Below are positions 1-64,000 of a stretch of DNA of 64,000 nucleotides, in pieces (the stretch's first letter is position 1; each line of letters opens with the position of its first letter). The translations under genes and the position numbers were made by a program. The stretch is from Actinomycetota bacterium (GTDB lineage Bacteria; Actinomycetota; Thermoleophilia; Miltoncostaeales; Miltoncostaeaceae), in assembly GCA_016870155.1 (NCBI GenBank), contig VGCE01000002.1, positions 124,001 through 188,000 of the forward strand, given 5' to 3'. Below the pieces are notes generated by a model, which saw nothing but the letters and a program-made list of their open reading frames with translations, had not been told where the DNA came from and searched no databases.

Positions 1-66
1 ACCGGGACAACAAGACCTAGATGCTTCATCACGCACCACCTCTATTCCTGATGACCACGTTGGCGT

Positions 67-765
67 CTACTGGGCCGGCGGGATCGTCTGCGTGATCTCC
101 ATGATGGAGGGGGCGTCTGGCCGCCAGGTGTCCCCCACCTTGACCATCCCCTTGGGAACCGAGAACCGGATGCCATACGCCCAGCCCTGGTAAGCACCCA
201 TGTCGTGGTTCGTCACACTGCCCGTGTGGCACGTATTTTCCCCATCGCTCCTTTCGGGTTGCACCAAGTACCCAACCGAATTCTTGCCTTTATAAGGTGT
301 TTTGCTGTAAACGGTGGAGCACAGCGCAAGCCGGATGGACGCGATCGGCTTTGTCGGTGAAGGCCCGTAGACCTCGATCCTGAACGGCCAGCTCTTCGCA
401 TTCGTGTTGGGAGTCAATGTCCGCGCGAGCGCAAACTGATTTTGGACGATCTGGGCCCCCTGGAACCCCTGCGGCGGTGCGTGGTCGGGGCGATCGCCGC
501 CGGCCCAGTCGTAGTTGTCGACCTCGGTCACGCGCAGCGTCACGGTCCGGTTGACCCTATTCACGATCTTGAGCGCGCCCTCCCCAATATCCGGGGTGGC
601 CGCGGCTTGGCGGTTGGCGTCCGCCCCCGTCGTGGCCGATGCCAGGTTCTTCTCGATATCCCCCCTTGCGTCCGCAGCCTGTGATGCTTGATCACTGCTG
701 CCACCGCAGCCAGCTGCCGCAATGGCGCCGGCGATCAATGGAATCACAATCAGGGTCTTGTTCAT
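67..765 (-). CDS. Lipoprotein of unknown function, paralogue 1
   Basis: A 232-residue predicted lipoprotein. It opens MNKTLIVIPLIAGAIAAAGC, a short positive n-region, a hydrophobic core and a lipobox ending at Cys20, so it should be lipid-anchored outside the membrane. A low-complexity linker (about 21-60) leads to a globular part with EVDNYDW (81-87) and a downstream RPD...PPQG block (92-100), shared with the two paralogues at 2066 and 2742. The start is secure: ATG at 765 is preceded by AAGGAG (771-777 in reverse). Codon use and GC are clearly lower than in the genes beyond 4 kb. I do not recognise the fold; a secreted beta-rich domain is only a guess. It is the last gene before the window edge and probably transcribed alone. 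Confidence 0.8.
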   Translation of the reverse strand: MNKTLIVIPLIAGAIAAAGCGGSSDQASQAADARGDIEKNLASATTGADANRQAAATPDIGEGALKIVNRVNRTVTLRVTEVDNYDWAGGDRPDHAPPQGFQGAQIVQNQFALARTLTPNTNAKSWPFRIEVYGPSPTKPIASIRLALCSTVYSKTPYKGKNSVGYLVQPERSDGENTCHTGSVTNHDMGAYQGWAYGIRFSVPKGMVKVGDTWRPDAPSIMEITQTIPPAQ

Positions 766-925
766 CGGGGGCTCCTTGGGGTTCGGTGGACTGAGTCCGC
801 TTGAGACGGTACCAGTGTTACCGCCCCCACCAACGCCGAGGGGGCCCCAGTTGGCCCCCTCGATTCCCGCGTGTTTCCTTCATGTGCCCCTTCTGCAGAA
901 CTCTCCACAGAAGAGACCAAAGTGG
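644..925. repeat. Duplicated segment, copy A (partner 3271-3550)
   Basis: About 280 bp covering the 5' coding end of lipoprotein 1, its ribosome binding site and its upstream DNA. It is nearly identical to 3271-3550 at lipoprotein 3, with scattered substitutions and one- or two-base indels. Similarity stops at a short AAGTGG-like string that in the partner copy is the 3' boundary of ssrA. Part of the non-coding portion recurs a third time at about 1873-2030. Confidence 0.85.
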
Positions 926-1130
926 GTCTGTTCTGCAGAAGTCCCGCGCCCCATTGGGGCTGACTCCTGTAAGCGACAGATCGGCGCGCCTCACACGCTC
1001 TTACCGGTATGCCTCACATTCCTCGGCACACCAATAGCGCGAAGATGATCGCTGAACACGCTTAGCCGATCATCTATGCGCTGTTTCGACGCCGGGGGCA
1101 GGCTCCGGACCATGCCGCCGCGATCTCACC
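766..1130. other. Non-coding gap between vapC and lipoprotein 1
   Basis: 365 bp without a credible gene. Next to lipoprotein 1 lies the duplicated segment with a strong hairpin at 838-861. The part at about 920-1030 is repeated at about 1918-2028 beyond vapB; both contain CCTCACACGCTC followed by ACCGGT and GCCTCACATTC. I see no open frame with coding character and no clear promoter. Confidence 0.6.
838..861. terminator. Intergenic hairpin, copy A
   Basis: Perfect 9-bp stem GAGGGGGCC/GGCCCCCTC around a 6-nt loop CCAGTT, found three times in this region. No U-tract follows on either strand, so it may be a stem-only terminator for the upstream minus-strand gene or a processing site rather than a classical intrinsic terminator. 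Confidence 0.5.
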
Positions 1131-1568
1131 TCAATCCCAGATCGTCAGCCGCGACACGTTCCGGCCCAATCCCTGCTCGAACGCACGAATCCTCTCATCC
1201 ATCGTGAGCAATGCGGCATCCCGATCGCGCGCGGTCGCATAGATCAACCGGTCCGCTGGATCTCGATGGAAGCCCTCGTTCCTGAGATCGACCGCACCAG
1301 CAGCGATTCGGGGTGAGATCTCGACCACCTGGACTCCGGGGTGCGCGATGGCCTGGGCGATCCATTCGTCAACAGGATGGTGCAAGGCGATCTTGCCGTC
1401 TGCGACGAGCTGTGCGACCTCCCACTGGCAGATTGACGGAACGAGCGCCACATCGGTGCCGGCAAGAAATCGCTTCGCCTTGCGCCCGATGCGGTCGAGA
1501 TCCTCGCTTGCCCACCAGATCCACACATGGGTATCGAGAACGCAGACGTCAGCTCTACGAGTCGGCAT
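1131..1568 (-). CDS. vapC: VapC-type PIN-domain ribonuclease toxin
   Basis: A 145-residue PIN-domain protein, the usual VapC size. VapC toxins are Mg-dependent endoribonucleases that cut tRNA or rRNA. The acidic active-site set is visible: Asp12 in LDTHVWIWWA, Glu50 in QWEVAQL, Asp103/Asp106 in HRDPADRLIYATA and Asp124 near the C-terminus. The start lies inside the end of the upstream antitoxin gene (14-bp overlap), typical of coupled toxin-antitoxin pairs. It sits in the lower-GC block between lipoprotein genes, consistent with acquired DNA. The RNA target cannot be told from sequence. Confidence 0.9.
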   Translation of the reverse strand: MPTRRADVCVLDTHVWIWWASEDLDRIGRKAKRFLAGTDVALVPSICQWEVAQLVADGKIALHHPVDEWIAQAIAHPGVQVVEISPRIAAGAVDLRNEGFHRDPADRLIYATARDRDAALLTMDERIRAFEQGLGRNVSRLTIWD

Positions 1569-1785
1569 TCCAGTCGGCGGACGTGGGCTTCACGAGCTCG
1601 TCATCACTGACGAGCTGCTTCACTGAGCCGACCAGCGAAGGCGGCGACCCAAGTGGGCGCACCTCCAGGCAAGGACGGCCATAGTGCGTGACCTCGATCG
1701 TCTCGCCCGACCGAGCAAGGTCCTTCGCCAATTGAAGAAGCTCTGCCTTGAAGCGGCTAATTGGGATCTGCCTTGGCGGCGTCAT
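1555..1785 (-). CDS. vapB: Phd/YefM-type antitoxin partner of VapC
   Basis: A 76-residue protein with the Phd/YefM pattern: N-terminal RQIPISRFKAELLQL, then IEVTHYGRPCLEVRPL (the beta hairpin with a G-R/K-P turn), and an acidic, flexible C-terminus that would wrap the toxin. It should neutralise VapC and repress the pair. I chose ATG at 1785 because the family motif begins right after it; upstream in-frame codons do not look like antitoxin. No strong ribosome binding site precedes it. Its 3' end overlaps vapC by 14 bp. The class could be called PhD-like rather than VapB; the symbol reflects the toxin partner. Confidence 0.8.
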   Translation of the reverse strand: MTPPRQIPISRFKAELLQLAKDLARSGETIEVTHYGRPCLEVRPLGSPPSLVGSVKQLVSDDELVKPTSADWNADS

Positions 1786-1874
1786 GATGACCACACTAGC
1801 ATGGTCAAGATAGCGCCTTTCCCATTGTGGTGGACGCGCCGCCCCTCGCGGCCTCACGCGCCCCGAAACGACTA

Positions 1875-1896
1875 AGGGGGCCCCAGTTGGCCCCCT
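1875..1896. terminator. Intergenic hairpin, copy B
   Basis: Second copy of the GGGGGCC-CCAGTT-GGCCCCC hairpin, about 90 bp upstream of the antitoxin start on the minus strand. The flanking DNA to about 2030 repeats that at 862-1030, except that about 38 bp present in copy A are missing here. Confidence 0.5.
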
Positions 1897-2065
1897 CAGA
1901 TCCCGCGTATGTCCTTCGGAAGTGGGCCTGTTCTGCCGTAAGGATTCGCCCCATGAGCACTGGCACTCACAGGGAGCAGACGAAGACGCCTCACACGCTC
2001 ATACCGGTGCGCCTCACATTCTCGGGAGCGCCACGTCCTGTCTCATCGCGCCGATCATCGCGGCA

Positions 2066-2653
2066 TCACCAGGTCGGATTCGACTTCTGGGTGATCGTGA
2101 GCACTGTGGGCTCAGTCGATGAGTCTTCGGTCACAACCATCCGGAGGATGTAGTCGCCCTCCTGGGGATAGTCCCTCTGCCCCAAGTAGCAATCGTCCTC
2201 TACGCATGTGTAGTCGACGCCAAGTCTCTGTACCTTCAGACGAATGCCGGCAACCGCCGTTCGACTGATGTCCAGGGTGTGGAACTCGACATTGAACGGC
2301 GCCCTTAAGGCAAACGCATTTTTGACCAGCCGCGGCGCCAGCACCGATCCGCCGACCGGGAGGATGACCTTGTTGATCCCCTGCGGCGGCTCATGGTCGG
2401 GGCGGTTGTCATTTGCCCAGTCGTAGTTGTCGACGCCGGTCACTTCCAATTGCAACTTCCGGGTGGCCTTGTTGACGACCTTGAGGGCTCCCGGGCCAAG
2501 TTCGGGGGTGGCCGCGGCTTGGCGGCTGGCGGCCGCCACTGTCGTGGTGGTCGCCGGGTTGGTCGATTCGCTGCTTGGAGAGCTACTGCCACCGCAGCCA
2601 GCTGCCGCGATTGCGCCGGCGATCAATGCAATAGCGAGGAGGGTCTTGTTCGT
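2066..2653 (-). CDS. Lipoprotein of unknown function, paralogue 2, ACG start
   Basis: Paralogue of the genes at 67 and 2742 with the same GVDNYDW and RPD...PPQG core and a C-terminal VLTITQK...PTW strand. The codons encoding NKTLLAIALIAGAIAAAGC are intact and an AGGAG ribosome site precedes them, but the first codon is ACG (2651-2653) where both paralogues have ATG. The next in-frame conventional start is TTG at 2626, which would remove the positive n-region and most of the signal peptide. Either ACG initiates at low level, or the gene is silent or makes a mislocalised 186-residue form. From ACG the product is 195 residues. It follows lipoprotein 3 by 88 bp on the same strand. Confidence 0.6.
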   Translation of the reverse strand, partial: TNKTLLAIALIAGAIAAAGCGGSSSPSSESTNPATTTTVAAASRQAAATPELGPGALKVVNKATRKLQLEVTGVDNYDWANDNRPDHEPPQGINKVILPVGGSVLAPRLVKNAFALRAPFNVEFHTLDISRTAVAGIRLKVQRLGVDYTCVEDDCYLGQRDYPQEGDYILRMVVTEDSSTEPTVLTITQKSNPTW

Positions 2654-2741
2654 CGGGTGCTCCTGGCGCTTGTTGGATGATGGCAGGTGCAGGCTGCGCC
2701 AGCGCTTCTGTCACATCTGCGCCGCCGGTGCTTGTGCAGGA

Positions 2742-3392
2742 TCACCAGCGCGGATTTGCCGTCGAGGTGATCGTGAGCACGCCCGGCGTTTCGGGGCAAG
2801 GCCTGCTCTTGCATGTGTACTTCTGCAGGCGGAGGGTGTACTCACCCTGGGGGACGTCCAGCAACTGCGTTTGCGAATGCTTGCATTGGGAGTCATCACG
2901 ACCCACGATGAAGAAACGGACCGCGTTGTAATTCACGATGCACATCGCGTTCAGGCGAATCTCTGCGATCGGCGCGGTGGGTGACGATGTGATGAACTGG
3001 ACGTTGAAGGGGGCTGAACTCGCGTTCGTGTTCACGTCCAGATGCGGCGCCAGCACCGAGTCGTTCGCGTTAATAAACGCGTATTGGAAACCCTGCGGCT
3101 GTCGGTTGTCGGGGCGTTTGCTACTTGCCCAGTCGTAGTTGTCGACGCCGGTGACGCGCAACTGAATCATCCGGTCAAGCTTGTTCACAATGCGGAGCCC
3201 TGTGCGAGGAAGGGCGCGAGCGCCATCGGCGCGACGAACCGAAGTCCCCGCCTCGGTTGTGGCGGACTTGAGGTTCTTCTCGATATCCCCCCTTGCGTCC
3301 GCAGCCTGTGATGATTGATCACTGCTGCTACCGCAGCCAGCCACCGCAATGGCGCCGGCGATCAATGGAATGGCGAGGAGGGTCTTGTTCAT
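2742..3392 (-). CDS. Lipoprotein of unknown function, paralogue 3
   Basis: A 216-residue lipoprotein opening MNKTLLAIPLIAGAIAVAGC (lipobox Cys20), followed by a Ser/Gln/Asp-rich linker and the family core GVDNYDW with RPD..QPQG. The C-terminal half has several Cys residues absent from paralogue 1 (for example KYTCKSRPCPETPG), possibly disulphides outside the cell. Start ATG 3390-3392 is fixed by AAGGAG at 3400-3405; the frame stays open upstream but that DNA is the duplicated non-coding segment. It is probably co-transcribed with paralogue 2. Function unknown; tandem triplication with divergence suggests surface-exposed variation or dosage. Confidence 0.8.
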   Translation of the reverse strand: MNKTLLAIPLIAGAIAVAGCGSSSDQSSQAADARGDIEKNLKSATTEAGTSVRRADGARALPRTGLRIVNKLDRMIQLRVTGVDNYDWASSKRPDNRQPQGFQYAFINANDSVLAPHLDVNTNASSAPFNVQFITSSPTAPIAEIRLNAMCIVNYNAVRFFIVGRDDSQCKHSQTQLLDVPQGEYTLRLQKYTCKSRPCPETPGVLTITSTANPRW

Positions 3393-3550
3393 CGGGGGCT
3401 CCTTCAGGTTTGGTGCACCGAGTCTGCTTGGGACGGTACCAGCGTTACCGCCCCACCAACGCCGAGGGGGCCCCAGTTGGCCCCCTCGGATCCCGCCTGT
3501 TTCCTTCATTTGTCCCTTCTGCAGAACTCTCCACAGAAGAGACCAAGTGG
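3271..3550. repeat. Duplicated segment, copy C, ending at ssrA
   Basis: Partner of 644-925. Similarity runs from inside lipoprotein 3, through the ribosome site and hairpin (3464-3487), to AAGTGG at 3545-3550. There the ssrA 3' end begins and the two copies diverge at once. The boundary coincidence suggests copy A arose from DNA adjacent to ssrA, or that this is an element end. Confidence 0.8.
3464..3487. terminator. Intergenic hairpin, copy C
   Basis: Third copy of the GAGGGGGCC-CCAGTT-GGCCCCCTC hairpin, about 58 nt downstream of the ssrA 3' end on the minus strand and about 72 nt upstream of lipoprotein 3. It could end ssrA transcription. Confidence 0.55.
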
Positions 3551-3912
3551 ACCCGGCCGGCACTGCCCCGGCGTCCGAAAGCGTTTCCAGATGGGTTTCT
3601 CCGAGCGCAGCCGGTGATGAATGTCTCGGGGAGGGCGCCATCTCCGGCAAATCACCTCTCCCCCAGCCCCTCCTGAAATCTCGCCCCTTGGCCGAGGAAC
3701 CCTGCCTCGGGGCCAGGACCACTATGCGACGCCGGTGATCCCCCTCATGGTCCGAAGGGTGGGCCGACGACTCTCAGACCCGCTTACTAGGCGGCGAGAG
3801 CGAGCTGACGGGTGTCCGCAGCTACGTTTGGTTCCCTGTTGGTAACGCGGTCCTCAGGGTCCGCGGCTCGCTTGCCAATCCTTCTCCGCCCCGTCGAAAC
3901 TGGTTCGGGCCC
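3545..3912 (-). ncRNA. ssrA: tmRNA (transfer-messenger RNA) with atypical 3' end
   Basis: About 365 nt on the minus strand. The 5' end GGGCCCG then AACCAGTTTCGACGGGG is the tmRNA acceptor and D-like region. The tag frame ends (A)ADTRQLALAA then TAG TAA (tag codons 3790-3819), a typical ALAA degron; the resume codon is GCG at 3817-3819 or GCT just before it. The conserved CTTTCGGACG precedes the T arm, and CGGGTCC (3549-3555) pairs fully with the 5' GGGCCCG with one G-U. Two features are odd: the T arm is GCCGG-GGCAGTG-CCGGC, without the TTCRA loop, and the sequence after the discriminator A is CTT instead of CCA. With SmpB it rescues stalled ribosomes. TACCCT lies about 29 nt before the 5' end as a possible -10. 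Confidence 0.9.
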
Positions 3913-4025
3913 GTTGAAGGTTCCTGCTGTCGGGAGGGTATCACCGGCACGCAGGCGCCCCCTTACGCCCGGGAAGGTTTCCCCACTCCTAATGAGCAGG
4001 GACACACCGCCCCCGCGGATAGCGC

Positions 4026-4031
4026 TACCGT
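4026..4031 (+). promoter_or_regulatory. Possible -10 box for the desaturase gene
   Basis: TACCGT on the plus strand, matching the TAnnnT boxes found elsewhere in the window. A start about 7 nt downstream would give a leader of about 60 nt that contains the hairpin at 4054-4070. Confidence 0.35.
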
Positions 4032-4053
4032 GGCCCCACGGCTTGAGCGACCA

Positions 4054-4070
4054 ACCGCTCTTCGAGCGGT
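4054..4070 (+). promoter_or_regulatory. Leader hairpin upstream of the desaturase
   Basis: Perfect 7-bp stem ACCGCTC/GAGCGGT with a 3-nt loop TTC, 14 nt before the GGGAG ribosome site. It could influence translation or RNA stability, for example with temperature, which would suit a desaturase. That role is inference only. Confidence 0.4.
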
Positions 4071-4098
4071 CCGCTCGCCATTAGGGAGACACCCAGGA

Positions 4099-5187
4099 GT
4101 GAGCACGACGACGGTTGCCCCGCGCCTGCTGCGCGGAGGCGGATCGTTCCAGTCCGAGCTGCGGGCGGCGGTGGCAGAGATGCTCGACGCACGCACGCGC
4201 CGGATGGGCAGGGTGCGGTTCTTCTCGAAGGCGGCGTTCATGCTGCTGTGGACGGCGGCCTCGTACGCCTACCTGGTGTTCTTCGCCGGCAGCTGGTGGC
4301 AGGCGGGGCTGGGGTGCATCTCACTGGCGTTCGCGCTGGGCGGGGTGGCCTTCTCGATCCAGCACGACGCCAACCACGGTGCGCTGGGGCGCCGCTGGAG
4401 CGTGCTGGGCCTGTCGCTCGACACCCTGCTCGGCACGTCGTCGTACCTGTGGCGCGAGCGCCACAACCACGCGCACCACACCTACACCAACGTGGTGGAC
4501 AAGGACGGCGACATCGAGCAGCTGCCCCTCGCGCGGTTCGCACCCGACCAGCCGTGGAGCCCGTGGCACCCGTGGCAGCACGTGTACATGTTCGTGCTCT
4601 ACGGCTTCTACGCGCCGCGGCAGGCGCTGATGGGCGACTTCTCCATGCTGCTGCGCGGCCCCAACGCGCACGTGCCGCTCAAGCGCCCCACGGGTGCGCG
4701 GCTGTGGGAGCTCATCATCAGCAAGGTGATCTTCTTCGGGCTGTTCCTGGTGCTGCCGATGTTCTTCCAGCCATGGTGGGGCGTGCTGCTGGGCGCGTTC
4801 GTCACCCTGTGGATCCTCGGCATCATCCTCGCCGTGGTGTTCCAGCTGGCCCACTGCGTGGAGGAGGCCGACTTCACCAGCGAGGCCAGGCTGATCGCCG
4901 AGGCCGAGGAGGATGGCCCGCGTGAGTGGGCGCGCCACCAGGTGGAGCACACCGTCGACTTCGGGCGATCCAGCCGCCTACTCAACTGGTACCTCGGGGG
5001 GCTCAACTTCCAGGTGGAGCACCACCTGCTGCCAAGCGTGTGCCATGTGCACTACCGCCGCATCTCGCCGGTGGTGGAGCAGCTCTGCGCCGAGCATGGC
5101 TTCCGCTACAACGCGAACGTCACCTTGTGGAGCGCGCTTGGGTCGCACGCCCGGTGGCTCAAGCGAATGGGAGTGAAGCCCGCGTAG
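4099..5187 (+). CDS. Membrane fatty-acid (acyl-lipid) desaturase
   Basis: A 362-residue member of the membrane di-iron fatty-acid desaturase family (front-end/DesA3-like). It inserts a double bond into acyl chains and so tunes membrane fluidity. The three histidine boxes are present: HDANH (89-93), HNHAHH (122-127) and QVEHH (about 305-309). Hydrophobic segments lie at about 45-85 and 215-260. The start is GTG at 4099, preceded by GGGAG at 4084-4088; an in-frame ATG at 4030 lies in the probable leader. It is divergent from ssrA. The next gene, lutA, follows by 17 bp but has its own -10. Regiospecificity is not readable from sequence. Confidence 0.9.
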   Translation: MSTTTVAPRLLRGGGSFQSELRAAVAEMLDARTRRMGRVRFFSKAAFMLLWTAASYAYLVFFAGSWWQAGLGCISLAFALGGVAFSIQHDANHGALGRRWSVLGLSLDTLLGTSSYLWRERHNHAHHTYTNVVDKDGDIEQLPLARFAPDQPWSPWHPWQHVYMFVLYGFYAPRQALMGDFSMLLRGPNAHVPLKRPTGARLWELIISKVIFFGLFLVLPMFFQPWWGVLLGAFVTLWILGIILAVVFQLAHCVEEADFTSEARLIAEAEEDGPREWARHQVEHTVDFGRSSRLLNWYLGGLNFQVEHHLLPSVCHVHYRRISPVVEQLCAEHGFRYNANVTLWSALGSHARWLKRMGVKPA

Positions 5188-5191
5188 CGCA

Positions 5192-5197
5192 TACACT
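5192..5197 (+). promoter_or_regulatory. -10 box for leaderless lutABC
   Basis: TACACT, then 7 nt, then ATG of lutA at 5205, with no ribosome site between. Transcription would start at or next to the A of ATG. Confidence 0.5.
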
Positions 5198-5204
5198 TCA
5201 CGCC

Positions 5205-5909
5205 ATGCGAGTGATGCTCATGCGCACCTGCCTCTCCGAAGCCGTGGCGCCGTCGGTATGGAAGTCGTCCAGGCGGGTGCTGGAGCGCTGCGGCGTGGAC
5301 GTAAAGGTGCCCCGCGCGCAGACCTGCTGCTCGCAGCCGGCATGGACCGCCGGGCACCCCGACCAGGCGCGCGCGGTGGCGCGCCACACCATCGTGGTCT
5401 TCTCAGGGCCCGAGGAGGTCGTGGTGCCCTCGGGATCGTGCGCCGGCATGGTGGTGCACGGCTATCCCGAGATGTTCAAGGGCCAGCCCGAGGAGGAGGC
5501 CGCGCTCGACCTGGCGCGGCGCACCATCGAGCTCACGCAGTTCCTGGCCAAGCACGACCTCGACCCGGGGCGCGGATCGCGCGGCCCGGTGACCATGCAC
5601 GACTCCTGCCACATGCTGCGCGTGATGGATGAGAGCCAGAGCCCGCGCGAGGCGCTGGCCAAGGCCGGCTGCGAGGTGCGCGAGATGCAACACACCGACC
5701 GGTGCTGTGGGTTCGGCGGGGTATTCGCCATCAACTTCCCCGAGCTCTCCGGCCGCCTGGGCGAGGAGAAGGCGCGCGCGGCCATCGAGAGCGGGGCGCG
5801 CGAGGTGGTGTCATGCGATCTCGGGTGCCTCATGCACATCGTGGGCGTGGCGCACCGGCAGGGAATCCCCCTGCGCGCGCGCCACGTAGCCGAGGTGCTC
5901 GACAGGTGA
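5205..5909 (+). CDS. lutA: LutA-type iron-sulfur oxidoreductase subunit
   Basis: A 234-residue protein with two cysteine-rich CCG domains: CC at 41-42 with SGSC79, and DSC135 with RCC167-168GFGG. Such domains bind Fe-S cofactors in heterodisulfide-reductase and LutA/GlpC-type subunits. With LutB and LutC it forms the non-flavin lactate utilisation complex that oxidises L-lactate to pyruvate. The length matches LutA (about 240). The start is ATG 5205, directly behind the -10 TACACT, so the mRNA is likely leaderless. Its TGA overlaps the GTG of lutB (GTGA, 5906-5909), so the three genes are translationally coupled. Confidence 0.88.
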   Translation: MRVMLMRTCLSEAVAPSVWKSSRRVLERCGVDVKVPRAQTCCSQPAWTAGHPDQARAVARHTIVVFSGPEEVVVPSGSCAGMVVHGYPEMFKGQPEEEAALDLARRTIELTQFLAKHDLDPGRGSRGPVTMHDSCHMLRVMDESQSPREALAKAGCEVREMQHTDRCCGFGGVFAINFPELSGRLGEEKARAAIESGAREVVSCDLGCLMHIVGVAHRQGIPLRARHVAEVLDR

Positions 5910-7321
5910 GCACGCGCAAGCGGCGCGGCGATGGCGGGGTGGCCTACCTCGACGTGCAGGGCACGCTGCGCGAGCGCACGGTGGATGCCCTGCGCGACCG
6001 AACCCTTCGCGGCAACCTTGACTCCGCCACCACCAGCTGGGGTGAGAGCCGCGACGCCATGCGCAGCGATTACGGGCTGGACGAAATGCGGGAGCGCGCG
6101 CGCGAGATACGCCGCTCGAACATCCGCAACTTGCCGGCGCTGCTCAGCGAGATGCAGGCGAAGGTGCGCGAGGCCGGGGGCACCGTGGTGCGCGCGGTCG
6201 ACGGAGCGGAGGCCTGCCGCTACATCACCGGCCTGGCGCAGGCGCGCGGGGTGAAGGTGGTGGCCAAGAGCAAGTCGATGGCCACCGAGGAGATCAAGCT
6301 CAACGAGGCGCTCGAGGATGCTCGAATCGAGGTGGTGGAGACCGACCTCGGGGAGTGGATCCTCCAGCTGGCCAGCGAGCACCCGAGCCACATCATCGCC
6401 CCGGCGGTGCACCTCAACCGCGAGCAGGTGGCGGCGCTCTTCCGCGAGGAGGCCGGCACCGACGACGTGCCCGACGACCGCGAGGGGCTCGTTGCCCATG
6501 CGCGCGTGCGCCTTCGCGAGAAGTTCGCCGAGGCGGGCATCGGGGTATCGGGGGTGAACCTGGGCGTGGCATCCACCGGCACGGTGTGCGTGCTGGAGAA
6601 CGAGGGCAACGCGCGCCTGGTCACATCGCAGCCGCGAATCCACGTGGCCGTGATGGGCATGGAGCGCGTGGTGGCCGACTGGGACGAGGCCGCGCACATC
6701 CTTCAGGTGCTGCCCATGGCGGCCATCGGCCAGGACGCCGCCAACTACGTGAACCTCATCACCGGGCCCCGCCGCGATGGCGAGGCCGACGGCCCGGAGG
6801 AGTTCCACCTGGTCATCATCGACGGCGGGCGCGGCGCTCTTCGCGGCACGGAGTTCGAGGAGGCCCTCTCGTGCATCCGCTGCGGGGCGTGCCTCTACTC
6901 GTGCCCCATGTGGCGATCGGTGGGCGGCCAGGCCTACGGATCGCCCTACTCCGGGCCCATCGGGGCCGTCATCACGCCGCTGCTTGAGGGGCCATCCTCC
7001 CCCGCATCCCGCGACCTGCCGTTCATGTCGTCGCTGTGCGGCGCCTGCGGCGAGGCCTGCCCGGTGGGAATCCCCCTTCAGGACCTTCTGGTGCGCGCCC
7101 GCGCCCGGTCGTCGTCCCCCGCCACCCGTAAGTCGGGCATGGCCTTCCGCGCGTGGAGCCGCCTGTGGCGGCGGCCCAGCACCTACCGGGCCTGGATGGC
7201 CGGCTGGCGCCTGATGCTGCGCGCCCGCGGCAAGGATGGCTGGGCCACCGACCTGCCCGGGCCCGGCGCCGGCTGGACCCAGGTGCGCGACATGCCCACC
7301 CGGTGGCCCCCGCGCAGGTGA
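5906..7321 (+). CDS. lutB: LutB-type iron-sulfur lactate utilisation protein
   Basis: A 471-residue protein with an N-terminal LUD domain (about 60-300, including SKSMATEEIKLNEAL) followed by a ferredoxin-like domain with two cysteine clusters, CIRCGACLYSC near residue 323 and CGACGEAC near 377, for two 4Fe-4S centres. It matches LutB in order and length. It should pass electrons from lactate oxidation towards the respiratory chain together with LutA and LutC. GTG at 5906 overlaps the lutA stop; its own TGA overlaps the GTG of lutC by 4 nt. A spectrum of other 2-hydroxyacids as substrates is possible. Confidence 0.9.
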   Translation: MSTRKRRGDGGVAYLDVQGTLRERTVDALRDRTLRGNLDSATTSWGESRDAMRSDYGLDEMRERAREIRRSNIRNLPALLSEMQAKVREAGGTVVRAVDGAEACRYITGLAQARGVKVVAKSKSMATEEIKLNEALEDARIEVVETDLGEWILQLASEHPSHIIAPAVHLNREQVAALFREEAGTDDVPDDREGLVAHARVRLREKFAEAGIGVSGVNLGVASTGTVCVLENEGNARLVTSQPRIHVAVMGMERVVADWDEAAHILQVLPMAAIGQDAANYVNLITGPRRDGEADGPEEFHLVIIDGGRGALRGTEFEEALSCIRCGACLYSCPMWRSVGGQAYGSPYSGPIGAVITPLLEGPSSPASRDLPFMSSLCGACGEACPVGIPLQDLLVRARARSSSPATRKSGMAFRAWSRLWRRPSTYRAWMAGWRLMLRARGKDGWATDLPGPGAGWTQVRDMPTRWPPRR

Positions 7322-7896
7322 GCACGGCGTCGTCGGGGGACCCGCTGGTGGACCTGCTCATGGCCTCGCTCACCCGCCGCAAGGCCACGGGCCAGGTGGT
7401 GAGCGGCGAGCATGCCGGGCGCGAGGCCGCCCGCTGGATGGCCGACGCCGGGGTGGCACGCGCGGTGCTGGCGAGCGACCCGGTGGTAGATGCGATCGGG
7501 CTTCCCGATGCCCTGCGGCGCGAGGGAATCGACGTGATCATGTGGCCCACCGGCCTTGGCAAGCGCGAGGCCATGGGGCTCGAAGGGCCCATCGACGTGT
7601 GCGGGGTCACCGTGCCCGCGCTGGCCGTGGCCGAGCGTGGCACGGTGGTGCTGGAGGCATCAGAGGGCCACGGGCGCGGGTTGGATGTGACAAGCCGCCA
7701 TCACGTGGCGCTGCTGCCGACCGACCGAATCGTGCGCACGCTGGGCGAGGCCCTGGCGCTTACCTTCGCCGACGGCCGCCCCGCGCCATCGGCGGTGAGC
7801 CTGGTGTCGGGGCCCAGCCGCAGCAGCGACATCGAGAAGATCTCCACGCTGGGAGCGCATGGGGCGCTCACCGAGCACGTGGTCATCATCCGGTAG
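7318..7896 (+). CDS. lutC: LutC-type LUD-domain protein
   Basis: A 192-residue LUD-domain protein closing the lut operon. The C-terminal block SLVSGPSRSSDIEKISTLG followed by GAHG corresponds to the typical LutC GPSRTADIE...G.HGP signature. It is needed for lactate utilisation with LutAB, although its chemistry is not settled. GTG at 7318 overlaps the lutB stop codon. The gene ends 64 bp before the convergent smpB, with a small hairpin between them. Confidence 0.88.
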   Translation: MSTASSGDPLVDLLMASLTRRKATGQVVSGEHAGREAARWMADAGVARAVLASDPVVDAIGLPDALRREGIDVIMWPTGLGKREAMGLEGPIDVCGVTVPALAVAERGTVVLEASEGHGRGLDVTSRHHVALLPTDRIVRTLGEALALTFADGRPAPSAVSLVSGPSRSSDIEKISTLGAHGALTEHVVIIR

Positions 7897-7923
7897 ACCC
7901 GCGCAGAGGTGGGTCATCGCTCC

Positions 7924-7939
7924 TGCCGAGCAGTCGGCA
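7924..7939. terminator. Bidirectional hairpin between lutC and smpB
   Basis: TGCCGA-GCAG-TCGGCA, a perfect 6-bp stem with a 4-nt loop in the 64-bp gap between two convergent genes. No U-tract. Confidence 0.4.
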
Positions 7940-7960
7940 CCCCCGCCCGCAGGCCTCGGG

Positions 7961-8461
7961 TCAGCCCCTGCCCCTCCGGGCGTTGGCCCGTGACAGCTCG
8001 CGCTTCATCTCGCGATCCTTGATTGCCACGCGCTTGTCGTACTGGGTGCGCCCGCGGCCGAGGCCGAGCTCGATCTTGGCCCGTCCGTCATCGTTGAAGT
8101 ACATGCGCAGCGGGATGAGCGTGACGCCGGCCTCGCTGAGCCGGCCGGCGATCTTGTCGATCTCGCGGCGGTGCAGCAGCAGGCGGCGGGTGCGCTGGGG
8201 GTCGTGGCCGCGCCCGCCCGCAGGGCCGTAGTCGCTGATGTGCGCGCCCACGAGGAACACCTCGCCGTTGATGACCTGCGCGTAGGCCTCGCGGATCATC
8301 GCGCCGCTCTCGCGCAGGCCCTTCACCTCGGTTCCGGTCAGGGCGATGCCGGCCTCGTAGCGGTCGAGGATCTCGTACTCGTGCAGGGCCTTGCGGTTCT
8401 GCGCGATGTCCTTGCGGGCGGGAGCCTTGGCGCCGCCCTTGGTCTTGCCCTTCTTGCCCAT
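7961..8461 (-). CDS. smpB: SsrA-binding protein SmpB
   Basis: A 166-residue SmpB, the tmRNA partner that fits into the decoding centre during trans-translation. Visible signatures are KALHEYEILDRYEAGIALTG near the N-terminus, the EVKGLRES block, and the basic tail (REMKRELSRANARRGRG) that mimics the mRNA path. ssrA itself lies 4 kb away. It is 12 bp downstream of rnr on the same strand and so probably co-transcribed; RNase R is the nuclease associated with tmRNA-SmpB, which makes the pairing functionally sensible. The N-terminal Lys/Gly-rich stretch is usual for actinobacterial SmpB. Confidence 0.96.
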   Translation of the reverse strand: MGKKGKTKGGAKAPARKDIAQNRKALHEYEILDRYEAGIALTGTEVKGLRESGAMIREAYAQVINGEVFLVGAHISDYGPAGGRGHDPQRTRRLLLHRREIDKIAGRLSEAGVTLIPLRMYFNDDGRAKIELGLGRGRTQYDKRVAIKDREMKRELSRANARRGRG

Positions 8462-8473
8462 GGGCGTGGCAGG

Positions 8474-10219
8474 TTAGCGGTGCCGGGGTGGGCGATCGGC
8501 CAGGTCGAGGGTGACGCGCCCCCGAAGCGGCTCGATGTCGTGCACGCGCACGCGCACCGCATCGCCCAGGCGGAAGCGCCTGCCGGTGTCCTCCCCCACC
8601 GCCTCGGCCGAGAACTCATCGGGCATGTAGTGGTCGTCGGGCATGTGGCGGAAGGGCAGGAAGCCGTCGAACGCCTCATCGAAGGTGATGAACAGCCCGG
8701 ACTGGCCCACGCCGGTCACCTCGCCGTCGCGCGGGCGATCCCAGGCGTCGCCCTGCATCGACTGCGCCAGCAGGTAGGCCAGGCACATGCGGTCGGCGCG
8801 GCGCTCGAGGTCGGTGGCATCGCGCTCGCGGTCCGATGCGTCGCGCGCCACCTCGGGCAGCATGGCGGCGTCGGGCGCGGGCTCCCCAAGGCCCAGCGCG
8901 TGCGCCAGCGCGCGGTGCACCACCAGGTCGGGGTAGCGCCGGATGGGCGAGGTGAAGTGCAGGTACGCCGGGCTGGCCAGCCCCGAGTGCGAGGTCTCAT
9001 CGGGGCGGTACACGGCCTTCTGCAGCGCGCGCAGCACCATGTAGGGCAGGCTGGCGCCGCCCTCGCCGCTGCGGTCCACGTGCAGACGCACGGCATGGGC
9101 CGCCACCCCCGCGGCCTCGCGGCGCTGCTCGGACGTGAGTATTCCCTCGGCCAGGGGCGGCACGGGGATGCCGACGATCTCGAGCCGCTCCCAGAGGTCC
9201 TCGATGGCCACCTGGTCGGGGTCGGCGTGCACCCGGTACAGCGCGGGAACGTGCTTGGCGATGAGGAACCTGGCCACGGCCTCGTTGGCCGCGATCATGC
9301 ACTCCTCGATGAGGCTGTGGGACTCGGTCTGGGTCTCCATCTCCACCGACGCGATGCGGTCGCCCTCGAAGTGGAAGCGGGGCTCGCTGGTCACGATGTC
9401 CAGCGCCCCGCGGCGCATGCGGCGGGCGCGCAGGCGCCTGGCGAGTTCCATGGCCAGGCGCACGTCGGCTTCCATGAGGGCGTCGCCCAGGGCTGCGGTG
9501 CCACCCAGGAAGGCGTCCACCTCGGGGTATGTGAGGCGTCGGTCCGACCGGATGAGCGACCGGTGGAAGCCCTCGCCCGTCACCGAGCCGTCGGGCATCA
9601 CCAGCATGTGGGCGGTGAACGCGTTGCGGTCCTCCCCGGGGCGCAGCGAGCAGACATCGTTGGAGAGCACCTCGGGCAGCATCGGATCGACCGTTCCCGG
9701 CAGGTACACAGAGCAGCCCCGCCGCTCGGCCTCGCGGTCGATCGCCCCGCCGGGCACCACGTAGCGGCTCACGTCGGCGATGTGCACCCACACGCGGATT
9801 CCCTGGCCCTCCTGGGCCACCGCGATGGCGTCGTCGTGGTCCTTCGCGCCCTCGGGGTCGATGGTGATCACCCGCTGATCACGCAGATCGCGGCGGTCGG
9901 CGTCGGGCTCATCGCGCGTGCGGGCGGCCGCCTGGGCCTCGTCGCGCGCCTTCGGGCCGAATCCGCGCCCCAGGCCCTCATGCGCGATGAGCGCGCGAAT
10001 GGCCGCGCCGGCCTGGGTGGCCGGACCGTGGATCGCCACCACCTCGCAGCCGCCACCCTTCATGCGGGCGGTCACCAGGTCGCCCATGCGGGCGTCACCG
10101 CGCCTGGCCTTGATGAGCGGCACCTCGGGCCCGGCCTCGAAGGCCGGACGCGCGGCCATGCGGCGCCCGGCGGGCACCATCTCGGCCACGAACTGCGCGC
10201 CCGTGCGGCCCCGGGCCAC
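8474..10219 (-). CDS. rnr: Exoribonuclease R (RNB family), short form
   Basis: A 581-residue 3'-5' exoribonuclease. The RNB catalytic core starts near 110 with TIDPEGAKDHDDAIAV, whose aspartates bind the two metals, and continues with HIADVSRYV and LPEVLSNDVCSLRPGEDR. A C-terminal S1 domain (about 500-575, GEVTGVGQSGLFITF) binds RNA. Compared with E. coli RNase R (about 810 residues) the N-terminal helix-turn-helix and part of the cold-shock domains are missing, as is the basic tail. It degrades structured RNA, including mRNAs released by tmRNA. Start GTG 10219 is 4 bp after the stop of the S41 protease; smpB follows. Confidence 0.9.
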   Translation of the reverse strand: MARGRTGAQFVAEMVPAGRRMAARPAFEAGPEVPLIKARRGDARMGDLVTARMKGGGCEVVAIHGPATQAGAAIRALIAHEGLGRGFGPKARDEAQAAARTRDEPDADRRDLRDQRVITIDPEGAKDHDDAIAVAQEGQGIRVWVHIADVSRYVVPGGAIDREAERRGCSVYLPGTVDPMLPEVLSNDVCSLRPGEDRNAFTAHMLVMPDGSVTGEGFHRSLIRSDRRLTYPEVDAFLGGTAALGDALMEADVRLAMELARRLRARRMRRGALDIVTSEPRFHFEGDRIASVEMETQTESHSLIEECMIAANEAVARFLIAKHVPALYRVHADPDQVAIEDLWERLEIVGIPVPPLAEGILTSEQRREAAGVAAHAVRLHVDRSGEGGASLPYMVLRALQKAVYRPDETSHSGLASPAYLHFTSPIRRYPDLVVHRALAHALGLGEPAPDAAMLPEVARDASDRERDATDLERRADRMCLAYLLAQSMQGDAWDRPRDGEVTGVGQSGLFITFDEAFDGFLPFRHMPDDHYMPDEFSAEAVGEDTGRRFRLGDAVRVRVHDIEPLRGRVTLDLADRPPRHR

Positions 10220-10223
10220 CGAC

Positions 10224-11399
10224 CTAGCCGCCCTGCGGGGCGAGTCGGGCCAGGGCGGCGTCGAGTGCCTCGTCGGCCTCGGTGTCGGCCGTGTCGGTGG
10301 CCGTGACGTCGGGCTTCACCCCGCCCTCCCCGATGTCGAGGCCCTTGGGCGTGCGGTAGCCCGCGATGGTCACGCGCACGGCGCCGCCGTCGCTGGTCTC
10401 CTGGGTCACCTGCACCTTCGACTTGCCGAAGGTGCGCTCGCCCACGATCACCGCGCGGCCGGTGTCCTTGAGGGCCCCGGCCACGATCTCCGATGCGCTG
10501 GCCGAGCCGCGGTCCACGATGACGGCCACCGGCACGTCGGCGGGAATGGGATCGCCCTCGGCGCGGAACTCGCGCTTGGGCGACGCGCGGCCGGTGGTGC
10601 TCACCACCACGGTGCCCGGCTTCAGGAATGCCCCGGCCACGGCCACCGACTCATCCAGCAGCCCGCCCGGGTCTCCGCGCAGGTCGAGGACGAGGGCCTT
10701 TGCTCCGTCGTCGAGCAGGCGCTGGGCCGCGTCGCGCACCCTCTCCCCCGCGCCCTTCTCGAACCGATCGAGCTCGATGTAGCCCACCGTCGCACCGCTC
10801 GGCGCGGTGAGCATGCGGGCCTGCACGAGCGGCACGATCACATCGCCGCGGGTGACGCGCACCGTGCGCTGCGCCCCGGTGGGCGACCTCAGGCGCAAGG
10901 CCACGGCCGTGCCGTCCTTGCCGAGTATCGCGGCGCGGCTCTTCACCGGGCCGCGGCGCGACACCGGCACGCCTGCCACGGCGACGATGGCGTCCCCGGG
11001 CGTGAGGCCCGCCTTCTCGGCGGGACTCCCCGGGAACACCTCACGCACCTCGAGGGCGTCGTCGGTGCCGCGAACGCGAATTCCTATGCCTGAGTAGCGC
11101 CCCTCGGTTGCCCGCTGCAGCTCGGCCCACTCCTTCGGCGTGAAGTAGGTGGTCCAGCGGTCGCCCACCTCGGCGGCGATGGCCTTGGCACCGGCGCGCT
11201 CGAGGGCAGCACGGTCGACCTTGCCCTCGTAGCGATCGGCAACGGCGTTTGCCACCTGGTCGGGCAGCGAGACGCTGGAGGGCTGGATGGTGGCGCGCAC
11301 CGGCCCGCCCACCAGGGCGCCAAGCACGAACACGGCGATGAGCACCGCGGCCACGCCAGCGGCGACCAGCAGGCGTCGGGATCGGGGCGTGCGCGGCAC
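10224..11399 (-). CDS. ctpA: S41 C-terminal processing peptidase (CtpA-like)
   Basis: A 391-residue protease with an N-terminal membrane anchor or signal (LLVAAGVAAVLIAVFVLGAL), a PDZ domain (about 100-180, YSGIGIRV...GSPAEKAGLTPGDAIVAVAG) and the tail-specific protease domain. The nucleophile Ser is in RGSASASEI (about 298-300) and the general-base Lys in TFGKSKVQ (about 322). Such enzymes trim or destroy envelope proteins; next to ftsEX it may act on wall hydrolase regulators, which is inference. Start GTG 11399 has no strong ribosome site. It follows ftsX in the same direction. Confidence 0.92.
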   Translation of the reverse strand: MPRTPRSRRLLVAAGVAAVLIAVFVLGALVGGPVRATIQPSSVSLPDQVANAVADRYEGKVDRAALERAGAKAIAAEVGDRWTTYFTPKEWAELQRATEGRYSGIGIRVRGTDDALEVREVFPGSPAEKAGLTPGDAIVAVAGVPVSRRGPVKSRAAILGKDGTAVALRLRSPTGAQRTVRVTRGDVIVPLVQARMLTAPSGATVGYIELDRFEKGAGERVRDAAQRLLDDGAKALVLDLRGDPGGLLDESVAVAGAFLKPGTVVVSTTGRASPKREFRAEGDPIPADVPVAVIVDRGSASASEIVAGALKDTGRAVIVGERTFGKSKVQVTQETSDGGAVRVTIAGYRTPKGLDIGEGGVKPDVTATDTADTEADEALDAALARLAPQGG

Positions 11400-11458
11400 G
11401 AGGCGATGTTAGGGCCTCGCGGTGGCGGCACGCGCGCGCGCCGCCACCGCGGAACCCG

Positions 11459-12361
11459 TCACACCTTGAGGAAGCGGCGCAGCGTGATTCCGCTGCCCAC
11501 GGCGCCCAGCAGGGCGCCGGCCCCCACCAGCACGAGCGTGAGCAGCGGGAATGCGATGGTGCCCGCGGCCGACCCGGTCTTGGTGAGCGCGCTGTCGGCT
11601 CCTGCGGCCCAGGCGTCCACCACGCCCACCTTGATGCCCCAAAGCATGGCGACCGCCACGACGGCTCCGACGAGGCCGCAGATCACGCCCTCGATCATGA
11701 ACGGCCAGCGGATGAACCAGTTGGTGGCGCCCACCAGGCGCATGACCTCCACCTCGCGCCGTCGGGCGAAGATGGACAGCCTGATGGTGTTGCCGATCAG
11801 CAGCACCGCCGCCAGGAGCAGGATGCCGATGAGGATGAAGCCCGCCCACTGCACGAACTTGGCCGCGGTGAGCAGCCTGTCGGCGGTGGTCTCGGGGTAC
11901 ACGATGCCCTCGGTGGGGTCGAGCGCGGGGTCGTCCTTCACCGCGGCCACGATCACGTCGGCGTTCTCGGCCTCGGTGGGCTTGACATTGAACTTCGCGG
12001 GCAGCGGGTTGCTAGGCAGCTCATCGAGCACGGACGGGTCGCGCAGGCGCTCCTTCATGATGCGCAGGGCGTCGTCCTTCGACACGTAGGTGACCGCGGC
12101 CACAGTGCCATCGGTGCGCAGGCCGTCGAGCTTCTCGCGCAGGGCGTTGACCTGCGGCACGGTGGCGGTGTCGGCGATGTAAACATCCACGTCGACCTTG
12201 GCCGTCTGGGCGTCCACGGCCGAGCGCACGTACATGAACGACGGGATGAACGCGCCCAGGATGAACACGGCGATGAGCGCCGTGACCGTGGCGGCCACCG
12301 AGATGGCGGCGTTCGCGCGGATGCTGCGAAGCGCCTCACGGAAGAACATTCCGAGCCTCAT
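11459..12361 (-). CDS. ftsX: Cell division protein FtsX
   Basis: A 300-residue FtsX: an N-terminal helix (about 18-42), a large extracellular loop (about 43-170) and three further helices. SIFARRREVEVMRLVGATNWFIRWPF is the conserved cytoplasmic coupling region, quoted here as the two blocks SIFARRREVEVMRLVGAT and NWFIRWPF. With FtsE it forms an ABC-like complex that activates peptidoglycan hydrolases during division. Its start overlaps the ftsE stop by 4 bp (12358-12361), so the two are coupled. Confidence 0.95.
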   Translation of the reverse strand: MRLGMFFREALRSIRANAAISVAATVTALIAVFILGAFIPSFMYVRSAVDAQTAKVDVDVYIADTATVPQVNALREKLDGLRTDGTVAAVTYVSKDDALRIMKERLRDPSVLDELPSNPLPAKFNVKPTEAENADVIVAAVKDDPALDPTEGIVYPETTADRLLTAAKFVQWAGFILIGILLLAAVLLIGNTIRLSIFARRREVEVMRLVGATNWFIRWPFMIEGVICGLVGAVVAVAMLWGIKVGVVDAWAAGADSALTKTGSAAGTIAFPLLTLVLVGAGALLGAVGSGITLRRFLKV

Positions 12362-13215
12362 GCCAGGGCCTCCCCGGTCTCATCGTGGTAGCCGGCGGAC
12401 TCCTCGTCACGCACCACGCGGCCCTCGTCGAGGGCGATAACGCGCATCTGCATGAGGTCGACCGTGTGCTGGTCGTGGGTGGCCACGAGCACGGTGGCGC
12501 CGGTGCGGTTGATGCGCAGCAGCAGGTCCATGATGCCCAGCGAGGTCTCAGGGTCGAGGTTTCCCGTGGGCTCGTCGGCGATCAGCAGGCGCGGATGGTT
12601 CACGAGCGCGCGCGCGATGGACACGCGCTGCTGCTCGCCGCCCGACAGCTCACGCGGCAGGCGGTCGAACTTCCCGTCCAGGCCCACCAGCGCGAGGATC
12701 TCCGGCACGCGGCGGCGCACGTCCTTCTGGCTGTGGCCGGTCACCTGCAGGGCGTAGGCCACGTTCTCGGCCGCGGTGCGGTCGGGCAGCAGGCGGAAGT
12801 CCTGGAACACGCACCCGATGGCGCGGCGCAGGTACGGCACCTTGCCGCGGCGCAGGGTGGAGAGGTCGCGGCCGCCCACGATGACCTCGCCCGTGGTGGC
12901 GCGAAGCTCGCGGATGATGAGGCGGATGAAGGTGGACTTGCCCGAGCCCGACGGCCCGACGAGGAACACGAACTCGCCAGTGCCGATGCGCAGCGATACG
13001 CCATCGAGGCCGCGGGCGCCGCCGCCGTAGGTCTTGGTCACCCCGCGGAACTCCACCATCGGACCGGGGCCCGGGCGGAAGATGTCGTTCCTGTGGCGCT
13101 TGCCGTCGGTGACGGGCGCCGTGAACATCGGCGCCAGGTCGTCCTCGGACGATGGCGTGTCGGCCACCTGCACCAGCGTGAACTCAGGGCGGCCCGTGTC
13201 CTGGCCGTCGCTCAT
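12358..13215 (-). CDS. ftsE: Cell division ATPase FtsE with N-terminal extension
   Basis: A 285-residue ABC ATPase: Walker A GPSGSGKST (87-95), signature LSGGEQQRV (190-198) and Walker B LLIADE (210-215). It powers FtsX to regulate wall hydrolysis at the division site. The start ATG 13213-13215 has GGGAG nine bases upstream. The usual FtsE start would be the Met53 codon (13057-13059), which has no ribosome site. The product therefore carries about 52 extra residues, acidic then Arg-rich, before the ABC domain; family members are normally about 225-230 residues. The gene is downstream of a long inverted repeat (13368-13452). Confidence 0.92.
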   Translation of the reverse strand: MSDGQDTGRPEFTLVQVADTPSSEDDLAPMFTAPVTDGKRHRNDIFRPGPGPMVEFRGVTKTYGGGARGLDGVSLRIGTGEFVFLVGPSGSGKSTFIRLIIRELRATTGEVIVGGRDLSTLRRGKVPYLRRAIGCVFQDFRLLPDRTAAENVAYALQVTGHSQKDVRRRVPEILALVGLDGKFDRLPRELSGGEQQRVSIARALVNHPRLLIADEPTGNLDPETSLGIMDLLLRINRTGATVLVATHDQHTVDLMQMRVIALDEGRVVRDEESAGYHDETGEALA

Positions 13216-13367
13216 GTGGAAACTCCCGATAGGGGTCGCTCTCTCGTTACCGGGTGGGGTTTCGCCGCCGTGCCGGCCGCCCCTGCCGCGAGCCCGGGGG
13301 ACGTGCAATCCCCCTTACAGGTATCGGAGCCGACCGCACAGACGCCTGCGAGCGGTCCGCGGGAACC

Positions 13368-13452
13368 ACCCCGGTGTCAGGCACTTAACCGAAGGCGGCC
13401 GCTGAGGCGGCTGCGGGCGAGGAGCGTTCGGTTAAGTGCCTGACACCGGGGT
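13368..13452. repeat. Inverted-repeat element, copy 1 (GGTGTCAGGCACTTAA family)
   Basis: Two perfect 26-nt arms (13368-13393 and 13427-13452) with ACCCCGGTGTCAGGCACTTA at the outer end, separated by a 33-nt GC-rich spacer. The right arm touches the TGA of the flavodoxin gene. A second copy with a different spacer lies at 25839-25909. This is MITE/REP-like. Placed after a stop codon, it may also end transcription. Confidence 0.85.
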
Positions 13453-13946
13453 CACGGCCCCGCGCATTCCCCGGCGATTCCCTGCGCCCATGCGGTGATG
13501 TCGTCCTTCGGGCGGTAGTCGCACTCCTTCACGCGCAGCGTGATGCACATGGCGCGCTCGCGGGGGCGCAGGTTGGGGGTGTCGATGCGGCCCGGGAAGC
13601 ACCGGTGCTCGCGGGCGTCGGTCCACTCGAGCAGCCGGCCGTACTGCACCGACTCCTCGTCGGTGGGGAACGGCGGGCCGCTCACCGGGCCGCTCGAGAA
13701 GATCCAGCAGGGCATCGCCGTGAGGGCGCCCGAGTGGGCGCGGGTCCACTCGCGCACGTTCTCCACCCACCGGGCGGCGTACACGGCACCCCCCACGACC
13801 GCCAGGTCATAGCCCTCAGGGCCGGGGGCATCCTCAGCGTCGCGCAGGTCGGCGTCCACGCCGCCCGCGCGCAGGCCCTCGGCCACCCACTCGCCCATCT
13901 CCATGGTGCCGCCGTGGCGCGAGCCCACCACTACCAGTGCCCGCAC
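13452..13946 (-). CDS. Flavodoxin-domain protein
   Basis: A 164-residue protein with the flavodoxin fold: RALVVVGSRHGGTMEMGEWV supplies the phosphate-binding loop for FMN, and YDLAVVGGAVYAARWVENV resembles the HemG/flavodoxin-5 group. It could be a protoporphyrinogen oxidase-like or general electron carrier; no haem genes are nearby, so I do not assign one. It sits 2 bp downstream of prfB on the same strand. Its stop codon coincides with the edge of the inverted-repeat element. Confidence 0.78.
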   Translation of the reverse strand: MRALVVVGSRHGGTMEMGEWVAEGLRAGGVDADLRDAEDAPGPEGYDLAVVGGAVYAARWVENVREWTRAHSGALTAMPCWIFSSGPVSGPPFPTDEESVQYGRLLEWTDAREHRCFPGRIDTPNLRPRERAMCITLRVKECDYRPKDDITAWAQGIAGECAGP

Positions 13947-13948
13947 GG

Positions 13949-15094
13949 TTACTCCTCCCCCACCACGGCCAGGCCTTTGGCCCGGCGCTCGAGCTCGGCG
14001 CGCATGAAGGGGTCGAGCGCGCCGTCGAACACCGCCTGGGTGTTACCGGTCTCGTGGCCCGTGCGCAGGTCCTTCACCATCGAGTAGGGGTGGATCACGT
14101 ACGAGCGGATCTGGCTGCCGAACCCGATGGTCATGCTCTCGCCGCGCTCGCGGGCGGCCTCCTCCTCGCGGCGCTGCAGCTCGAGCTCCACCAGGCGCGA
14201 GCGCAGCATGTTCATCGCCGTGGCGCGGTTCTGGGTCTGCGATCGCTCGTTCTGGCACTGGACCACCACGCCGGTGGGCAGGTGCGTGATGCGCACGGCC
14301 GAGTCGGTCTTGTTCACGTGCTGCCCGCCCGCGCCGCTCGCGCGGTAGGTGTCCACGCGGATGTCCTTGTCGTCGATCTCCACGCCGGCCTCGTCGGTGA
14401 CCAGCGGGGCCACCTGCACGGCGGCGAACGAGGTCTGGCGGCGGTTGGCGGAGTCGAACGGCGACAGGCGCACCAGGCGGTGCACCCCGCGCTCGGCGCT
14501 CATGAGCCCGTAGGCATTGCTGCCCTCGAGCGTGAAGGTGGCGCTCTTGATGCCGGCCTCCTGGCCGTCCTGGCGGTCCTGCACCGTGGCGGTGAAGCCC
14601 CGGTCCTCGGCCCAGCGCAGGTACATGCGCAGCAGCATCTCGGCCCAGTCCTGCGCATCGGTGCCGCCCTCGCCCGACTGGATGGTGACCACCGCATCAC
14701 CGGCGTCGTGGTCCCCGCCGAACAGGCGCGACTCCTCCAGCACGAACAGGCGCTCCTCGGCCCGGGCGAGGCCGTCGGTGATCTCCTGGGTGAACTCCTC
14801 GGTGAGCGACCCCGCGCGCTCCTCCTCGCGGGCCATGGCCGCGAGCTCGCCCAGGTCGGAGACATCCTCCGAGAGCGACCGGTACTCAGCCAGGCGCTGC
14901 GCCTGCCGCGCGTGCTCGGCCGACACCTTCGCAGCACGCTCCTGGTCGTCCCAGAAGTCGCCCTCGCCCATGAGCTGCTCGAGCTCGACCACGCGCGCCT
15001 CGATGGCCACCGGGTCGAGGTAGTCGCCCAGCAGCTGCACGCGCTCGGCAAGGCGGCCCGCCTGCTGGGCCAGTGTGTCGGGATCGGTGCTCAC
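13949..15094 (-). CDS. prfB: Peptide chain release factor 2
   Basis: A 381-residue RF2 that releases peptides at UGA and UAA. It carries the codon-recognition tripeptide SPF in [11 protein letters not shown] (about 211) and the catalytic GGQ in [18 protein letters not shown] (about 257). There is no in-frame UGA and no programmed frameshift near the 5' end, unlike E. coli prfB, so autoregulation by +1 frameshifting is absent. GTG at 15094 is chosen because the alignable N-terminus begins there; the frame stays open upstream into secA. It lies 13 bp after secA. prfA and prmC, which modifies both factors, lie about 32 kb away. Confidence 0.95.
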
Positions 15095-15107
15095 GAGCGC
15101 CCCGGGC

Positions 15108-17747
<2,640 letters not shown>

Positions 17748-17805
17748 GCAGGCACGTCCGACCGGCCGCTTATCCGAGGGACAAGGGTACCAACGGTTGG
17801 GGTTC

Positions 17806-19770
17806 TTACCGCAGGCGGGATGTCATCACCGACCCGCTGCGCTGGATGAGGTCGGCCCACACCGCGTCATCGGTGCCGGGGCCACCGGCCAGCCCGCGCT
17901 GCGCGCGGTAGGTGGCCAGGGCGTCGCGGGTGGTGGCCCCGAGGAAGCCGTCCACGGGCAGCGAGATGCCCTGGCCGCGCAGCAGCTGCTGCAGGCGGCG
18001 CACGGCGTCACCGCGGGCGCGCATGCCCATCACCGGGTAGCGCGTGGCCGTGGGCTTCGCCAGCGGGGCCTGGCAGGTGAGGGGCGATGCCAGCCACGGC
18101 CATTGGCCGGCGCGGGTGTTCTGCCACGCCCACCAGCTCTCGCCCCCCGCACCGGCGGCCTGCGCCGCGCACCGGAACTGCCGGATGGTCGCGGCGCTCT
18201 CGCGCATGTATGTGCTGCCGAGCAGCGCGATGGGCTTGCCGTAAATGCGGTTCCACCGCATCGTGCGCTCCACGGCGACGGCGGGCGACACCCGAAAGGC
18301 CTTCCAGTACACCTGCGGCATCGTGAACTGCGCGCCATTCGGGCCGTTGAGGAAGGCCGTATACGGGAAGCGGCCGTGCAGGTCGACGTACGGGAACGTG
18401 GTGAGGCCGATGGGGTAGGCGGTGCCCACCTGGGCGCGCAGCGCGCGCATGTAGCGCGTGGCCCGCAGGTAGCGCTGAGGAAGGCGCTCGAACTCGATCT
18501 CGGCGTCTACGAGGAAGCAGTCGGCGCCGGCCCGCACGGCGCGCGCCGCCACGGCGGCCTCGGCCACCGGCTTGCGGCCGCGCACGTACTGCCATGCGCA
18601 CACGCGCAGGCCCGCCGCCTTCAGCGGCCCCACGGCCCGGTCGAACTGGCTCCAGTAGCTGGTGCCGTCACCCGACTTGATGTGCACGGTGCGCACGCCG
18701 TATGTGCGCGCGCGGTCGATGATGTCCTGCAGCGACTTCTCGCTCCGGCTCACGTACCAGATCCACATGCCCACCCCGCGCACCGGCTCCGGCAGCTCGC
18801 CGGCCGGCACGGAACCGGGAAGCGGTGCGCCCGGGTCTCCGGCTGCGCACTCGGAGGCGAATCCCCACACCTCGCGCAGGGCCACCGGGATGGACGGGCA
18901 GCCACCCGGAAAGCCGGTGGTCGACTCGGCCCGATAGGTCGATGCATCCACCGCGCGGAACAGCCACCACTCGGGCGTGCCCACCGGGCCCATGTCGGCC
19001 ATCACCCAGGTGGCGCCGTCGATGCGCGCGGCGAGCATGCTGCCCGCGAACTCCTGCCCGGTGCGACCCGCGGCGGCCCATGCCGCGCGGACCTGCAGGC
19101 GCATGGCGTCGGACACCCCGATCTCCTCCGCGGTGCCCGCGGCCGGAGCGGGGATGAGCGACCACGCGGCAGTAAGGCCGTTCACGAGTTCCTGCAGGTC
19201 CCGCGACGCGCCACCGGGGCGCACGGTGATGGTGCCCACCAGCCGGGCCCCGCGCGATGCGATGGCCAGGGTGCGGAGCCCGCCGCCCGGCATGACGGCG
19301 ATGGCGACGCGGCCGCCCGGGGTGGCCTCGAGCTCGCTGTTCAGGCCCGTGGTGGCGCCCGCCTCGGCAAGCAGCGCCAGCACCGATCGCCGCACGATGG
19401 CGCGCGCGGCCGGTGGCGACGGGAATGCCATGGCGAACGACGTGGCGGTGCCGCCGTCCGACAGCGCAGATGTGCGCGTGAGCGTGGCCTGCGCGCCCTG
19501 CCCGGCGATGGCGTCGCGCAGCACGGCGAACTGCGGGTCGCCCGCCAGCACCACCGCGGCGGCCACGGCCTCCCCGCCGTCGGACGACGCATCGGCGCTG
19601 GGCCCGGCGCCGGCCACGACGGGCGCGGGCGTGATGCCCGTGAGCTCGGCCACCAGCGCAGGGTCGGCAGCCACCGCCCCGCCCGCCGTGCCGAGCACGA
19701 TGAGCAGGGGGATGACCCACCTGATCAGGCGGCGAATCGCCTCAGGCCCCTTCGATGAGGCCGAAGTCAC
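17806..19770 (-). CDS. Secreted glycosidase-like protein with peptidoglycan-binding domain
   Basis: A 654-residue exported protein. After a basic start it has one hydrophobic segment (WVIPLLIVLGTAGGAVAA, about 18-35). A long Ala/Gly-rich region follows. The middle (about 345-560) has a TIM-barrel look: GVGMWIWYVSRSE, TVHIKSGDGTSYWSQFD, CFLVDAEIEFE and PQVYWKAF recall GH25/GHL-type barrels with acidic residues at strand ends. The C-terminus (about 585-650) is a PG_binding_1-like domain (DAVRRLQQLLRGQGISLPVD, FLGATTRDAL). A wall-attached glycoside hydrolase is plausible but not proven. Its start overlaps the hpf end by 29 bp; a shorter start is possible. Confidence 0.72.
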   Translation of the reverse strand: MTSASSKGPEAIRRLIRWVIPLLIVLGTAGGAVAADPALVAELTGITPAPVVAGAGPSADASSDGGEAVAAAVVLAGDPQFAVLRDAIAGQGAQATLTRTSALSDGGTATSFAMAFPSPPAARAIVRRSVLALLAEAGATTGLNSELEATPGGRVAIAVMPGGGLRTLAIASRGARLVGTITVRPGGASRDLQELVNGLTAAWSLIPAPAAGTAEEIGVSDAMRLQVRAAWAAAGRTGQEFAGSMLAARIDGATWVMADMGPVGTPEWWLFRAVDASTYRAESTTGFPGGCPSIPVALREVWGFASECAAGDPGAPLPGSVPAGELPEPVRGVGMWIWYVSRSEKSLQDIIDRARTYGVRTVHIKSGDGTSYWSQFDRAVGPLKAAGLRVCAWQYVRGRKPVAEAAVAARAVRAGADCFLVDAEIEFERLPQRYLRATRYMRALRAQVGTAYPIGLTTFPYVDLHGRFPYTAFLNGPNGAQFTMPQVYWKAFRVSPAVAVERTMRWNRIYGKPIALLGSTYMRESAATIRQFRCAAQAAGAGGESWWAWQNTRAGQWPWLASPLTCQAPLAKPTATRYPVMGMRARGDAVRRLQQLLRGQGISLPVDGFLGATTRDALATYRAQRGLAGGPGTDDAVWADLIQRSGSVMTSRLR

Positions 19771-20329
19771 CGTCGCGGCGACGGTAGATCACGCTCACCT
19801 CGCCGCTCGACTCGTTGCGGAAGACGAAGAACGCATGGTCGATGAGCTCCAGGCGCACCGCGGCGTCCTCGGGGGTGAGGGACGGCATCTCGAACCGCTT
19901 GCTGCGCACGATGCGGATGGGTGGCGGGCTCTCGGCGGCGTCGGTGGCCTCCTTGCCCAGGCGGTCGAGGGCGGCGATCTCGGCAGGCGTGGCCGCCACG
20001 GCCTCGATGCCCGGCCCGTGGTGGTCCTTGCGGCGCTCGCGCAGGCGCTGGGCGGCGCGCTCGATGCGATGCGCCGCCAGGTCGATGGCGGCATACATGT
20101 CGCTGTCGGCCTCGCGCACGCGGATGATCGGCCCCTTGGTCCGCACCGTCACCTCGGCGATCTGGCGGTTCGCGATGCTCGGGTTGTGCTCGACCGAGAG
20201 CTCCACCTCCACCTGCGCGGCATCGCTCATCGGTCCCAGCACCCTCTCCAATTTGTGCAGGCGCTTCTCTGCGTGGTCCGCGAGCGCGTCGGTGACCGGG
20301 AGGTTTCGTCCCCTCACGTGGAGTTCCAT
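19742..20329 (-). CDS. hpf: Long-form ribosome hibernation promoting factor
   Basis: A 195-residue long HPF. The N-terminal HPF/RaiA domain (1-100, VRGRNLPVTDALADHAEKRL) binds the decoding centre. After an acidic linker, the C-terminal domain (about 135-195, ending SSGEVSVIYRRRDGDFGLIE) dimerises 70S ribosomes into 100S particles. The start is ATG 20327-20329 with a GGGTGAGG ribosome site; the frame continues upstream into comF but only the chosen start matches the family. Possible -10 TAGAGT lies in the comF-hpf gap. Confidence 0.93.
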   Translation of the reverse strand: MELHVRGRNLPVTDALADHAEKRLHKLERVLGPMSDAAQVEVELSVEHNPSIANRQIAEVTVRTKGPIIRVREADSDMYAAIDLAAHRIERAAQRLRERRKDHHGPGIEAVAATPAEIAALDRLGKEATDAAESPPPIRIVRSKRFEMPSLTPEDAAVRLELIDHAFFVFRNESSGEVSVIYRRRDGDFGLIEGA

Positions 20330-20357
20330 AGCCCTCACCCCCTGCGTGGATCGTCCG

Positions 20358-21059
20358 TCACCCGACTCTAGTGCCCGCGCCCCCGAGGACAACCCGCGCG
20401 AGTGACACGGCACCCACACGGGCGCACCCGGATGCGCGAAGGGCCCGCGCGGCGGCGCTGAGCGTGGCACCGGTGGTGACCACGTCGTCCACGAGCACGG
20501 CGTGCAGGGGCACGTGTGCGGGGGCGCTGAAGGCGCCCGCCACCTGCGCGCGACGGGCGCCGCCCGCCGATCCGCGCTGCGCCGGGCCGCCGTCGGCGCG
20601 CACCAGGCAATCATCCGCCGGCAGGCCCCACGCGGCGGCCAGGACCGCTGCGATGAGCAACGCCTGGTTGAAGCCGCGCTCGGCCATGCGGCGCGGAGCG
20701 AGCGGCACGGGCACCAGCACCGCGCCCGCGGGCGGCGGCGGCACGTGCCGGGCCAGCAGGTCCGCGAGCGGACCCGCGAGGGCGCGGCGGCGGGCATCCT
20801 TCAGCGCCCGTACGGCCTCCGGCACCGGCGCCTCGTACCGCATGGCCTGCCGCGCGTCGGCCACTCCTGCGATGCACTGGGGGCATGCCGCGCGCGGGCG
20901 CGGCCACGGATGCCCGCATCGCGTGCACCGCCGCGCGCCGATCACCGGCATGCCGGCCACGCAGCCAGCGCACAGCGGGGGCCCCGGCAGGCCGCACCCG
21001 GCACAGCCGTCCCCGATGACGATATCCAGCAGAGCGGTGGCCACGCGCCTGAGGGGCAT
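20358..21059 (-). CDS. comF: ComF-family phosphoribosyltransferase-like protein
   Basis: A 233-residue ComF. The N-terminal zinc-binding part has pairs of CxxC: Cys19/22, Cys30/33, Cys45/48 and Cys59/62. The C-terminal PRTase fold has the PRPP loop [13 protein letters not shown] (about 190-203). ComF proteins take part in DNA uptake in Bacillus and are widespread in bacteria without known competence, so the role here is open. The ATG at 21059 is chosen because the Cys motif begins 18 codons later. It is divergent from infA, 130 bp away. Confidence 0.88.
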
Positions 21060-21137
21060 GCGCCCATCATCGGGCGCCCGGGCGCGCGTGTGTGTGGCGC
21101 ATCTGTGCCGCTTCGTGCCGAAATCGCCCATCCGCGC

Positions 21138-21143
21138 TAGCGT
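21138..21143 (+). promoter_or_regulatory. Possible -10 box for infA
   Basis: TAGCGT, identical to the boxes before the MFS gene and the gene at 58982. A transcript starting near 21150 would have a leader of about 40 nt. Confidence 0.35.
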
Positions 21144-21189
21144 CCCCGGCACAGGACGGGCACCGGCGCCCATCCGCGAGACACGAGGA

Positions 21190-21423
21190 CTGGCTACGGC
21201 TCCCACCGAGAAGGAGCAGGCGATCGAGTTCGAGGGCGAGGTCACCGAGGCCCTCCCCAACACGTTCTTCCGCGTTGAGCTCGACGGCGGGCATGTGGTG
21301 CTGGCAAAGCTGGCCGGCCGCATGCGCCGCAACTACATCCGCGTCAACCCCGGTGACCGCGTGAAAGTGGAGGTCTCTCCCTACGACCTCACGCGCGGCC
21401 GCATCACCTACCGCCTCAAGTAG
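21190..21423 (+). CDS. infA: Translation initiation factor IF-1, apparent CTG start
   Basis: IF-1, an S1/OB-fold protein that binds the 30S A site. The core [20 protein letters not shown] with [19 protein letters not shown] is unmistakable and ends in the usual [14 protein letters not shown]. No ATG, GTG or TTG lies in a sensible position; CTG at 21190-21192 gives 77 residues (family 72-73) with four residues before the Glu-Lys-Glu lead-in. A GAGG lies very close to it. An ATC at 21172 is another near-cognate choice. It is 5 nt upstream of the next apparent CTG start, so the two genes are coupled. Confidence 0.85.
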
Positions 21424-21428
21424 GGCAA

Positions 21429-23069
21429 CTGCCCGCCGAGACGCCCCCGACGGTCGGCGACCGGCTGATCGAGGCCATCCGCGCGGCGGGCTGCGAGCGG
21501 GTGTTCGGCGTGCCGGGTGACTTCACCCTGCTGCTGAACCACATGCTCGACCAGTACCCCGGGTTCTTCGTGGGAACCAGCGATGAGCAGGGCGCGGGCT
21601 TCGCGGCCGATGCCTACGCGCGCCTGCGCGGCATCGGCGTGGTGCTGGCCACCTGGGGGGTCGGCGGGCTCAAGCTGGTCAACAGCACGGCACAGGCCTG
21701 GGCCGAGAGCGTGCCGGTGGTGGTGATCTGCGGTTCCCCGGGGCTGGGCGAGCGCGAGGGCGACCCGCTGCTGCACCACAAGGTCAAGGACTTCGACACG
21801 CAGATGCGCGTGATGCAGGACGTCACCGAGTACGCGGCGTACGTGCACGACCCCGACACCGCCCCGCGGCTGATCGCCGAGGCCTTCGCCACCGCCATGC
21901 GCGAGTGCCGGCCGGTGTACCTGGAGATCCCGCGCGATGTGGTGGGGCTGCCGTGCGGGCCGCTGCCCGACGTGCCGCCGCCGCCCGACGCCGATCCCGA
22001 TCCCGGGGTGCTTGCCGCGTGCCTCGACGACGTGCAGGACGCGCTCGGCGCCGCCGAGCGCCCCGCCGTGATCTCGGGGGTACTGGTGGCGCGCCTCGGC
22101 CTGCAACGGCACGTGGACGCCCTCGCGTGCGCCGCCGGGTTCCCCGTGGCCGAGACCCTGCTCGGCAAGTCGTCGGTGGGATCGGACGATCCATGGTTCC
22201 GGGGCGTGTACGCGGGAGCGATCAGCTCCGACGAGGAGGTGCGCGAGCTGATCGATTCAGCGGACCGCGTGCTGGTGCTGGGCGCCTACATCAGCGACCT
22301 CAACACCGGCCTGTTCACCACCAACATCGACCGCGCCGAGACGGTCATCTCGCACCAGAAGATCACCTACGTGGGCGTGCGCGGCTACGACGGCGTGGGC
22401 GTCAGGCACCTGATGCAGGGCCTGGTGGATCGCTTCGGCGCCATCCTGTCCGACTCCCAGCCCGCGCCGCGCGAGCGCCCGCCCTTCATCCCGCAGCCGG
22501 GGGTGGCGCTGAGCGCCCGCGCGCTGTTCGAGGCGCTCAGGTCGCGACTCGGGCACGGGCACACGATCATCGCCGAGGCCGGCGACTCGCTGTTCGGCAG
22601 CGCAGACCTGCGGCCCGAGGAATCCGGTTTCCTGGCCACCGCGTACTACGCCTCGCTCGGCTACGCGGTGCCCGCGGCCCTTGGCGCCGGCCTCGCCCGC
22701 CCCGACCGCCGCCCGGTGGTCATCGTGGGCGACGGCGCATTCCAGATGACGGCCCTCGAGCTGGGCGGCATGGCCCGGGTGGGCGTGCATCCGGTGGTGG
22801 TGGTCATCAACAACGACGGCTACGCCACCGAGCGCCCGATGATGAAGGGCGCGTTCAACGACGTTCCCCGCATGCGGTACGCGAAGTTCCCCGACGCCGT
22901 GGGCTCGGGCACCGGCGTGAAGGTGGATACCGAGGACGCCTTCGTCGCGGCCCTCGACGAGGCCCTCGACGACCCGTCCCAGCTGCGCCTCATCGAGGCC
23001 GTCACCCCACCCGACGACATCAGCCCCCAGCTGCGCAACCTCACGGCAGAACTCGGAAAGCGCGTCTAG
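21429..23069 (+). CDS. Thiamine-diphosphate 2-keto acid decarboxylase (IpdC/PDC family)
   Basis: A 546-residue ThDP enzyme that decarboxylates a 2-keto acid such as indolepyruvate, phenylpyruvate or pyruvate to the aldehyde. The N-terminus TVGDRLIEAIRAAGCERVFG matches the family. It has the conserved Glu in GTSDEQGAGFAADAYARL, an adjacent His pair (LLHHKVKDFD) typical of PDC/IPDC, and the ThDP motif GDGAFQMTALELGG...NNDGY. The first conventional start (GTG 21501) would delete about 24 conserved residues; in-frame CTG at 21429, five bases after the infA stop and behind AGGG, gives a normal length. The substrate is uncertain. Confidence 0.82.
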   Translation: MPAETPPTVGDRLIEAIRAAGCERVFGVPGDFTLLLNHMLDQYPGFFVGTSDEQGAGFAADAYARLRGIGVVLATWGVGGLKLVNSTAQAWAESVPVVVICGSPGLGEREGDPLLHHKVKDFDTQMRVMQDVTEYAAYVHDPDTAPRLIAEAFATAMRECRPVYLEIPRDVVGLPCGPLPDVPPPPDADPDPGVLAACLDDVQDALGAAERPAVISGVLVARLGLQRHVDALACAAGFPVAETLLGKSSVGSDDPWFRGVYAGAISSDEEVRELIDSADRVLVLGAYISDLNTGLFTTNIDRAETVISHQKITYVGVRGYDGVGVRHLMQGLVDRFGAILSDSQPAPRERPPFIPQPGVALSARALFEALRSRLGHGHTIIAEAGDSLFGSADLRPEESGFLATAYYASLGYAVPAALGAGLARPDRRPVVIVGDGAFQMTALELGGMARVGVHPVVVVINNDGYATERPMMKGAFNDVPRMRYAKFPDAVGSGTGVKVDTEDAFVAALDEALDDPSQLRLIEAVTPPDDISPQLRNLTAELGKRV

Positions 23070-23097
23070 CCGCGGGTCGTTGGGCCCGGTGGGGCCC

Positions 23098-23222
23098 GGT
23101 GACTGTCACCAACGCCTTGGGGTGACTGTCACAACTACTGCGCGGCCGCTACAAAGTTCCTGCTCATGTGGGTCAAACGCCCGTTTGGTGACAGTCACCG
23201 ACGCCCGGCGGTGACTGTCACC
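23098..23222. repeat. Four near-palindromic GGTGACTGTCACC sites in two pairs
   Basis: Sites at 23098-23110, 23121-23133 (last base A), 23187-23199 (centre A, opposite orientation) and 23210-23222. Within each pair the spacing is 23 bp; the pairs are 66 bp apart (start to start). The arrangement is an imperfect large inverted repeat. It could be REP-type DNA or a cluster of dimeric-regulator sites, although it lies between convergent gene ends. Confidence 0.8.
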
Positions 23223-23249
23223 GGCGCCTTCACCGGCCCCTCCGGTGTC

Positions 23250-23275
23250 TTGACATCCGAGACGCGCGCTAGCGT
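23250..23275 (+). promoter_or_regulatory. Promoter-like TTGACA / TAGCGT pair pointing into mtnA
   Basis: TTGACA at 23250-23255 and TAGCGT at 23270-23275, with a 14-bp spacer (short for sigma-70). It would read antisense to mtnA after passing the hairpin at 23328-23360. No start codon follows closely, so a small or antisense RNA is the only likely product. Confidence 0.3.
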
Positions 23276-23327
23276 CATCTGCGTCGGGCGTCCCCCCTTG
23301 GATCCCGGCAATGGCGTTCGCGCCAGC

Positions 23328-23360
23328 GGGTCCCGCAGTTCTCGGCAGGCTGCGGGGCCC
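23328..23360. terminator. Terminator hairpin between decarboxylase and mtnA
   Basis: 11-bp stem GGGTCCCGCAG/CTGCGGGGCCC with one G-U pair and an 11-nt loop, 21 bp from the mtnA stop. It can serve both convergent transcripts. Confidence 0.6.
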
Positions 23361-23381
23361 GTCTACGTCATGGGGCCGGCC

Positions 23382-24458
23382 TCAGTGGCCTGCGGCGTCC
23401 CAGGCGTCGCGAAGCGAGCGCTCATACGGCGCGCGGTGCACTCCCTGCTCGGTGATGATGGCGCTCACCAGTCGCGCGGGCGTGCGATCGAAGGCCGGGT
23501 TCGCCACGGGGGCGTCGGGTGACGACGCCGCGCGCCCGAACAGCGACACGCCCCGCACCTCGTCGGCCGCCCGCTCCTCCACGGGGATCTCCGCGGCCGA
23601 GGGCATCGAGAGGTCGAGCGTGGACGTGGGCGCAGCGACGAAGAAGGGGATGCCGTGCTCGCGGGCGAGGATCGCAACGCCGTAGGTGCCGATCTTGTTG
23701 ACCACGTCGCCATTGGCCGCGATGCGGTCGGCACCCACCACCACATGCGTCACCCGGCGCTGCGCCATGAGCATGGCCGCCATGTTGTCGCTGATGAGCG
23801 TGTAGGGGATGCCGTCCTGCGCGAGCTCCCACGCGGTGAGGCGCGACCCCTGCAGCAGCGGGCGCGTCTCGTCCACGATCACCGTGACGGTGGGGTCATT
23901 CTCGTGCGCCGCGCGCACCACGCCGAGCGCCGTGCCGTAGCCACCCGTCGCGAGCGCGCCTGCATTGCAATGCGTGAGGATGCTCGCGCCGCGGATGAAC
24001 AGCGGAACCGCATGGCGCCCCATCTCGTGGCACCGCTCCACCTCATCCGAATGGATCGCCCGGGCCGCGTCGGCCAACTCGGCGGCGATCTCATCCGGCG
24101 TGCCCTCGTGGTCGGCCACGATGCCCGCGAGCCGGTCCACTGCCCATGCAAGGTTGACCGCCGTGGGACGGGCCTCCCGCAGCCCGGTGATCGCCCGGCC
24201 CATCTCCGCGTCGAATGACTGACGGCTGGCGCTGGTGGCCGCCGCGCGGTGGGCGGCCAGCGCCACGCCCATGGCCCCAGCCACCCCGATTGCCGGAGCT
24301 CCGCGCACAACCATCGCCTTGATGGCGTCCACAACCTCGGGCCAGCTGGTGAGGGTGACCTGCACCACCTCGCCGGGCAGGCGCGTCTGGTCGAGCATGA
24401 CCACGGCCCCGTCGCGCAGGACCAGAATGTCCTCGGGGGCGAGGCCGGGCGCGGGCAT
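23382..24458 (-). CDS. mtnA: S-methyl-5-thioribose-1-phosphate isomerase
   Basis: A 358-residue MtnA that converts 5-methylthioribose-1-phosphate to 5-methylthioribulose-1-phosphate in methionine salvage. Motifs: RGAPAIGVAGAMGVALA, the catalytic Cys in THCNAGALATGGYGTALG (about 165), and the catalytic Asp in VGADRIAANGDVVNK (about 242). ATG 24458 gives the normal length; the frame remains open far upstream antiphase to ahcY, which is not coding. It lies 53 bp downstream of ahcY, another enzyme that handles the products of S-adenosylmethionine use. Related enzymes isomerise 5-deoxyribose phosphate, a possible alternative. Confidence 0.92.
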   Translation of the reverse strand: MPAPGLAPEDILVLRDGAVVMLDQTRLPGEVVQVTLTSWPEVVDAIKAMVVRGAPAIGVAGAMGVALAAHRAAATSASRQSFDAEMGRAITGLREARPTAVNLAWAVDRLAGIVADHEGTPDEIAAELADAARAIHSDEVERCHEMGRHAVPLFIRGASILTHCNAGALATGGYGTALGVVRAAHENDPTVTVIVDETRPLLQGSRLTAWELAQDGIPYTLISDNMAAMLMAQRRVTHVVVGADRIAANGDVVNKIGTYGVAILAREHGIPFFVAAPTSTLDLSMPSAAEIPVEERAADEVRGVSLFGRAASSPDAPVANPAFDRTPARLVSAIITEQGVHRAPYERSLRDAWDAAGH

Positions 24459-24511
24459 GCTGCCCCGCGCCGACCCCGCCCCCGAGGTGGTGCCGCTGGG
24501 ATCGGGGCTGC

Positions 24512-25819
<1,308 letters not shown>

Positions 25820-25838
25820 CCAGCGCTCCCCCCTTCCA

Positions 25839-25909
25839 ACCCCGGTGTCAGGCACTTAAGCGGCCCGTCTGAGTCATGTGACCCTCGGTTAAGTGCCTGA
25901 CACCGGGGT
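25839..25909. repeat. Inverted-repeat element, copy 2 (GGTGTCAGGCACTTAA family)
   Basis: Two perfect 21-nt arms (25839-25859 and 25889-25909) sharing the ACCCCGGTGTCAGGCACTTA core with copy 1, but with a different 29-nt spacer. It begins 6 bp after the stop of the isomerase gene and ends in the -35 zone of ahcY. Confidence 0.85.
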
Positions 25910-25915
25910 CCGGGG

Positions 25916-27016
25916 CTAGATGCTTCCGCTCTCCCCCGCCGCCAGGCGCTGGTTGCCCGTGGTGGCGAGGCCCTCCTTGAGGATGCCGATGCTGTCCACC
26001 GGGTTGGGGTCGACGCGGCGCAGGCAGGCGGCGTACAGCGACACGTAATCGCCCAGGAGCACGAGGTCGATCACGCGGCCCAGGGGGGTGTCGCCCTCGC
26101 CCTCGATGGTGAGCACGTCCGTCACCTTCGACCGGATGATCTCGCGGGTGAGGGCGATGCGCCGCTCCACCTGGCGGTGCTGGCGGGGGTCGCGCAGCAT
26201 GACCACCTGGGCCTGTTCACCGAAGGCCCCGGCCTCCTCCCAGCCCACGATCTCATTGTGGTTCATCTCGGGCAGCGCGGCCCAGAACGCCGGCTGCTTG
26301 GCGTTTTCGTTGAACTGGCACTTCCACCGAAAGGCCACGCCGGCCGTGACCTCGGCCCCGTAGATGACCGGCACCTTGTCGTAGAGGCGCATCGCCACCT
26401 GCTTCGCCGGGTTGGCACCGCTTGGCCGGTCGGGCCCGTAGGCGTCGATGGCCGCGCCGATGGCGTCGCGCGCGGCGTCCAGCTCATCGTCCTGCGGCGG
26501 GATCACCCCGAGGCGCGAGAGCAGCACCACGGCCGGGATGAGCATGTGCAGAAGGGCCATGCGCGGCTGCAGGCCGCCGGGGATCGGCAGCACCGGCACG
26601 CCGTGCTTGCCGTTGTACCAGGTGTCCAGCTTGCCGCCGCTGGTGATGGCGATGGCCGGCGACTCGCGCTCGAGCGCCTGCATGGCCGCCGTGAGGGTCT
26701 CCTCGGTCTCGCCCGAGTACGACATGAGCATGGCCAGCGTGTGGTCATCCGCCCACCCCGGCAGGTAGTACCCGCGGTGCACCATCAGGGGCACGCGCGT
26801 GCGCTCGTAGTAGGTGGTGGCGATGAGGTCGCCGGCGATAGCCGAGCCACCCATTCCGCAAATGATCACGTTGCTGATCACGTCCGCCGGGAACGACAAC
26901 TCCAGCGCCTCCGCGCTCACGCGGGCGAAGTCGAAGATGTCCACCGAGCGCGCGATGCCGTCGATCAGGCCCGCGCGGTCGATGCCCAGCACCTCGGGCA
27001 TGTCCAGTTCGTCCAT
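25916..27016 (-). CDS. SIS-domain phosphoglucose/phosphomannose isomerase
   Basis: A 366-residue two-SIS-domain protein like the bifunctional phosphoglucose/phosphomannose isomerases of archaea and actinobacteria. The first SIS domain has IICGMGGSAIAGDLI (about 50-62) and MSYSGETEETL (about 94-104); the second part has LPEMNHNEIVGW, the conserved catalytic region, and GRVIDLVLLGDYVSLY. It would interconvert fructose-6-phosphate with glucose-6- or mannose-6-phosphate, feeding sugar nucleotide synthesis in the neighbouring envelope operon. ATG 27016 is immediately behind -10 TAGCCT (27024-27029), suggesting a leaderless mRNA. Confidence 0.85.
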   Translation of the reverse strand: MDELDMPEVLGIDRAGLIDGIARSVDIFDFARVSAEALELSFPADVISNVIICGMGGSAIAGDLIATTYYERTRVPLMVHRGYYLPGWADDHTLAMLMSYSGETEETLTAAMQALERESPAIAITSGGKLDTWYNGKHGVPVLPIPGGLQPRMALLHMLIPAVVLLSRLGVIPPQDDELDAARDAIGAAIDAYGPDRPSGANPAKQVAMRLYDKVPVIYGAEVTAGVAFRWKCQFNENAKQPAFWAALPEMNHNEIVGWEEAGAFGEQAQVVMLRDPRQHRQVERRIALTREIIRSKVTDVLTIEGEGDTPLGRVIDLVLLGDYVSLYAACLRRVDPNPVDSIGILKEGLATTGNQRLAAGESGSI

Positions 27017-27023
27017 ATGCCGC

Positions 27024-27029
27024 AGGCTA
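27024..27029 (-). promoter_or_regulatory. -10 box for the leaderless isomerase gene
   Basis: TAGCCT then 7 nt then ATG 27016; no ribosome binding site. Confidence 0.5.
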
Positions 27030-27066
27030 CCGGGCGGGCACCACACGCGGCGGCGTCCCGGCGGGA

Positions 27067-27141
27067 TCAGATCAGGATGACCCCGGGGATGCTCATCACC
27101 GCGCCGGTAGCGCCCCACACCGCACCGACGATCCAGAACAT
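27067..27141 (-). CDS. Tiny hydrophobic peptide (24 residues)
   Basis: A 24-codon frame beginning MFWIVGAVWGATGAV and ending GVILI. It would form one short membrane helix. Its ATG (27139-27141) overlaps the TGA of the upstream 47-residue gene as TGATG, the same coupling used between larger genes in this window. Conservation is unknown; it could be a chance frame, but the overlap and composition favour a real small protein. Confidence 0.4.
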   Translation of the reverse strand: MFWIVGAVWGATGAVMSIPGVILI

Positions 27142-27284
27142 CAGCCGCAGGCGGCAACGAGGAGGAAGATTACTCCGAGCACGAGCAACGCGATGCCGAA
27201 CCCGAGGAAGACCGGCGGGTTGAACCCGGTGCCACCCCCACCTCCGTAGACCACCGCGAAGCCGAGCAGGCCGAGCGCGCTCAT
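27141..27284 (-). CDS. Small glycine-rich membrane protein (47 residues)
   Basis: A 47-residue protein starting MSALGLLGFAVVYGGGGG and ending in a hydrophobic stretch GIALLVLGVIFLLVAACG. It has a Gly-rich turn between two apolar segments, so one or two membrane passes. The ATG overlaps the TGA of the nucleotidyltransferase gene (ATGA, 27281-27284). A perfect 19-bp hairpin ends 4 nt before the ATG, so free ribosomes could hardly initiate here; translation by coupling is likely. It resembles no family I know. Small membrane proteins after polysaccharide genes often modulate the neighbouring enzymes, which is speculation here. Confidence 0.6.
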   Translation of the reverse strand: MSALGLLGFAVVYGGGGGTGFNPPVFLGFGIALLVLGVIFLLVAACG

Positions 27285-28354
27285 GAACGGCCGCGGTCGA
27301 TCGTCACATCACCCGTGACGATCGACCGCGGCCCGGTGACGACCGCGCCCGGCGCGATGACCGCGCCATCACCCACCACCACGAGGTCGCTCACGCGGGC
27401 CCCGTCGCCCACCGACACGTCACGGCCCAGCACCGACCCGTGCACCACGGCGCCCGCGCCCACACAGGTGCCGGCGCCGATCACGCTGGCCCCCACGCAG
27501 GCATCGGGGGCGACGATGGCCCCCGGGCCGACGCAGGCACCGGACTCGATGGCGGCCGACGGATCAACCGCGGCGTCGGGAGACACCCAGGCGGCGCCGG
27601 GCGACGCGATGAACCCCACCTTGCCCGCGAGCACGTCGAGGTGGGCATCGAGGTACGACGCCGGGGTGCCGATGTCACGCCAGTAGCAATCGGACGCCAG
27701 CGCGCCCACGCCGCCGCGCTCCGCCAGGAGCGGAAAGGTGTCGCGCTCGATCGACACCTGCTGCCCGCGGGGGATCGCCGCGCGGGCGCCGGGCGTGAGC
27801 ACGTAGGTGCCGGCGTTGATGCGGTATGGCTCTCCGGGGATGAGCTCATCGGCGCCCGGCTTCTCGACGAACTCGCTCACGCGGCCGTCGGCATCGGTGC
27901 GCACCAGGCCGAACGCGCTGGGCTCGTCCACCGGCGTGAGCGCGATGGTGGCCTCGGCGCCGAGCCCGCGGTGGTGCCCCACCAGCGCAGCCAGGTCGAG
28001 GTCGGTGAGGATGTCCCCGTTCAGCACGAACACGTCCGCATCATCCAGCAGCTCCTCGGCGTTCGCGATGGCCCCTGCGGTGCCGAGCGGCTCGGGGTCC
28101 ACCACGTAGCCCATCTCGAGCCCGCGCGACGACCCATCGCCGAAGTACTCCTCGATCTCCCGCGGGCGGTACCCGCATGAGAACACGATGCGATCAACGC
28201 CCGCGCGCTGCAGGTGATCGACCTGGCGCTCAACGAACGGCAGGCCCATGAGCGACAGCATGGGCTTGGCGATGGTGTCGGTGAGGGGACGCATGCGCGT
28301 GCCCTGGCCCCCGACCAGGATGACCGCCTGGCTCACGCCCGCACCGCGGGTCAT
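27281..28354 (-). CDS. Sugar-1-phosphate nucleotidyltransferase with left-handed beta-helix
   Basis: A 357-residue NDP-sugar pyrophosphorylase. The nucleotidyl transferase domain (about 8-235) starts VILVGGQGTRMRPLTDTIAK and has VLNGDILTDLDL; the C-terminal third has hexapeptide-like repeats (GACVGPGAIVAPDACVGASV). It resembles mannose-1-phosphate guanylyltransferase or glucose-1-phosphate thymidylyl/uridylyl-transferase types and would make a sugar nucleotide for envelope glycans. The start ATG 28354 overlaps the ugd stop (ATGA). The last 15 codons contain a perfect 19-bp palindrome. Exact base and sugar specificity are not assigned. Confidence 0.85.
   Translation of the reverse strand: MTRGAGVSQAVILVGGQGTRMRPLTDTIAKPMLSLMGLPFVERQVDHLQRAGVDRIVFSCGYRPREIEEYFGDGSSRGLEMGYVVDPEPLGTAGAIANAEELLDDADVFVLNGDILTDLDLAALVGHHRGLGAEATIALTPVDEPSAFGLVRTDADGRVSEFVEKPGADELIPGEPYRINAGTYVLTPGARAAIPRGQQVSIERDTFPLLAERGGVGALASDCYWRDIGTPASYLDAHLDVLAGKVGFIASPGAAWVSPDAAVDPSAAIESGACVGPGAIVAPDACVGASVIGAGTCVGAGAVVHGSVLGRDVSVGDGARVSDLVVVGDGAVIAPGAVVTGPRSIVTGDVTIDRGRS
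27289..27333 (-). promoter_or_regulatory. Perfect 19-bp hairpin at the 3' end of the nucleotidyltransferase gene
   Basis: Arms 27289-27307 and 27315-27333 with a 7-nt loop. On the minus-strand mRNA the stem starts GGCCGCGGTCGATCGTCAC. It lies inside the final codons and ends 4 nt before the ATG of the 47-residue gene. No U-tract follows, so attenuation, RNA protection or translational gating are all possible. Confidence 0.75.
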
Positions 28355-29649
28355 GACGGGGCGACCCGCCCGATGCCTTCGTAGGCGAACCCCGCAGCCA
28401 CGGCCTCTGCCGGGTCGAGCGCGTTGCGGCCGTCCACCAGCACGTCGCCGCGCATCACCTGCGCCACCTTCGGCCAGTCGAGCCCGATGATCTCGGGCCA
28501 CTCGGTGACCAGCACCACCGCGTCGGCGCCGGTGACGCACGCCCACGGGTCGTCGTAGAGCTCCACGCCGCGCAGGGTGTGCCGCGCGGCGTCGAGCGCC
28601 ACGGGATCGTACGCGCGCACCACCGCGGCCTCGGCCAGCAGGCGCGCGGCCAGCACCACGCTCGATGCCTCGCGCATGTCGTCGGTGCCGGGCTTGAACG
28701 TCAGCCCCAAGAGCGCGATCTCGCGCCCCTGCAGGTCACCCAGGTGCCGCTTGAGCTTGCCCACCACGCGGCGCTTCTGCAGCTCGTTCACCTCGATCAC
28801 CGAGGTGAGCAGCTGGAAGTGGTACCCGCTGTTGCCGGCCAGCTGCTTGAGGGCGCTTACGTCTTTTGGAAAACAGCTCCCGCCGAAGCCCACGCCCGCC
28901 GAGAGGAACTTCGGGCCGATGCGGGTATCGAGCCCCATGCCCTCGGCCACCTCGGTGACGTCGGCGCCGACCTCCTCGCACACGTTGGCGATCTCGTTGA
29001 TGAACGAGATCTTGGTGGCGAGGAAGGCATTGGAGGCGTACTTGATCATCTCGGCGGTGGGCACCGAGGTGCGCAGTATCGGCGCGCCAAGCGGCGCGTA
29101 GAGCGCCGCCACCTTGTCGCCGTCACCGGCGCGGAAGTCACCGATCACCACGCGGTCGGGGCTGAGGAAGTCGGCGATGGCAACCCCCTCCTTGAGGAAC
29201 TCCGGGTTGGAGCAGTAGCCCACGTCCGACAGCCCGCGCTTGTCGAGCTCGGCGCGCACGCGCTCGCCGGTGCCCACCGGCACGGTGCTCTTCATCACCA
29301 GCACGTGGTCGCCGGTGGCGCCGATCTGCTCGATCTCATCCAGCACGGTCATCACGCGCGAGAGGTCGGCATCGCCCGAGTGGGTGGGCGGGGTGTCCAC
29401 GGCGATGAACACGATCTCCGACGCCGCGAGCATCTCGCGCATACCGAGCGTGGCGCGCAGGCGGTCGCGGCACTCGTGCATGAGCTGCTTGAGGCCGTCC
29501 TCGTGGATCGGGGGGTCGCCGTCCCCGATCATGCGCACCTTGGCCTCGTCGATGTCGCGCAGGGTCACCTGGTGGCCCATCGACGCGAGGCACGCCCCCG
29601 TCACCAGGCCCACGTACCCGGCCCCGATCACTCCGATTCGCTCAGGCAT
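28351..29649 (-). CDS. ugd: UDP-glucose/GDP-mannose-type 6-dehydrogenase
   Basis: A 432-residue NAD-dependent sugar-nucleotide dehydrogenase. N-terminal Rossmann motif GVIGAGYVGLVTGACLASMG, the STVPVGTGERV loop, and the catalytic Cys in GVGFGGSCFPKDV (about 258). It probably oxidises UDP-glucose to UDP-glucuronate. The C-terminal domain has LLGLTFKPGTDDMREA. Its start overlaps the LCP gene stop (TGATG) and its stop overlaps the next ATG, so it is inside a tightly coupled envelope-glycan operon. A GDP-mannose or UDP-N-acetylsugar substrate cannot be excluded. Confidence 0.9.
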   Translation of the reverse strand: MPERIGVIGAGYVGLVTGACLASMGHQVTLRDIDEAKVRMIGDGDPPIHEDGLKQLMHECRDRLRATLGMREMLAASEIVFIAVDTPPTHSGDADLSRVMTVLDEIEQIGATGDHVLVMKSTVPVGTGERVRAELDKRGLSDVGYCSNPEFLKEGVAIADFLSPDRVVIGDFRAGDGDKVAALYAPLGAPILRTSVPTAEMIKYASNAFLATKISFINEIANVCEEVGADVTEVAEGMGLDTRIGPKFLSAGVGFGGSCFPKDVSALKQLAGNSGYHFQLLTSVIEVNELQKRRVVGKLKRHLGDLQGREIALLGLTFKPGTDDMREASSVVLAARLLAEAAVVRAYDPVALDAARHTLRGVELYDDPWACVTGADAVVLVTEWPEIIGLDWPKVAQVMRGDVLVDGRNALDPAEAVAAGFAYEGIGRVAPS

Positions 29650-31541
29650 CAGGGCGTGTAGGCATCCTGCTGCATGGTGATCTCCACGGGCTTCGCCCCC
29701 GGGCGCAGGGTGACGCGGTCGACCGGCCGCGCCGACTTGGCGATCGCGTACATGGTCTCGTCCGAGAGCGCATAGTCAAGGGTGTTGGAGATCCAGTAGG
29801 TGACGCCGTCCTTCTGCCATGCGAGCCGCATGAGGTTCTTGCCATCGTAGAAGGTGGAGTACTCGCGACCCCCGCTCTTCACCACGCCGGTGCGGCCCTC
29901 GAGCAGCGGCGGGTCGGCCCAGTCGAGCACCTGGTATCCCCAGTAGGTGCCCTGCGGGATGCGGAACACCATCTTGAGCGCCCGCGGGCCCTCGCCCCCG
30001 GTGTTCACGCGGTAGGCGCGCACGATCTTGAGCTCCGACCCGCTCGGCACGCGGGTGGCGACCATGATCTTGAGGCCGGTGGCCCTCTGGATGCGCTTCG
30101 ACAGCGGCACGAGCGAGGTGGTGTCCACCACGTCGGCGGTGGGCTTGGGCGCCTTCTTGGCCTTCTTCTTCTGCACCAGCTCGCCGTCGTACGACTCGCC
30201 CACGGTCACCCGCACGTCGAGGCCGTCGGGGGTGTCCGACCGCGACAGGGCCGCCAGCACGGTTTCCGTGCCGAACATCGCGGCGATGTTCCTGGCGGCT
30301 TCGCGCTGGCCGTCGGCGTACGCCACCTGGGTCTCGGGCTTGCCGAACGAGTCGGCGTTGCCGCCCGACACGGCGTCGTAGCCGCGCTTGCGCAGCTGGT
30401 CGGTGGCCTTCTCGGCGTCCAGCAGGCGCCCGTTGCCGTTGAGCACCTGCACCTGTACCTCGTTGGGGCTCACCACGGCCGCGGGCGCGCCCTGCTCGAA
30501 CTCCGGGTTGAGCCAGGCGTCCACCTTGGCGTCGATCTCGCCCCGGGTGGTGTCCACCACGGCCGCGCCGCCGCGCATATTGGCGTTGCCCGAGACACTG
30601 TTGCGCGCGATGCGATCCTTGTCGGTGGTCATGGCCTGCTGCAGGATTCCCAGCAGGCGCGGCACCGACCGCACGTTAGTGGTGATGTTGTCGGCGAAGA
30701 TGCTGGCGTAGGCCGGGATCTCCGGCAGGTTGCCGAAGCGGTTGGTCTGCCGCTTGAGCTCCGACAGGAACGCCTGCTGGCGGGCGATGCGGGCGAAGTC
30801 GGAGTCGGTGTGGCGGTAGCGCACGTAGTCGAGGGCGTCCTTGCCGTTCATGCGCTGGTAGCCGGGCTCAAGGTCGATCTCCTCGTAGTCGTCGATGCCG
30901 TCACCGGGCACGTTCTTGTGGAAGTACTTGCGGTCGACGTCCAGGTACACGCCGCCCACCTGGTCCACGAGCTTCACGAACCCCTCGAAGTCGATGTTCA
31001 CGAAGTAGTTGATGGGCTCGCCCGTGAGCCTCTTGATCGTCTCGATGGTCTTCGCCGGGCCGCCGCGCGAGAACGCCGAGTTGATCTTGTCCATGCCCGA
31101 TCCCGGGATGTCCACGTAGAGATCGCGCGGGAACGACAGCATCGAGATGAACCCGCGGTCGCCGTCCATGCGCAGCAGGATGAGCGAGTCGGACCGACCG
31201 GGGTCGCCCGCGCCCTCGGCGCCGGCGCGCTTGTCGGAACCGATGAGCAGGATGTTCACGGGCTCGCCGGGCACGTCGGGGTCCACCTGTGCCTGGGCGT
31301 CCAGCACGAGCTTGGTATCGGGGCTGGCCTTATCGAGGGTGCTGCCGAGCAGCTGGTAGCTGGCCACGGCGAGGCCCGCGCCCGCGCCCACGATGAACAC
31401 CGCGGCCCACATGAACACCCACGGCCACCGGCGGCGCGTGCGCGGCACGCGGAACCAGCGCGCCGGGCGGTCGGCCTCATCGGCCTCCACCTCGCCGGGC
31501 TCCACCTCGCCGGGCTCGGGCACGTTCGGCTCGTCGCTCAT
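29649..31541 (-). CDS. LytR-CpsA-Psr (LCP) family glycopolymer ligase
   Basis: A 630-residue membrane protein: an acidic cytoplasmic N-terminus (with GEVEPGEVE), one helix (about 40-61), the LCP domain (about 95-265, NILLIGSDKR, SMLSFPRDLYVDIP, the Arg-rich YVRYRHTDSDFARIARQ) and a LytR_C domain (about 350-430, VQVQVLNGNGRLLDAEKATD). LCP enzymes transfer undecaprenyl-linked polymers onto peptidoglycan or arabinogalactan. A further C-terminal region of about 150 residues (ending near QQDAYTP) is unassigned. ATG 31541 overlaps the M20 peptidase stop (ATGA). Together with ugd and the nucleotidyltransferase it points to a wall polysaccharide. Confidence 0.9.
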   Translation of the reverse strand: MSDEPNVPEPGEVEPGEVEADEADRPARWFRVPRTRRRWPWVFMWAAVFIVGAGAGLAVASYQLLGSTLDKASPDTKLVLDAQAQVDPDVPGEPVNILLIGSDKRAGAEGAGDPGRSDSLILLRMDGDRGFISMLSFPRDLYVDIPGSGMDKINSAFSRGGPAKTIETIKRLTGEPINYFVNIDFEGFVKLVDQVGGVYLDVDRKYFHKNVPGDGIDDYEEIDLEPGYQRMNGKDALDYVRYRHTDSDFARIARQQAFLSELKRQTNRFGNLPEIPAYASIFADNITTNVRSVPRLLGILQQAMTTDKDRIARNSVSGNANMRGGAAVVDTTRGEIDAKVDAWLNPEFEQGAPAAVVSPNEVQVQVLNGNGRLLDAEKATDQLRKRGYDAVSGGNADSFGKPETQVAYADGQREAARNIAAMFGTETVLAALSRSDTPDGLDVRVTVGESYDGELVQKKKAKKAPKPTADVVDTTSLVPLSKRIQRATGLKIMVATRVPSGSELKIVRAYRVNTGGEGPRALKMVFRIPQGTYWGYQVLDWADPPLLEGRTGVVKSGGREYSTFYDGKNLMRLAWQKDGVTYWISNTLDYALSDETMYAIAKSARPVDRVTLRPGAKPVEITMQQDAYTP

Positions 31542-32653
31542 GCGCGGGCCCCTTCGTCGCGCCCGGCGGCGATGACCGGCGCGAGGCCCCCGGCGCACTC
31601 GGCGAAGTCGACCAGCGCGCGGCGGTACGACAGCAGACTCGGGATGTCCACGAACTCATCGGGCCCATGGTGCCCCGCGCCAAGCGGCCCGAACTCCACG
31701 GCCGGCACCCCGGCCTCGATGAACGACACGCCATCCGACGACCCGTCGCGCCCCACCGACGCGGACGACGCGTGGTGGCGCGATGCGCACTCCACCAGGG
31801 CCATTACCAGCGGGTGCTCTGGATCGGTGTCGGCGGGCGGGCGGGCGATGGACACCTCGATGGACGCCGCCCCCATCTCGCGCGCCTGGCGAAGGATCTC
31901 CTCGGGGTCCTGCCCTGGCAGGTAGCGCACGTCCACATCCATGTGGCAGATGTCGGGAACCTTGTTCACGGCGTCGCCGCCCGAGATGCGCGCCAGGTTC
32001 ACCGAGGGGCGCGGGAAGAGCGGCGTGGACGCCCGCGTGAAGGGCAGAGACTCCAGCCGGCGGTACACCTCGAGCGCGCGAAGGATGGCGTTGTCGCCCA
32101 GCCACGGCGTGGATCCATGGGTGGCTCGGCCCTCCACCCCCACCGTCAGGATCATCACGCCCTTGGCCTGCACGCCCACCTGCATGTCCGTGGGCTCGCC
32201 GCACACCACCAGGTCGGCCCGGAGTCCCCTGTCCACAAGCATCTCGGTGGCATTCGCCCCGGGCTGGGCGCGTTCCTCGTCGGGGACGATCACGAGGTCC
32301 ACCCGCACGCCCGGTGGCGGCGCCGCGGCCAGGTCGGACGTGGCGATCATCATCGCCGCGAGGGCGGCCTTCATGTCGTACGCGCCGCGGCCGATGAGGC
32401 GGTCGCCGTCGATGCGCGGCACGAACTGCTCGGCGTGCCCCGGCACCACGTCGACGTGCCCGTGGAAGATGATGCGCACGGGCCCTGACCCGGCGCGCGC
32501 GATGAGCGCGTCGCGGTCGCCCAGGTCGTGGCGGATCAGGTCGGCGCCCCGACCCTCGAGCCACCCGGCGACGAAGTCCATCGCCACCGCGAGGCCCGCC
32601 GGATCGGAGGTGTCATGGGCGATGAGCCGCTCCGCAAGACGGACTTCATCCAC
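31538..32653 (-). CDS. M20-family metallopeptidase (ArgE/DapE-like)
   Basis: A 371-residue M20 peptidase/deacylase. Metal ligands and catalytic residues are visible: HGHVDVVPG (His, Asp), GRGAYDMK (Asp), PDEERAQPG (Glu-Glu), CGEPTD (Glu) and C-terminal GAGHHGPDEFV (His). It could be succinyl-diaminopimelate desuccinylase, acetylornithine deacetylase or a dipeptidase; the sequence alone does not decide. GTG 32653 is the start because -10 TATGCT sits 6 nt upstream, giving a leaderless mRNA. It is the first gene of the LCP-ugd operon and is divergent from the hydrolase at 32728. Confidence 0.87.
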   Translation of the reverse strand: MDEVRLAERLIAHDTSDPAGLAVAMDFVAGWLEGRGADLIRHDLGDRDALIARAGSGPVRIIFHGHVDVVPGHAEQFVPRIDGDRLIGRGAYDMKAALAAMMIATSDLAAAPPPGVRVDLVIVPDEERAQPGANATEMLVDRGLRADLVVCGEPTDMQVGVQAKGVMILTVGVEGRATHGSTPWLGDNAILRALEVYRRLESLPFTRASTPLFPRPSVNLARISGGDAVNKVPDICHMDVDVRYLPGQDPEEILRQAREMGAASIEVSIARPPADTDPEHPLVMALVECASRHHASSASVGRDGSSDGVSFIEAGVPAVEFGPLGAGHHGPDEFVDIPSLLSYRRALVDFAECAGGLAPVIAAGRDEGARA

Positions 32654-32659
32654 GCGTCC

Positions 32660-32665
32660 AGCATA
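32660..32665 (-). promoter_or_regulatory. -10 box of the M20-LCP-ugd operon
   Basis: TATGCT, 6 nt before GTG 32653 on the minus strand. Leaderless arrangement, paired back-to-back with the plus-strand box at 32716. Confidence 0.5.
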
Positions 32666-32715
32666 GCCAACCACCCGGGCGTGACCGCACTCGCGGGTTC
32701 CGCAGCGATGCGCGA

Positions 32716-32721
32716 TACCGT
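32716..32721 (+). promoter_or_regulatory. -10 box for the leaderless hydrolase gene
   Basis: TACCGT, 6 nt before ATG 32728. The GGAG inside the spacer is too close to the ATG to serve as a ribosome site. Confidence 0.5.
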
Positions 32722-32727
32722 CGGAGC

Positions 32728-33552
32728 ATGCGGGCAATACCGATGACCCTCGCGCTGCTGCTGGTGCCGGCCGGCGCCATGGCGGCCACGGAGCGCGACG
32801 TGGGCATTCCCGGCGGCAACGGCGACGTGCTGGCAGGCACCCTCACCCTGCCGGATGGCCCCGGCCCGCACCCCGCCGTGGTGATCGTGGGCGGGTTCGG
32901 ACCGGGCACGCGCGACGGCGCAATCGTGGGCGGCCCGCCCGGGGGCCTTTACGCATCGTGGGCGCGCGAGCTGGCGCGCCGCGGCGTGGTGACGCTTCGC
33001 TACGACAAGCGCGGAATCGGTGACTCGCCCGGGCCGGCGCTGGCGTGGCTCGACCTCCCCGCCCTCACGGCCGACGCCACGGCGGCCATCCGCTGGCTGT
33101 CAGCCCGGCCCGAGGCCGACCCCGACCGCACCGGCGCGATCGGCCACAGCCAGGGCGGCGACATCGCCCTGCGCTCGGGTCGCGAGGCCGGTGCCGACCG
33201 CGTGGTCACCATGGCCGCCCCCGCGCGCCCGCTCGGGCGCATCGGCGCGGGGATACGTCGCGTGATCGTGTCGGTGGGCGGCGAGCGCGCCGCGCGCGAG
33301 GCGCTCACCCGCGACCCCAGGCGCGACGCCGCCACGCTGCCCGCGCCGCTGCTGGTGGTGCACGGCACGCGTGACCGCACCGTGCCCTTCGCCGATGCCG
33401 CCACGCTCGTGTCCACCCGCCGCGATGCCGGCCTGCCCGCGCAGCGGCTGGTCATCCGGGACGCCGATCACTCGCTCGCGGTGAACGACCGCACCCCGCC
33501 ACCGGCATGGGACCGCATCGCGGGCTTCGTCAGGACAGCGCGGCCACGCTGA
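32728..33552 (+). CDS. Secreted alpha/beta hydrolase
   Basis: A 274-residue alpha/beta hydrolase with a cleavable signal peptide (MRAIPMTLALLLVPAGAMAA, cut near residue 20). The nucleophile is Ser141 in GHSQGGD, with an Asp in HGTRDRTVPF (about 213) and His in DADHSLAV (about 244) completing the triad; the oxyanion region is VVIVGGFGPG. It resembles dienelactone-hydrolase/prolyl-peptidase-like esterases. The substrate is unknown. It ends 12 bp before the convergent MFS gene. Confidence 0.85.
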   Translation: MRAIPMTLALLLVPAGAMAATERDVGIPGGNGDVLAGTLTLPDGPGPHPAVVIVGGFGPGTRDGAIVGGPPGGLYASWARELARRGVVTLRYDKRGIGDSPGPALAWLDLPALTADATAAIRWLSARPEADPDRTGAIGHSQGGDIALRSGREAGADRVVTMAAPARPLGRIGAGIRRVIVSVGGERAAREALTRDPRRDAATLPAPLLVVHGTRDRTVPFADAATLVSTRRDAGLPAQRLVIRDADHSLAVNDRTPPPAWDRIAGFVRTARPR

Positions 33553-33564
33553 CTCCGGGGCCGG

Positions 33565-34785
33565 CTACGACCTGATCGACCGGATGTCGCGGTCGATCTC
33601 GCCAATCGGGTGGGTGAGGGTCCACGCCCCCCAGCCCAGCAGGCAGGTGGCCGCGATGCCCAGGCTCCACCCGATGCCGATGGCACCCGCCATGGCGCCG
33701 AACGCCACCGAGCCCAGCGCGATCGGCGTGATCACCGACAGCTGGTAGAAGCCGAGCATCCGTCCGAGCATCTCGGAGGGCGACGACAGCTGGATCGCCG
33801 TGTTGGTGAGCGTGAGGATCCAGATCCAGAACGCCCCGGCCGCGAGCATGCCGATCACCGTGAGCCACAGGAACGGCGACGCGGCCACCGCGGCCAGCGA
33901 CCCGCCGAATGCCAGGGTGGCGATGGGCAGCGCCAGGTGCCGGGGCAGACCCCGCCCCGAGAGGGTCTGCAGCATCCAGGCGCCCAGCAGCGCGCCGGCC
34001 CCCATTCCGCCGAGGATCACCCCCAGGGCCACCGGGCCACCGCCCAGCCGGCGGGCCACCACCGGCGCGAGCTCCTGGATGGGCCCGGCGAAGAGCATGA
34101 ACAGGAACATGCCGGCGAGCAGCCGGCGCGCGGCGCGATCGGTGGCGGCGTAGCGCAGCGCCGCGCGCAGGGCCGACGGCACCTTGCTGCCCTGCGCCAC
34201 GTGGGGAGACAGCAGCAGCGCCGCCACCAGCGCGAGGAACGAGAGCGAATTGACGAGGAAGCACCAGCCGGCCCCGGCGAGGGCCAGCATCACCCCGCCG
34301 AGGATCGGACCCACGGCCCGCGCCACATTGATGCCCGCGGCGTTCAGCGCCACGGCCTCCTGCAGGCGGGCGGTTGGCACCAGGGCGGGCACCAGCGCCA
34401 GCACAGACGGCAGCCCGATGGCGAATGCCGCGCCCATCACGAACGTGGCCGCGAAGATGGCCGCCACCGACAGCTGCCCGGCAAAGGCCAGGCCCGCGAG
34501 CGCAAGCGCGCCGGCGGCCTCCACCGAGAAGGTGATGATGCCGATGCGCCGCCAGTCGTGGCGGTCGGCGAGCTTGCCGCCCCAGGTCGACAGTACGAAC
34601 GCCGGCGCACGGTAGGCCAGCGCCAGGAGCCCGACCATGGTGGCGCTGCCGGTGATCTGCAGCACCAGCCACCCCGCGGCCACCGCCTGGAACCAGGTGC
34701 CGCCGTTGGACAGCACGCTGCCGATCCACACCCGGCGGAAGGCGGGCATGGTGAGCACCGCGGGTATGCCGAGGCCACCGGGCAT
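33565..34785 (-). CDS. MFS exporter (EntS/MFS_3-like)
   Basis: A 406-residue transporter with about twelve predicted helices. The loop between helices 2 and 3 has GGKLADRHDWRRI, the MFS motif A variant, and the N-terminal FRRVWIGSVLSNGGTWFQAVAAGW is typical of the enterobactin-exporter/MFS_3 group (quoted as FRRVWIGSVLSNGG and TWFQAVAAGW). It likely exports a small hydrophobic compound or drug. It is transcribed alone: -10 TAGCGT at 34792-34797 lies 6 nt before the ATG, and the mdh terminator lies upstream. Confidence 0.87.
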   Translation of the reverse strand: MPGGLGIPAVLTMPAFRRVWIGSVLSNGGTWFQAVAAGWLVLQITGSATMVGLLALAYRAPAFVLSTWGGKLADRHDWRRIGIITFSVEAAGALALAGLAFAGQLSVAAIFAATFVMGAAFAIGLPSVLALVPALVPTARLQEAVALNAAGINVARAVGPILGGVMLALAGAGWCFLVNSLSFLALVAALLLSPHVAQGSKVPSALRAALRYAATDRAARRLLAGMFLFMLFAGPIQELAPVVARRLGGGPVALGVILGGMGAGALLGAWMLQTLSGRGLPRHLALPIATLAFGGSLAAVAASPFLWLTVIGMLAAGAFWIWILTLTNTAIQLSSPSEMLGRMLGFYQLSVITPIALGSVAFGAMAGAIGIGWSLGIAATCLLGWGAWTLTHPIGEIDRDIRSIRS

Positions 34786-34791
34786 CGCGAC

Positions 34792-34797
34792 ACGCTA
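34792..34797 (-). promoter_or_regulatory. -10 box for the leaderless MFS gene
   Basis: TAGCGT then 6 nt (GTCGCG) then ATG 34785. Confidence 0.5.
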
Positions 34798-34854
34798 TCC
34801 GAGCGCGTCGGGCACGCGGGCGCCAAGCGCGGCGGCGTCGGGGGCCGAAACGCG

Positions 34855-34880
34855 ACGAGGGGCCCTTTCGGACCCCTCGC
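34855..34880 (-). terminator. Terminator of the atp-mdh transcript
   Basis: Stem CGAGGGGCCC/GGACCCCTCG with one mismatch and loop TTTC, about 72 nt after the mdh stop codon on the minus strand and upstream of the MFS promoter. Confidence 0.55.
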
Positions 34881-34951
34881 GTGCACTCAAGGCTAGACCC
34901 ACCGGAGGCATCTGGCGCGCCTCGCGTGATCCGGTTCACCGCACCGTGCGG

Positions 34952-40259
<5,308 letters not shown>

Positions 40260-40303
40260 CGGGCGGTCAATACCTTTCTCGTGTGATGCGGCGGTGCCGC
40301 GCG

Positions 40304-40861
40304 TCAGGCCTCGACGGCGGTCGAGAGGTCGATGGGTGCCGACTCCAGGGAGCGGCGCATCTCCTCGAGGCGGGTTCGGAGCGAGGCATCCACCACCACG
40401 TCGCCCACCCGGAGCACGAGGCCCCCGATGATCGACGGGTCGACGGTCTCCTCGATCTCGGCGTCACGCCCGGTCTGGGCGCGCACCTTGTCCTGGATCT
40501 GCTGGCGCAGTTCAGGGGTGAGGGGCACGGCGGTGACGGCGGTCACCACCACGCGGCCCTCCGCGGCGTCCACGCGGCGGCCGTAGGCGGCCACCACGTC
40601 GTCGATCTCGGCCAGTCGGCCGCGGTCGATGAGCACCTGGACGAGGCCCACCGACACCGGGTGGGCGCCCTCCATGAGGTCGTCCACGGCGGCGTGCTTG
40701 ACCGACGTCTCCACCTCGGGGCTCGTGAGTGCCTCGCGCAGTTCCGACCCGGGCGCCATGGCGGCGGAGAACTCACCGAGCTCCGCGCGCACCTGGTCCA
40801 CTGCGGACTGCGACTGGGCCGCCTCGAAGAGGGCCTCGGCATATGTGGCCGCGACGCTCAT
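40304..40861 (-). CDS. atpH: ATP synthase subunit delta
   Basis: A 185-residue delta subunit that ties the peripheral stalk to the top of F1. N-terminal helical domain [16 protein letters not shown] and a C-terminal region with [20 protein letters not shown], the conserved OSCP/delta signature. Its ATG overlaps the atpF stop (TGATG). Confidence 0.95.
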
Positions 40862-41403
40862 CAGGCGGAGCGCAGCCCGCTCAGGTCGGCCTGGGCGAGG
40901 GCATCCTCGACCAGCTTGCGGTGATCGTCTTCCGACAGCGTCTTGCCCGTCACCTTCTCGGCGGCGGACAGCGCCAGCACCACCACGTCGTCGCGGATGC
41001 CGGCCACGGCCGCCTGGGCCTGGGCGTCGATCTGCGTCTGGGTGTCACTGACGATGCGCTCGCGCTGCTCCTGCGCCTGGCCGACGATCTCGGTCTTCTG
41101 GCGCTCGCCCTCGCGGCGGCCGGCCTCGCGCAGCTCATCGGCCTCGCGACGCGCCTGCGCCAGCTGGGCCTTGTACTCGTCGAGCAGGCGGATGGCCTCG
41201 TCGCGGCTCGTCTCGGCCTCCTCGATGGAGGCGGCGATGGAGGCACGGCGCTTCTCGAGCGCCTGCCCCACCGGGGTGAAGACGAACTTCTTGAGGATCC
41301 ACAGCGTGATGAGGAAGACGACGATCGTCCAGATCATGAGACCCGGACTGACCGTGAGGAGCGGGTTCGCCCCTACCGGTTCGACGCCTGAGAGCGGGTC
41401 CAT
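40861..41403 (-). CDS. atpF: ATP synthase subunit b
   Basis: A 180-residue b subunit of the peripheral stalk: one membrane helix (about 20-42, PGLMIWTIVVFLITLWILKK) followed by a long charged coiled coil (about 50-150) that dimerises and holds delta. Only one b-type gene is present, so a homodimer is expected. It lies 4 bp downstream of atpE. Confidence 0.95.
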   Translation of the reverse strand: MDPLSGVEPVGANPLLTVSPGLMIWTIVVFLITLWILKKFVFTPVGQALEKRRASIAASIEEAETSRDEAIRLLDEYKAQLAQARREADELREAGRREGERQKTEIVGQAQEQRERIVSDTQTQIDAQAQAAVAGIRDDVVVLALSAAEKVTGKTLSEDDHRKLVEDALAQADLSGLRSA

Positions 41404-41407
41404 CGCC

Positions 41408-42557
<1,150 letters not shown>

Positions 42558-42561
<4 letters not shown>

Positions 42562-43013
42562 TCAGCCTCCTCCGCGGGTGCATTTGCCTTCTCCCGCGCG
42601 GCGAACGCGAAGGCGCGGCCCGCCAGGTCGGCGGTGAAGGCGGCAAGGAACACCGCCGCGCCGATGAGGGCCACGGTCTCGTCGAACCTGAGCGCGGTGA
42701 TGAACAGCACGCCCGCCACGGTCCACGCGCGGATGATGAACGAAAGGCCGGTCACGCCCACCGCGGCGCCCTGCCCCATCTTCAGCGCGTGCTTGGCGGT
42801 GGCCAGCTGCACGGCCCAGTTGGCCACCCAGAGCGCGGTGCCGAGCACCCATCCATTGAGCGGCCCGCCGAGGGCCAGCACGATGGGCAGGGCCACGAGG
42901 CACGCGAGGATGCTGGCGATGGTGGCGATCACCGTGACCCTGCGCGGGGCCTCCTTCGAGGCCGGCGCGGGCGCGAGGTGATCGGCAGCCTGGCCAGGGG
43001 CGGCTGAGGTGAT
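42558..43013 (-). CDS. atpI: AtpI-like membrane protein, apparent ATC start
   Basis: A protein with about four membrane helices (VIATIASILACLVALPIVLAL, WVLGTALWVANWAVQLATA given in parts, SFIIRAWTVAGVLFITAL, LIGAAVFLAAFTADLAG) at the head of the atp operon, the usual place of AtpI, which helps c-ring assembly or Mg uptake. A perfect GGAGGG ribosome site (43020-43025) is followed after 6 nt by ATC (43011-43013), not ATG. Conventional in-frame options are GTG 42932, without a ribosome site, and ATG 43100, which lies upstream of the probable promoter TATGCT (43068-43073). From ATC the product has 151 residues. Confidence 0.7.
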
Positions 43014-43067
43014 TCTCTTCCCTCCGGGCGTGGAACACGAGCCGCGGACGTGCGCGGCGACGGCGGG

Positions 43068-43073
43068 AGCATA
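43068..43073 (-). promoter_or_regulatory. -10 box of the atp operon
   Basis: TATGCT on the minus strand, identical to the boxes at 32660 and 50962. It would give a leader of about 45 nt containing the GGAGGG ribosome site. Confidence 0.45.
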
Positions 43074-43169
43074 CCCATCCCCCGGCCTGCCGCCCGCCAT
43101 ACCGAGCCCGCTACGGGGGTGACAGGCGTCCCGCGTTCGCCGCAAAAGGACCCCGCACCCGCGCGGCCC

Positions 43170-44294
43170 TCAACGCTTGGTGGTGGCCACCTCGTTGGCC
43201 GACGCCCGGCGCCGGCGCACGATCTGCACCACGGGCTCGCTGCGCCACTTGAGTATCTCGAGCACGTACACCAGGTACACCGCGCCGGCCAGTCCGAGCA
43301 GTGCGATGCCGGCGAGCAGCGCGGTCCACCCCGCGTTCCAGTCGCCGTGGCCGTCGGTGTAGGGCACGAACCGCATGGCCAGCGCCAGCGCGCACATCAG
43401 CGCCGTCCATGCGTAGATCGACAGCACCGTGCGTCGCTGGCTCCACCCGATGGCCAGGAACCGGTGATGGAAGTGGCTCTTGTCGGCCGAGTACACGGGG
43501 TTGCCGTGCTTCAGCCGCTTGAGGATGACGAACGAGGTGTCGAGGATCGGGATGGCCAGCACCACCAGGGGCAGCACGATGGCCACGGCCGCGGCGCTCT
43601 TCATGACCCCGCTGATGGCGATGCCGGCCAGCATGAAGCCCAGGAACATCGAGCCGCCGTCGCCCATGAACGTGCGGGCCGGGTTGAAGTTGTACTTCAG
43701 GAACGCCAACGAGGCGCCGGCCAGCGCGGCGGCCAGGATCGCCGCGTCGGCGCGGCCGAGCGAGGCGGCGATGATCGCGAACGTGGTGGCGCCGATGCCC
43801 ACCACCCCGGCGGCCAGGCCGTCCATGCCGTCGGTGAAGTTGATGATGTTGACGATGGCCACGAACCAGAGGATGGTGAGCGGGTACTGCGCGGCCCCCA
43901 GCTCAAAGGCGCCGATCAGCGGCAGCGTGCCGTTGGCGATGGTGAGCCCGGCCGCCACGGGTATAGCCGCGCAGGCCACTTGCCCCAGCAGCTTCACCGC
44001 GGGCTGCAGGCCCAGCACGTCGTCGGCGATGCCCAGGGCGGCGATCAGCACCGCTCCCGCGATGAGCGCCCGGGCCGCGGGGTCGCCCGGCAGGAACCAC
44101 AGGGCGGGCAGCAGGAACCCCAGCACGATGGCCAGCCCGCCAAGGCGTGGCACCGGGCGGTCGTGGATTCGCCGGGCCGAGGGCTGGTCGACGGCCCCCA
44201 CCCGGCGCGCCAGCGCCATGGTGGCGGGCGTGAGGATGAGCACCACCACCGCCGCCGCGATGGCGCTGAGCACCGGTATGAGGGTGGTGGTCAT
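43170..44294 (-). CDS. Undecaprenyl-phosphate sugar-1-phosphate transferase (WecA/TagO family)
   Basis: A 374-residue polytopic enzyme (about eleven helices) that loads GlcNAc-1-P or a similar sugar phosphate onto undecaprenyl phosphate, the first step of wall polymer synthesis. Motifs: DDVLGLQPAVKLLGQ, NIINFTDGMDGLAAG, FMGDGGSMFLGF and HFHHRFLAIGW. MraY itself would have a different C-terminal set, so WecA/TagO is preferred. It could supply lipid carriers for the LCP ligase at 29649. A -10 TAGAAT lies at 44304-44309, nine bases before the ATG. Confidence 0.9.
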   Translation of the reverse strand: MTTTLIPVLSAIAAAVVVLILTPATMALARRVGAVDQPSARRIHDRPVPRLGGLAIVLGFLLPALWFLPGDPAARALIAGAVLIAALGIADDVLGLQPAVKLLGQVACAAIPVAAGLTIANGTLPLIGAFELGAAQYPLTILWFVAIVNIINFTDGMDGLAAGVVGIGATTFAIIAASLGRADAAILAAALAGASLAFLKYNFNPARTFMGDGGSMFLGFMLAGIAISGVMKSAAAVAIVLPLVVLAIPILDTSFVILKRLKHGNPVYSADKSHFHHRFLAIGWSQRRTVLSIYAWTALMCALALAMRFVPYTDGHGDWNAGWTALLAGIALLGLAGAVYLVYVLEILKWRSEPVVQIVRRRRASANEVATTKR

Positions 44295-44303
44295 CGACTG
44301 GTG

Positions 44304-44309
44304 ATTCTA
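44304..44309 (-). promoter_or_regulatory. -10 box of the wecA/tagO-type gene
   Basis: TAGAAT, 9 nt before ATG 44294, leaving a leader of only about 2 nt. Confidence 0.4.
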
Positions 44310-44353
44310 CGAGGGCACCCCGCGCCCCTCCGACGCCTCCGTTACGCGGGCGG

Positions 44354-45154
44354 TCAGTGGCGGGGTCGGTGGTAGACGCCCGCCCCCCACGCCGAGAGCG
44401 CCTCGCCGAGCAGCCCGGTGAGGGGGATGGTGATGGGCGCCAGCGGCCCGCTCGACACCACCGGGTTGCGACGACGCCGGTCGAGCACGCGGATGATGCG
44501 CGCGGCCACCGACCCGGCCGACTCGGTGGGCATGAGCCGCGGCAGGTCCTTGCCCCAGCCCAGGCGGTGGAACGCCGTGCGCACCGGACCCGGGCAGATT
44601 GCGAAGGCGCGCACGCCGGTGCCCCGGAGCTCGCGGTCGATGCCGCGCACGAAGCGCATCTCGAACGCCTTGGTGGCCGCGTACGTGGACATGTAGGGAA
44701 TCGCCTGCGACGCCGCGGCCGACGACATCACCACCAGGTCGCCCCGCCCGTTGGCCACCATCCCGGGCAGCACGTGCGATGCCAGGTCGACCACCGCGAC
44801 GCAGTTCAGCCGCACCTCGCGCACCTCGCGGTCGCGCGGCAGGTCGACGAACGCCCCCTGGGTGCCGACGCCGGCGTTGAGCACGGCCACCTCCACCGGC
44901 CCGCGCAGCTGGTCGAGCACCCCCCGCACGGTCTCGCGCCCCTCCTCGCGCGACAGGTCGGCGGCCACGCCCCGCACCTCCACGCCGTGCTCGCGCCGCG
45001 CCTGCTCGGCGAGCGCCGCCAGCCGATCACCGCGCCGCGCCACCACCACCAGCGGGTGCCCGCGCCGCGCCAGCCTGAGCGCCACCTCGGCCCCGATGCC
45101 CGCCGACGCCCCGGTGACCAGCGCCCACCCCCGAGCGCGTTGCGCGTCAGCCAC
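44354..45154 (-). CDS. Short-chain dehydrogenase/reductase
   Basis: A 266-residue classical SDR with the cofactor motif TGASAGIGAEVALRLA, the NAG motif in VAVLNAGVGTQG, and the catalytic Ser with YMSTYAATK (Tyr and Lys). A basic residue pattern (VVARRGDRL) after strand 2 suggests NADP. The C-terminal tail is hydrophobic (PLTGLLGEALSAWGAG). GTG 45154 is preferred; the frame continues to an ATG at 45232, but that codon lies in the spacer of a large inverted repeat. The substrate is unknown. Confidence 0.82.
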   Translation of the reverse strand: MADAQRARGWALVTGASAGIGAEVALRLARRGHPLVVVARRGDRLAALAEQARREHGVEVRGVAADLSREEGRETVRGVLDQLRGPVEVAVLNAGVGTQGAFVDLPRDREVREVRLNCVAVVDLASHVLPGMVANGRGDLVVMSSAAASQAIPYMSTYAATKAFEMRFVRGIDRELRGTGVRAFAICPGPVRTAFHRLGWGKDLPRLMPTESAGSVAARIIRVLDRRRRNPVVSSGPLAPITIPLTGLLGEALSAWGAGVYHRPRH

Positions 45155-45165
45155 GGGCGCGGAGG

Positions 45166-45282
45166 CCGGGGGGCCGGGGTGTTCCCGGGGGGAAGACGAA
45201 ACGACGTCCTGGCCCGGGGGGCGGGGGCCCATGGGCCGTGCGATTCCGATTCGCGACCGGAGGGAACACCCCGGCCCCCCGG
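45166..45282. repeat. Inverted repeat with perfect 21-bp arms after glyA
   Basis: Arms 45166-45186 (CCGGGGGGCCGGGGTGTTCC plus C) and 45262-45282, with a 75-bp spacer. It starts 8 bp after the glyA stop on the minus strand. Overall design matches the elements at 13368 and 25839, but the arm sequence is unrelated. Confidence 0.85.
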
Positions 45283-45289
45283 GCGGTCA

Positions 45290-46585
45290 TCACGACACGT
45301 CGGCGGTTTCCGCGATGAGCTGCGGGTACAGCGGGAAGCGGTCGCCGACGGCCTTGCTGCGCTGGCGGAGGGCGTCGAGGTCGGCGTCGGTGGTCTCGGG
45401 CGTGAGGGCCTCGGCGATGATGGCGCCCACCTCGCGGAGCTCGTCGGGGCCCATGCCGCGGGTGGTGAGCGCCGCGGTGCCGATGCGCACGCCCGAGGTG
45501 ACCATGGGCGGGCGCTCGTCGAACGGCACGCCGTTCTTGTTGACCGTGATGCCGGCGCGGTCGAGGCGCGCCTCGCCGTCCACGCCGGTAAGGGGTGTCT
45601 TCGACAGGTCCACCAGCACCAGGTGGTTGTCGGTGCCGCCGGTCACCAGCTGGATGCCGCCCGCCATGAGCACCTCTGCCATGGCCCGGCAGTTGTCCAC
45701 CGTGCGCTGCTGGCGCTCGCGGAACTCGGGCGTGAGGCACTGGCCGAAGGCGATGGCCTTGCCGGCGATCACGTGCATGAGCGGGCCGCCCTGCAGGCCG
45801 GGGAATACCGCGCGGTCGATGGCGCTGGCGTACTCCTCGTCGCACATGATGAACCCGGCGCGCGGACCGCCGAGGGTCTTGTGCATGGTGGAGGTGACCA
45901 CGTCGGCGATGCCCACGGGGCTCGGGTGCACGCCCCCGGCGACCAGCCCCGAGATGTGCGCCATGTCCACCATCAGCTTGGCGCCCACCTCGTCGGCGAT
46001 CTCGCGGAAGGCCGGGAAGTCGAGCGTGCGCGGGTACGCGCTGGCGCCCGCCACGATGAGCTTGGGACGCACCTCAAGGGCCTGGGCGCGGATGTCGTCC
46101 ATCTCGAGCCGGTGCGACTCGGGGTTCACCCCGTAGCTGTGGAAGTCGTACATGCGGCCCGAGAAGTTCACCTTGAGGCCGTGGGTCAGGTGGCCGCCGT
46201 GCGCCAGCGACATGCCCATCACCGTGTCGCCGGGCTCGATGAGCACGCTGTAGGCGGCCTCGTTGGCGGTGCTGCCCGAGTGCGGCTGCACGTTGACGTG
46301 GTCGCAGCCGAACAGCTCCTTCGCCCGCGCGATGGCCAGGTCCTCGACCTCGTCAACCACCTCGCAGCCGCCGTAGTAGCGCTTGTGGGGCAGGCCCTCG
46401 GCGTACTTGTTGGTGAGCACTGAGCCCACCGCCTGCAGGATCGAGATGCTCGTGAAGTTCTCGCTGGCGATCATCTCGAGCGTCTCGGCCTGTCGCTCGA
46501 GTTCCTGCCGCAGGAGGGCGGCGACGGCTGGGTCGGCCTCCGTGACGTCCTGCGACAGCTGGCTCTCGGGATCGAAGAAGCTCAC
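45290..46585 (-). CDS. glyA: Serine hydroxymethyltransferase
   Basis: A 431-residue PLP enzyme that converts serine and tetrahydrofolate to glycine and methylene-THF. Signatures: [27 protein letters not shown], and the PLP lysine in [15 protein letters not shown] (about 232). The start is GTG 46585 with GGAGCG upstream; the longer frame from 46843 has no family similarity. A -10-like TATCCT lies about 45 nt upstream. It lies 46 bp downstream of the prmC stop. Confidence 0.96.
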
Positions 46586-46631
46586 TCGCGCGCTCCGGCT
46601 CTCGACTGCTGGGCAACGAGGCAAGGATAAA

Positions 46632-47498
46632 TCACGAAGCGGGGGAGCCGGGGGGTTTCGGCTGGGCCGAACGGCCCCAGATGGCCCGGGGGACTCCCGC
46701 GAGGTCCGCCCTCGCCGATACCTCGCCGAACCCCGCGGCGGCGAGGATGCCCATGACGGCGTCGGCCTGACCCTCCCCCGCCTCGAGCACCAGCCACCCG
46801 CCCGGCACGAGCGCGGCGGCGGCCTCGGCGGCCACCCGCGCATGGTCCTCGGTGCCCACCGGCCCGGCCACCAGCGCGTGCTCGGGCTCGTGGCGAAGGG
46901 CCGGGTGCCGATCGAGGTCAGCCGGCACCAGATACGGCGGGTTGCTCACCACCACGTCGAACCGCTCCCCGCTCACCCCGGCCATGCCGTCGCTCTGGAG
47001 CATGCGCACGCGATCGGCCAGATGGGGATTGGCCTCGAGGTTGCGGCCTGCCACGGCGAGCGCGCCCGGGCTGCGTTCGAGGCCGACAACGGTGACGTCG
47101 GGCCGCAGATCGGCAATCGACAGCGCAATTGCCCCTGAACCCGTGCCCCAGTCGGCCACGCGCGCGCCCTGGGGTGCGATCTCCACCACGAGGTCAACGA
47201 CAATCTCGGTGTCCGGACGCGGCACCAGCACGTCGGGCGTCACCTCGAGGTCGAGGCGGCCGAACGCCCGGCGCCCGGTGATGTGCGCCACGGGCTCCAA
47301 CTCACCCCGCCGCGCGATGAGAGCCCGGCACGCGGCGAGCTCATCCTCGGTGAGCGGCCGCTCGGCCTCGGTGTAGAGCTGTATGCGTTCCAGACCCAGC
47401 GCATGGCCGATGAGCACCTCGGCATCCAGCCGCGGAGTGTCGGACCCCTTCCCCGTCAGCCACTCGGTGGACCTCTGCACGACCTCAGCCACAGTCAC
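46632..47498 (-). CDS. prmC: Release factor glutamine methyltransferase PrmC
   Basis: A 288-residue methyltransferase that methylates the GGQ glutamine of RF1 and RF2. It has an N-terminal helical domain (1-75), the SAM loop [14 protein letters not shown], and the catalytic NPPY ([14 protein letters not shown]). It sits directly downstream of prfA, its substrate gene, the common bacterial arrangement; an 87-bp tandem repeat separates the two. The C-terminus is Pro-rich. Confidence 0.95.
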
Positions 47499-47517
47499 GG
47501 GACGAAGGATGCCACTG

Positions 47518-47706
47518 CCGCCCCGAGAGGGGTGGAACCTGTCCGCACCCGCATCAGCAGCAGAGCGGAGCTAGACCGAAGGCAGAAGGACAGGCGGCTC
47601 TGAACCGCCCCGAGAGGGGTGGAACCTGTCCGCACCCGCATCAGCAGCAGAGCGGAGCGAGACCGAAGGCAGAAGGACAGGCGGCTCTGAATCGCCCCGA
47701 GAGGGG
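47518..47706. repeat. 87-bp tandem repeat between prfA and prmC
   Basis: Two full units (47518-47604 and 47605-47691) differing at very few bases, plus a 15-bp partial third ending against the prfA stop codon. Each unit holds CCCCGAGAGGGG (4-bp stem, GAGA loop), an inverted CCTGTCC...GGACAGG pair and GGCGG...CCGCC. The period is a multiple of three, which makes a spurious repetitive frame. Likely an intra-operon RNA element or an expandable repeat. Confidence 0.9.
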
Positions 47707-48777
<1,071 letters not shown>

Positions 48778-48784
48778 GGAATAC

Positions 48785-48988
48785 CTACTTGGCCTGCTGG
48801 CGCTTCTTGTTGAAGCGCTCGATGCGTCCGCCCGTGTCCACGATCTTCTGCTTGCCGGTGTAGAAGGGGTGGCACTCGGAGCAGATCTCCACGCGGATCT
48901 CGGGCTGCGTGGAGCGGGTCGTGAAGTTGTTGCCGCAGGTGCAGGTGACATCGCAGACGACGTACTCGGGGTGGATCTCTGCCTTCAC
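48785..48988 (-). CDS. rpmE: Ribosomal protein L31
   Basis: A 67-residue L31 of the zinc-binding form: [13 protein letters not shown] and [14 protein letters not shown] provide the cysteines. The GTG start at 48988 is preceded by GAGAGGG. Gene order rpmE-prfA-prmC is widely conserved. A -10-like TATCAT at 49043-49048 would give a leader of about 50 nt. Confidence 0.95.
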
Positions 48989-49048
48989 GTTCCCTCTCGA
49001 TTCCCTCGATGTGCGTGGCCCGGTCGGCGCCACGGGGGCGGCATGATA

Positions 49049-49077
49049 GCGCGGCCGGGGCGGGACCCCGGCCGCGC
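49049..49077 (-). terminator. Terminator of the etf operon
   Basis: Perfect 12-bp GC stem GCGCGGCCGGGG/CCCCGGCCGCGC with a 5-nt loop, 23 nt after the etfA stop codon on the minus strand. Confidence 0.65.
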
Positions 49078-49100
49078 GCTGATGCATGCCCGCGCGGGCG

Positions 49101-50075
49101 CTAGCCCTTGCGCTGGTTGATGAGCTCGCCGAGCTGCGGGACGATCTCGAAGAGGTCCCCCACCACGCCGAAGTCGGCGAACTGGAAGATCGGGGCCTCC
49201 TCATCCTTGTTGATCGCCACGATCACGTCGGACGTCTGCATGCCCACCTTGTGCTGCACGGCGCCGGAGATGCCGCATGCGATGTACAGGTTGGGCGACA
49301 CGGTCTTGCCGGTCTGCCCCACCTGGTTCGGGTGCGGGTACCAGCCGGCGTCCACCGCGGCGCGCGAAGCACCCACGGCCGCGCCGAGCGAGGCGGCGAG
49401 CGCCTCGACCACGGCGAAGTTCTCGGGCGCGCCGAGGCCGCGACCACCGGAAACGATGATGCTGGCTTCCTCGAGGCTGATCTTGCCCTCCTCGGCCGGC
49501 TTGCGGGCCGTCACCTTGGCGCGCTGGGCGGCGTCGGAGATGGCCGGCGTGACCGCCACCACCTCGGCCGAGCCGCCGCTCTCGCTGGCCTGGAACGAGT
49601 TGGGGCGCACCAGGGCGATCTGCGGGCCGCCGGTCCACGTGCTCTGCACGAGGTTCTGGCCGCCGAAGGCCGGCCGGGTGGCCTGCAGGCCGCTGCCGCC
49701 GGGCGCCAGGTCGGTGGAGTCGCTGTTGAGCCCCGCGCCGAGGCGCGCCGCCAGGGCGGCCGCGGTGTCGCGGCCCTGCACGGTGCCGCCGAAGAGGATG
49801 GCCGAGAAGTCATTCTCGGCCTGCAGCTGCGCGATCACATCCACGTGCGGGGCGGCCAGCCCGGTGCCCAGCGCCTCGTGGTCGGCCACGAACACCTTCT
49901 CGGCGCCGTAGGCCCCGAGCTGCGCGGCCTGGTCGGCCACGCCCGAGCCGCCGGCGTACGCCGCGAGCGGCCCGCCGGTGGCGCCTGTGAGGTCGCGCGC
50001 CTTCGAGAGGATCTCGAGTCCTACGCGACGGAAGCCGCTGCCCTTGGGCTCGGCGACGACGAGGATGCCTGCCAT
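49101..50075 (-). CDS. etfA: Electron transfer flavoprotein subunit alpha
   Basis: A 324-residue ETF alpha that holds FAD. The C-terminal FAD domain has [38 protein letters not shown] and [16 protein letters not shown]. It takes electrons from acyl-CoA dehydrogenases and passes them to the quinone pool. No dehydrogenase or ETF-quinone oxidoreductase is in the window, but an enoyl-CoA hydratase is next door. It is 32 bp downstream of etfB. Confidence 0.95.
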
Positions 50076-50107
50076 GTCGTTAAGTCCTTTCGGTTCCGAG
50101 TCCGGGT

Positions 50108-50890
50108 TCAGACGATCTTCTTCTCGACCAGGAAGTCGAGGATCTGCTGTGCGCCGTTGCCGTCGTCCTTGACGACCTGGCCGGCCTGACGTGCGGGAGG
50201 CGTCTCGACGCCGAGCACCTTGGTGCCCGCGCCGGCCTCGCCCACCTTTGAGGCGTCGATGCCGGCGTCCGCCAGCGACTTGACCTCCTGGGGCTTCTTC
50301 TTCGCGCCCATGATGCCCTTGAGCGATGGGTAGCGCGGCTCGTTGATCGCCTTGGTCACCGAGACCACGGCCGGCAGCGGGAGCTCCACGGTGTCCACGC
50401 CGTCATCGCTCTGGCGCTCCACGGTGATGCTGCCACCGCTCACGGCCAGCGAGTTGGCGGCGGTCACCCAGGCGCGGCCCGAGACCTCGCCGAGGGTCGC
50501 GGCCATCACGCCCGAGCGGGCGTCGGTGGCCTCGCTGCCCAGCAGCACCAGTTCGGCGCCGGAGTCATCGAGGACCTTGGCGAGCACCGTGGCCGTTCCG
50601 AGATAGTCGGACCCCGCCGCGGCGGCATCGCTCACGAGCACCAGGCTGTCGGCGCCCATGGCCAGGCCCTGGCGCAGTGACTCCACCGCCTTCTCGGGGC
50701 CCAGGGATATGAGGATCACCTCGTCGGCGGCCCCGGCCTCCTTAAGGCGCACCGCCTCCTCCACGGCGTACTTGTCAAACTCATTCAGCATGCGGTCGCC
50801 CTCGTCGCGGACGAGGCGGCCGGTGCCCGGGTCGATCCGCTTCTCGGCGGTCGTGTCCGGCACCTCTTTGACGCATACGGCGATTTTCAC
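50108..50890 (-). CDS. etfB: Electron transfer flavoprotein subunit beta
   Basis: A 260-residue ETF beta (MKIAVCVKEVPDTTAEKRID), partner of the alpha subunit, binding AMP. The signature VEEAVRLKEAG with the acidic/basic loop and the terminal PSLKGIMGAKKK are present. GTG 50890 has AGGAG about 12 bases upstream. A -10 TATGCT lies at 50962-50967, giving a leader of about 65 nt. Confidence 0.95.
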   Translation of the reverse strand: MKIAVCVKEVPDTTAEKRIDPGTGRLVRDEGDRMLNEFDKYAVEEAVRLKEAGAADEVILISLGPEKAVESLRQGLAMGADSLVLVSDAAAAGSDYLGTATVLAKVLDDSGAELVLLGSEATDARSGVMAATLGEVSGRAWVTAANSLAVSGGSITVERQSDDGVDTVELPLPAVVSVTKAINEPRYPSLKGIMGAKKKPQEVKSLADAGIDASKVGEAGAGTKVLGVETPPARQAGQVVKDDGNGAQQILDFLVEKKIV

Positions 50891-50961
50891 GAAGACGGGC
50901 TCCTAGGAGTTGAGATTGGCCTTCGCAGGGCGAAAATCACGCTCCACTGTGAAGGGCGCCG

Positions 50962-50967
50962 AGCATA
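50962..50967 (-). promoter_or_regulatory. -10 box of the etfBA operon
   Basis: TATGCT on the minus strand, about 72 nt before the etfB start; same hexamer as the atp and M20 operons. Confidence 0.4.
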
Positions 50968-51025
50968 CCAACGGGGCGCGGCCGGGAAGCGCGGGAACTG
51001 CGCCCTCGGGCCAAGTGTCAGGCGG

Positions 51026-51790
51026 CTACCCCGCCCACGAGGGCGGGCGCTTCTCGAGGAAGGCGGTCATGCCCTCGATGCGCTCGGGGTGGGCGAACTG
51101 CTGCGCGAACGCCTCGGCCTCGGCGGCGAGTAGGTCGTCGCGCGGCCCGAGCGCGGCGTGGACGAGCCGCTTCGACAGCGCCACCGCCGACGGCGACTTC
51201 TGCGCGATCTCGTCACCCATCGCCACCGCGGCGTCCAGCAGGTCGTCGGCAGGGTGCACCGCCGACACCAGCCCGGCGGCCAGCGCCTCGTCCGACCCGA
51301 TCATCGCGCCGGTGAGGATCATGCGCTTCGCGAACCCCTCGCCGCAGATGCGGGGCAGGCGCAACGATCCCCCCCACCCGGGCGGGATTCCCAGCGCCAC
51401 CTCGGGCTGCGACATCTTCGCGGCGGCGGATGCCAGGCGGATGTCGCAGGCCAGCGCAACCTCGCAACCGCCGCCCAGCGCGAATCCGTTGACGGCGGCG
51501 ATCACCGGCACGGGCAGGGCCTCGATGGCGTTGCACAGGCCGTGGCCCTTGGCAGCGAACTCCCGGGCGCCGTCCACGTCCATGTCGGCCATGCGGCTGA
51601 TGTCGGCCCCGGCCGAGAACGCCCGGCCGGCACCGGTGAGCACCACGGCGCGCACGCCGGGGTCGGCGGCCGCATCGGCCAGCGCCGCCATGAGGTCGTC
51701 GATCTGCTCGGGCGAGAAGGCGTTGAGGGCTTCCTGCCTGTCGAGCACCAGCACCTGCACCGCGCCGCGGCGCTCGCGCCCGACGGCCAC
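51026..51790 (-). CDS. Enoyl-CoA hydratase/isomerase family protein
   Basis: A 254-residue crotonase. The oxyanion-hole segments are GAGRAFSAGADISRMADMD and NGFALGGGCEVALACDIRLA; both candidate catalytic glutamates are present (GGCEVAL and QPEVALGIPPGWGG), favouring a true hydratase. It hydrates 2-enoyl-CoA esters in fatty-acid or branched-chain breakdown. Its GTG overlaps the stop of the B12-binding gene (TAGTG), which suggests a shared propionate or short-chain acyl-CoA route. Confidence 0.87.
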   Translation of the reverse strand: MAVGRERRGAVQVLVLDRQEALNAFSPEQIDDLMAALADAAADPGVRAVVLTGAGRAFSAGADISRMADMDVDGAREFAAKGHGLCNAIEALPVPVIAAVNGFALGGGCEVALACDIRLASAAAKMSQPEVALGIPPGWGGSLRLPRICGEGFAKRMILTGAMIGSDEALAAGLVSAVHPADDLLDAAVAMGDEIAQKSPSAVALSKRLVHAALGPRDDLLAAEAEAFAQQFAHPERIEGMTAFLEKRPPSWAG

Positions 51791-52185
51791 TAGGCGGCGA
51801 CGGCGCCCTCGAGGAACGACACCATGTCGTCCACGGGGGCCCCTGGGGTGTATACGGCGGCCACGCCCAGCGCGCGCAGCTCGTCGGCGTCGTCGGCCGG
51901 GATGGTGCCGCCCACGATCACCAGTACCTCATCCGCGCCCTCGGCGGCCAGCAGCTCCATGATGCGCGGCACGAGGGTCATGTGCGCGCCCGAGAGGATC
52001 GACAGGCCCACGGCGTCGGCGTCCTCCTGCACCACCGTGGCCGCGATCTGCTCGGGCGTCTGGTGCAGGCCGGTGTAGATGACCTCCATGCCGGCGTCGC
52101 GCAGCGACCGGGCCACGATCTTGGCCCCGCGGTCGTGGCCGTCGAGGCCGGGCTTGGCGATGACAACTCGGATCGGGCGTCCCAT
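51790..52185 (-). CDS. B12-binding small subunit of a methylmalonyl-CoA-type mutase
   Basis: A 131-residue cobalamin-binding domain with DxHxxG as LDGHDRG (His17 ligates cobalt), LSILSGAHMTL and VGGTIPADDADEL. It equals the C-terminal domain of methylmalonyl-CoA mutase encoded alone, as in split mutases (McmA2, HcmB-type). The large catalytic subunit is not in the window, so the substrate (methylmalonyl-, 2-hydroxyisobutyryl- or ethylmalonyl-CoA) is undecided. The chaperone gene meaB lies 3 kb away. A -10 TATCCT lies 9 nt before the ATG. Confidence 0.88.
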   Translation of the reverse strand: MGRPIRVVIAKPGLDGHDRGAKIVARSLRDAGMEVIYTGLHQTPEQIAATVVQEDADAVGLSILSGAHMTLVPRIMELLAAEGADEVLVIVGGTIPADDADELRALGVAAVYTPGAPVDDMVSFLEGAVAA

Positions 52186-52194
52186 AGGGCGCGC

Positions 52195-52200
52195 AGGATA
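52195..52200 (-). promoter_or_regulatory. -10 box of the B12-subunit operon
   Basis: TATCCT, 9 nt before ATG 52185; near-leaderless. Confidence 0.4.
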
Positions 52201-52253
52201 CCTGCTGCGACGGGCACACTACGGGCCATCGCCCGCGAACGAGGAATCGCCGA

Positions 52254-53738
52254 ATGAAGGTCACGAGCAGCCGTGCCACCAACCCCGCCAGCATCAAGGC
52301 CGACGCCCTGGTGGTGCCGGTGCCCTCGCCCCCGGGTGGCCCGGAGGGCGCCCTCGCCGCGGTGGATGCCGCGCTCGGCGGCCTGGTGTCGGCGGTCATC
52401 GACGACGGCGAGGTGACGGGCGCCGCGGGCCAGGTGCGCGTGCTGCACACGCGCGGGGACATCCCCGTGGCCCGCGTGCTGCTGGCCGGCGTGGGTGACG
52501 AGCCCGACCGGGGCGCGTGGGCCGCCGCAGGTCGCGCCGCCGCGCGTGCGGCGCGCGAGGTGGGCGCCCGCAGGGTTGCGCTGCTCCCCGCCGCCGACGC
52601 CGATCGCGGCGATGTGCGCGCCATGGCCGAGGGGCTCGCCACCGGTGCGTGGCGCCTCGAGGCCTTCCGCTCGAAGAAGGCCGAGGGCGGCAAGCGCGGA
52701 CGGGCGAAGGGCGAGATGGAGGTCGTCGTGGCCGGCGGCGCACTCACGCCTGCGGGCACCAGGGCGGTCGGCGCCACGGCAGGGGCCGTGAACCTGGCGC
52801 GCGAGCTGGCCGAGACGCCGTCGAACCACATGACCCCGACCATCCTGGCCAAGCGCGCCGAGCAGGTAGCACGGGGCCGGCGCACGCTGTCCATCGACGT
52901 GCTGGGCCCGCGCGAGCTCACCACGCTGAAGGCCGGCGCCCTGCTGGCCGTGGCGCGGGGCTCGGCCGAGCAGCCGCGCATGATCGTCATGCGCTACCGG
53001 CCGCCCAGGGCGGCGCGCACCACGAAGGAGGTGCTCGGACTGGTGGGCAAGGGCGTCACCTTCGACACGGGCGGCATCTCGATCAAGCCGGCGGGCGGCA
53101 TGGAGGAGATGAAGATGGACATGGCGGGCGGCGCCGCGGTGATCGCCGCGATGGGGCTGATCGCCGACCTCGAGGTTCCCGCCGAGGTGGTGGCCGTGGT
53201 GCCGGCCACTGAGAACATGCTGGGCGAGGCCGCGATGAAGCCGGGCGATGTGTTCACCGCGATGAACGGCAGGACCATCGAGGTGACGAACACCGATGCC
53301 GAGGGCCGGCTCATCCTCGCCGACGCGCTCACCTACTGCGCGCGCCAGGGCGCCACGCGCATGGTGGACATGGCAACGCTCACGGGCGCGATCGTGGTGG
53401 CCATCGGCGAGGTCTACGCCGGGCTGTTCGGCACGGACCCGGCCTTCACCGAGCTGGTGCGCGAGGCGGGTGACGACACCGGTGACCTCTGCTGGCCCAT
53501 GCCTCTGCACCCGGGCTACGACCCGCTGGTGAAGAGCTCCGTTGCCGACCTCAGCAACTCCGCGAAGAAGCGCCAGGCCGGCGCGGTGTACGCCGCGCGC
53601 TTCCTGCGCGACTTCACCGAGGGCGTGCCGTGGTGCCATGTTGACGTGGCCGGCACCGCGATGCAGGGCGACCACGCATCGGGCTTCGGCGTGCGGCTGG
53701 CCGCCGACGTGGCATCGCGGGTGGCGCGCGTGAAGTGA
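52254..53738 (+). CDS. pepA: Leucyl aminopeptidase (M17)
   Basis: A 494-residue M17 aminopeptidase with two metal ions. Catalytic motifs: GKGVTFDTGGISIKPAGG (metal Lys/Asp), MKMDMAGGAAVIAAM and NTDAEGRLILADALTY. The N-terminal domain (1-160) is the variable part. It removes N-terminal residues from peptides; some PepA proteins also bind DNA. Start ATG 52254 has GAGG upstream. The stop overlaps the next GTG (GTGA). Confidence 0.94.
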   Translation: MKVTSSRATNPASIKADALVVPVPSPPGGPEGALAAVDAALGGLVSAVIDDGEVTGAAGQVRVLHTRGDIPVARVLLAGVGDEPDRGAWAAAGRAAARAAREVGARRVALLPAADADRGDVRAMAEGLATGAWRLEAFRSKKAEGGKRGRAKGEMEVVVAGGALTPAGTRAVGATAGAVNLARELAETPSNHMTPTILAKRAEQVARGRRTLSIDVLGPRELTTLKAGALLAVARGSAEQPRMIVMRYRPPRAARTTKEVLGLVGKGVTFDTGGISIKPAGGMEEMKMDMAGGAAVIAAMGLIADLEVPAEVVAVVPATENMLGEAAMKPGDVFTAMNGRTIEVTNTDAEGRLILADALTYCARQGATRMVDMATLTGAIVVAIGEVYAGLFGTDPAFTELVREAGDDTGDLCWPMPLHPGYDPLVKSSVADLSNSAKKRQAGAVYAARFLRDFTEGVPWCHVDVAGTAMQGDHASGFGVRLAADVASRVARVK

Positions 53739-54427
53739 AGCGCCTGCTCACGCTGATACTGCTGATGGCCATCGCCGCGGGCGTGGCGTTCCTGCTCATG
53801 CGCACGGTGGCCCGGACCGAGGTGACCGACGTGTTCACGGCGCCGGGCCCGGTCACCGAGGTGTCGGTGGATACCGGCGCGGGTGCGGTGGCGGTGGACG
53901 CGGGGGCCGATGACCGCCTCGTCGCCCGCATCACCAAGGGCTACGCGTTCTTCGCACCTGAGGTGATGGCATCCACCACCGCGGGCACGGTGGTGCTCGA
54001 CACCGACTGCCCCACGCTCGGGGTGCTCACCGGCTGCTCGGTGGACTTCGACGTGGTGATGCCCCCGGCCGCATCGGTGCGCGCAACCAGCACGGCCGGG
54101 TCGGTGATGGTCACCGGGACCTCGGGCCCCGTGGTGGCCGAGAGCACGGCGGGCGGCGTAGCCGTGCTGCGCTCGCGCGCCCGGGACATCCGCGCGTCGA
54201 GCACGGCCGGCGACGTGCGCGTGGAGGCCGAGCGGGCCCCCGATCGCGTGGAGGCGTCCACCACCGCGGGAGGCGTGACCGTGGTGGTGCCGCGCGACGA
54301 CTACCGGGTGGACGCCAGCGCGGGAGCCGGCTCGGTGAACCTGGAGGGCATCGCCGACACGCCGTCGTCGAGCCGGGTGATCATCGCCAGCGCGTCGGCC
54401 GGCGACGTGACCATCCGCGCGCGCTGA
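53735..54427 (+). CDS. DUF4097-like surface beta-repeat protein
   Basis: A 230-residue protein with an N-terminal membrane anchor (LLTLILLMAIAAGVAFLLM) and an extracellular repeat domain. Short repeats recur: STTAGTVVL, TSTAGSVMV, ESTAGGVAV, SSTAGDVRV, STTAGGVTV, ASAGAGSVNL, ASAGDVTI, each about 18-20 residues. This is the beta-solenoid pattern of DUF4097/YvlB-type putative adhesins. Two Cys (DCPTL and GCSVD) may form a disulphide. It is coupled to pepA by a 4-bp overlap. Function unknown. Confidence 0.8.
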   Translation: MKRLLTLILLMAIAAGVAFLLMRTVARTEVTDVFTAPGPVTEVSVDTGAGAVAVDAGADDRLVARITKGYAFFAPEVMASTTAGTVVLDTDCPTLGVLTGCSVDFDVVMPPAASVRATSTAGSVMVTGTSGPVVAESTAGGVAVLRSRARDIRASSTAGDVRVEAERAPDRVEASTTAGGVTVVVPRDDYRVDASAGAGSVNLEGIADTPSSSRVIIASASAGDVTIRAR

Positions 54428-55036
54428 TCAGCCGCCGAGTCGTGCCTGAAGGCCGTCGAGCAGGGCTTCGAGCCCGAACTCGAACACGTCGTCCTCGCCC
54501 CGGGCGATGTCCGTGAACACCTCCACCAGCAGGGGCTCGTCGAATTCCTCGGCGGCGGCGCTGTCGTCGATCGCCGAGGCCTCGCCCATGGTGAACCCGA
54601 TCGTCCAGCGCGACACCACGCGCACGGCGCGCAGGGCGTCCTCGCGCGAGAACCCGGCGTCCTCCATCGCGTTGAAGAGGGGCCCGACCAGGCCGGTGCT
54701 GCTGCGGTAGGCCACGGATGGGCGGGCGGCGATCATGGCCACCACCTTGGGGTGGGCGGACAGCGTGGCGCGATAGCCACGCGAGAACCCACCCATGTCC
54801 TGCCGCCAATCACCGGTCATCTCGAGCTGCGACACGAACTCGGTCTGCACCAGCGCCACCACCCCGTCCATCATCTCAGCCTTGCCGCCGGGCACGTGGT
54901 GATACAGCGACATGGCCTCCACGCCGAGCTCGGATGCCACCGCCCGCATGCTGCAGCCCTGCACGCCCGACTCGTCGATCACCGCGAGCGCGGCTTCCAC
55001 CACGCGCTCCCGGGAGAGGGGCTCGCGCTCGTTCAC
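54428..55036 (-). CDS. TetR-family transcriptional regulator
   Basis: A 202-residue regulator. The helix-turn-helix is in GVQGCSMRAVASELGVEAMSLYHHVPGGKA (about 25-53, quoted as GVQGCSMRAVASELGV and EAMSLYHHVPGGKA). The C-terminal part resembles the TetR_C_1 ligand domain. The ligand and targets are unknown. It is convergent with the DUF4097-like gene, with no gap, and overlaps the LapA-like gene by 4 bp, so it may report on envelope or acyl-CoA status. Confidence 0.88.
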   Translation of the reverse strand: MNEREPLSRERVVEAALAVIDESGVQGCSMRAVASELGVEAMSLYHHVPGGKAEMMDGVVALVQTEFVSQLEMTGDWRQDMGGFSRGYRATLSAHPKVVAMIAARPSVAYRSSTGLVGPLFNAMEDAGFSREDALRAVRVVSRWTIGFTMGEASAIDDSAAAEEFDEPLLVEVFTDIARGEDDVFEFGLEALLDGLQARLGG

Positions 55037-55332
55037 GGCTGCGGCTCCCCGTGACCATTGGAGGGGTCGCCACCCCGGCGGCGGTCACCGCGACGGCCGG
55101 CGTCACGGTGGCGGACGCGCGTGAAGAAGTACGTGATGCCCGCGCCGAACAGGGCCGCGATGACAATCACCACGATGAGGCTGGTGGAGGTGTCGAACAC
55201 CCACCACGTCACCTCCACCTGCTGCGCGTTCGCGATGATGAACCACACGAGGAGGACTCCCGCGGCGATGCCGAGGATGGCCTTCCAGTTGGTGTCGCCC
55301 CGCCGATCGGGCGGGCTGCGGTCAGCGGACAT
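55033..55332 (-). CDS. LapA/DUF1049-like small membrane protein
   Basis: A 99-residue protein with two membrane helices (AILGIAAGVLLVWFIIANAQ and SLIVVIVIAALFGAGITYFF) separated by VEVTWWVFDT, the pattern of the LapA (DUF1049) family, and a basic cytoplasmic tail. ATG 55332 has GGAGG upstream and overlaps the meaB stop as TGATG. LapA-type proteins take part in envelope assembly in Proteobacteria; the role here is unknown. Confidence 0.8.
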   Translation of the reverse strand: MSADRSPPDRRGDTNWKAILGIAAGVLLVWFIIANAQQVEVTWWVFDTSTSLIVVIVIAALFGAGITYFFTRVRHRDAGRRGDRRRGGDPSNGHGEPQP

Positions 55333-56282
55333 CAACCCTCCTGAGGGGGTGGTGTGCCGAGGATACTGTCGACCGCGGTCGCGGGGTCGATTTCCCGGGC
55401 GATCACGCGCGATGCAAGGGCGTCGAGCGCGGCGTCGTCCGCGCGCTCGACGAGGTCGCGGGCCAGGCGCTCCAGCGCCAGCGAGCGCAGGTTGCGGCGC
55501 ATGCCGTCGCGGGCACGCGCATTGGCCAGCCCGGACGCCGCCAGGTTGGCGCGATGCCGCTCCACGGCGCCCCAGGCATCGTCCACCCCCTGCTCATCCA
55601 GCGCCTGGGTGAGCACCACCGGCGGCAGCCAGCCGTCGGTGGGCACCAGCGTGAGGGCCGACTCCACCTCGCCGGCGAGGACATCTGCGCCCGGGCGGTC
55701 GCGCTTGTTGATGACGATCACGTCGGGGATCTCCATCACGCCGGCCTTGATCGCCTGGATCGCATCTCCGCTGCCGGGCATGAGCACCAGCACCACGGTG
55801 TGGGTGAGCGCCTGCACCTCCACCTCGTTCTGGCCGGCGCCCACGGTCTCGACGATCACCACGTCGAACCCGGCGGCGTCGAGGATGGTCATGGCGTCCC
55901 CCGTGGCCTCGGCGAGGCCGCCCAGGTGACCGCGGCTGGCCATCGAGCGGATGAACACGCCCTCGTCGAGGAAGTGGTCCCCTAGCCGGATGCGGTCGCC
56001 CAGCACGGCGCCGCGGGTGAACGGGCTGGTGGGATCGACGCTGACGATGGCCACGGTGAGCCCGCGCTCGCGCAGCAGGCGCACGATCGCCGCCGACAGG
56101 GTGCTCTTCCCCGCCCCCGGTGATCCGGTGATGCCCACGCGCATGGCCGTGCCGGCCCGGGGATGCAGCAGGCGCATCACCTCACGGCCCTCCGGCCCGA
56201 GCGACTCGGCCATCGAGATGGCGCGGCCGATGGCGCGGCGGCGGCCGGCCAGCACGCCGTTTGCCACCTCGGCGGGGGTCAT
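55332..56282 (-). CDS. meaB: Methylmalonyl-CoA mutase GTPase chaperone MeaB
   Basis: A 316-residue G3E GTPase: Walker A GSPGAGKST (53-61), VETVGAGQNEVEV (switch and metal region) and NKRD for guanine. MeaB/ArgK gates cobalamin loading and protects the B12-dependent mutase. Its partner here would be the B12-binding subunit at 51790. It is 16 bp downstream of hisC on the same strand. Confidence 0.93.
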   Translation of the reverse strand: MTPAEVANGVLAGRRRAIGRAISMAESLGPEGREVMRLLHPRAGTAMRVGITGSPGAGKSTLSAAIVRLLRERGLTVAIVSVDPTSPFTRGAVLGDRIRLGDHFLDEGVFIRSMASRGHLGGLAEATGDAMTILDAAGFDVVIVETVGAGQNEVEVQALTHTVVLVLMPGSGDAIQAIKAGVMEIPDVIVINKRDRPGADVLAGEVESALTLVPTDGWLPPVVLTQALDEQGVDDAWGAVERHRANLAASGLANARARDGMRRNLRSLALERLARDLVERADDAALDALASRVIAREIDPATAVDSILGTPPPQEG

Positions 56283-56298
56283 GCGGGCGGCCCCGGCA

Positions 56299-57423
56299 TC
56301 AGGCCACCTCTGCCAGGGCCTCGGTCATCGCCGCCAGCAGGCGGTCGGTCTGCCCGGGCAGGCCCACGCTGATGCGCAGGCCGCCGTTCGCGCCGAAACC
56401 CGCCGTGGGCCGCACGATCACCCCGCGCCGCGTGAGGGCGGCGTCGAGCGCCCGCGCCTTGTCGTCGCCGACGTCCACGAAGAGGAAGTTCGCGGATGAC
56501 GGCAGCGGGTCCAGCCCGAGCGCGCGCAGGCCGTGGGCCATGCGCTCGCGCTCGGACGTGGCCTCGGCGATGCGCTGCGGCATGTGGGCGGGGGCGTCCT
56601 CCAGCGATGCCACCGCCGCGGCCTGCGCCACGGCGTTCACGTCGAATGCGTTGCGTACCGGCGACATCGCCTCGGCGAGCCCCTCGGGGCCGGCCATCCA
56701 TCCCACCCGCAGGCCGGCGAGCCCGTAGGCCTTGCTGAAGGTGCGCATCACCACGAGGGACCGGCCCTCGCGGATGAGCGCCATGCCGTCGTGCGACCCG
56801 GGCGGCAGGTACTCGAAGTAGGCCTCGTCGAGTACCGGCAGCACGTGCGCGGGAAGGGCATCGAGGAACCTGCGCAGGGCGGCATCGGACACCACGCCGC
56901 CCGTGGGGTTGTTCGGACTCACCACCACCACGATCTTGGTGGCCGGCCCCACGGCGGCGGCAAGGGCATCCAGGTCGTAGGCGCCCCCGGCATCGAGCGG
57001 CACGGGGGTCCACGTAGCGGCCTCCACCATGGCGCCCTGGCGGTACGACGCGAACGACGGCCAGCACATGACGATCTCGTCGCCGGGGTCGAGGAACGTC
57101 ATGCAGAGCACCTTGATGAGGCTGTCCATGCCGTTGCCCACCGTGATGCGCTCGGGTGCGACGCCGTGCCGCTGCGCCAGGGCGTCGCGCACGCCCCATG
57201 CCCCCGGGTCGGGGTAGAGGTTCTGCTCCACGGCGGCACGCTCGATGGCCTCGATGGCCAGCGGGAACGGCGGGTACGGGCCCTCGTTGGACGCCAGCTT
57301 CGTGATGGGCATGCCGCGAAGCTCGCGCCTGAGGTCCGCCAGCGGCCGGCCCGGCACGTACGGCTGCACCGACGACAGGATCGGCCGTATCAGCGCGGGG
57401 TCGAGATGCGGCGCGTCGGACAC
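56299..57423 (-). CDS. hisC: Histidinol-phosphate aminotransferase family protein
   Basis: A 374-residue class I/II PLP aminotransferase. N-terminal ITKLASNEGPYPPFP, SPNNPTGGV and the PLP lysine in TFSKAYGLAGLRVGW match HisC. It would convert imidazole-acetol phosphate to histidinol phosphate, or act on aromatic keto acids. No other his genes are near, so an aromatic aminotransferase is possible. GTG 57423 lies 7 nt behind -10 TAGCCT. Confidence 0.85.
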   Translation of the reverse strand: MSDAPHLDPALIRPILSSVQPYVPGRPLADLRRELRGMPITKLASNEGPYPPFPLAIEAIERAAVEQNLYPDPGAWGVRDALAQRHGVAPERITVGNGMDSLIKVLCMTFLDPGDEIVMCWPSFASYRQGAMVEAATWTPVPLDAGGAYDLDALAAAVGPATKIVVVVSPNNPTGGVVSDAALRRFLDALPAHVLPVLDEAYFEYLPPGSHDGMALIREGRSLVVMRTFSKAYGLAGLRVGWMAGPEGLAEAMSPVRNAFDVNAVAQAAAVASLEDAPAHMPQRIAEATSERERMAHGLRALGLDPLPSSANFLFVDVGDDKARALDAALTRRGVIVRPTAGFGANGGLRISVGLPGQTDRLLAAMTEALAEVA

Positions 57424-57430
57424 GGGCAGG

Positions 57431-57440
57431 AGGCTACACT
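57431..57440. promoter_or_regulatory. Overlapping divergent -10 boxes for hisC and the LON-domain gene
   Basis: Minus strand: TAGCCT (57431-57436), 7 nt before GTG of hisC. Plus strand: TACACT (57435-57440), 8 nt before ATG 57449. The two hexamers share two bases, so the polymerases must exclude each other. Confidence 0.5.
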
Positions 57441-57448
57441 CGCCGCCG

Positions 57449-58072
57449 ATGCCGGAACTCGACGACCTCGGGCTCTTCCCGCTCGGACTGGTGCTGCTAC
57501 CGGGCGAGCGCGTGCCGCTGCACCTGTTCGAGCCGCGCTACCGCCAGCTCATGGCCGACTGCGTGCTTGACGATCGGCCGTTCGTGATCATGCAGGATCA
57601 CGGCGAGGGCGCATCGCCGATCGGGTGCACCGCGAGGTTCGTGGCGCTGGGGCGCCGCTTCGCCGACGGCCGCATGAACGTCACGGTGTCCGGCGGCCAG
57701 GTGGTGCGCGTGCTCAAGCAGACCGCGGGCCGCATGTACCTCTCGGCGTGGGTGGAGGAGGTCACCGACGACTCCCCCGATGCGCCGGATGAGCTGCAGG
57801 ACGACGTGCGTGAGCTCTTCGCGCGCCTGGTGGCCGAGATCGCGGGCGAGGGCCATGCGCCGCCGATCCGCGACGACGTGCCGCTCTCGTATGGCCTGGC
57901 CGGGATGATCGAGATGCCCGCCGAGCCCAAGCAGGACCTGCTCGAGTGCCGTGACGAGGAGGTGCGCCTCGCGATGGTGCGCGACATCCTCGCGGCCGCC
58001 CTCGAGAGCGCCGACCGCGAGCGCATCGCGGCAGCGCGCGCCCGCACCAACGGCAAGGTCGCGCTGCCGTGA
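57449..58072 (+). CDS. LON substrate-binding domain protein
   Basis: A 207-residue protein made of the Lon N-terminal domain only: LGLFPLGLVLLPGERVPLHL and FEPRYRQLMADCV are its signature, and GGQVVRVLKQ with a helical C-terminus follow. No protease or ATPase domain is present. Such stand-alone LON-domain proteins (YcgB/cereblon-like) are of unknown function. ATG 57449 is leaderless by position. It is coupled to the next gene (GTGA overlap). Confidence 0.83.
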   Translation: MPELDDLGLFPLGLVLLPGERVPLHLFEPRYRQLMADCVLDDRPFVIMQDHGEGASPIGCTARFVALGRRFADGRMNVTVSGGQVVRVLKQTAGRMYLSAWVEEVTDDSPDAPDELQDDVRELFARLVAEIAGEGHAPPIRDDVPLSYGLAGMIEMPAEPKQDLLECRDEEVRLAMVRDILAAALESADRERIAAARARTNGKVALP

Positions 58073-58956
58073 CGGCCTCCGTCGTGGCCGTCCGGCCCCG
58101 GCGCATCGCGTGGGTGGAGGGCCCGGATGCCCCGGCGCTTCTTCACGGCCTGCTCACCGCCGACATCGAGGCCCTTCCGGTGGGCGGAGCCACCCGGTCG
58201 CTGGTGCTCACCACGCAGGGGCACGTGGTGGCGCAGATGGCGGTGGCCCGCGACGCCGAGCAGTCCTTCACCTTGCTGCTCGACCCGCCACCGGCGGGCG
58301 ACGGCACGGCGGTGATCGCCGCCCACCACGTGTCGGAGGACGCCCTGGTGCTGGGGCCCGAGGATGCCCGCGTGCTGGTGGCCACCGACGACCTCGCGCC
58401 GGTGCTCGCCGGGGCCGGCGCCCTGCAGGTGCCCGGGGCGATCCCCGGCACGATCGAGGTGCTGGCCGACGACCCCGGGCAACTCGCACGCGACCTGGGC
58501 ATCACCGTCTCGCCGCCCGGGGCCATCGATGCGTTGCGCATCGCGCGGGGCGCTGCCGAGGTCGGGGTGGACACCGGTGATCGCACGCTGGTGCAGGAGG
58601 CCCGCCTCGACGACGCGGTGTCGTTCGCGAAGGGCTGCTTCCTGGGGCAGGAGACCGTGGCGCGCCTGCACTACCGAGGCCACGCCAACCGGCGCCTGGC
58701 GCGCATCGCCCTCGACGGGTCCGTGGCCGCGGGCACCGACGTGCTCGTGGCCGCCGATGCGGAGGGAGGCACGGGTGCAGGCGCAGGCACGCGCGCCGAC
58801 GCGGTTGCGGGCACCGGCCCGGTGGGCACCGTGACGAGCGTGGCGGAGGTTCCCGGCGCCGGGTGGATGGCCCTCGGCATGGTCCGCCACGAGGTGCCCG
58901 ATGGGACATCCGTCGATGTCGGTGGCGTGGCCGGGCGGATACTGCCCCTGGGCTGA
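58069..58956 (+). CDS. ygfZ: YgfZ/GcvT-like folate-binding protein
   Basis: A 295-residue protein of the YgfZ branch of the aminomethyltransferase fold. The hallmark KGCFLGQETVARLHYRGH matches K-G-C-Y-x-G-Q-E. YgfZ uses folate to help maintain certain Fe-S enzymes. The C-terminal barrel is present but has a Gly/Ala-rich insertion (GGTGAGAGTRADAVAGTG). GTG 58069 overlaps the LON-domain gene stop. Fe-S clients in the window could be LutA and LutB. Confidence 0.85.
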   Translation: MTASVVAVRPRRIAWVEGPDAPALLHGLLTADIEALPVGGATRSLVLTTQGHVVAQMAVARDAEQSFTLLLDPPPAGDGTAVIAAHHVSEDALVLGPEDARVLVATDDLAPVLAGAGALQVPGAIPGTIEVLADDPGQLARDLGITVSPPGAIDALRIARGAAEVGVDTGDRTLVQEARLDDAVSFAKGCFLGQETVARLHYRGHANRRLARIALDGSVAAGTDVLVAADAEGGTGAGAGTRADAVAGTGPVGTVTSVAEVPGAGWMALGMVRHEVPDGTSVDVGGVAGRILPLG

Positions 58957-58967
58957 CGGGCCGGTGC

Positions 58968-58973
58968 TAGCGT
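58968..58973 (+). promoter_or_regulatory. -10 box for the gene at 58982
   Basis: TAGCGT, 8 nt before ATG 58982, intergenic after ygfZ. Confidence 0.45.
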
Positions 58974-58981
58974 CGAGCGCG

Positions 58982-59491
58982 ATGGGCATCACACGCGACG
59001 ACCGCGCGAGGGCCGCCCGCCAGAGCTGGGTGGTGCGCCTCTTCTACGACCGCGACGGCGACCTGCACGGGTGGCGCGCGCTGGCCGTGGTGGCGCTGCT
59101 TGCCGGGGCCGTGGTGCTGGGCACCGTCATGGTGTCGTTCGCCGGCGCGGCGTTCGGCCCCGAGACCCTCGCGGCCGGGGCACTCATCGTTTTCCTCGCC
59201 ATAAAGATCCCGCTGCTGCTGTTCGTGTTCTGGATCCTCATGCGCCACGGGGGCGGCTACACGCAGAGCGAGCTCTCGGCCAAGGAGCGCTCGCGCGTGC
59301 TGGAGCACCTGATGCAGCAGGCCCACGAGGCCAGGGGCAGGCCCGATGAGGCCGAGCGGCTGCGCTGGGCCGCGCGTGAGGCCTGGCGCATCGCCGATGA
59401 GGCCCCCGATGATGGGCGCCAGCAGGCGATCGCGGTGGCCGTGGAGATCAGCGGCATGCGCCCCAGCCCCCAGGGCCGCACCGCGGCCTAG
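58982..59491 (+). CDS. Two-helix membrane protein of unknown function
   Basis: A 169-residue protein with two predicted helices (about 34-55, ALAVVALLAGAVVLGTVMV, and 66-89, GALIVFLAIKIPLLLFVFWI) and a charged cytoplasmic tail (about 95-169) rich in Ala, Arg and Glu that is probably helical (ERSRVLEHLMQQAHEARGRP). I do not recognise the family. The start is ATG 58982, behind -10 TAGCGT. Its stop codon overlaps the convergent gene at 59488 by 4 bp. Confidence 0.75.
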   Translation: MGITRDDRARAARQSWVVRLFYDRDGDLHGWRALAVVALLAGAVVLGTVMVSFAGAAFGPETLAAGALIVFLAIKIPLLLFVFWILMRHGGGYTQSELSAKERSRVLEHLMQQAHEARGRPDEAERLRWAAREAWRIADEAPDDGRQQAIAVAVEISGMRPSPQGRTAA

Positions 59492-59790
59492 GCGAACACC
59501 AGAGCGTCGTCCACGTCGCCCGAGGCCAGGCCCTCGGCGATCTTGTCGAAGGCCATCTGGTGCACCACCGCGGCGATGTCCTCGGCCGTGCCCTGCAGCG
59601 CCTCGGGGTGACGCGCCTGCACGGTCACGCGCCCCACGAAGCAGGTCTTGATGGCCACCACCTGCCCGCCTTCGCGCACCTCCACCTTGAAGCCCCAGAG
59701 CGTGTGGGCGTCATCGGTGAGGGATGTCCTGGGCGGCTCGGCCACCAGCTCGAAGGTCCTGCCCGCCGCCGTCACCTCGCGCGTGCTCAC
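59488..59790 (-). CDS. Small conserved-looking protein of unknown function
   Basis: A 100-residue soluble protein, mostly beta at the start (TFELVAEPPRTSL, LWGFKVEVREGGQVVAIKTC) with a helical C-terminal half (EDIAAVVHQMAFDKIAEGLA). I do not recognise it. Its start overlaps the gamma-glutamyltransferase stop by 4 bp, placing it last in the parA-ftsZ-ggt run. High GC third positions support coding. Confidence 0.65.
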   Translation of the reverse strand: MSTREVTAAGRTFELVAEPPRTSLTDDAHTLWGFKVEVREGGQVVAIKTCFVGRVTVQARHPEALQGTAEDIAAVVHQMAFDKIAEGLASGDVDDALVFA

Positions 59791-61349
59791 AGGTCCACCA
59801 CCCGCCCCTCGTCGTCCACCCCGGCGGCGCCCCCGCCCCGCCGCGGGTCACCCGCGGCCTCGAGCCCCCGGGCGGTGACGCCCACCGCCGAGACCCCGCC
59901 GAAGTAGAGGTTGGACTCGTCCCAGAGCCGGAGGTCGAACCCGGCGCCACCCAGCGCCGTCACGGCGCACGCGGGGACACCCCCCTCCACGTCCAGCCCG
60001 CCGCCCTCGTGGTGTACACGCGGCCTGCCGACCGCCTCACCGGGGCCGAGGCCGTCGTCCACCATCCCGGCGACGACCATGAGGATCGCAGACCGCAGGC
60101 GATTGGAGCCCGCCGACCCCACCGCTGCCAGCGGCGCGTCGCCGCGCAGCAGCAGGGTGGGCGCCATCATCGATGTCATGCGCGCGCCGGGCGGCAGCGA
60201 CCCGAAACCGGCCGGGTTGAGGTCGCTCTCGCCCAGCATGTTGTTGAGCAGCACGCCGGTGCCCGGTGCCACCACGCCCGAACCCGAGCCATTGGACGAC
60301 GACAGGCTGGCCATGCCGCCCTCGGCGTCGATGGCGCTCACGTGCGTGGTGCCCGTGGGCTTGCGCGACGGCGGCGTGCCACCCGCGTTGGCCGCGCGCA
60401 TGGCCGCCCAGAAGCGCTCGAGGAAGTCCTCCTCGCCGAGGCCCACGTGGAACCCCGGCCCACGCATGGCGTTGGCGGCCGCCTGGGCGCGGGCCATTCC
60501 GGCGTAGAAGGCCTCGTCGTCCGCGGGCGCCGGACGCCCCTGCATCTCATCGAGCGCCGCGGCGATGAGCACGCCGCCACTCGAGGGCGGAGGGTTGGTG
60601 AGGACGGTGACGTCACGAAACCCCACCTCCACGGGCCGGCGCTCCACCACCCGGTAGGCCGCGAGGTCGTCCGGTGTGAGCAGGCCACCGGTGGCCGCGA
60701 GGTAGCGCAGGATCTCCTCGCCCACCACGCCCTGGTACATGCATCCCGCGCCCTCGCGGCCGAACCTGTCGAGCGTGGAGGCCAGGTCATTCAACACCAG
60801 GGTGGTACCGGGCCCGGCCGGTCGGCCACCGGGCGTGAACTGCGCCGCCGACGCCGGGGTGTGGCGCAGCATGTCCTGGAGTATCCGATGCAGGTACGCG
60901 GACTCCTCGCCCACCAGCACCCCTTCGCGGGCCAGCTGCACGGCGGGGCGCACCAGGTCGGCCATGGGCAGGCGACCGAATCGCCGTGAGGCCTGGTCGA
61001 GCCCGGCCAGCATGCCGGGCACGGCCACCGACGCCGGGCCGATGTGGAACACCTGCTCGGCCGTGCCGAAGGGCACGGTGAACGCATGCAGGTCGGCGGG
61101 GTCGAGCCGACGCCCGGCGGGCCCGAGCCCGGGCACGGCCACGAAGAAGTCGAGCACCGTGGCCGGGCCGCCCGGCGGTCGCACCAGCAGGAATCCACCG
61201 GCCCCGGGACCCGTGAGCACGGCCTCGGCCACGGCAGCCGTGAGGGCGGCCGCGATCACTGCGTCCACCGCGGTGCCACCACCCGCCAGCGCGCGTGCGC
61301 CGGCCCGCGCCGAGAGCGGGTTGCCCGCGGCTACCGCACCGATGATCAC
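59787..61349 (-). CDS. Gamma-glutamyltransferase family protein (Ntn hydrolase)
   Basis: A 520-residue proenzyme of the GGT family. The autocleavage Thr is in PTGTTHVSAIDAEGGM, giving large and small subunits, and the oxyanion glycines are in LSSSNGSGSGVV. GGT cleaves or transfers gamma-glutamyl groups; close relatives hydrolyse cephalosporins or gamma-glutamyl oligopeptides. There is no signal peptide, so it may be cytoplasmic. It lies 11 bp after ftsZ. Confidence 0.85.
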   Translation of the reverse strand: MIIGAVAAGNPLSARAGARALAGGGTAVDAVIAAALTAAVAEAVLTGPGAGGFLLVRPPGGPATVLDFFVAVPGLGPAGRRLDPADLHAFTVPFGTAEQVFHIGPASVAVPGMLAGLDQASRRFGRLPMADLVRPAVQLAREGVLVGEESAYLHRILQDMLRHTPASAAQFTPGGRPAGPGTTLVLNDLASTLDRFGREGAGCMYQGVVGEEILRYLAATGGLLTPDDLAAYRVVERRPVEVGFRDVTVLTNPPPSSGGVLIAAALDEMQGRPAPADDEAFYAGMARAQAAANAMRGPGFHVGLGEEDFLERFWAAMRAANAGGTPPSRKPTGTTHVSAIDAEGGMASLSSSNGSGSGVVAPGTGVLLNNMLGESDLNPAGFGSLPPGARMTSMMAPTLLLRGDAPLAAVGSAGSNRLRSAILMVVAGMVDDGLGPGEAVGRPRVHHEGGGLDVEGGVPACAVTALGGAGFDLRLWDESNLYFGGVSAVGVTARGLEAAGDPRRGGGAAGVDDEGRVVDL

Positions 61350-61360
61350 CGGGCCCGCGC

Positions 61361-62779
61361 CTAGGCGGCGGATCCGCCGTTCGGGTCGGACGATCCCTTG
61401 TCGTCCTCCACCGGGAACAGGCGGGTGGACTCCTCGCCGGGCGGCGCGACCGCGGTGGTCTCCGCGGGCGACGACGCCCTGGCAGGCTGGTCGGGGCCGG
61501 GGGCCACCGGCGGCGGCGGGGCAGCCTCAGGAGGATCCTCGGGCTTGGGCAGCGGCGGGACATCGGCTGAGAGGTCCGGCGCCTCGGGCGGCTCGGCGAT
61601 CTCGGATGAGCTGCCCAGCGCCGCCGTGCCCTCGGGCCGCGCGCGGCGTCCGCGCTCCACGCGCGTGGCGGGCGTGCGCGAGCCGATGCCCGCCATGCTC
61701 GTGCCCCCGCGCGCGGGCGTGCCCGACAGGCCCGCGGCGATGACCGTGACCCACACCTGGTCCTCAAGCTGGTCGTCGATCGTGGCGCCGAAGATGATGT
61801 TGGCGTCGGGGTCTGCCGCGTCGGCTACCACCTGGGCGGCCTCGGTGACCTCGATGAGCGACATGCTCGGGCCACCGGTGACGCCGAGCAGGATTCCCCG
61901 GGCGCCGTCGATGGGCGTCTCGAGCAGGGCCGACGAGATCGCGGCCGTGGCGGCGTCGGTGGCGCGGCTGCCACCCGTGGCGTAGCCGATGCCCAGCAGC
62001 GCGGTCCCGGCGTCCTTGAGGATCGTGCGCACGTCGGCGAAGTCGACGTTGATGAGGCCCGGAAGCGTGATGAGGTCGCTGATGCCCTGCACGCCCTGGC
62101 GCAGCAGGTCGTCGGCCACGGCGAACGCATGCATCACGCTGGTTCCGCGCTCGAGCACGCTCATGAGGCGGTCGTTCGGGATGACGATGACCGTATCGGC
62201 GGCGTCGCTGAGGTGGGTGATGCCCAGATCGGCGGTGCCCGCGCGCTTGTTGCCCTCGAAGCCGAACGGACGGGTGACCACCGCGACGGCCAACGCCCCG
62301 AGCTCGCGGGCCACCTTGGCCACTACCGGGGCGCCGCCGGTTCCGGTGCCGCCGCCCTCGCCGGCCGCGATGAACACGAGGTCGCTGCCGCGCAACACGC
62401 GGCGCAAGTGCTCCTCGCTCTCGCGGAAGGCCATCTCGCCGAGTGCCGGGTCGCCGCCGGTGCCGAGACCGCGCGTGACCTCGGCGCCCACGGGAATCAC
62501 CACGTCGGCGCGGCTGCTGTCGAGCGCCTGCCGGTCGGTGTTGATGGCGATGAACTCCACGCCATGCACGCCGGCCTCGATCATGCGGTCAACGGCGTTG
62601 CAGCCACCGCCGCCCACGCCAACCACCCGCACCACGGCCTGGCCCTCGGCGCGCATGGGGATTTCCTGGCGGGTCTCGGCCGGGGCCTCCGACTGCATGC
62701 CCTGTGCACCGCCCTCGCCCGGCGTGGTGCTCCTGAACAGGTCCGCGAGCGGACCCTCGCGCATGGACTGCTTCTTCAC
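61361..62779 (-). CDS. ftsZ: Cell division GTPase FtsZ
   Basis: A 472-residue tubulin-like GTPase. The GTP loop is AAGEGGGTGTGGAP and the T7 loop with catalytic Asp is GLINVDFADV; VGGGGCNAVDRM starts the core at about residue 55. There is an N-terminal extension of about 50 residues and a long Pro/Ala-rich C-terminal linker (about 365-460). The expected KR-rich C-terminal peptide is not obvious; the end is EDDKGSSDPNGGSAA. GTG 62779 overlaps the parA stop (GTGA). No other dcw-cluster gene is near. A second FtsZ elsewhere in the genome is possible. Confidence 0.9.
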   Translation of the reverse strand: MKKQSMREGPLADLFRSTTPGEGGAQGMQSEAPAETRQEIPMRAEGQAVVRVVGVGGGGCNAVDRMIEAGVHGVEFIAINTDRQALDSSRADVVIPVGAEVTRGLGTGGDPALGEMAFRESEEHLRRVLRGSDLVFIAAGEGGGTGTGGAPVVAKVARELGALAVAVVTRPFGFEGNKRAGTADLGITHLSDAADTVIVIPNDRLMSVLERGTSVMHAFAVADDLLRQGVQGISDLITLPGLINVDFADVRTILKDAGTALLGIGYATGGSRATDAATAAISSALLETPIDGARGILLGVTGGPSMSLIEVTEAAQVVADAADPDANIIFGATIDDQLEDQVWVTVIAAGLSGTPARGGTSMAGIGSRTPATRVERGRRARPEGTAALGSSSEIAEPPEAPDLSADVPPLPKPEDPPEAAPPPPVAPGPDQPARASSPAETTAVAPPGEESTRLFPVEDDKGSSDPNGGSAA

Positions 62780-63624
62780 GAGGCCAGTCTAAGGCTCGGC
62801 CCGGACTGCGGCCTCACGTCGCGCACCGGGCGGCGCATTCTCTCGAGGTCGTCGGTCCACACGCCATCGCGCTCGAGCACCTCGCGCCCCAGTTGGCGAT
62901 ACCAGCGGGCGGCCTGGCCGCTGCCGTCGTAGGCGAGGATGCTCTTGCCCTGCACGGGGGCCTCCGCGAAGCGCACGGTCTTGCCGATGCGCGTGCGGAA
63001 CACCACGTCGCCGAAGCTGTCGATGAGCACGTCCACGGCCTCGCGGCAGTGCATGGTGCGCCCGTCGTACATGGTGGGGAGGATCCCGAAGATGTCCACG
63101 TCGGGATTGAGGTGCTCGCGCACCTGCTCGAGCGTCTGGGTGAGCTGGGCGAGGCCGCGCAGCGAGAGGTACTCGCACTGCACCGGCACGATCACGCCCT
63201 GCGCCGCCACGAAGGCATTGATGGTGAGCAGCCCCAGCGACGGCGGGGTGTCCATGATGATGTAGTCGTAGCGCGAGCGCACGGGCTCGAGCGCGCGCTG
63301 CAGGGCGCGCTCGCGGCCGATCATGCTCGAGAGCGCCAGCTCGGCGCCGGCCAGTTCGATGCCGGCGGGGGCGATGTCGATCTCGCGCACCTGGATGATG
63401 TCGCTGATCGGCAGGGCCTTCACCAGCACGTCGTACATGCCGTCCTGCAGGCCCTCGACGTCGATTCCCTGGCTCATCGAGAGGTTGCTCTGGGGGTCGA
63501 GGTCGACCACAAGCACGCGTTGCCCCTTCTCGTGCAGGGCCGCGGCGAGGCTGAGCGTCGAGGTGGTCTTCGCCACCCCGCCTTTTTGGTTCGCCATCAC
63601 GAGAACGCGTGCCTGCCGCGTCAT
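62776..63624 (-). CDS. parA: ParA/Soj-family ATPase
   Basis: A 282-residue ParA with the deviant Walker A KGGVAKTTSTLSLA, VDLDPQSNLSMSQG and the DTPPSLGLLTINAF Walker B region. It probably segregates the chromosome origin, or positions another cargo. No parB follows; the downstream gene is ftsZ, coupled by a 4-bp overlap. ATG 63624 has GGAGGG eight bases upstream. Confidence 0.92.
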   Translation of the reverse strand: MTRQARVLVMANQKGGVAKTTSTLSLAAALHEKGQRVLVVDLDPQSNLSMSQGIDVEGLQDGMYDVLVKALPISDIIQVREIDIAPAGIELAGAELALSSMIGRERALQRALEPVRSRYDYIIMDTPPSLGLLTINAFVAAQGVIVPVQCEYLSLRGLAQLTQTLEQVREHLNPDVDIFGILPTMYDGRTMHCREAVDVLIDSFGDVVFRTRIGKTVRFAEAPVQGKSILAYDGSGQAARWYRQLGREVLERDGVWTDDLERMRRPVRDVRPQSGPSLRLAS

Positions 63625-63698
63625 TGCATGCCCTCCAGGGAGTGTTCCGGTGCGCCTGTCCGTTCCACACGCGCGGGCCGAGTCCTCCCGACGGCGGG

Positions 63699-64000
63699 TC
63701 AGCCGGGGCGGGGAACCAGCGCGGCGGGCGGCACGGGGCCCCCGAGGTACCCCGACAACTCGGCGGCGCGCACCATTCGCTGCATGGCGCCCGGGGCGAT
63801 TCCCGCGCTCGAGCGCATGCGCCCGAGCGCGGCCAGCAGCACTCCCTGGTCGATCTCCTTGCCGGTCTGCGCCGACAGCATCTGGTTGAAGCGGATGGCC
63901 ACCACGGCGGGCCCGGCCTGGGCGCGGGCCACGGCGCGGGCGCTCGCCTCCACGAGTGCCCGGGTGGCGTCGGGGTTCGCCCGCGCGAAGTCCTCGGACA
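63699..64000 (-). CDS. Probable ABC substrate-binding protein, C-terminal part
   Basis: Open to the window edge on the minus strand; about 100 C-terminal residues are seen. SEDFARANPDATRALVEASA followed by a helical region resembles the C-terminal lobe of NMT1/SsuA-type periplasmic binding proteins for nitrate, sulfonate or pyrimidine precursors. The frame continues through the window end, so the start is outside. The assignment is tentative. It lies 74 bp upstream of parA. Confidence 0.5.
   Translation of the reverse strand, partial: SEDFARANPDATRALVEASARAVARAQAGPAVVAIRFNQMLSAQTGKEIDQGVLLAALGRMRSSAGIAPGAMQRMVRAAELSGYLGGPVPPAALVPRPG

Follow-up and report, generated by a model that had tools for sequence, protein, structure and literature searches.

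Paired 13-bp palindromes in an actinobacterial genus are probably repeats of a RAYT transposase system

The window analysed here (64,000 nucleotides) carries a cluster of four copies of a 13-bp palindrome, GGTGACWGTCACC. These probably represent REP/TIR-like repeats of a RAYT/TIRYT system, i.e. of a REP-associated, IS200-type Y1 tyrosine transposase. The reading is based on two correspondences: the dispersed palindromes of the source genome match the repeats that flank its own RAYT gene, and the palindromes of sister species match those of their own RAYT copies. RAYTs are a known case of domesticated transposases with an unsettled benefit to their hosts. In the present case, a single genus has three RAYT-linked palindrome types, and sites are kept while their spacers diverge, even where no RAYT of the palindrome-flanked type is found. 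Such a system helps to separate a repeat that is a travelling element from a repeat that is kept for a job, and it offers natural comparisons for tests of binding, cleavage and maintenance.

The cluster and its copies

The cluster consists of three exact copies and one near-exact copy arranged in two pairs, and it occupies a 312-bp gap between convergent predicted genes (Table 1). The 23-bp period is exact within both pairs, and the starts of sites 2 and 3 are 66 bp apart. The earlier note had described four sites in two pairs between convergent genes; the coordinates, the period and the location are correct, but one of the four sites is mismatched at its last base. Allowing up to two mismatches, the 13-mer has 11 matches in the window; 100 shuffles gave 2.42 matches on average and always fewer than 11.

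Table 1. Palindrome sites and neighbouring genes in window coordinates
Feature	Position	Strand	Remark
Palindrome site 1	23098..23110	.	GGTGACTGTCACC
Palindrome site 2	23121..23133	.	GGTGACTGTCACA, last base mismatched; 23 bp from site 1
Inter-pair stretch	23134..23186	.	Unconserved
Palindrome site 3	23187..23199	.	GGTGACAGTCACC, the same 13-mer on the minus strand
Palindrome site 4	23210..23222	.	GGTGACTGTCACC; 23 bp from site 3
Thiamine pyrophosphate enzyme gene	21501..23069	+	Neighbour, outside the element
mtnA (S-methyl-5-thioribose-1-phosphate isomerase)	23382..24458	-	Neighbour, outside the element

An Rfam scan of the window detected a tmRNA only (positions 3545-3912, minus strand, 80.4 bits) and nothing in the palindrome cluster below an E value of 0.5. 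Immediately downstream of the palindromes, positions 23248-23374 (plus strand) are conserved in 11 genomes of the same genus with a mean column identity of 82%. This stretch begins with TCTTG(A/C)CATCCGAGAC, which has a promoter-like look, and ends in a GC hairpin. It has no Rfam match, and four of its 31 predicted pairs are changed on both sides. It is a candidate for an undescribed small RNA heading towards mtnA.

The palindrome recurs across the window's own assembly (G000, 1.81 Mb in 16 contigs): there are 68 exact copies of GGTGACWGTCACC and none of a reversed control pattern. When 29 stretches around sites outside the window are combined with the window's own sites, and near-exact partners are counted, the G000 sites form 39 clusters, 24 of which contain two to four palindromes and 15 a single one (14 of the latter within predicted coding sequence). 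The single sites speak against pairing as a general rule. In the loci fetched from the four genomes G000, G014, G011 and G005, pairwise site distances peak at 23 bp (31 times) and 17 bp (11 times). A second arrangement, with a 16-18-bp period, often has longer common flanks (e.g. GGGGT on one side), as is expected of dispersed copies. A MITE with a conserved interior between 23-bp pairs was rejected because spacers and inner stretches vary among loci. Attachment sites at tRNA genes were also dropped, since none of the 29 fetched site loci contained a tRNA or tmRNA. A separate array of four GGTGTCAGGCACC palindromes with a 21-bp period is found in tandem at G000:C2:51622-51697; this type is otherwise rare in G000.

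Of 19 other genomes of the genus, ten have no copy of GGTGACWGTCACC, two have one and seven have 9-61 (G014, 61; G011, 30; G016, 26; G005, 25; G007, 24; G013, 9, among them), and outside the genus, among 41 genomes of its family and class, five have one copy and the rest none. These counts already contradict the notion that chance and codon usage produce the 13-mer through Val-Thr-Val-Thr coding stretches in GC-rich DNA, which is extremely improbable. Several coding sites do read V-T-V-T, but the intergenic pairs are noncoding, more than half of the 19 related genomes contain no copy, and in G000 the A/T-centred 13-mer outnumbers the G/C-centred one 68 to 5 although ACA and ACT together make up only 3.2% of the Thr codons in the window's predicted genes.

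Across the four genomes, predicted coding sequence contains 72 of the 120 clusters, some of these within variable stretches. In gaps between genes of the same direction, 20 of 23 clusters are closer to the upstream stop codon than to the downstream start, with median distances of 22 bp to the stop and 84 bp to the (predicted) start. The tetranucleotide GTAG or its complement CTAC lies within 8 nt of 11 out of 183 sites, against a background of 3.5%. Placement after stop codons and between convergent genes would suit palindromes that act mainly as RNA, forming hairpins at transcript 3' ends that terminate transcription or protect the mRNA. So would the strength of the hairpin: folded as single-stranded DNA, sites 3 and 4 form one hairpin with a 13-bp stem (-18.2 kcal/mol, z -6.05). 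This explanation is nevertheless very unlikely, as no T tract follows the cluster in the stretch inspected, many clusters lie within genes, and a hairpin needs neither self-palindromic 13-mers nor a 23-bp period. An effect of RNA hairpins could also be a by-product of a RAYT repeat. A plain operator for the neighbouring genes was set aside because of the position and of the lack of an evident common function, and an operator is unlikely to be the primary identity of the cluster.

A RAYT gene bordered by the same palindromes

The G000 RAYT gene (G000:C2:239043-239681) encodes a protein of 212 residues and is preceded by two copies of the palindrome and followed by three. The protein scores 91.8 bits with the NCBIfam model REP_Tyr_transpos (cut-off 80) and matches Pfam Y1_Tnp, whereas its score with the IS200 model is 23.4, below the cut-off of 55. 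Residues H60 and H62 of the HUH motif and Y119 are invariant in 22 homologues from named public genomes; these are the catalytic residues in this family. A sequence-only search of the Protein Data Bank with the RAYT gave no match. With an AlphaFold model of the L184 homologue (pLDDT of 90.9) standing in for the G000 protein, the top fold match is 4er8, a solved RAYT bound to its own REP hairpin.

In G000, the palindrome-bordered RAYT gene lies between metW and a metX-like gene (named from its sequence; the Pfam assignment is alpha/beta hydrolase). The same gap is about 50-60 bp long and RAYT-free in G011, G016, G007 and G014, and it is similarly short in G006, G001 and G015. Of the 16 loci readable past the gene, only that of G000 has a RAYT at the metX side, and some of the gaps hold other genes. 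Several RAYT-free metX-metW gaps contain another palindrome, for example GGGGACTGTCCCC in G015 and GGTGTCTGGCACC in G008. Yet a further type, GGGGACWGTCCCC or GGGGACAGTCACTGTCCCC, is present in this gap at loci L308, L309, L313, L316 and L322.

The 20 genomes of the genus contain 15 RAYT matches spread over 11 genomes. Six genomes have a RAYT of the palindrome-flanked type, and in all six the palindromes are found on both sides of the gene. Their sequences fall into three types: GGTGACWGTCACC in G000 and G015, GGGGTCAG(A/T)CCCC in G003 and G018, and GGTGYCWGRCACC in G010 and G017. The flanks make a prediction that could have failed, namely that each palindrome is dispersed in the genomes whose RAYT it borders, and this was found for both of the other types. 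GGGGTCWGACCCC, taken from the flanks in G003 and G018, has 37 copies in G003, 26 in G018, 27 in G004 and 23 in G002, compared to 0-1 in the other 16 genomes, and GGTGYCWGRCACC has 48 copies in G010, 44 in G017, 33 in G015 and 27 in G008, compared to 0-10 in the other 16. A 490-base stretch of the G017 locus is also found in a public metagenome-assembled contig labelled Actinobacteria bacterium.

The match in the reverse direction, from repeat to RAYT, fails at times, as several repeat-rich genomes do not have a RAYT of the palindrome-flanked type. The search of the genus found no RAYT match in G014, G016, G007 and G013, all of which have GGTGACWGTCACC sites, and the sole match in each of G011 and G005 is without flanking palindromes; G002 and G004 carry GGGGTC sites but have no palindrome-flanked RAYT. 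The gene may have been lost from draft assemblies. Either these assemblies dropped the RAYT at its repeats, or the sites outlive the RAYT and something else keeps them.

An exact-palindrome scan found no such flanks at the remaining nine of the 15 RAYT matches. A second RAYT type without flanking palindromes occurs in several species (L153, at G000:C3:216161-216700, and L146-L152), mostly beside a predicted gene for a protein of 103 residues, and is possibly a vertically inherited, domesticated copy. The scores of L153 (77.6) and of the G015 RAYT (70.6) are just under the REP_Tyr_transpos cut-off.

Taken as a RAYT repeat, the 13-bp palindrome would be the recognition signal of the transposase. 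The repeats would spread as units of one, two (with a 23-bp or 16-18-bp period) or four palindromes, probably by way of folded single-stranded hairpins, and would come to lie mainly a short way behind genes or in stretches that encode variable protein loops. The gene for the transposase would move as a unit with the same palindromes at its borders. Binding or cleavage of the palindromes by the transposase, the hairpin route and the reason for the retention of sites are what we infer.

Persistence of sites, type switches and spacing

The palindromes persist between species while the DNA between them diverges. At least one of G014, G011 and G005 has a cluster at the orthologous place for 25 of the 39 G000 clusters. 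Seven groups of orthologous 23-bp units show agreement at 230 of 234 palindrome bases, a value inflated by the choice of units with sites in both species, compared to 47 of 91 spacer bases and, for the ten bases beyond the unit, 51 of 90 on each side. For instance, a pair within an Lhr-like helicase gene is found in G000, G016 and G014 and is almost complete in G013. Another pair, in the gap upstream of this gene, occurs in G000, G016, G014 and G011; in G007 it is half-decayed, and G019, G013, G012, G001 and G006 lack it. No repeat was seen to have inserted with a target duplication. Two sites that lie 69 bp apart in an aminotransferase gene originated by substitution in an unbroken frame, not by insertion; the first of them has ACA in five site-rich genomes and ACG in G019.

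At two places the palindrome differs between species in register, with both arms changed together. In a glycosyltransferase gene, it is GGTGACAGTCACC in G000 and G011, GGTGCCAGGCACC in G012 and GGTGTCAGGCACC in G013; the site is degenerate in G019, and G006 and G008 are unaligned over the stretch. In an intergenic region, it is GGTGACAGTCACC in G011, GGTGCCTGGCACC in G012, and GGTGCCTGGCACC with one end base changed in G005. These two cases are suggestive of type replacement in place but are not a proof of it. Our literature search, which covered few subscription papers, found no report of a palindrome position that is kept between species with its type switched in place. Other palindrome types are also seen at the places of GGTGAC sites, at three of seven sites in G012 (L338, L339 and one in L326), two of nine in G013 (L344 and L351, with the unfetched C101 counted as a miss and one GGTGAC-only locus left out), none of six in G009, and three of 19 loci each in G008 (L360, L362 and L376) and G003 (L288, L290 and L295). 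The latter counts were read from maps by eye and mostly concern the same intergenic region rather than the same register; chance is guessed to account for one to two of them in all, and no conclusion rests on them.

The distances between adjacent sites in the range of 40-130 bp, taken by rule as one set per orthologous group, are 56, 56, 66, 66, 67, 67, 69, 78, 78, 90, 102 and 111 bp (n=12). They fit a period of 11.25 bp with R of 0.89 (0.70 at 10.5 bp). When periods of 9-13 bp were scanned, the best value was higher than that of any of 3000 random sets, the sample being small and the null consisting of uniform integers. The inter-pair lattice of 11.2 bp is near the in vivo helical repeat of DNA, which passages of PMC1762422 give as fitted values of 11.08-11.60 bp for lac repressor loops.

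Such phasing is what one might expect if a host DNA-binding protein (a regulator or a nucleoid-associated protein) used the palindromes as operators or architectural sites, binding two or four of them on the same face of the helix and looping or bridging the DNA; the RAYT would then merely insert at the sites or exploit them. The agreement of orthologous palindromes over their spacers, the clusters shared between species, the coding-sequence sites whose two arms change jointly and the retention of sites where the palindrome-flanked RAYT type is not found all speak for this explanation as well. It is unlikely, given that the palindrome type follows the RAYT flanks in six out of six genomes, that the intergenic sites are near stop codons and not promoters, and that the neighbouring genes have no evident common function.

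The six site-bearing genomes in which no palindrome-flanked RAYT type was detected leave an opening for a host factor, and also for adoption of the palindromes by the host. In the latter case, positions would be kept through speciation while the sequence is switched in register to the specificity of a resident protein (A-T to C-G or T-G at bases 5 and 9), pairs on the 11.2-bp lattice would be bridged on supercoiled DNA, and the domesticated transposase or its successor would be a chromosome-organising or regulatory factor. Such adoption is rather unlikely. The retained sites may have a role in the host, and their helical phasing together with their retention leaves room for the nucleoid-protein or chromosome-organisation role that had been put forward for the cluster.

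Comparison with known systems

The palindromes are most economically read as a RAYT-associated repeat system similar to the TIRYT/TIRtron kind, in which RAYT-like genes are bordered by repeats that have no GTAG, are self-complementary in some cases and also occur dispersed as dimers or clusters (passages of Di Nocera et al. 2013, PMC3733652). Both have a Y1 transposase with the HUH motif and a tyrosine, and in both the flanking repeats have no GTAG and are also scattered singly, as dimers and as clusters. The half-palindrome GGGGTCAG of G003 and G018 fits the TIR consensus GGGGWSAS as given there, but GGTGACAG, the half of the G000 palindrome in the window, does not. Three linked palindrome types in one genus, in-register switches between types and a transposase in which no C-terminal HTH domain is detected also set the present system apart.

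The suggestion of a REP cluster in the earlier note is borne out in kind, as the palindromes are dispersed, species-specific, RAYT-flanking and mostly just after stop codons, although they do not carry GTAG. REP/RAYT systems, REPtrons and REPINs share with them, in the parts of PMC2817692, PMC3116915, PMC8266576 and PMC3686654 that describe these properties, the transposase family, palindromic repeats that form pairs, a species-specific repeat class that matches the RAYT, and location after genes. A REP class can differ among related RAYTs, according to a passage of PMC3686654. Unlike classical REPs and REPINs, the system described here has no GTAG tag. The classical REP is an extragenic stem-loop of 20-40 nt; here, the two palindromes of a 23-bp pair fold together into a single hairpin, but conservation covers a core of 13 bp and some palindromes stand alone. 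Over half of the clusters are in predicted coding sequence, some of these in variable stretches. REPs usually exceed 100 copies per genome (in the relevant part of PMC2817692), whereas the maximum among the 20 genomes of the genus is 68 exact copies. TnpAREP proteins of subclass 2.1 have a C-terminal HTH (PMC6006769); Pfam detected none in the 212-residue G000 RAYT, only Y1_Tnp.

With the IS200/IS605 elements (IS608, ISDra2) the system shares a predicted HUH/Tyr fold and, presumably, recognition of single-stranded hairpins, but the G000 gene is above the RAYT cut-off and below that for IS200. In the literature covered, the 13-mer does not appear in print, and no apparently related work on RAYT palindromes or on REPINs and their transposases in Actinobacteria turned up.

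A further similarity is to the matS sites of Escherichia coli, which are bound by MatP and have the motif GTGACRNYGTCAC. The half-sites GTGAC and GTCAC are common to both, but the palindrome described here has one central base instead of three, and its sites are paired.

In other bacteria, 17 of 80 fetched RAYT loci were examined, and repeats that recur within the flanks are present in 13 of these and absent in four. RAYT genes of other phyla (L192, L204, L209, L224 and others) have a common inverted flank that resembles GGGGTCAGGTCTT.
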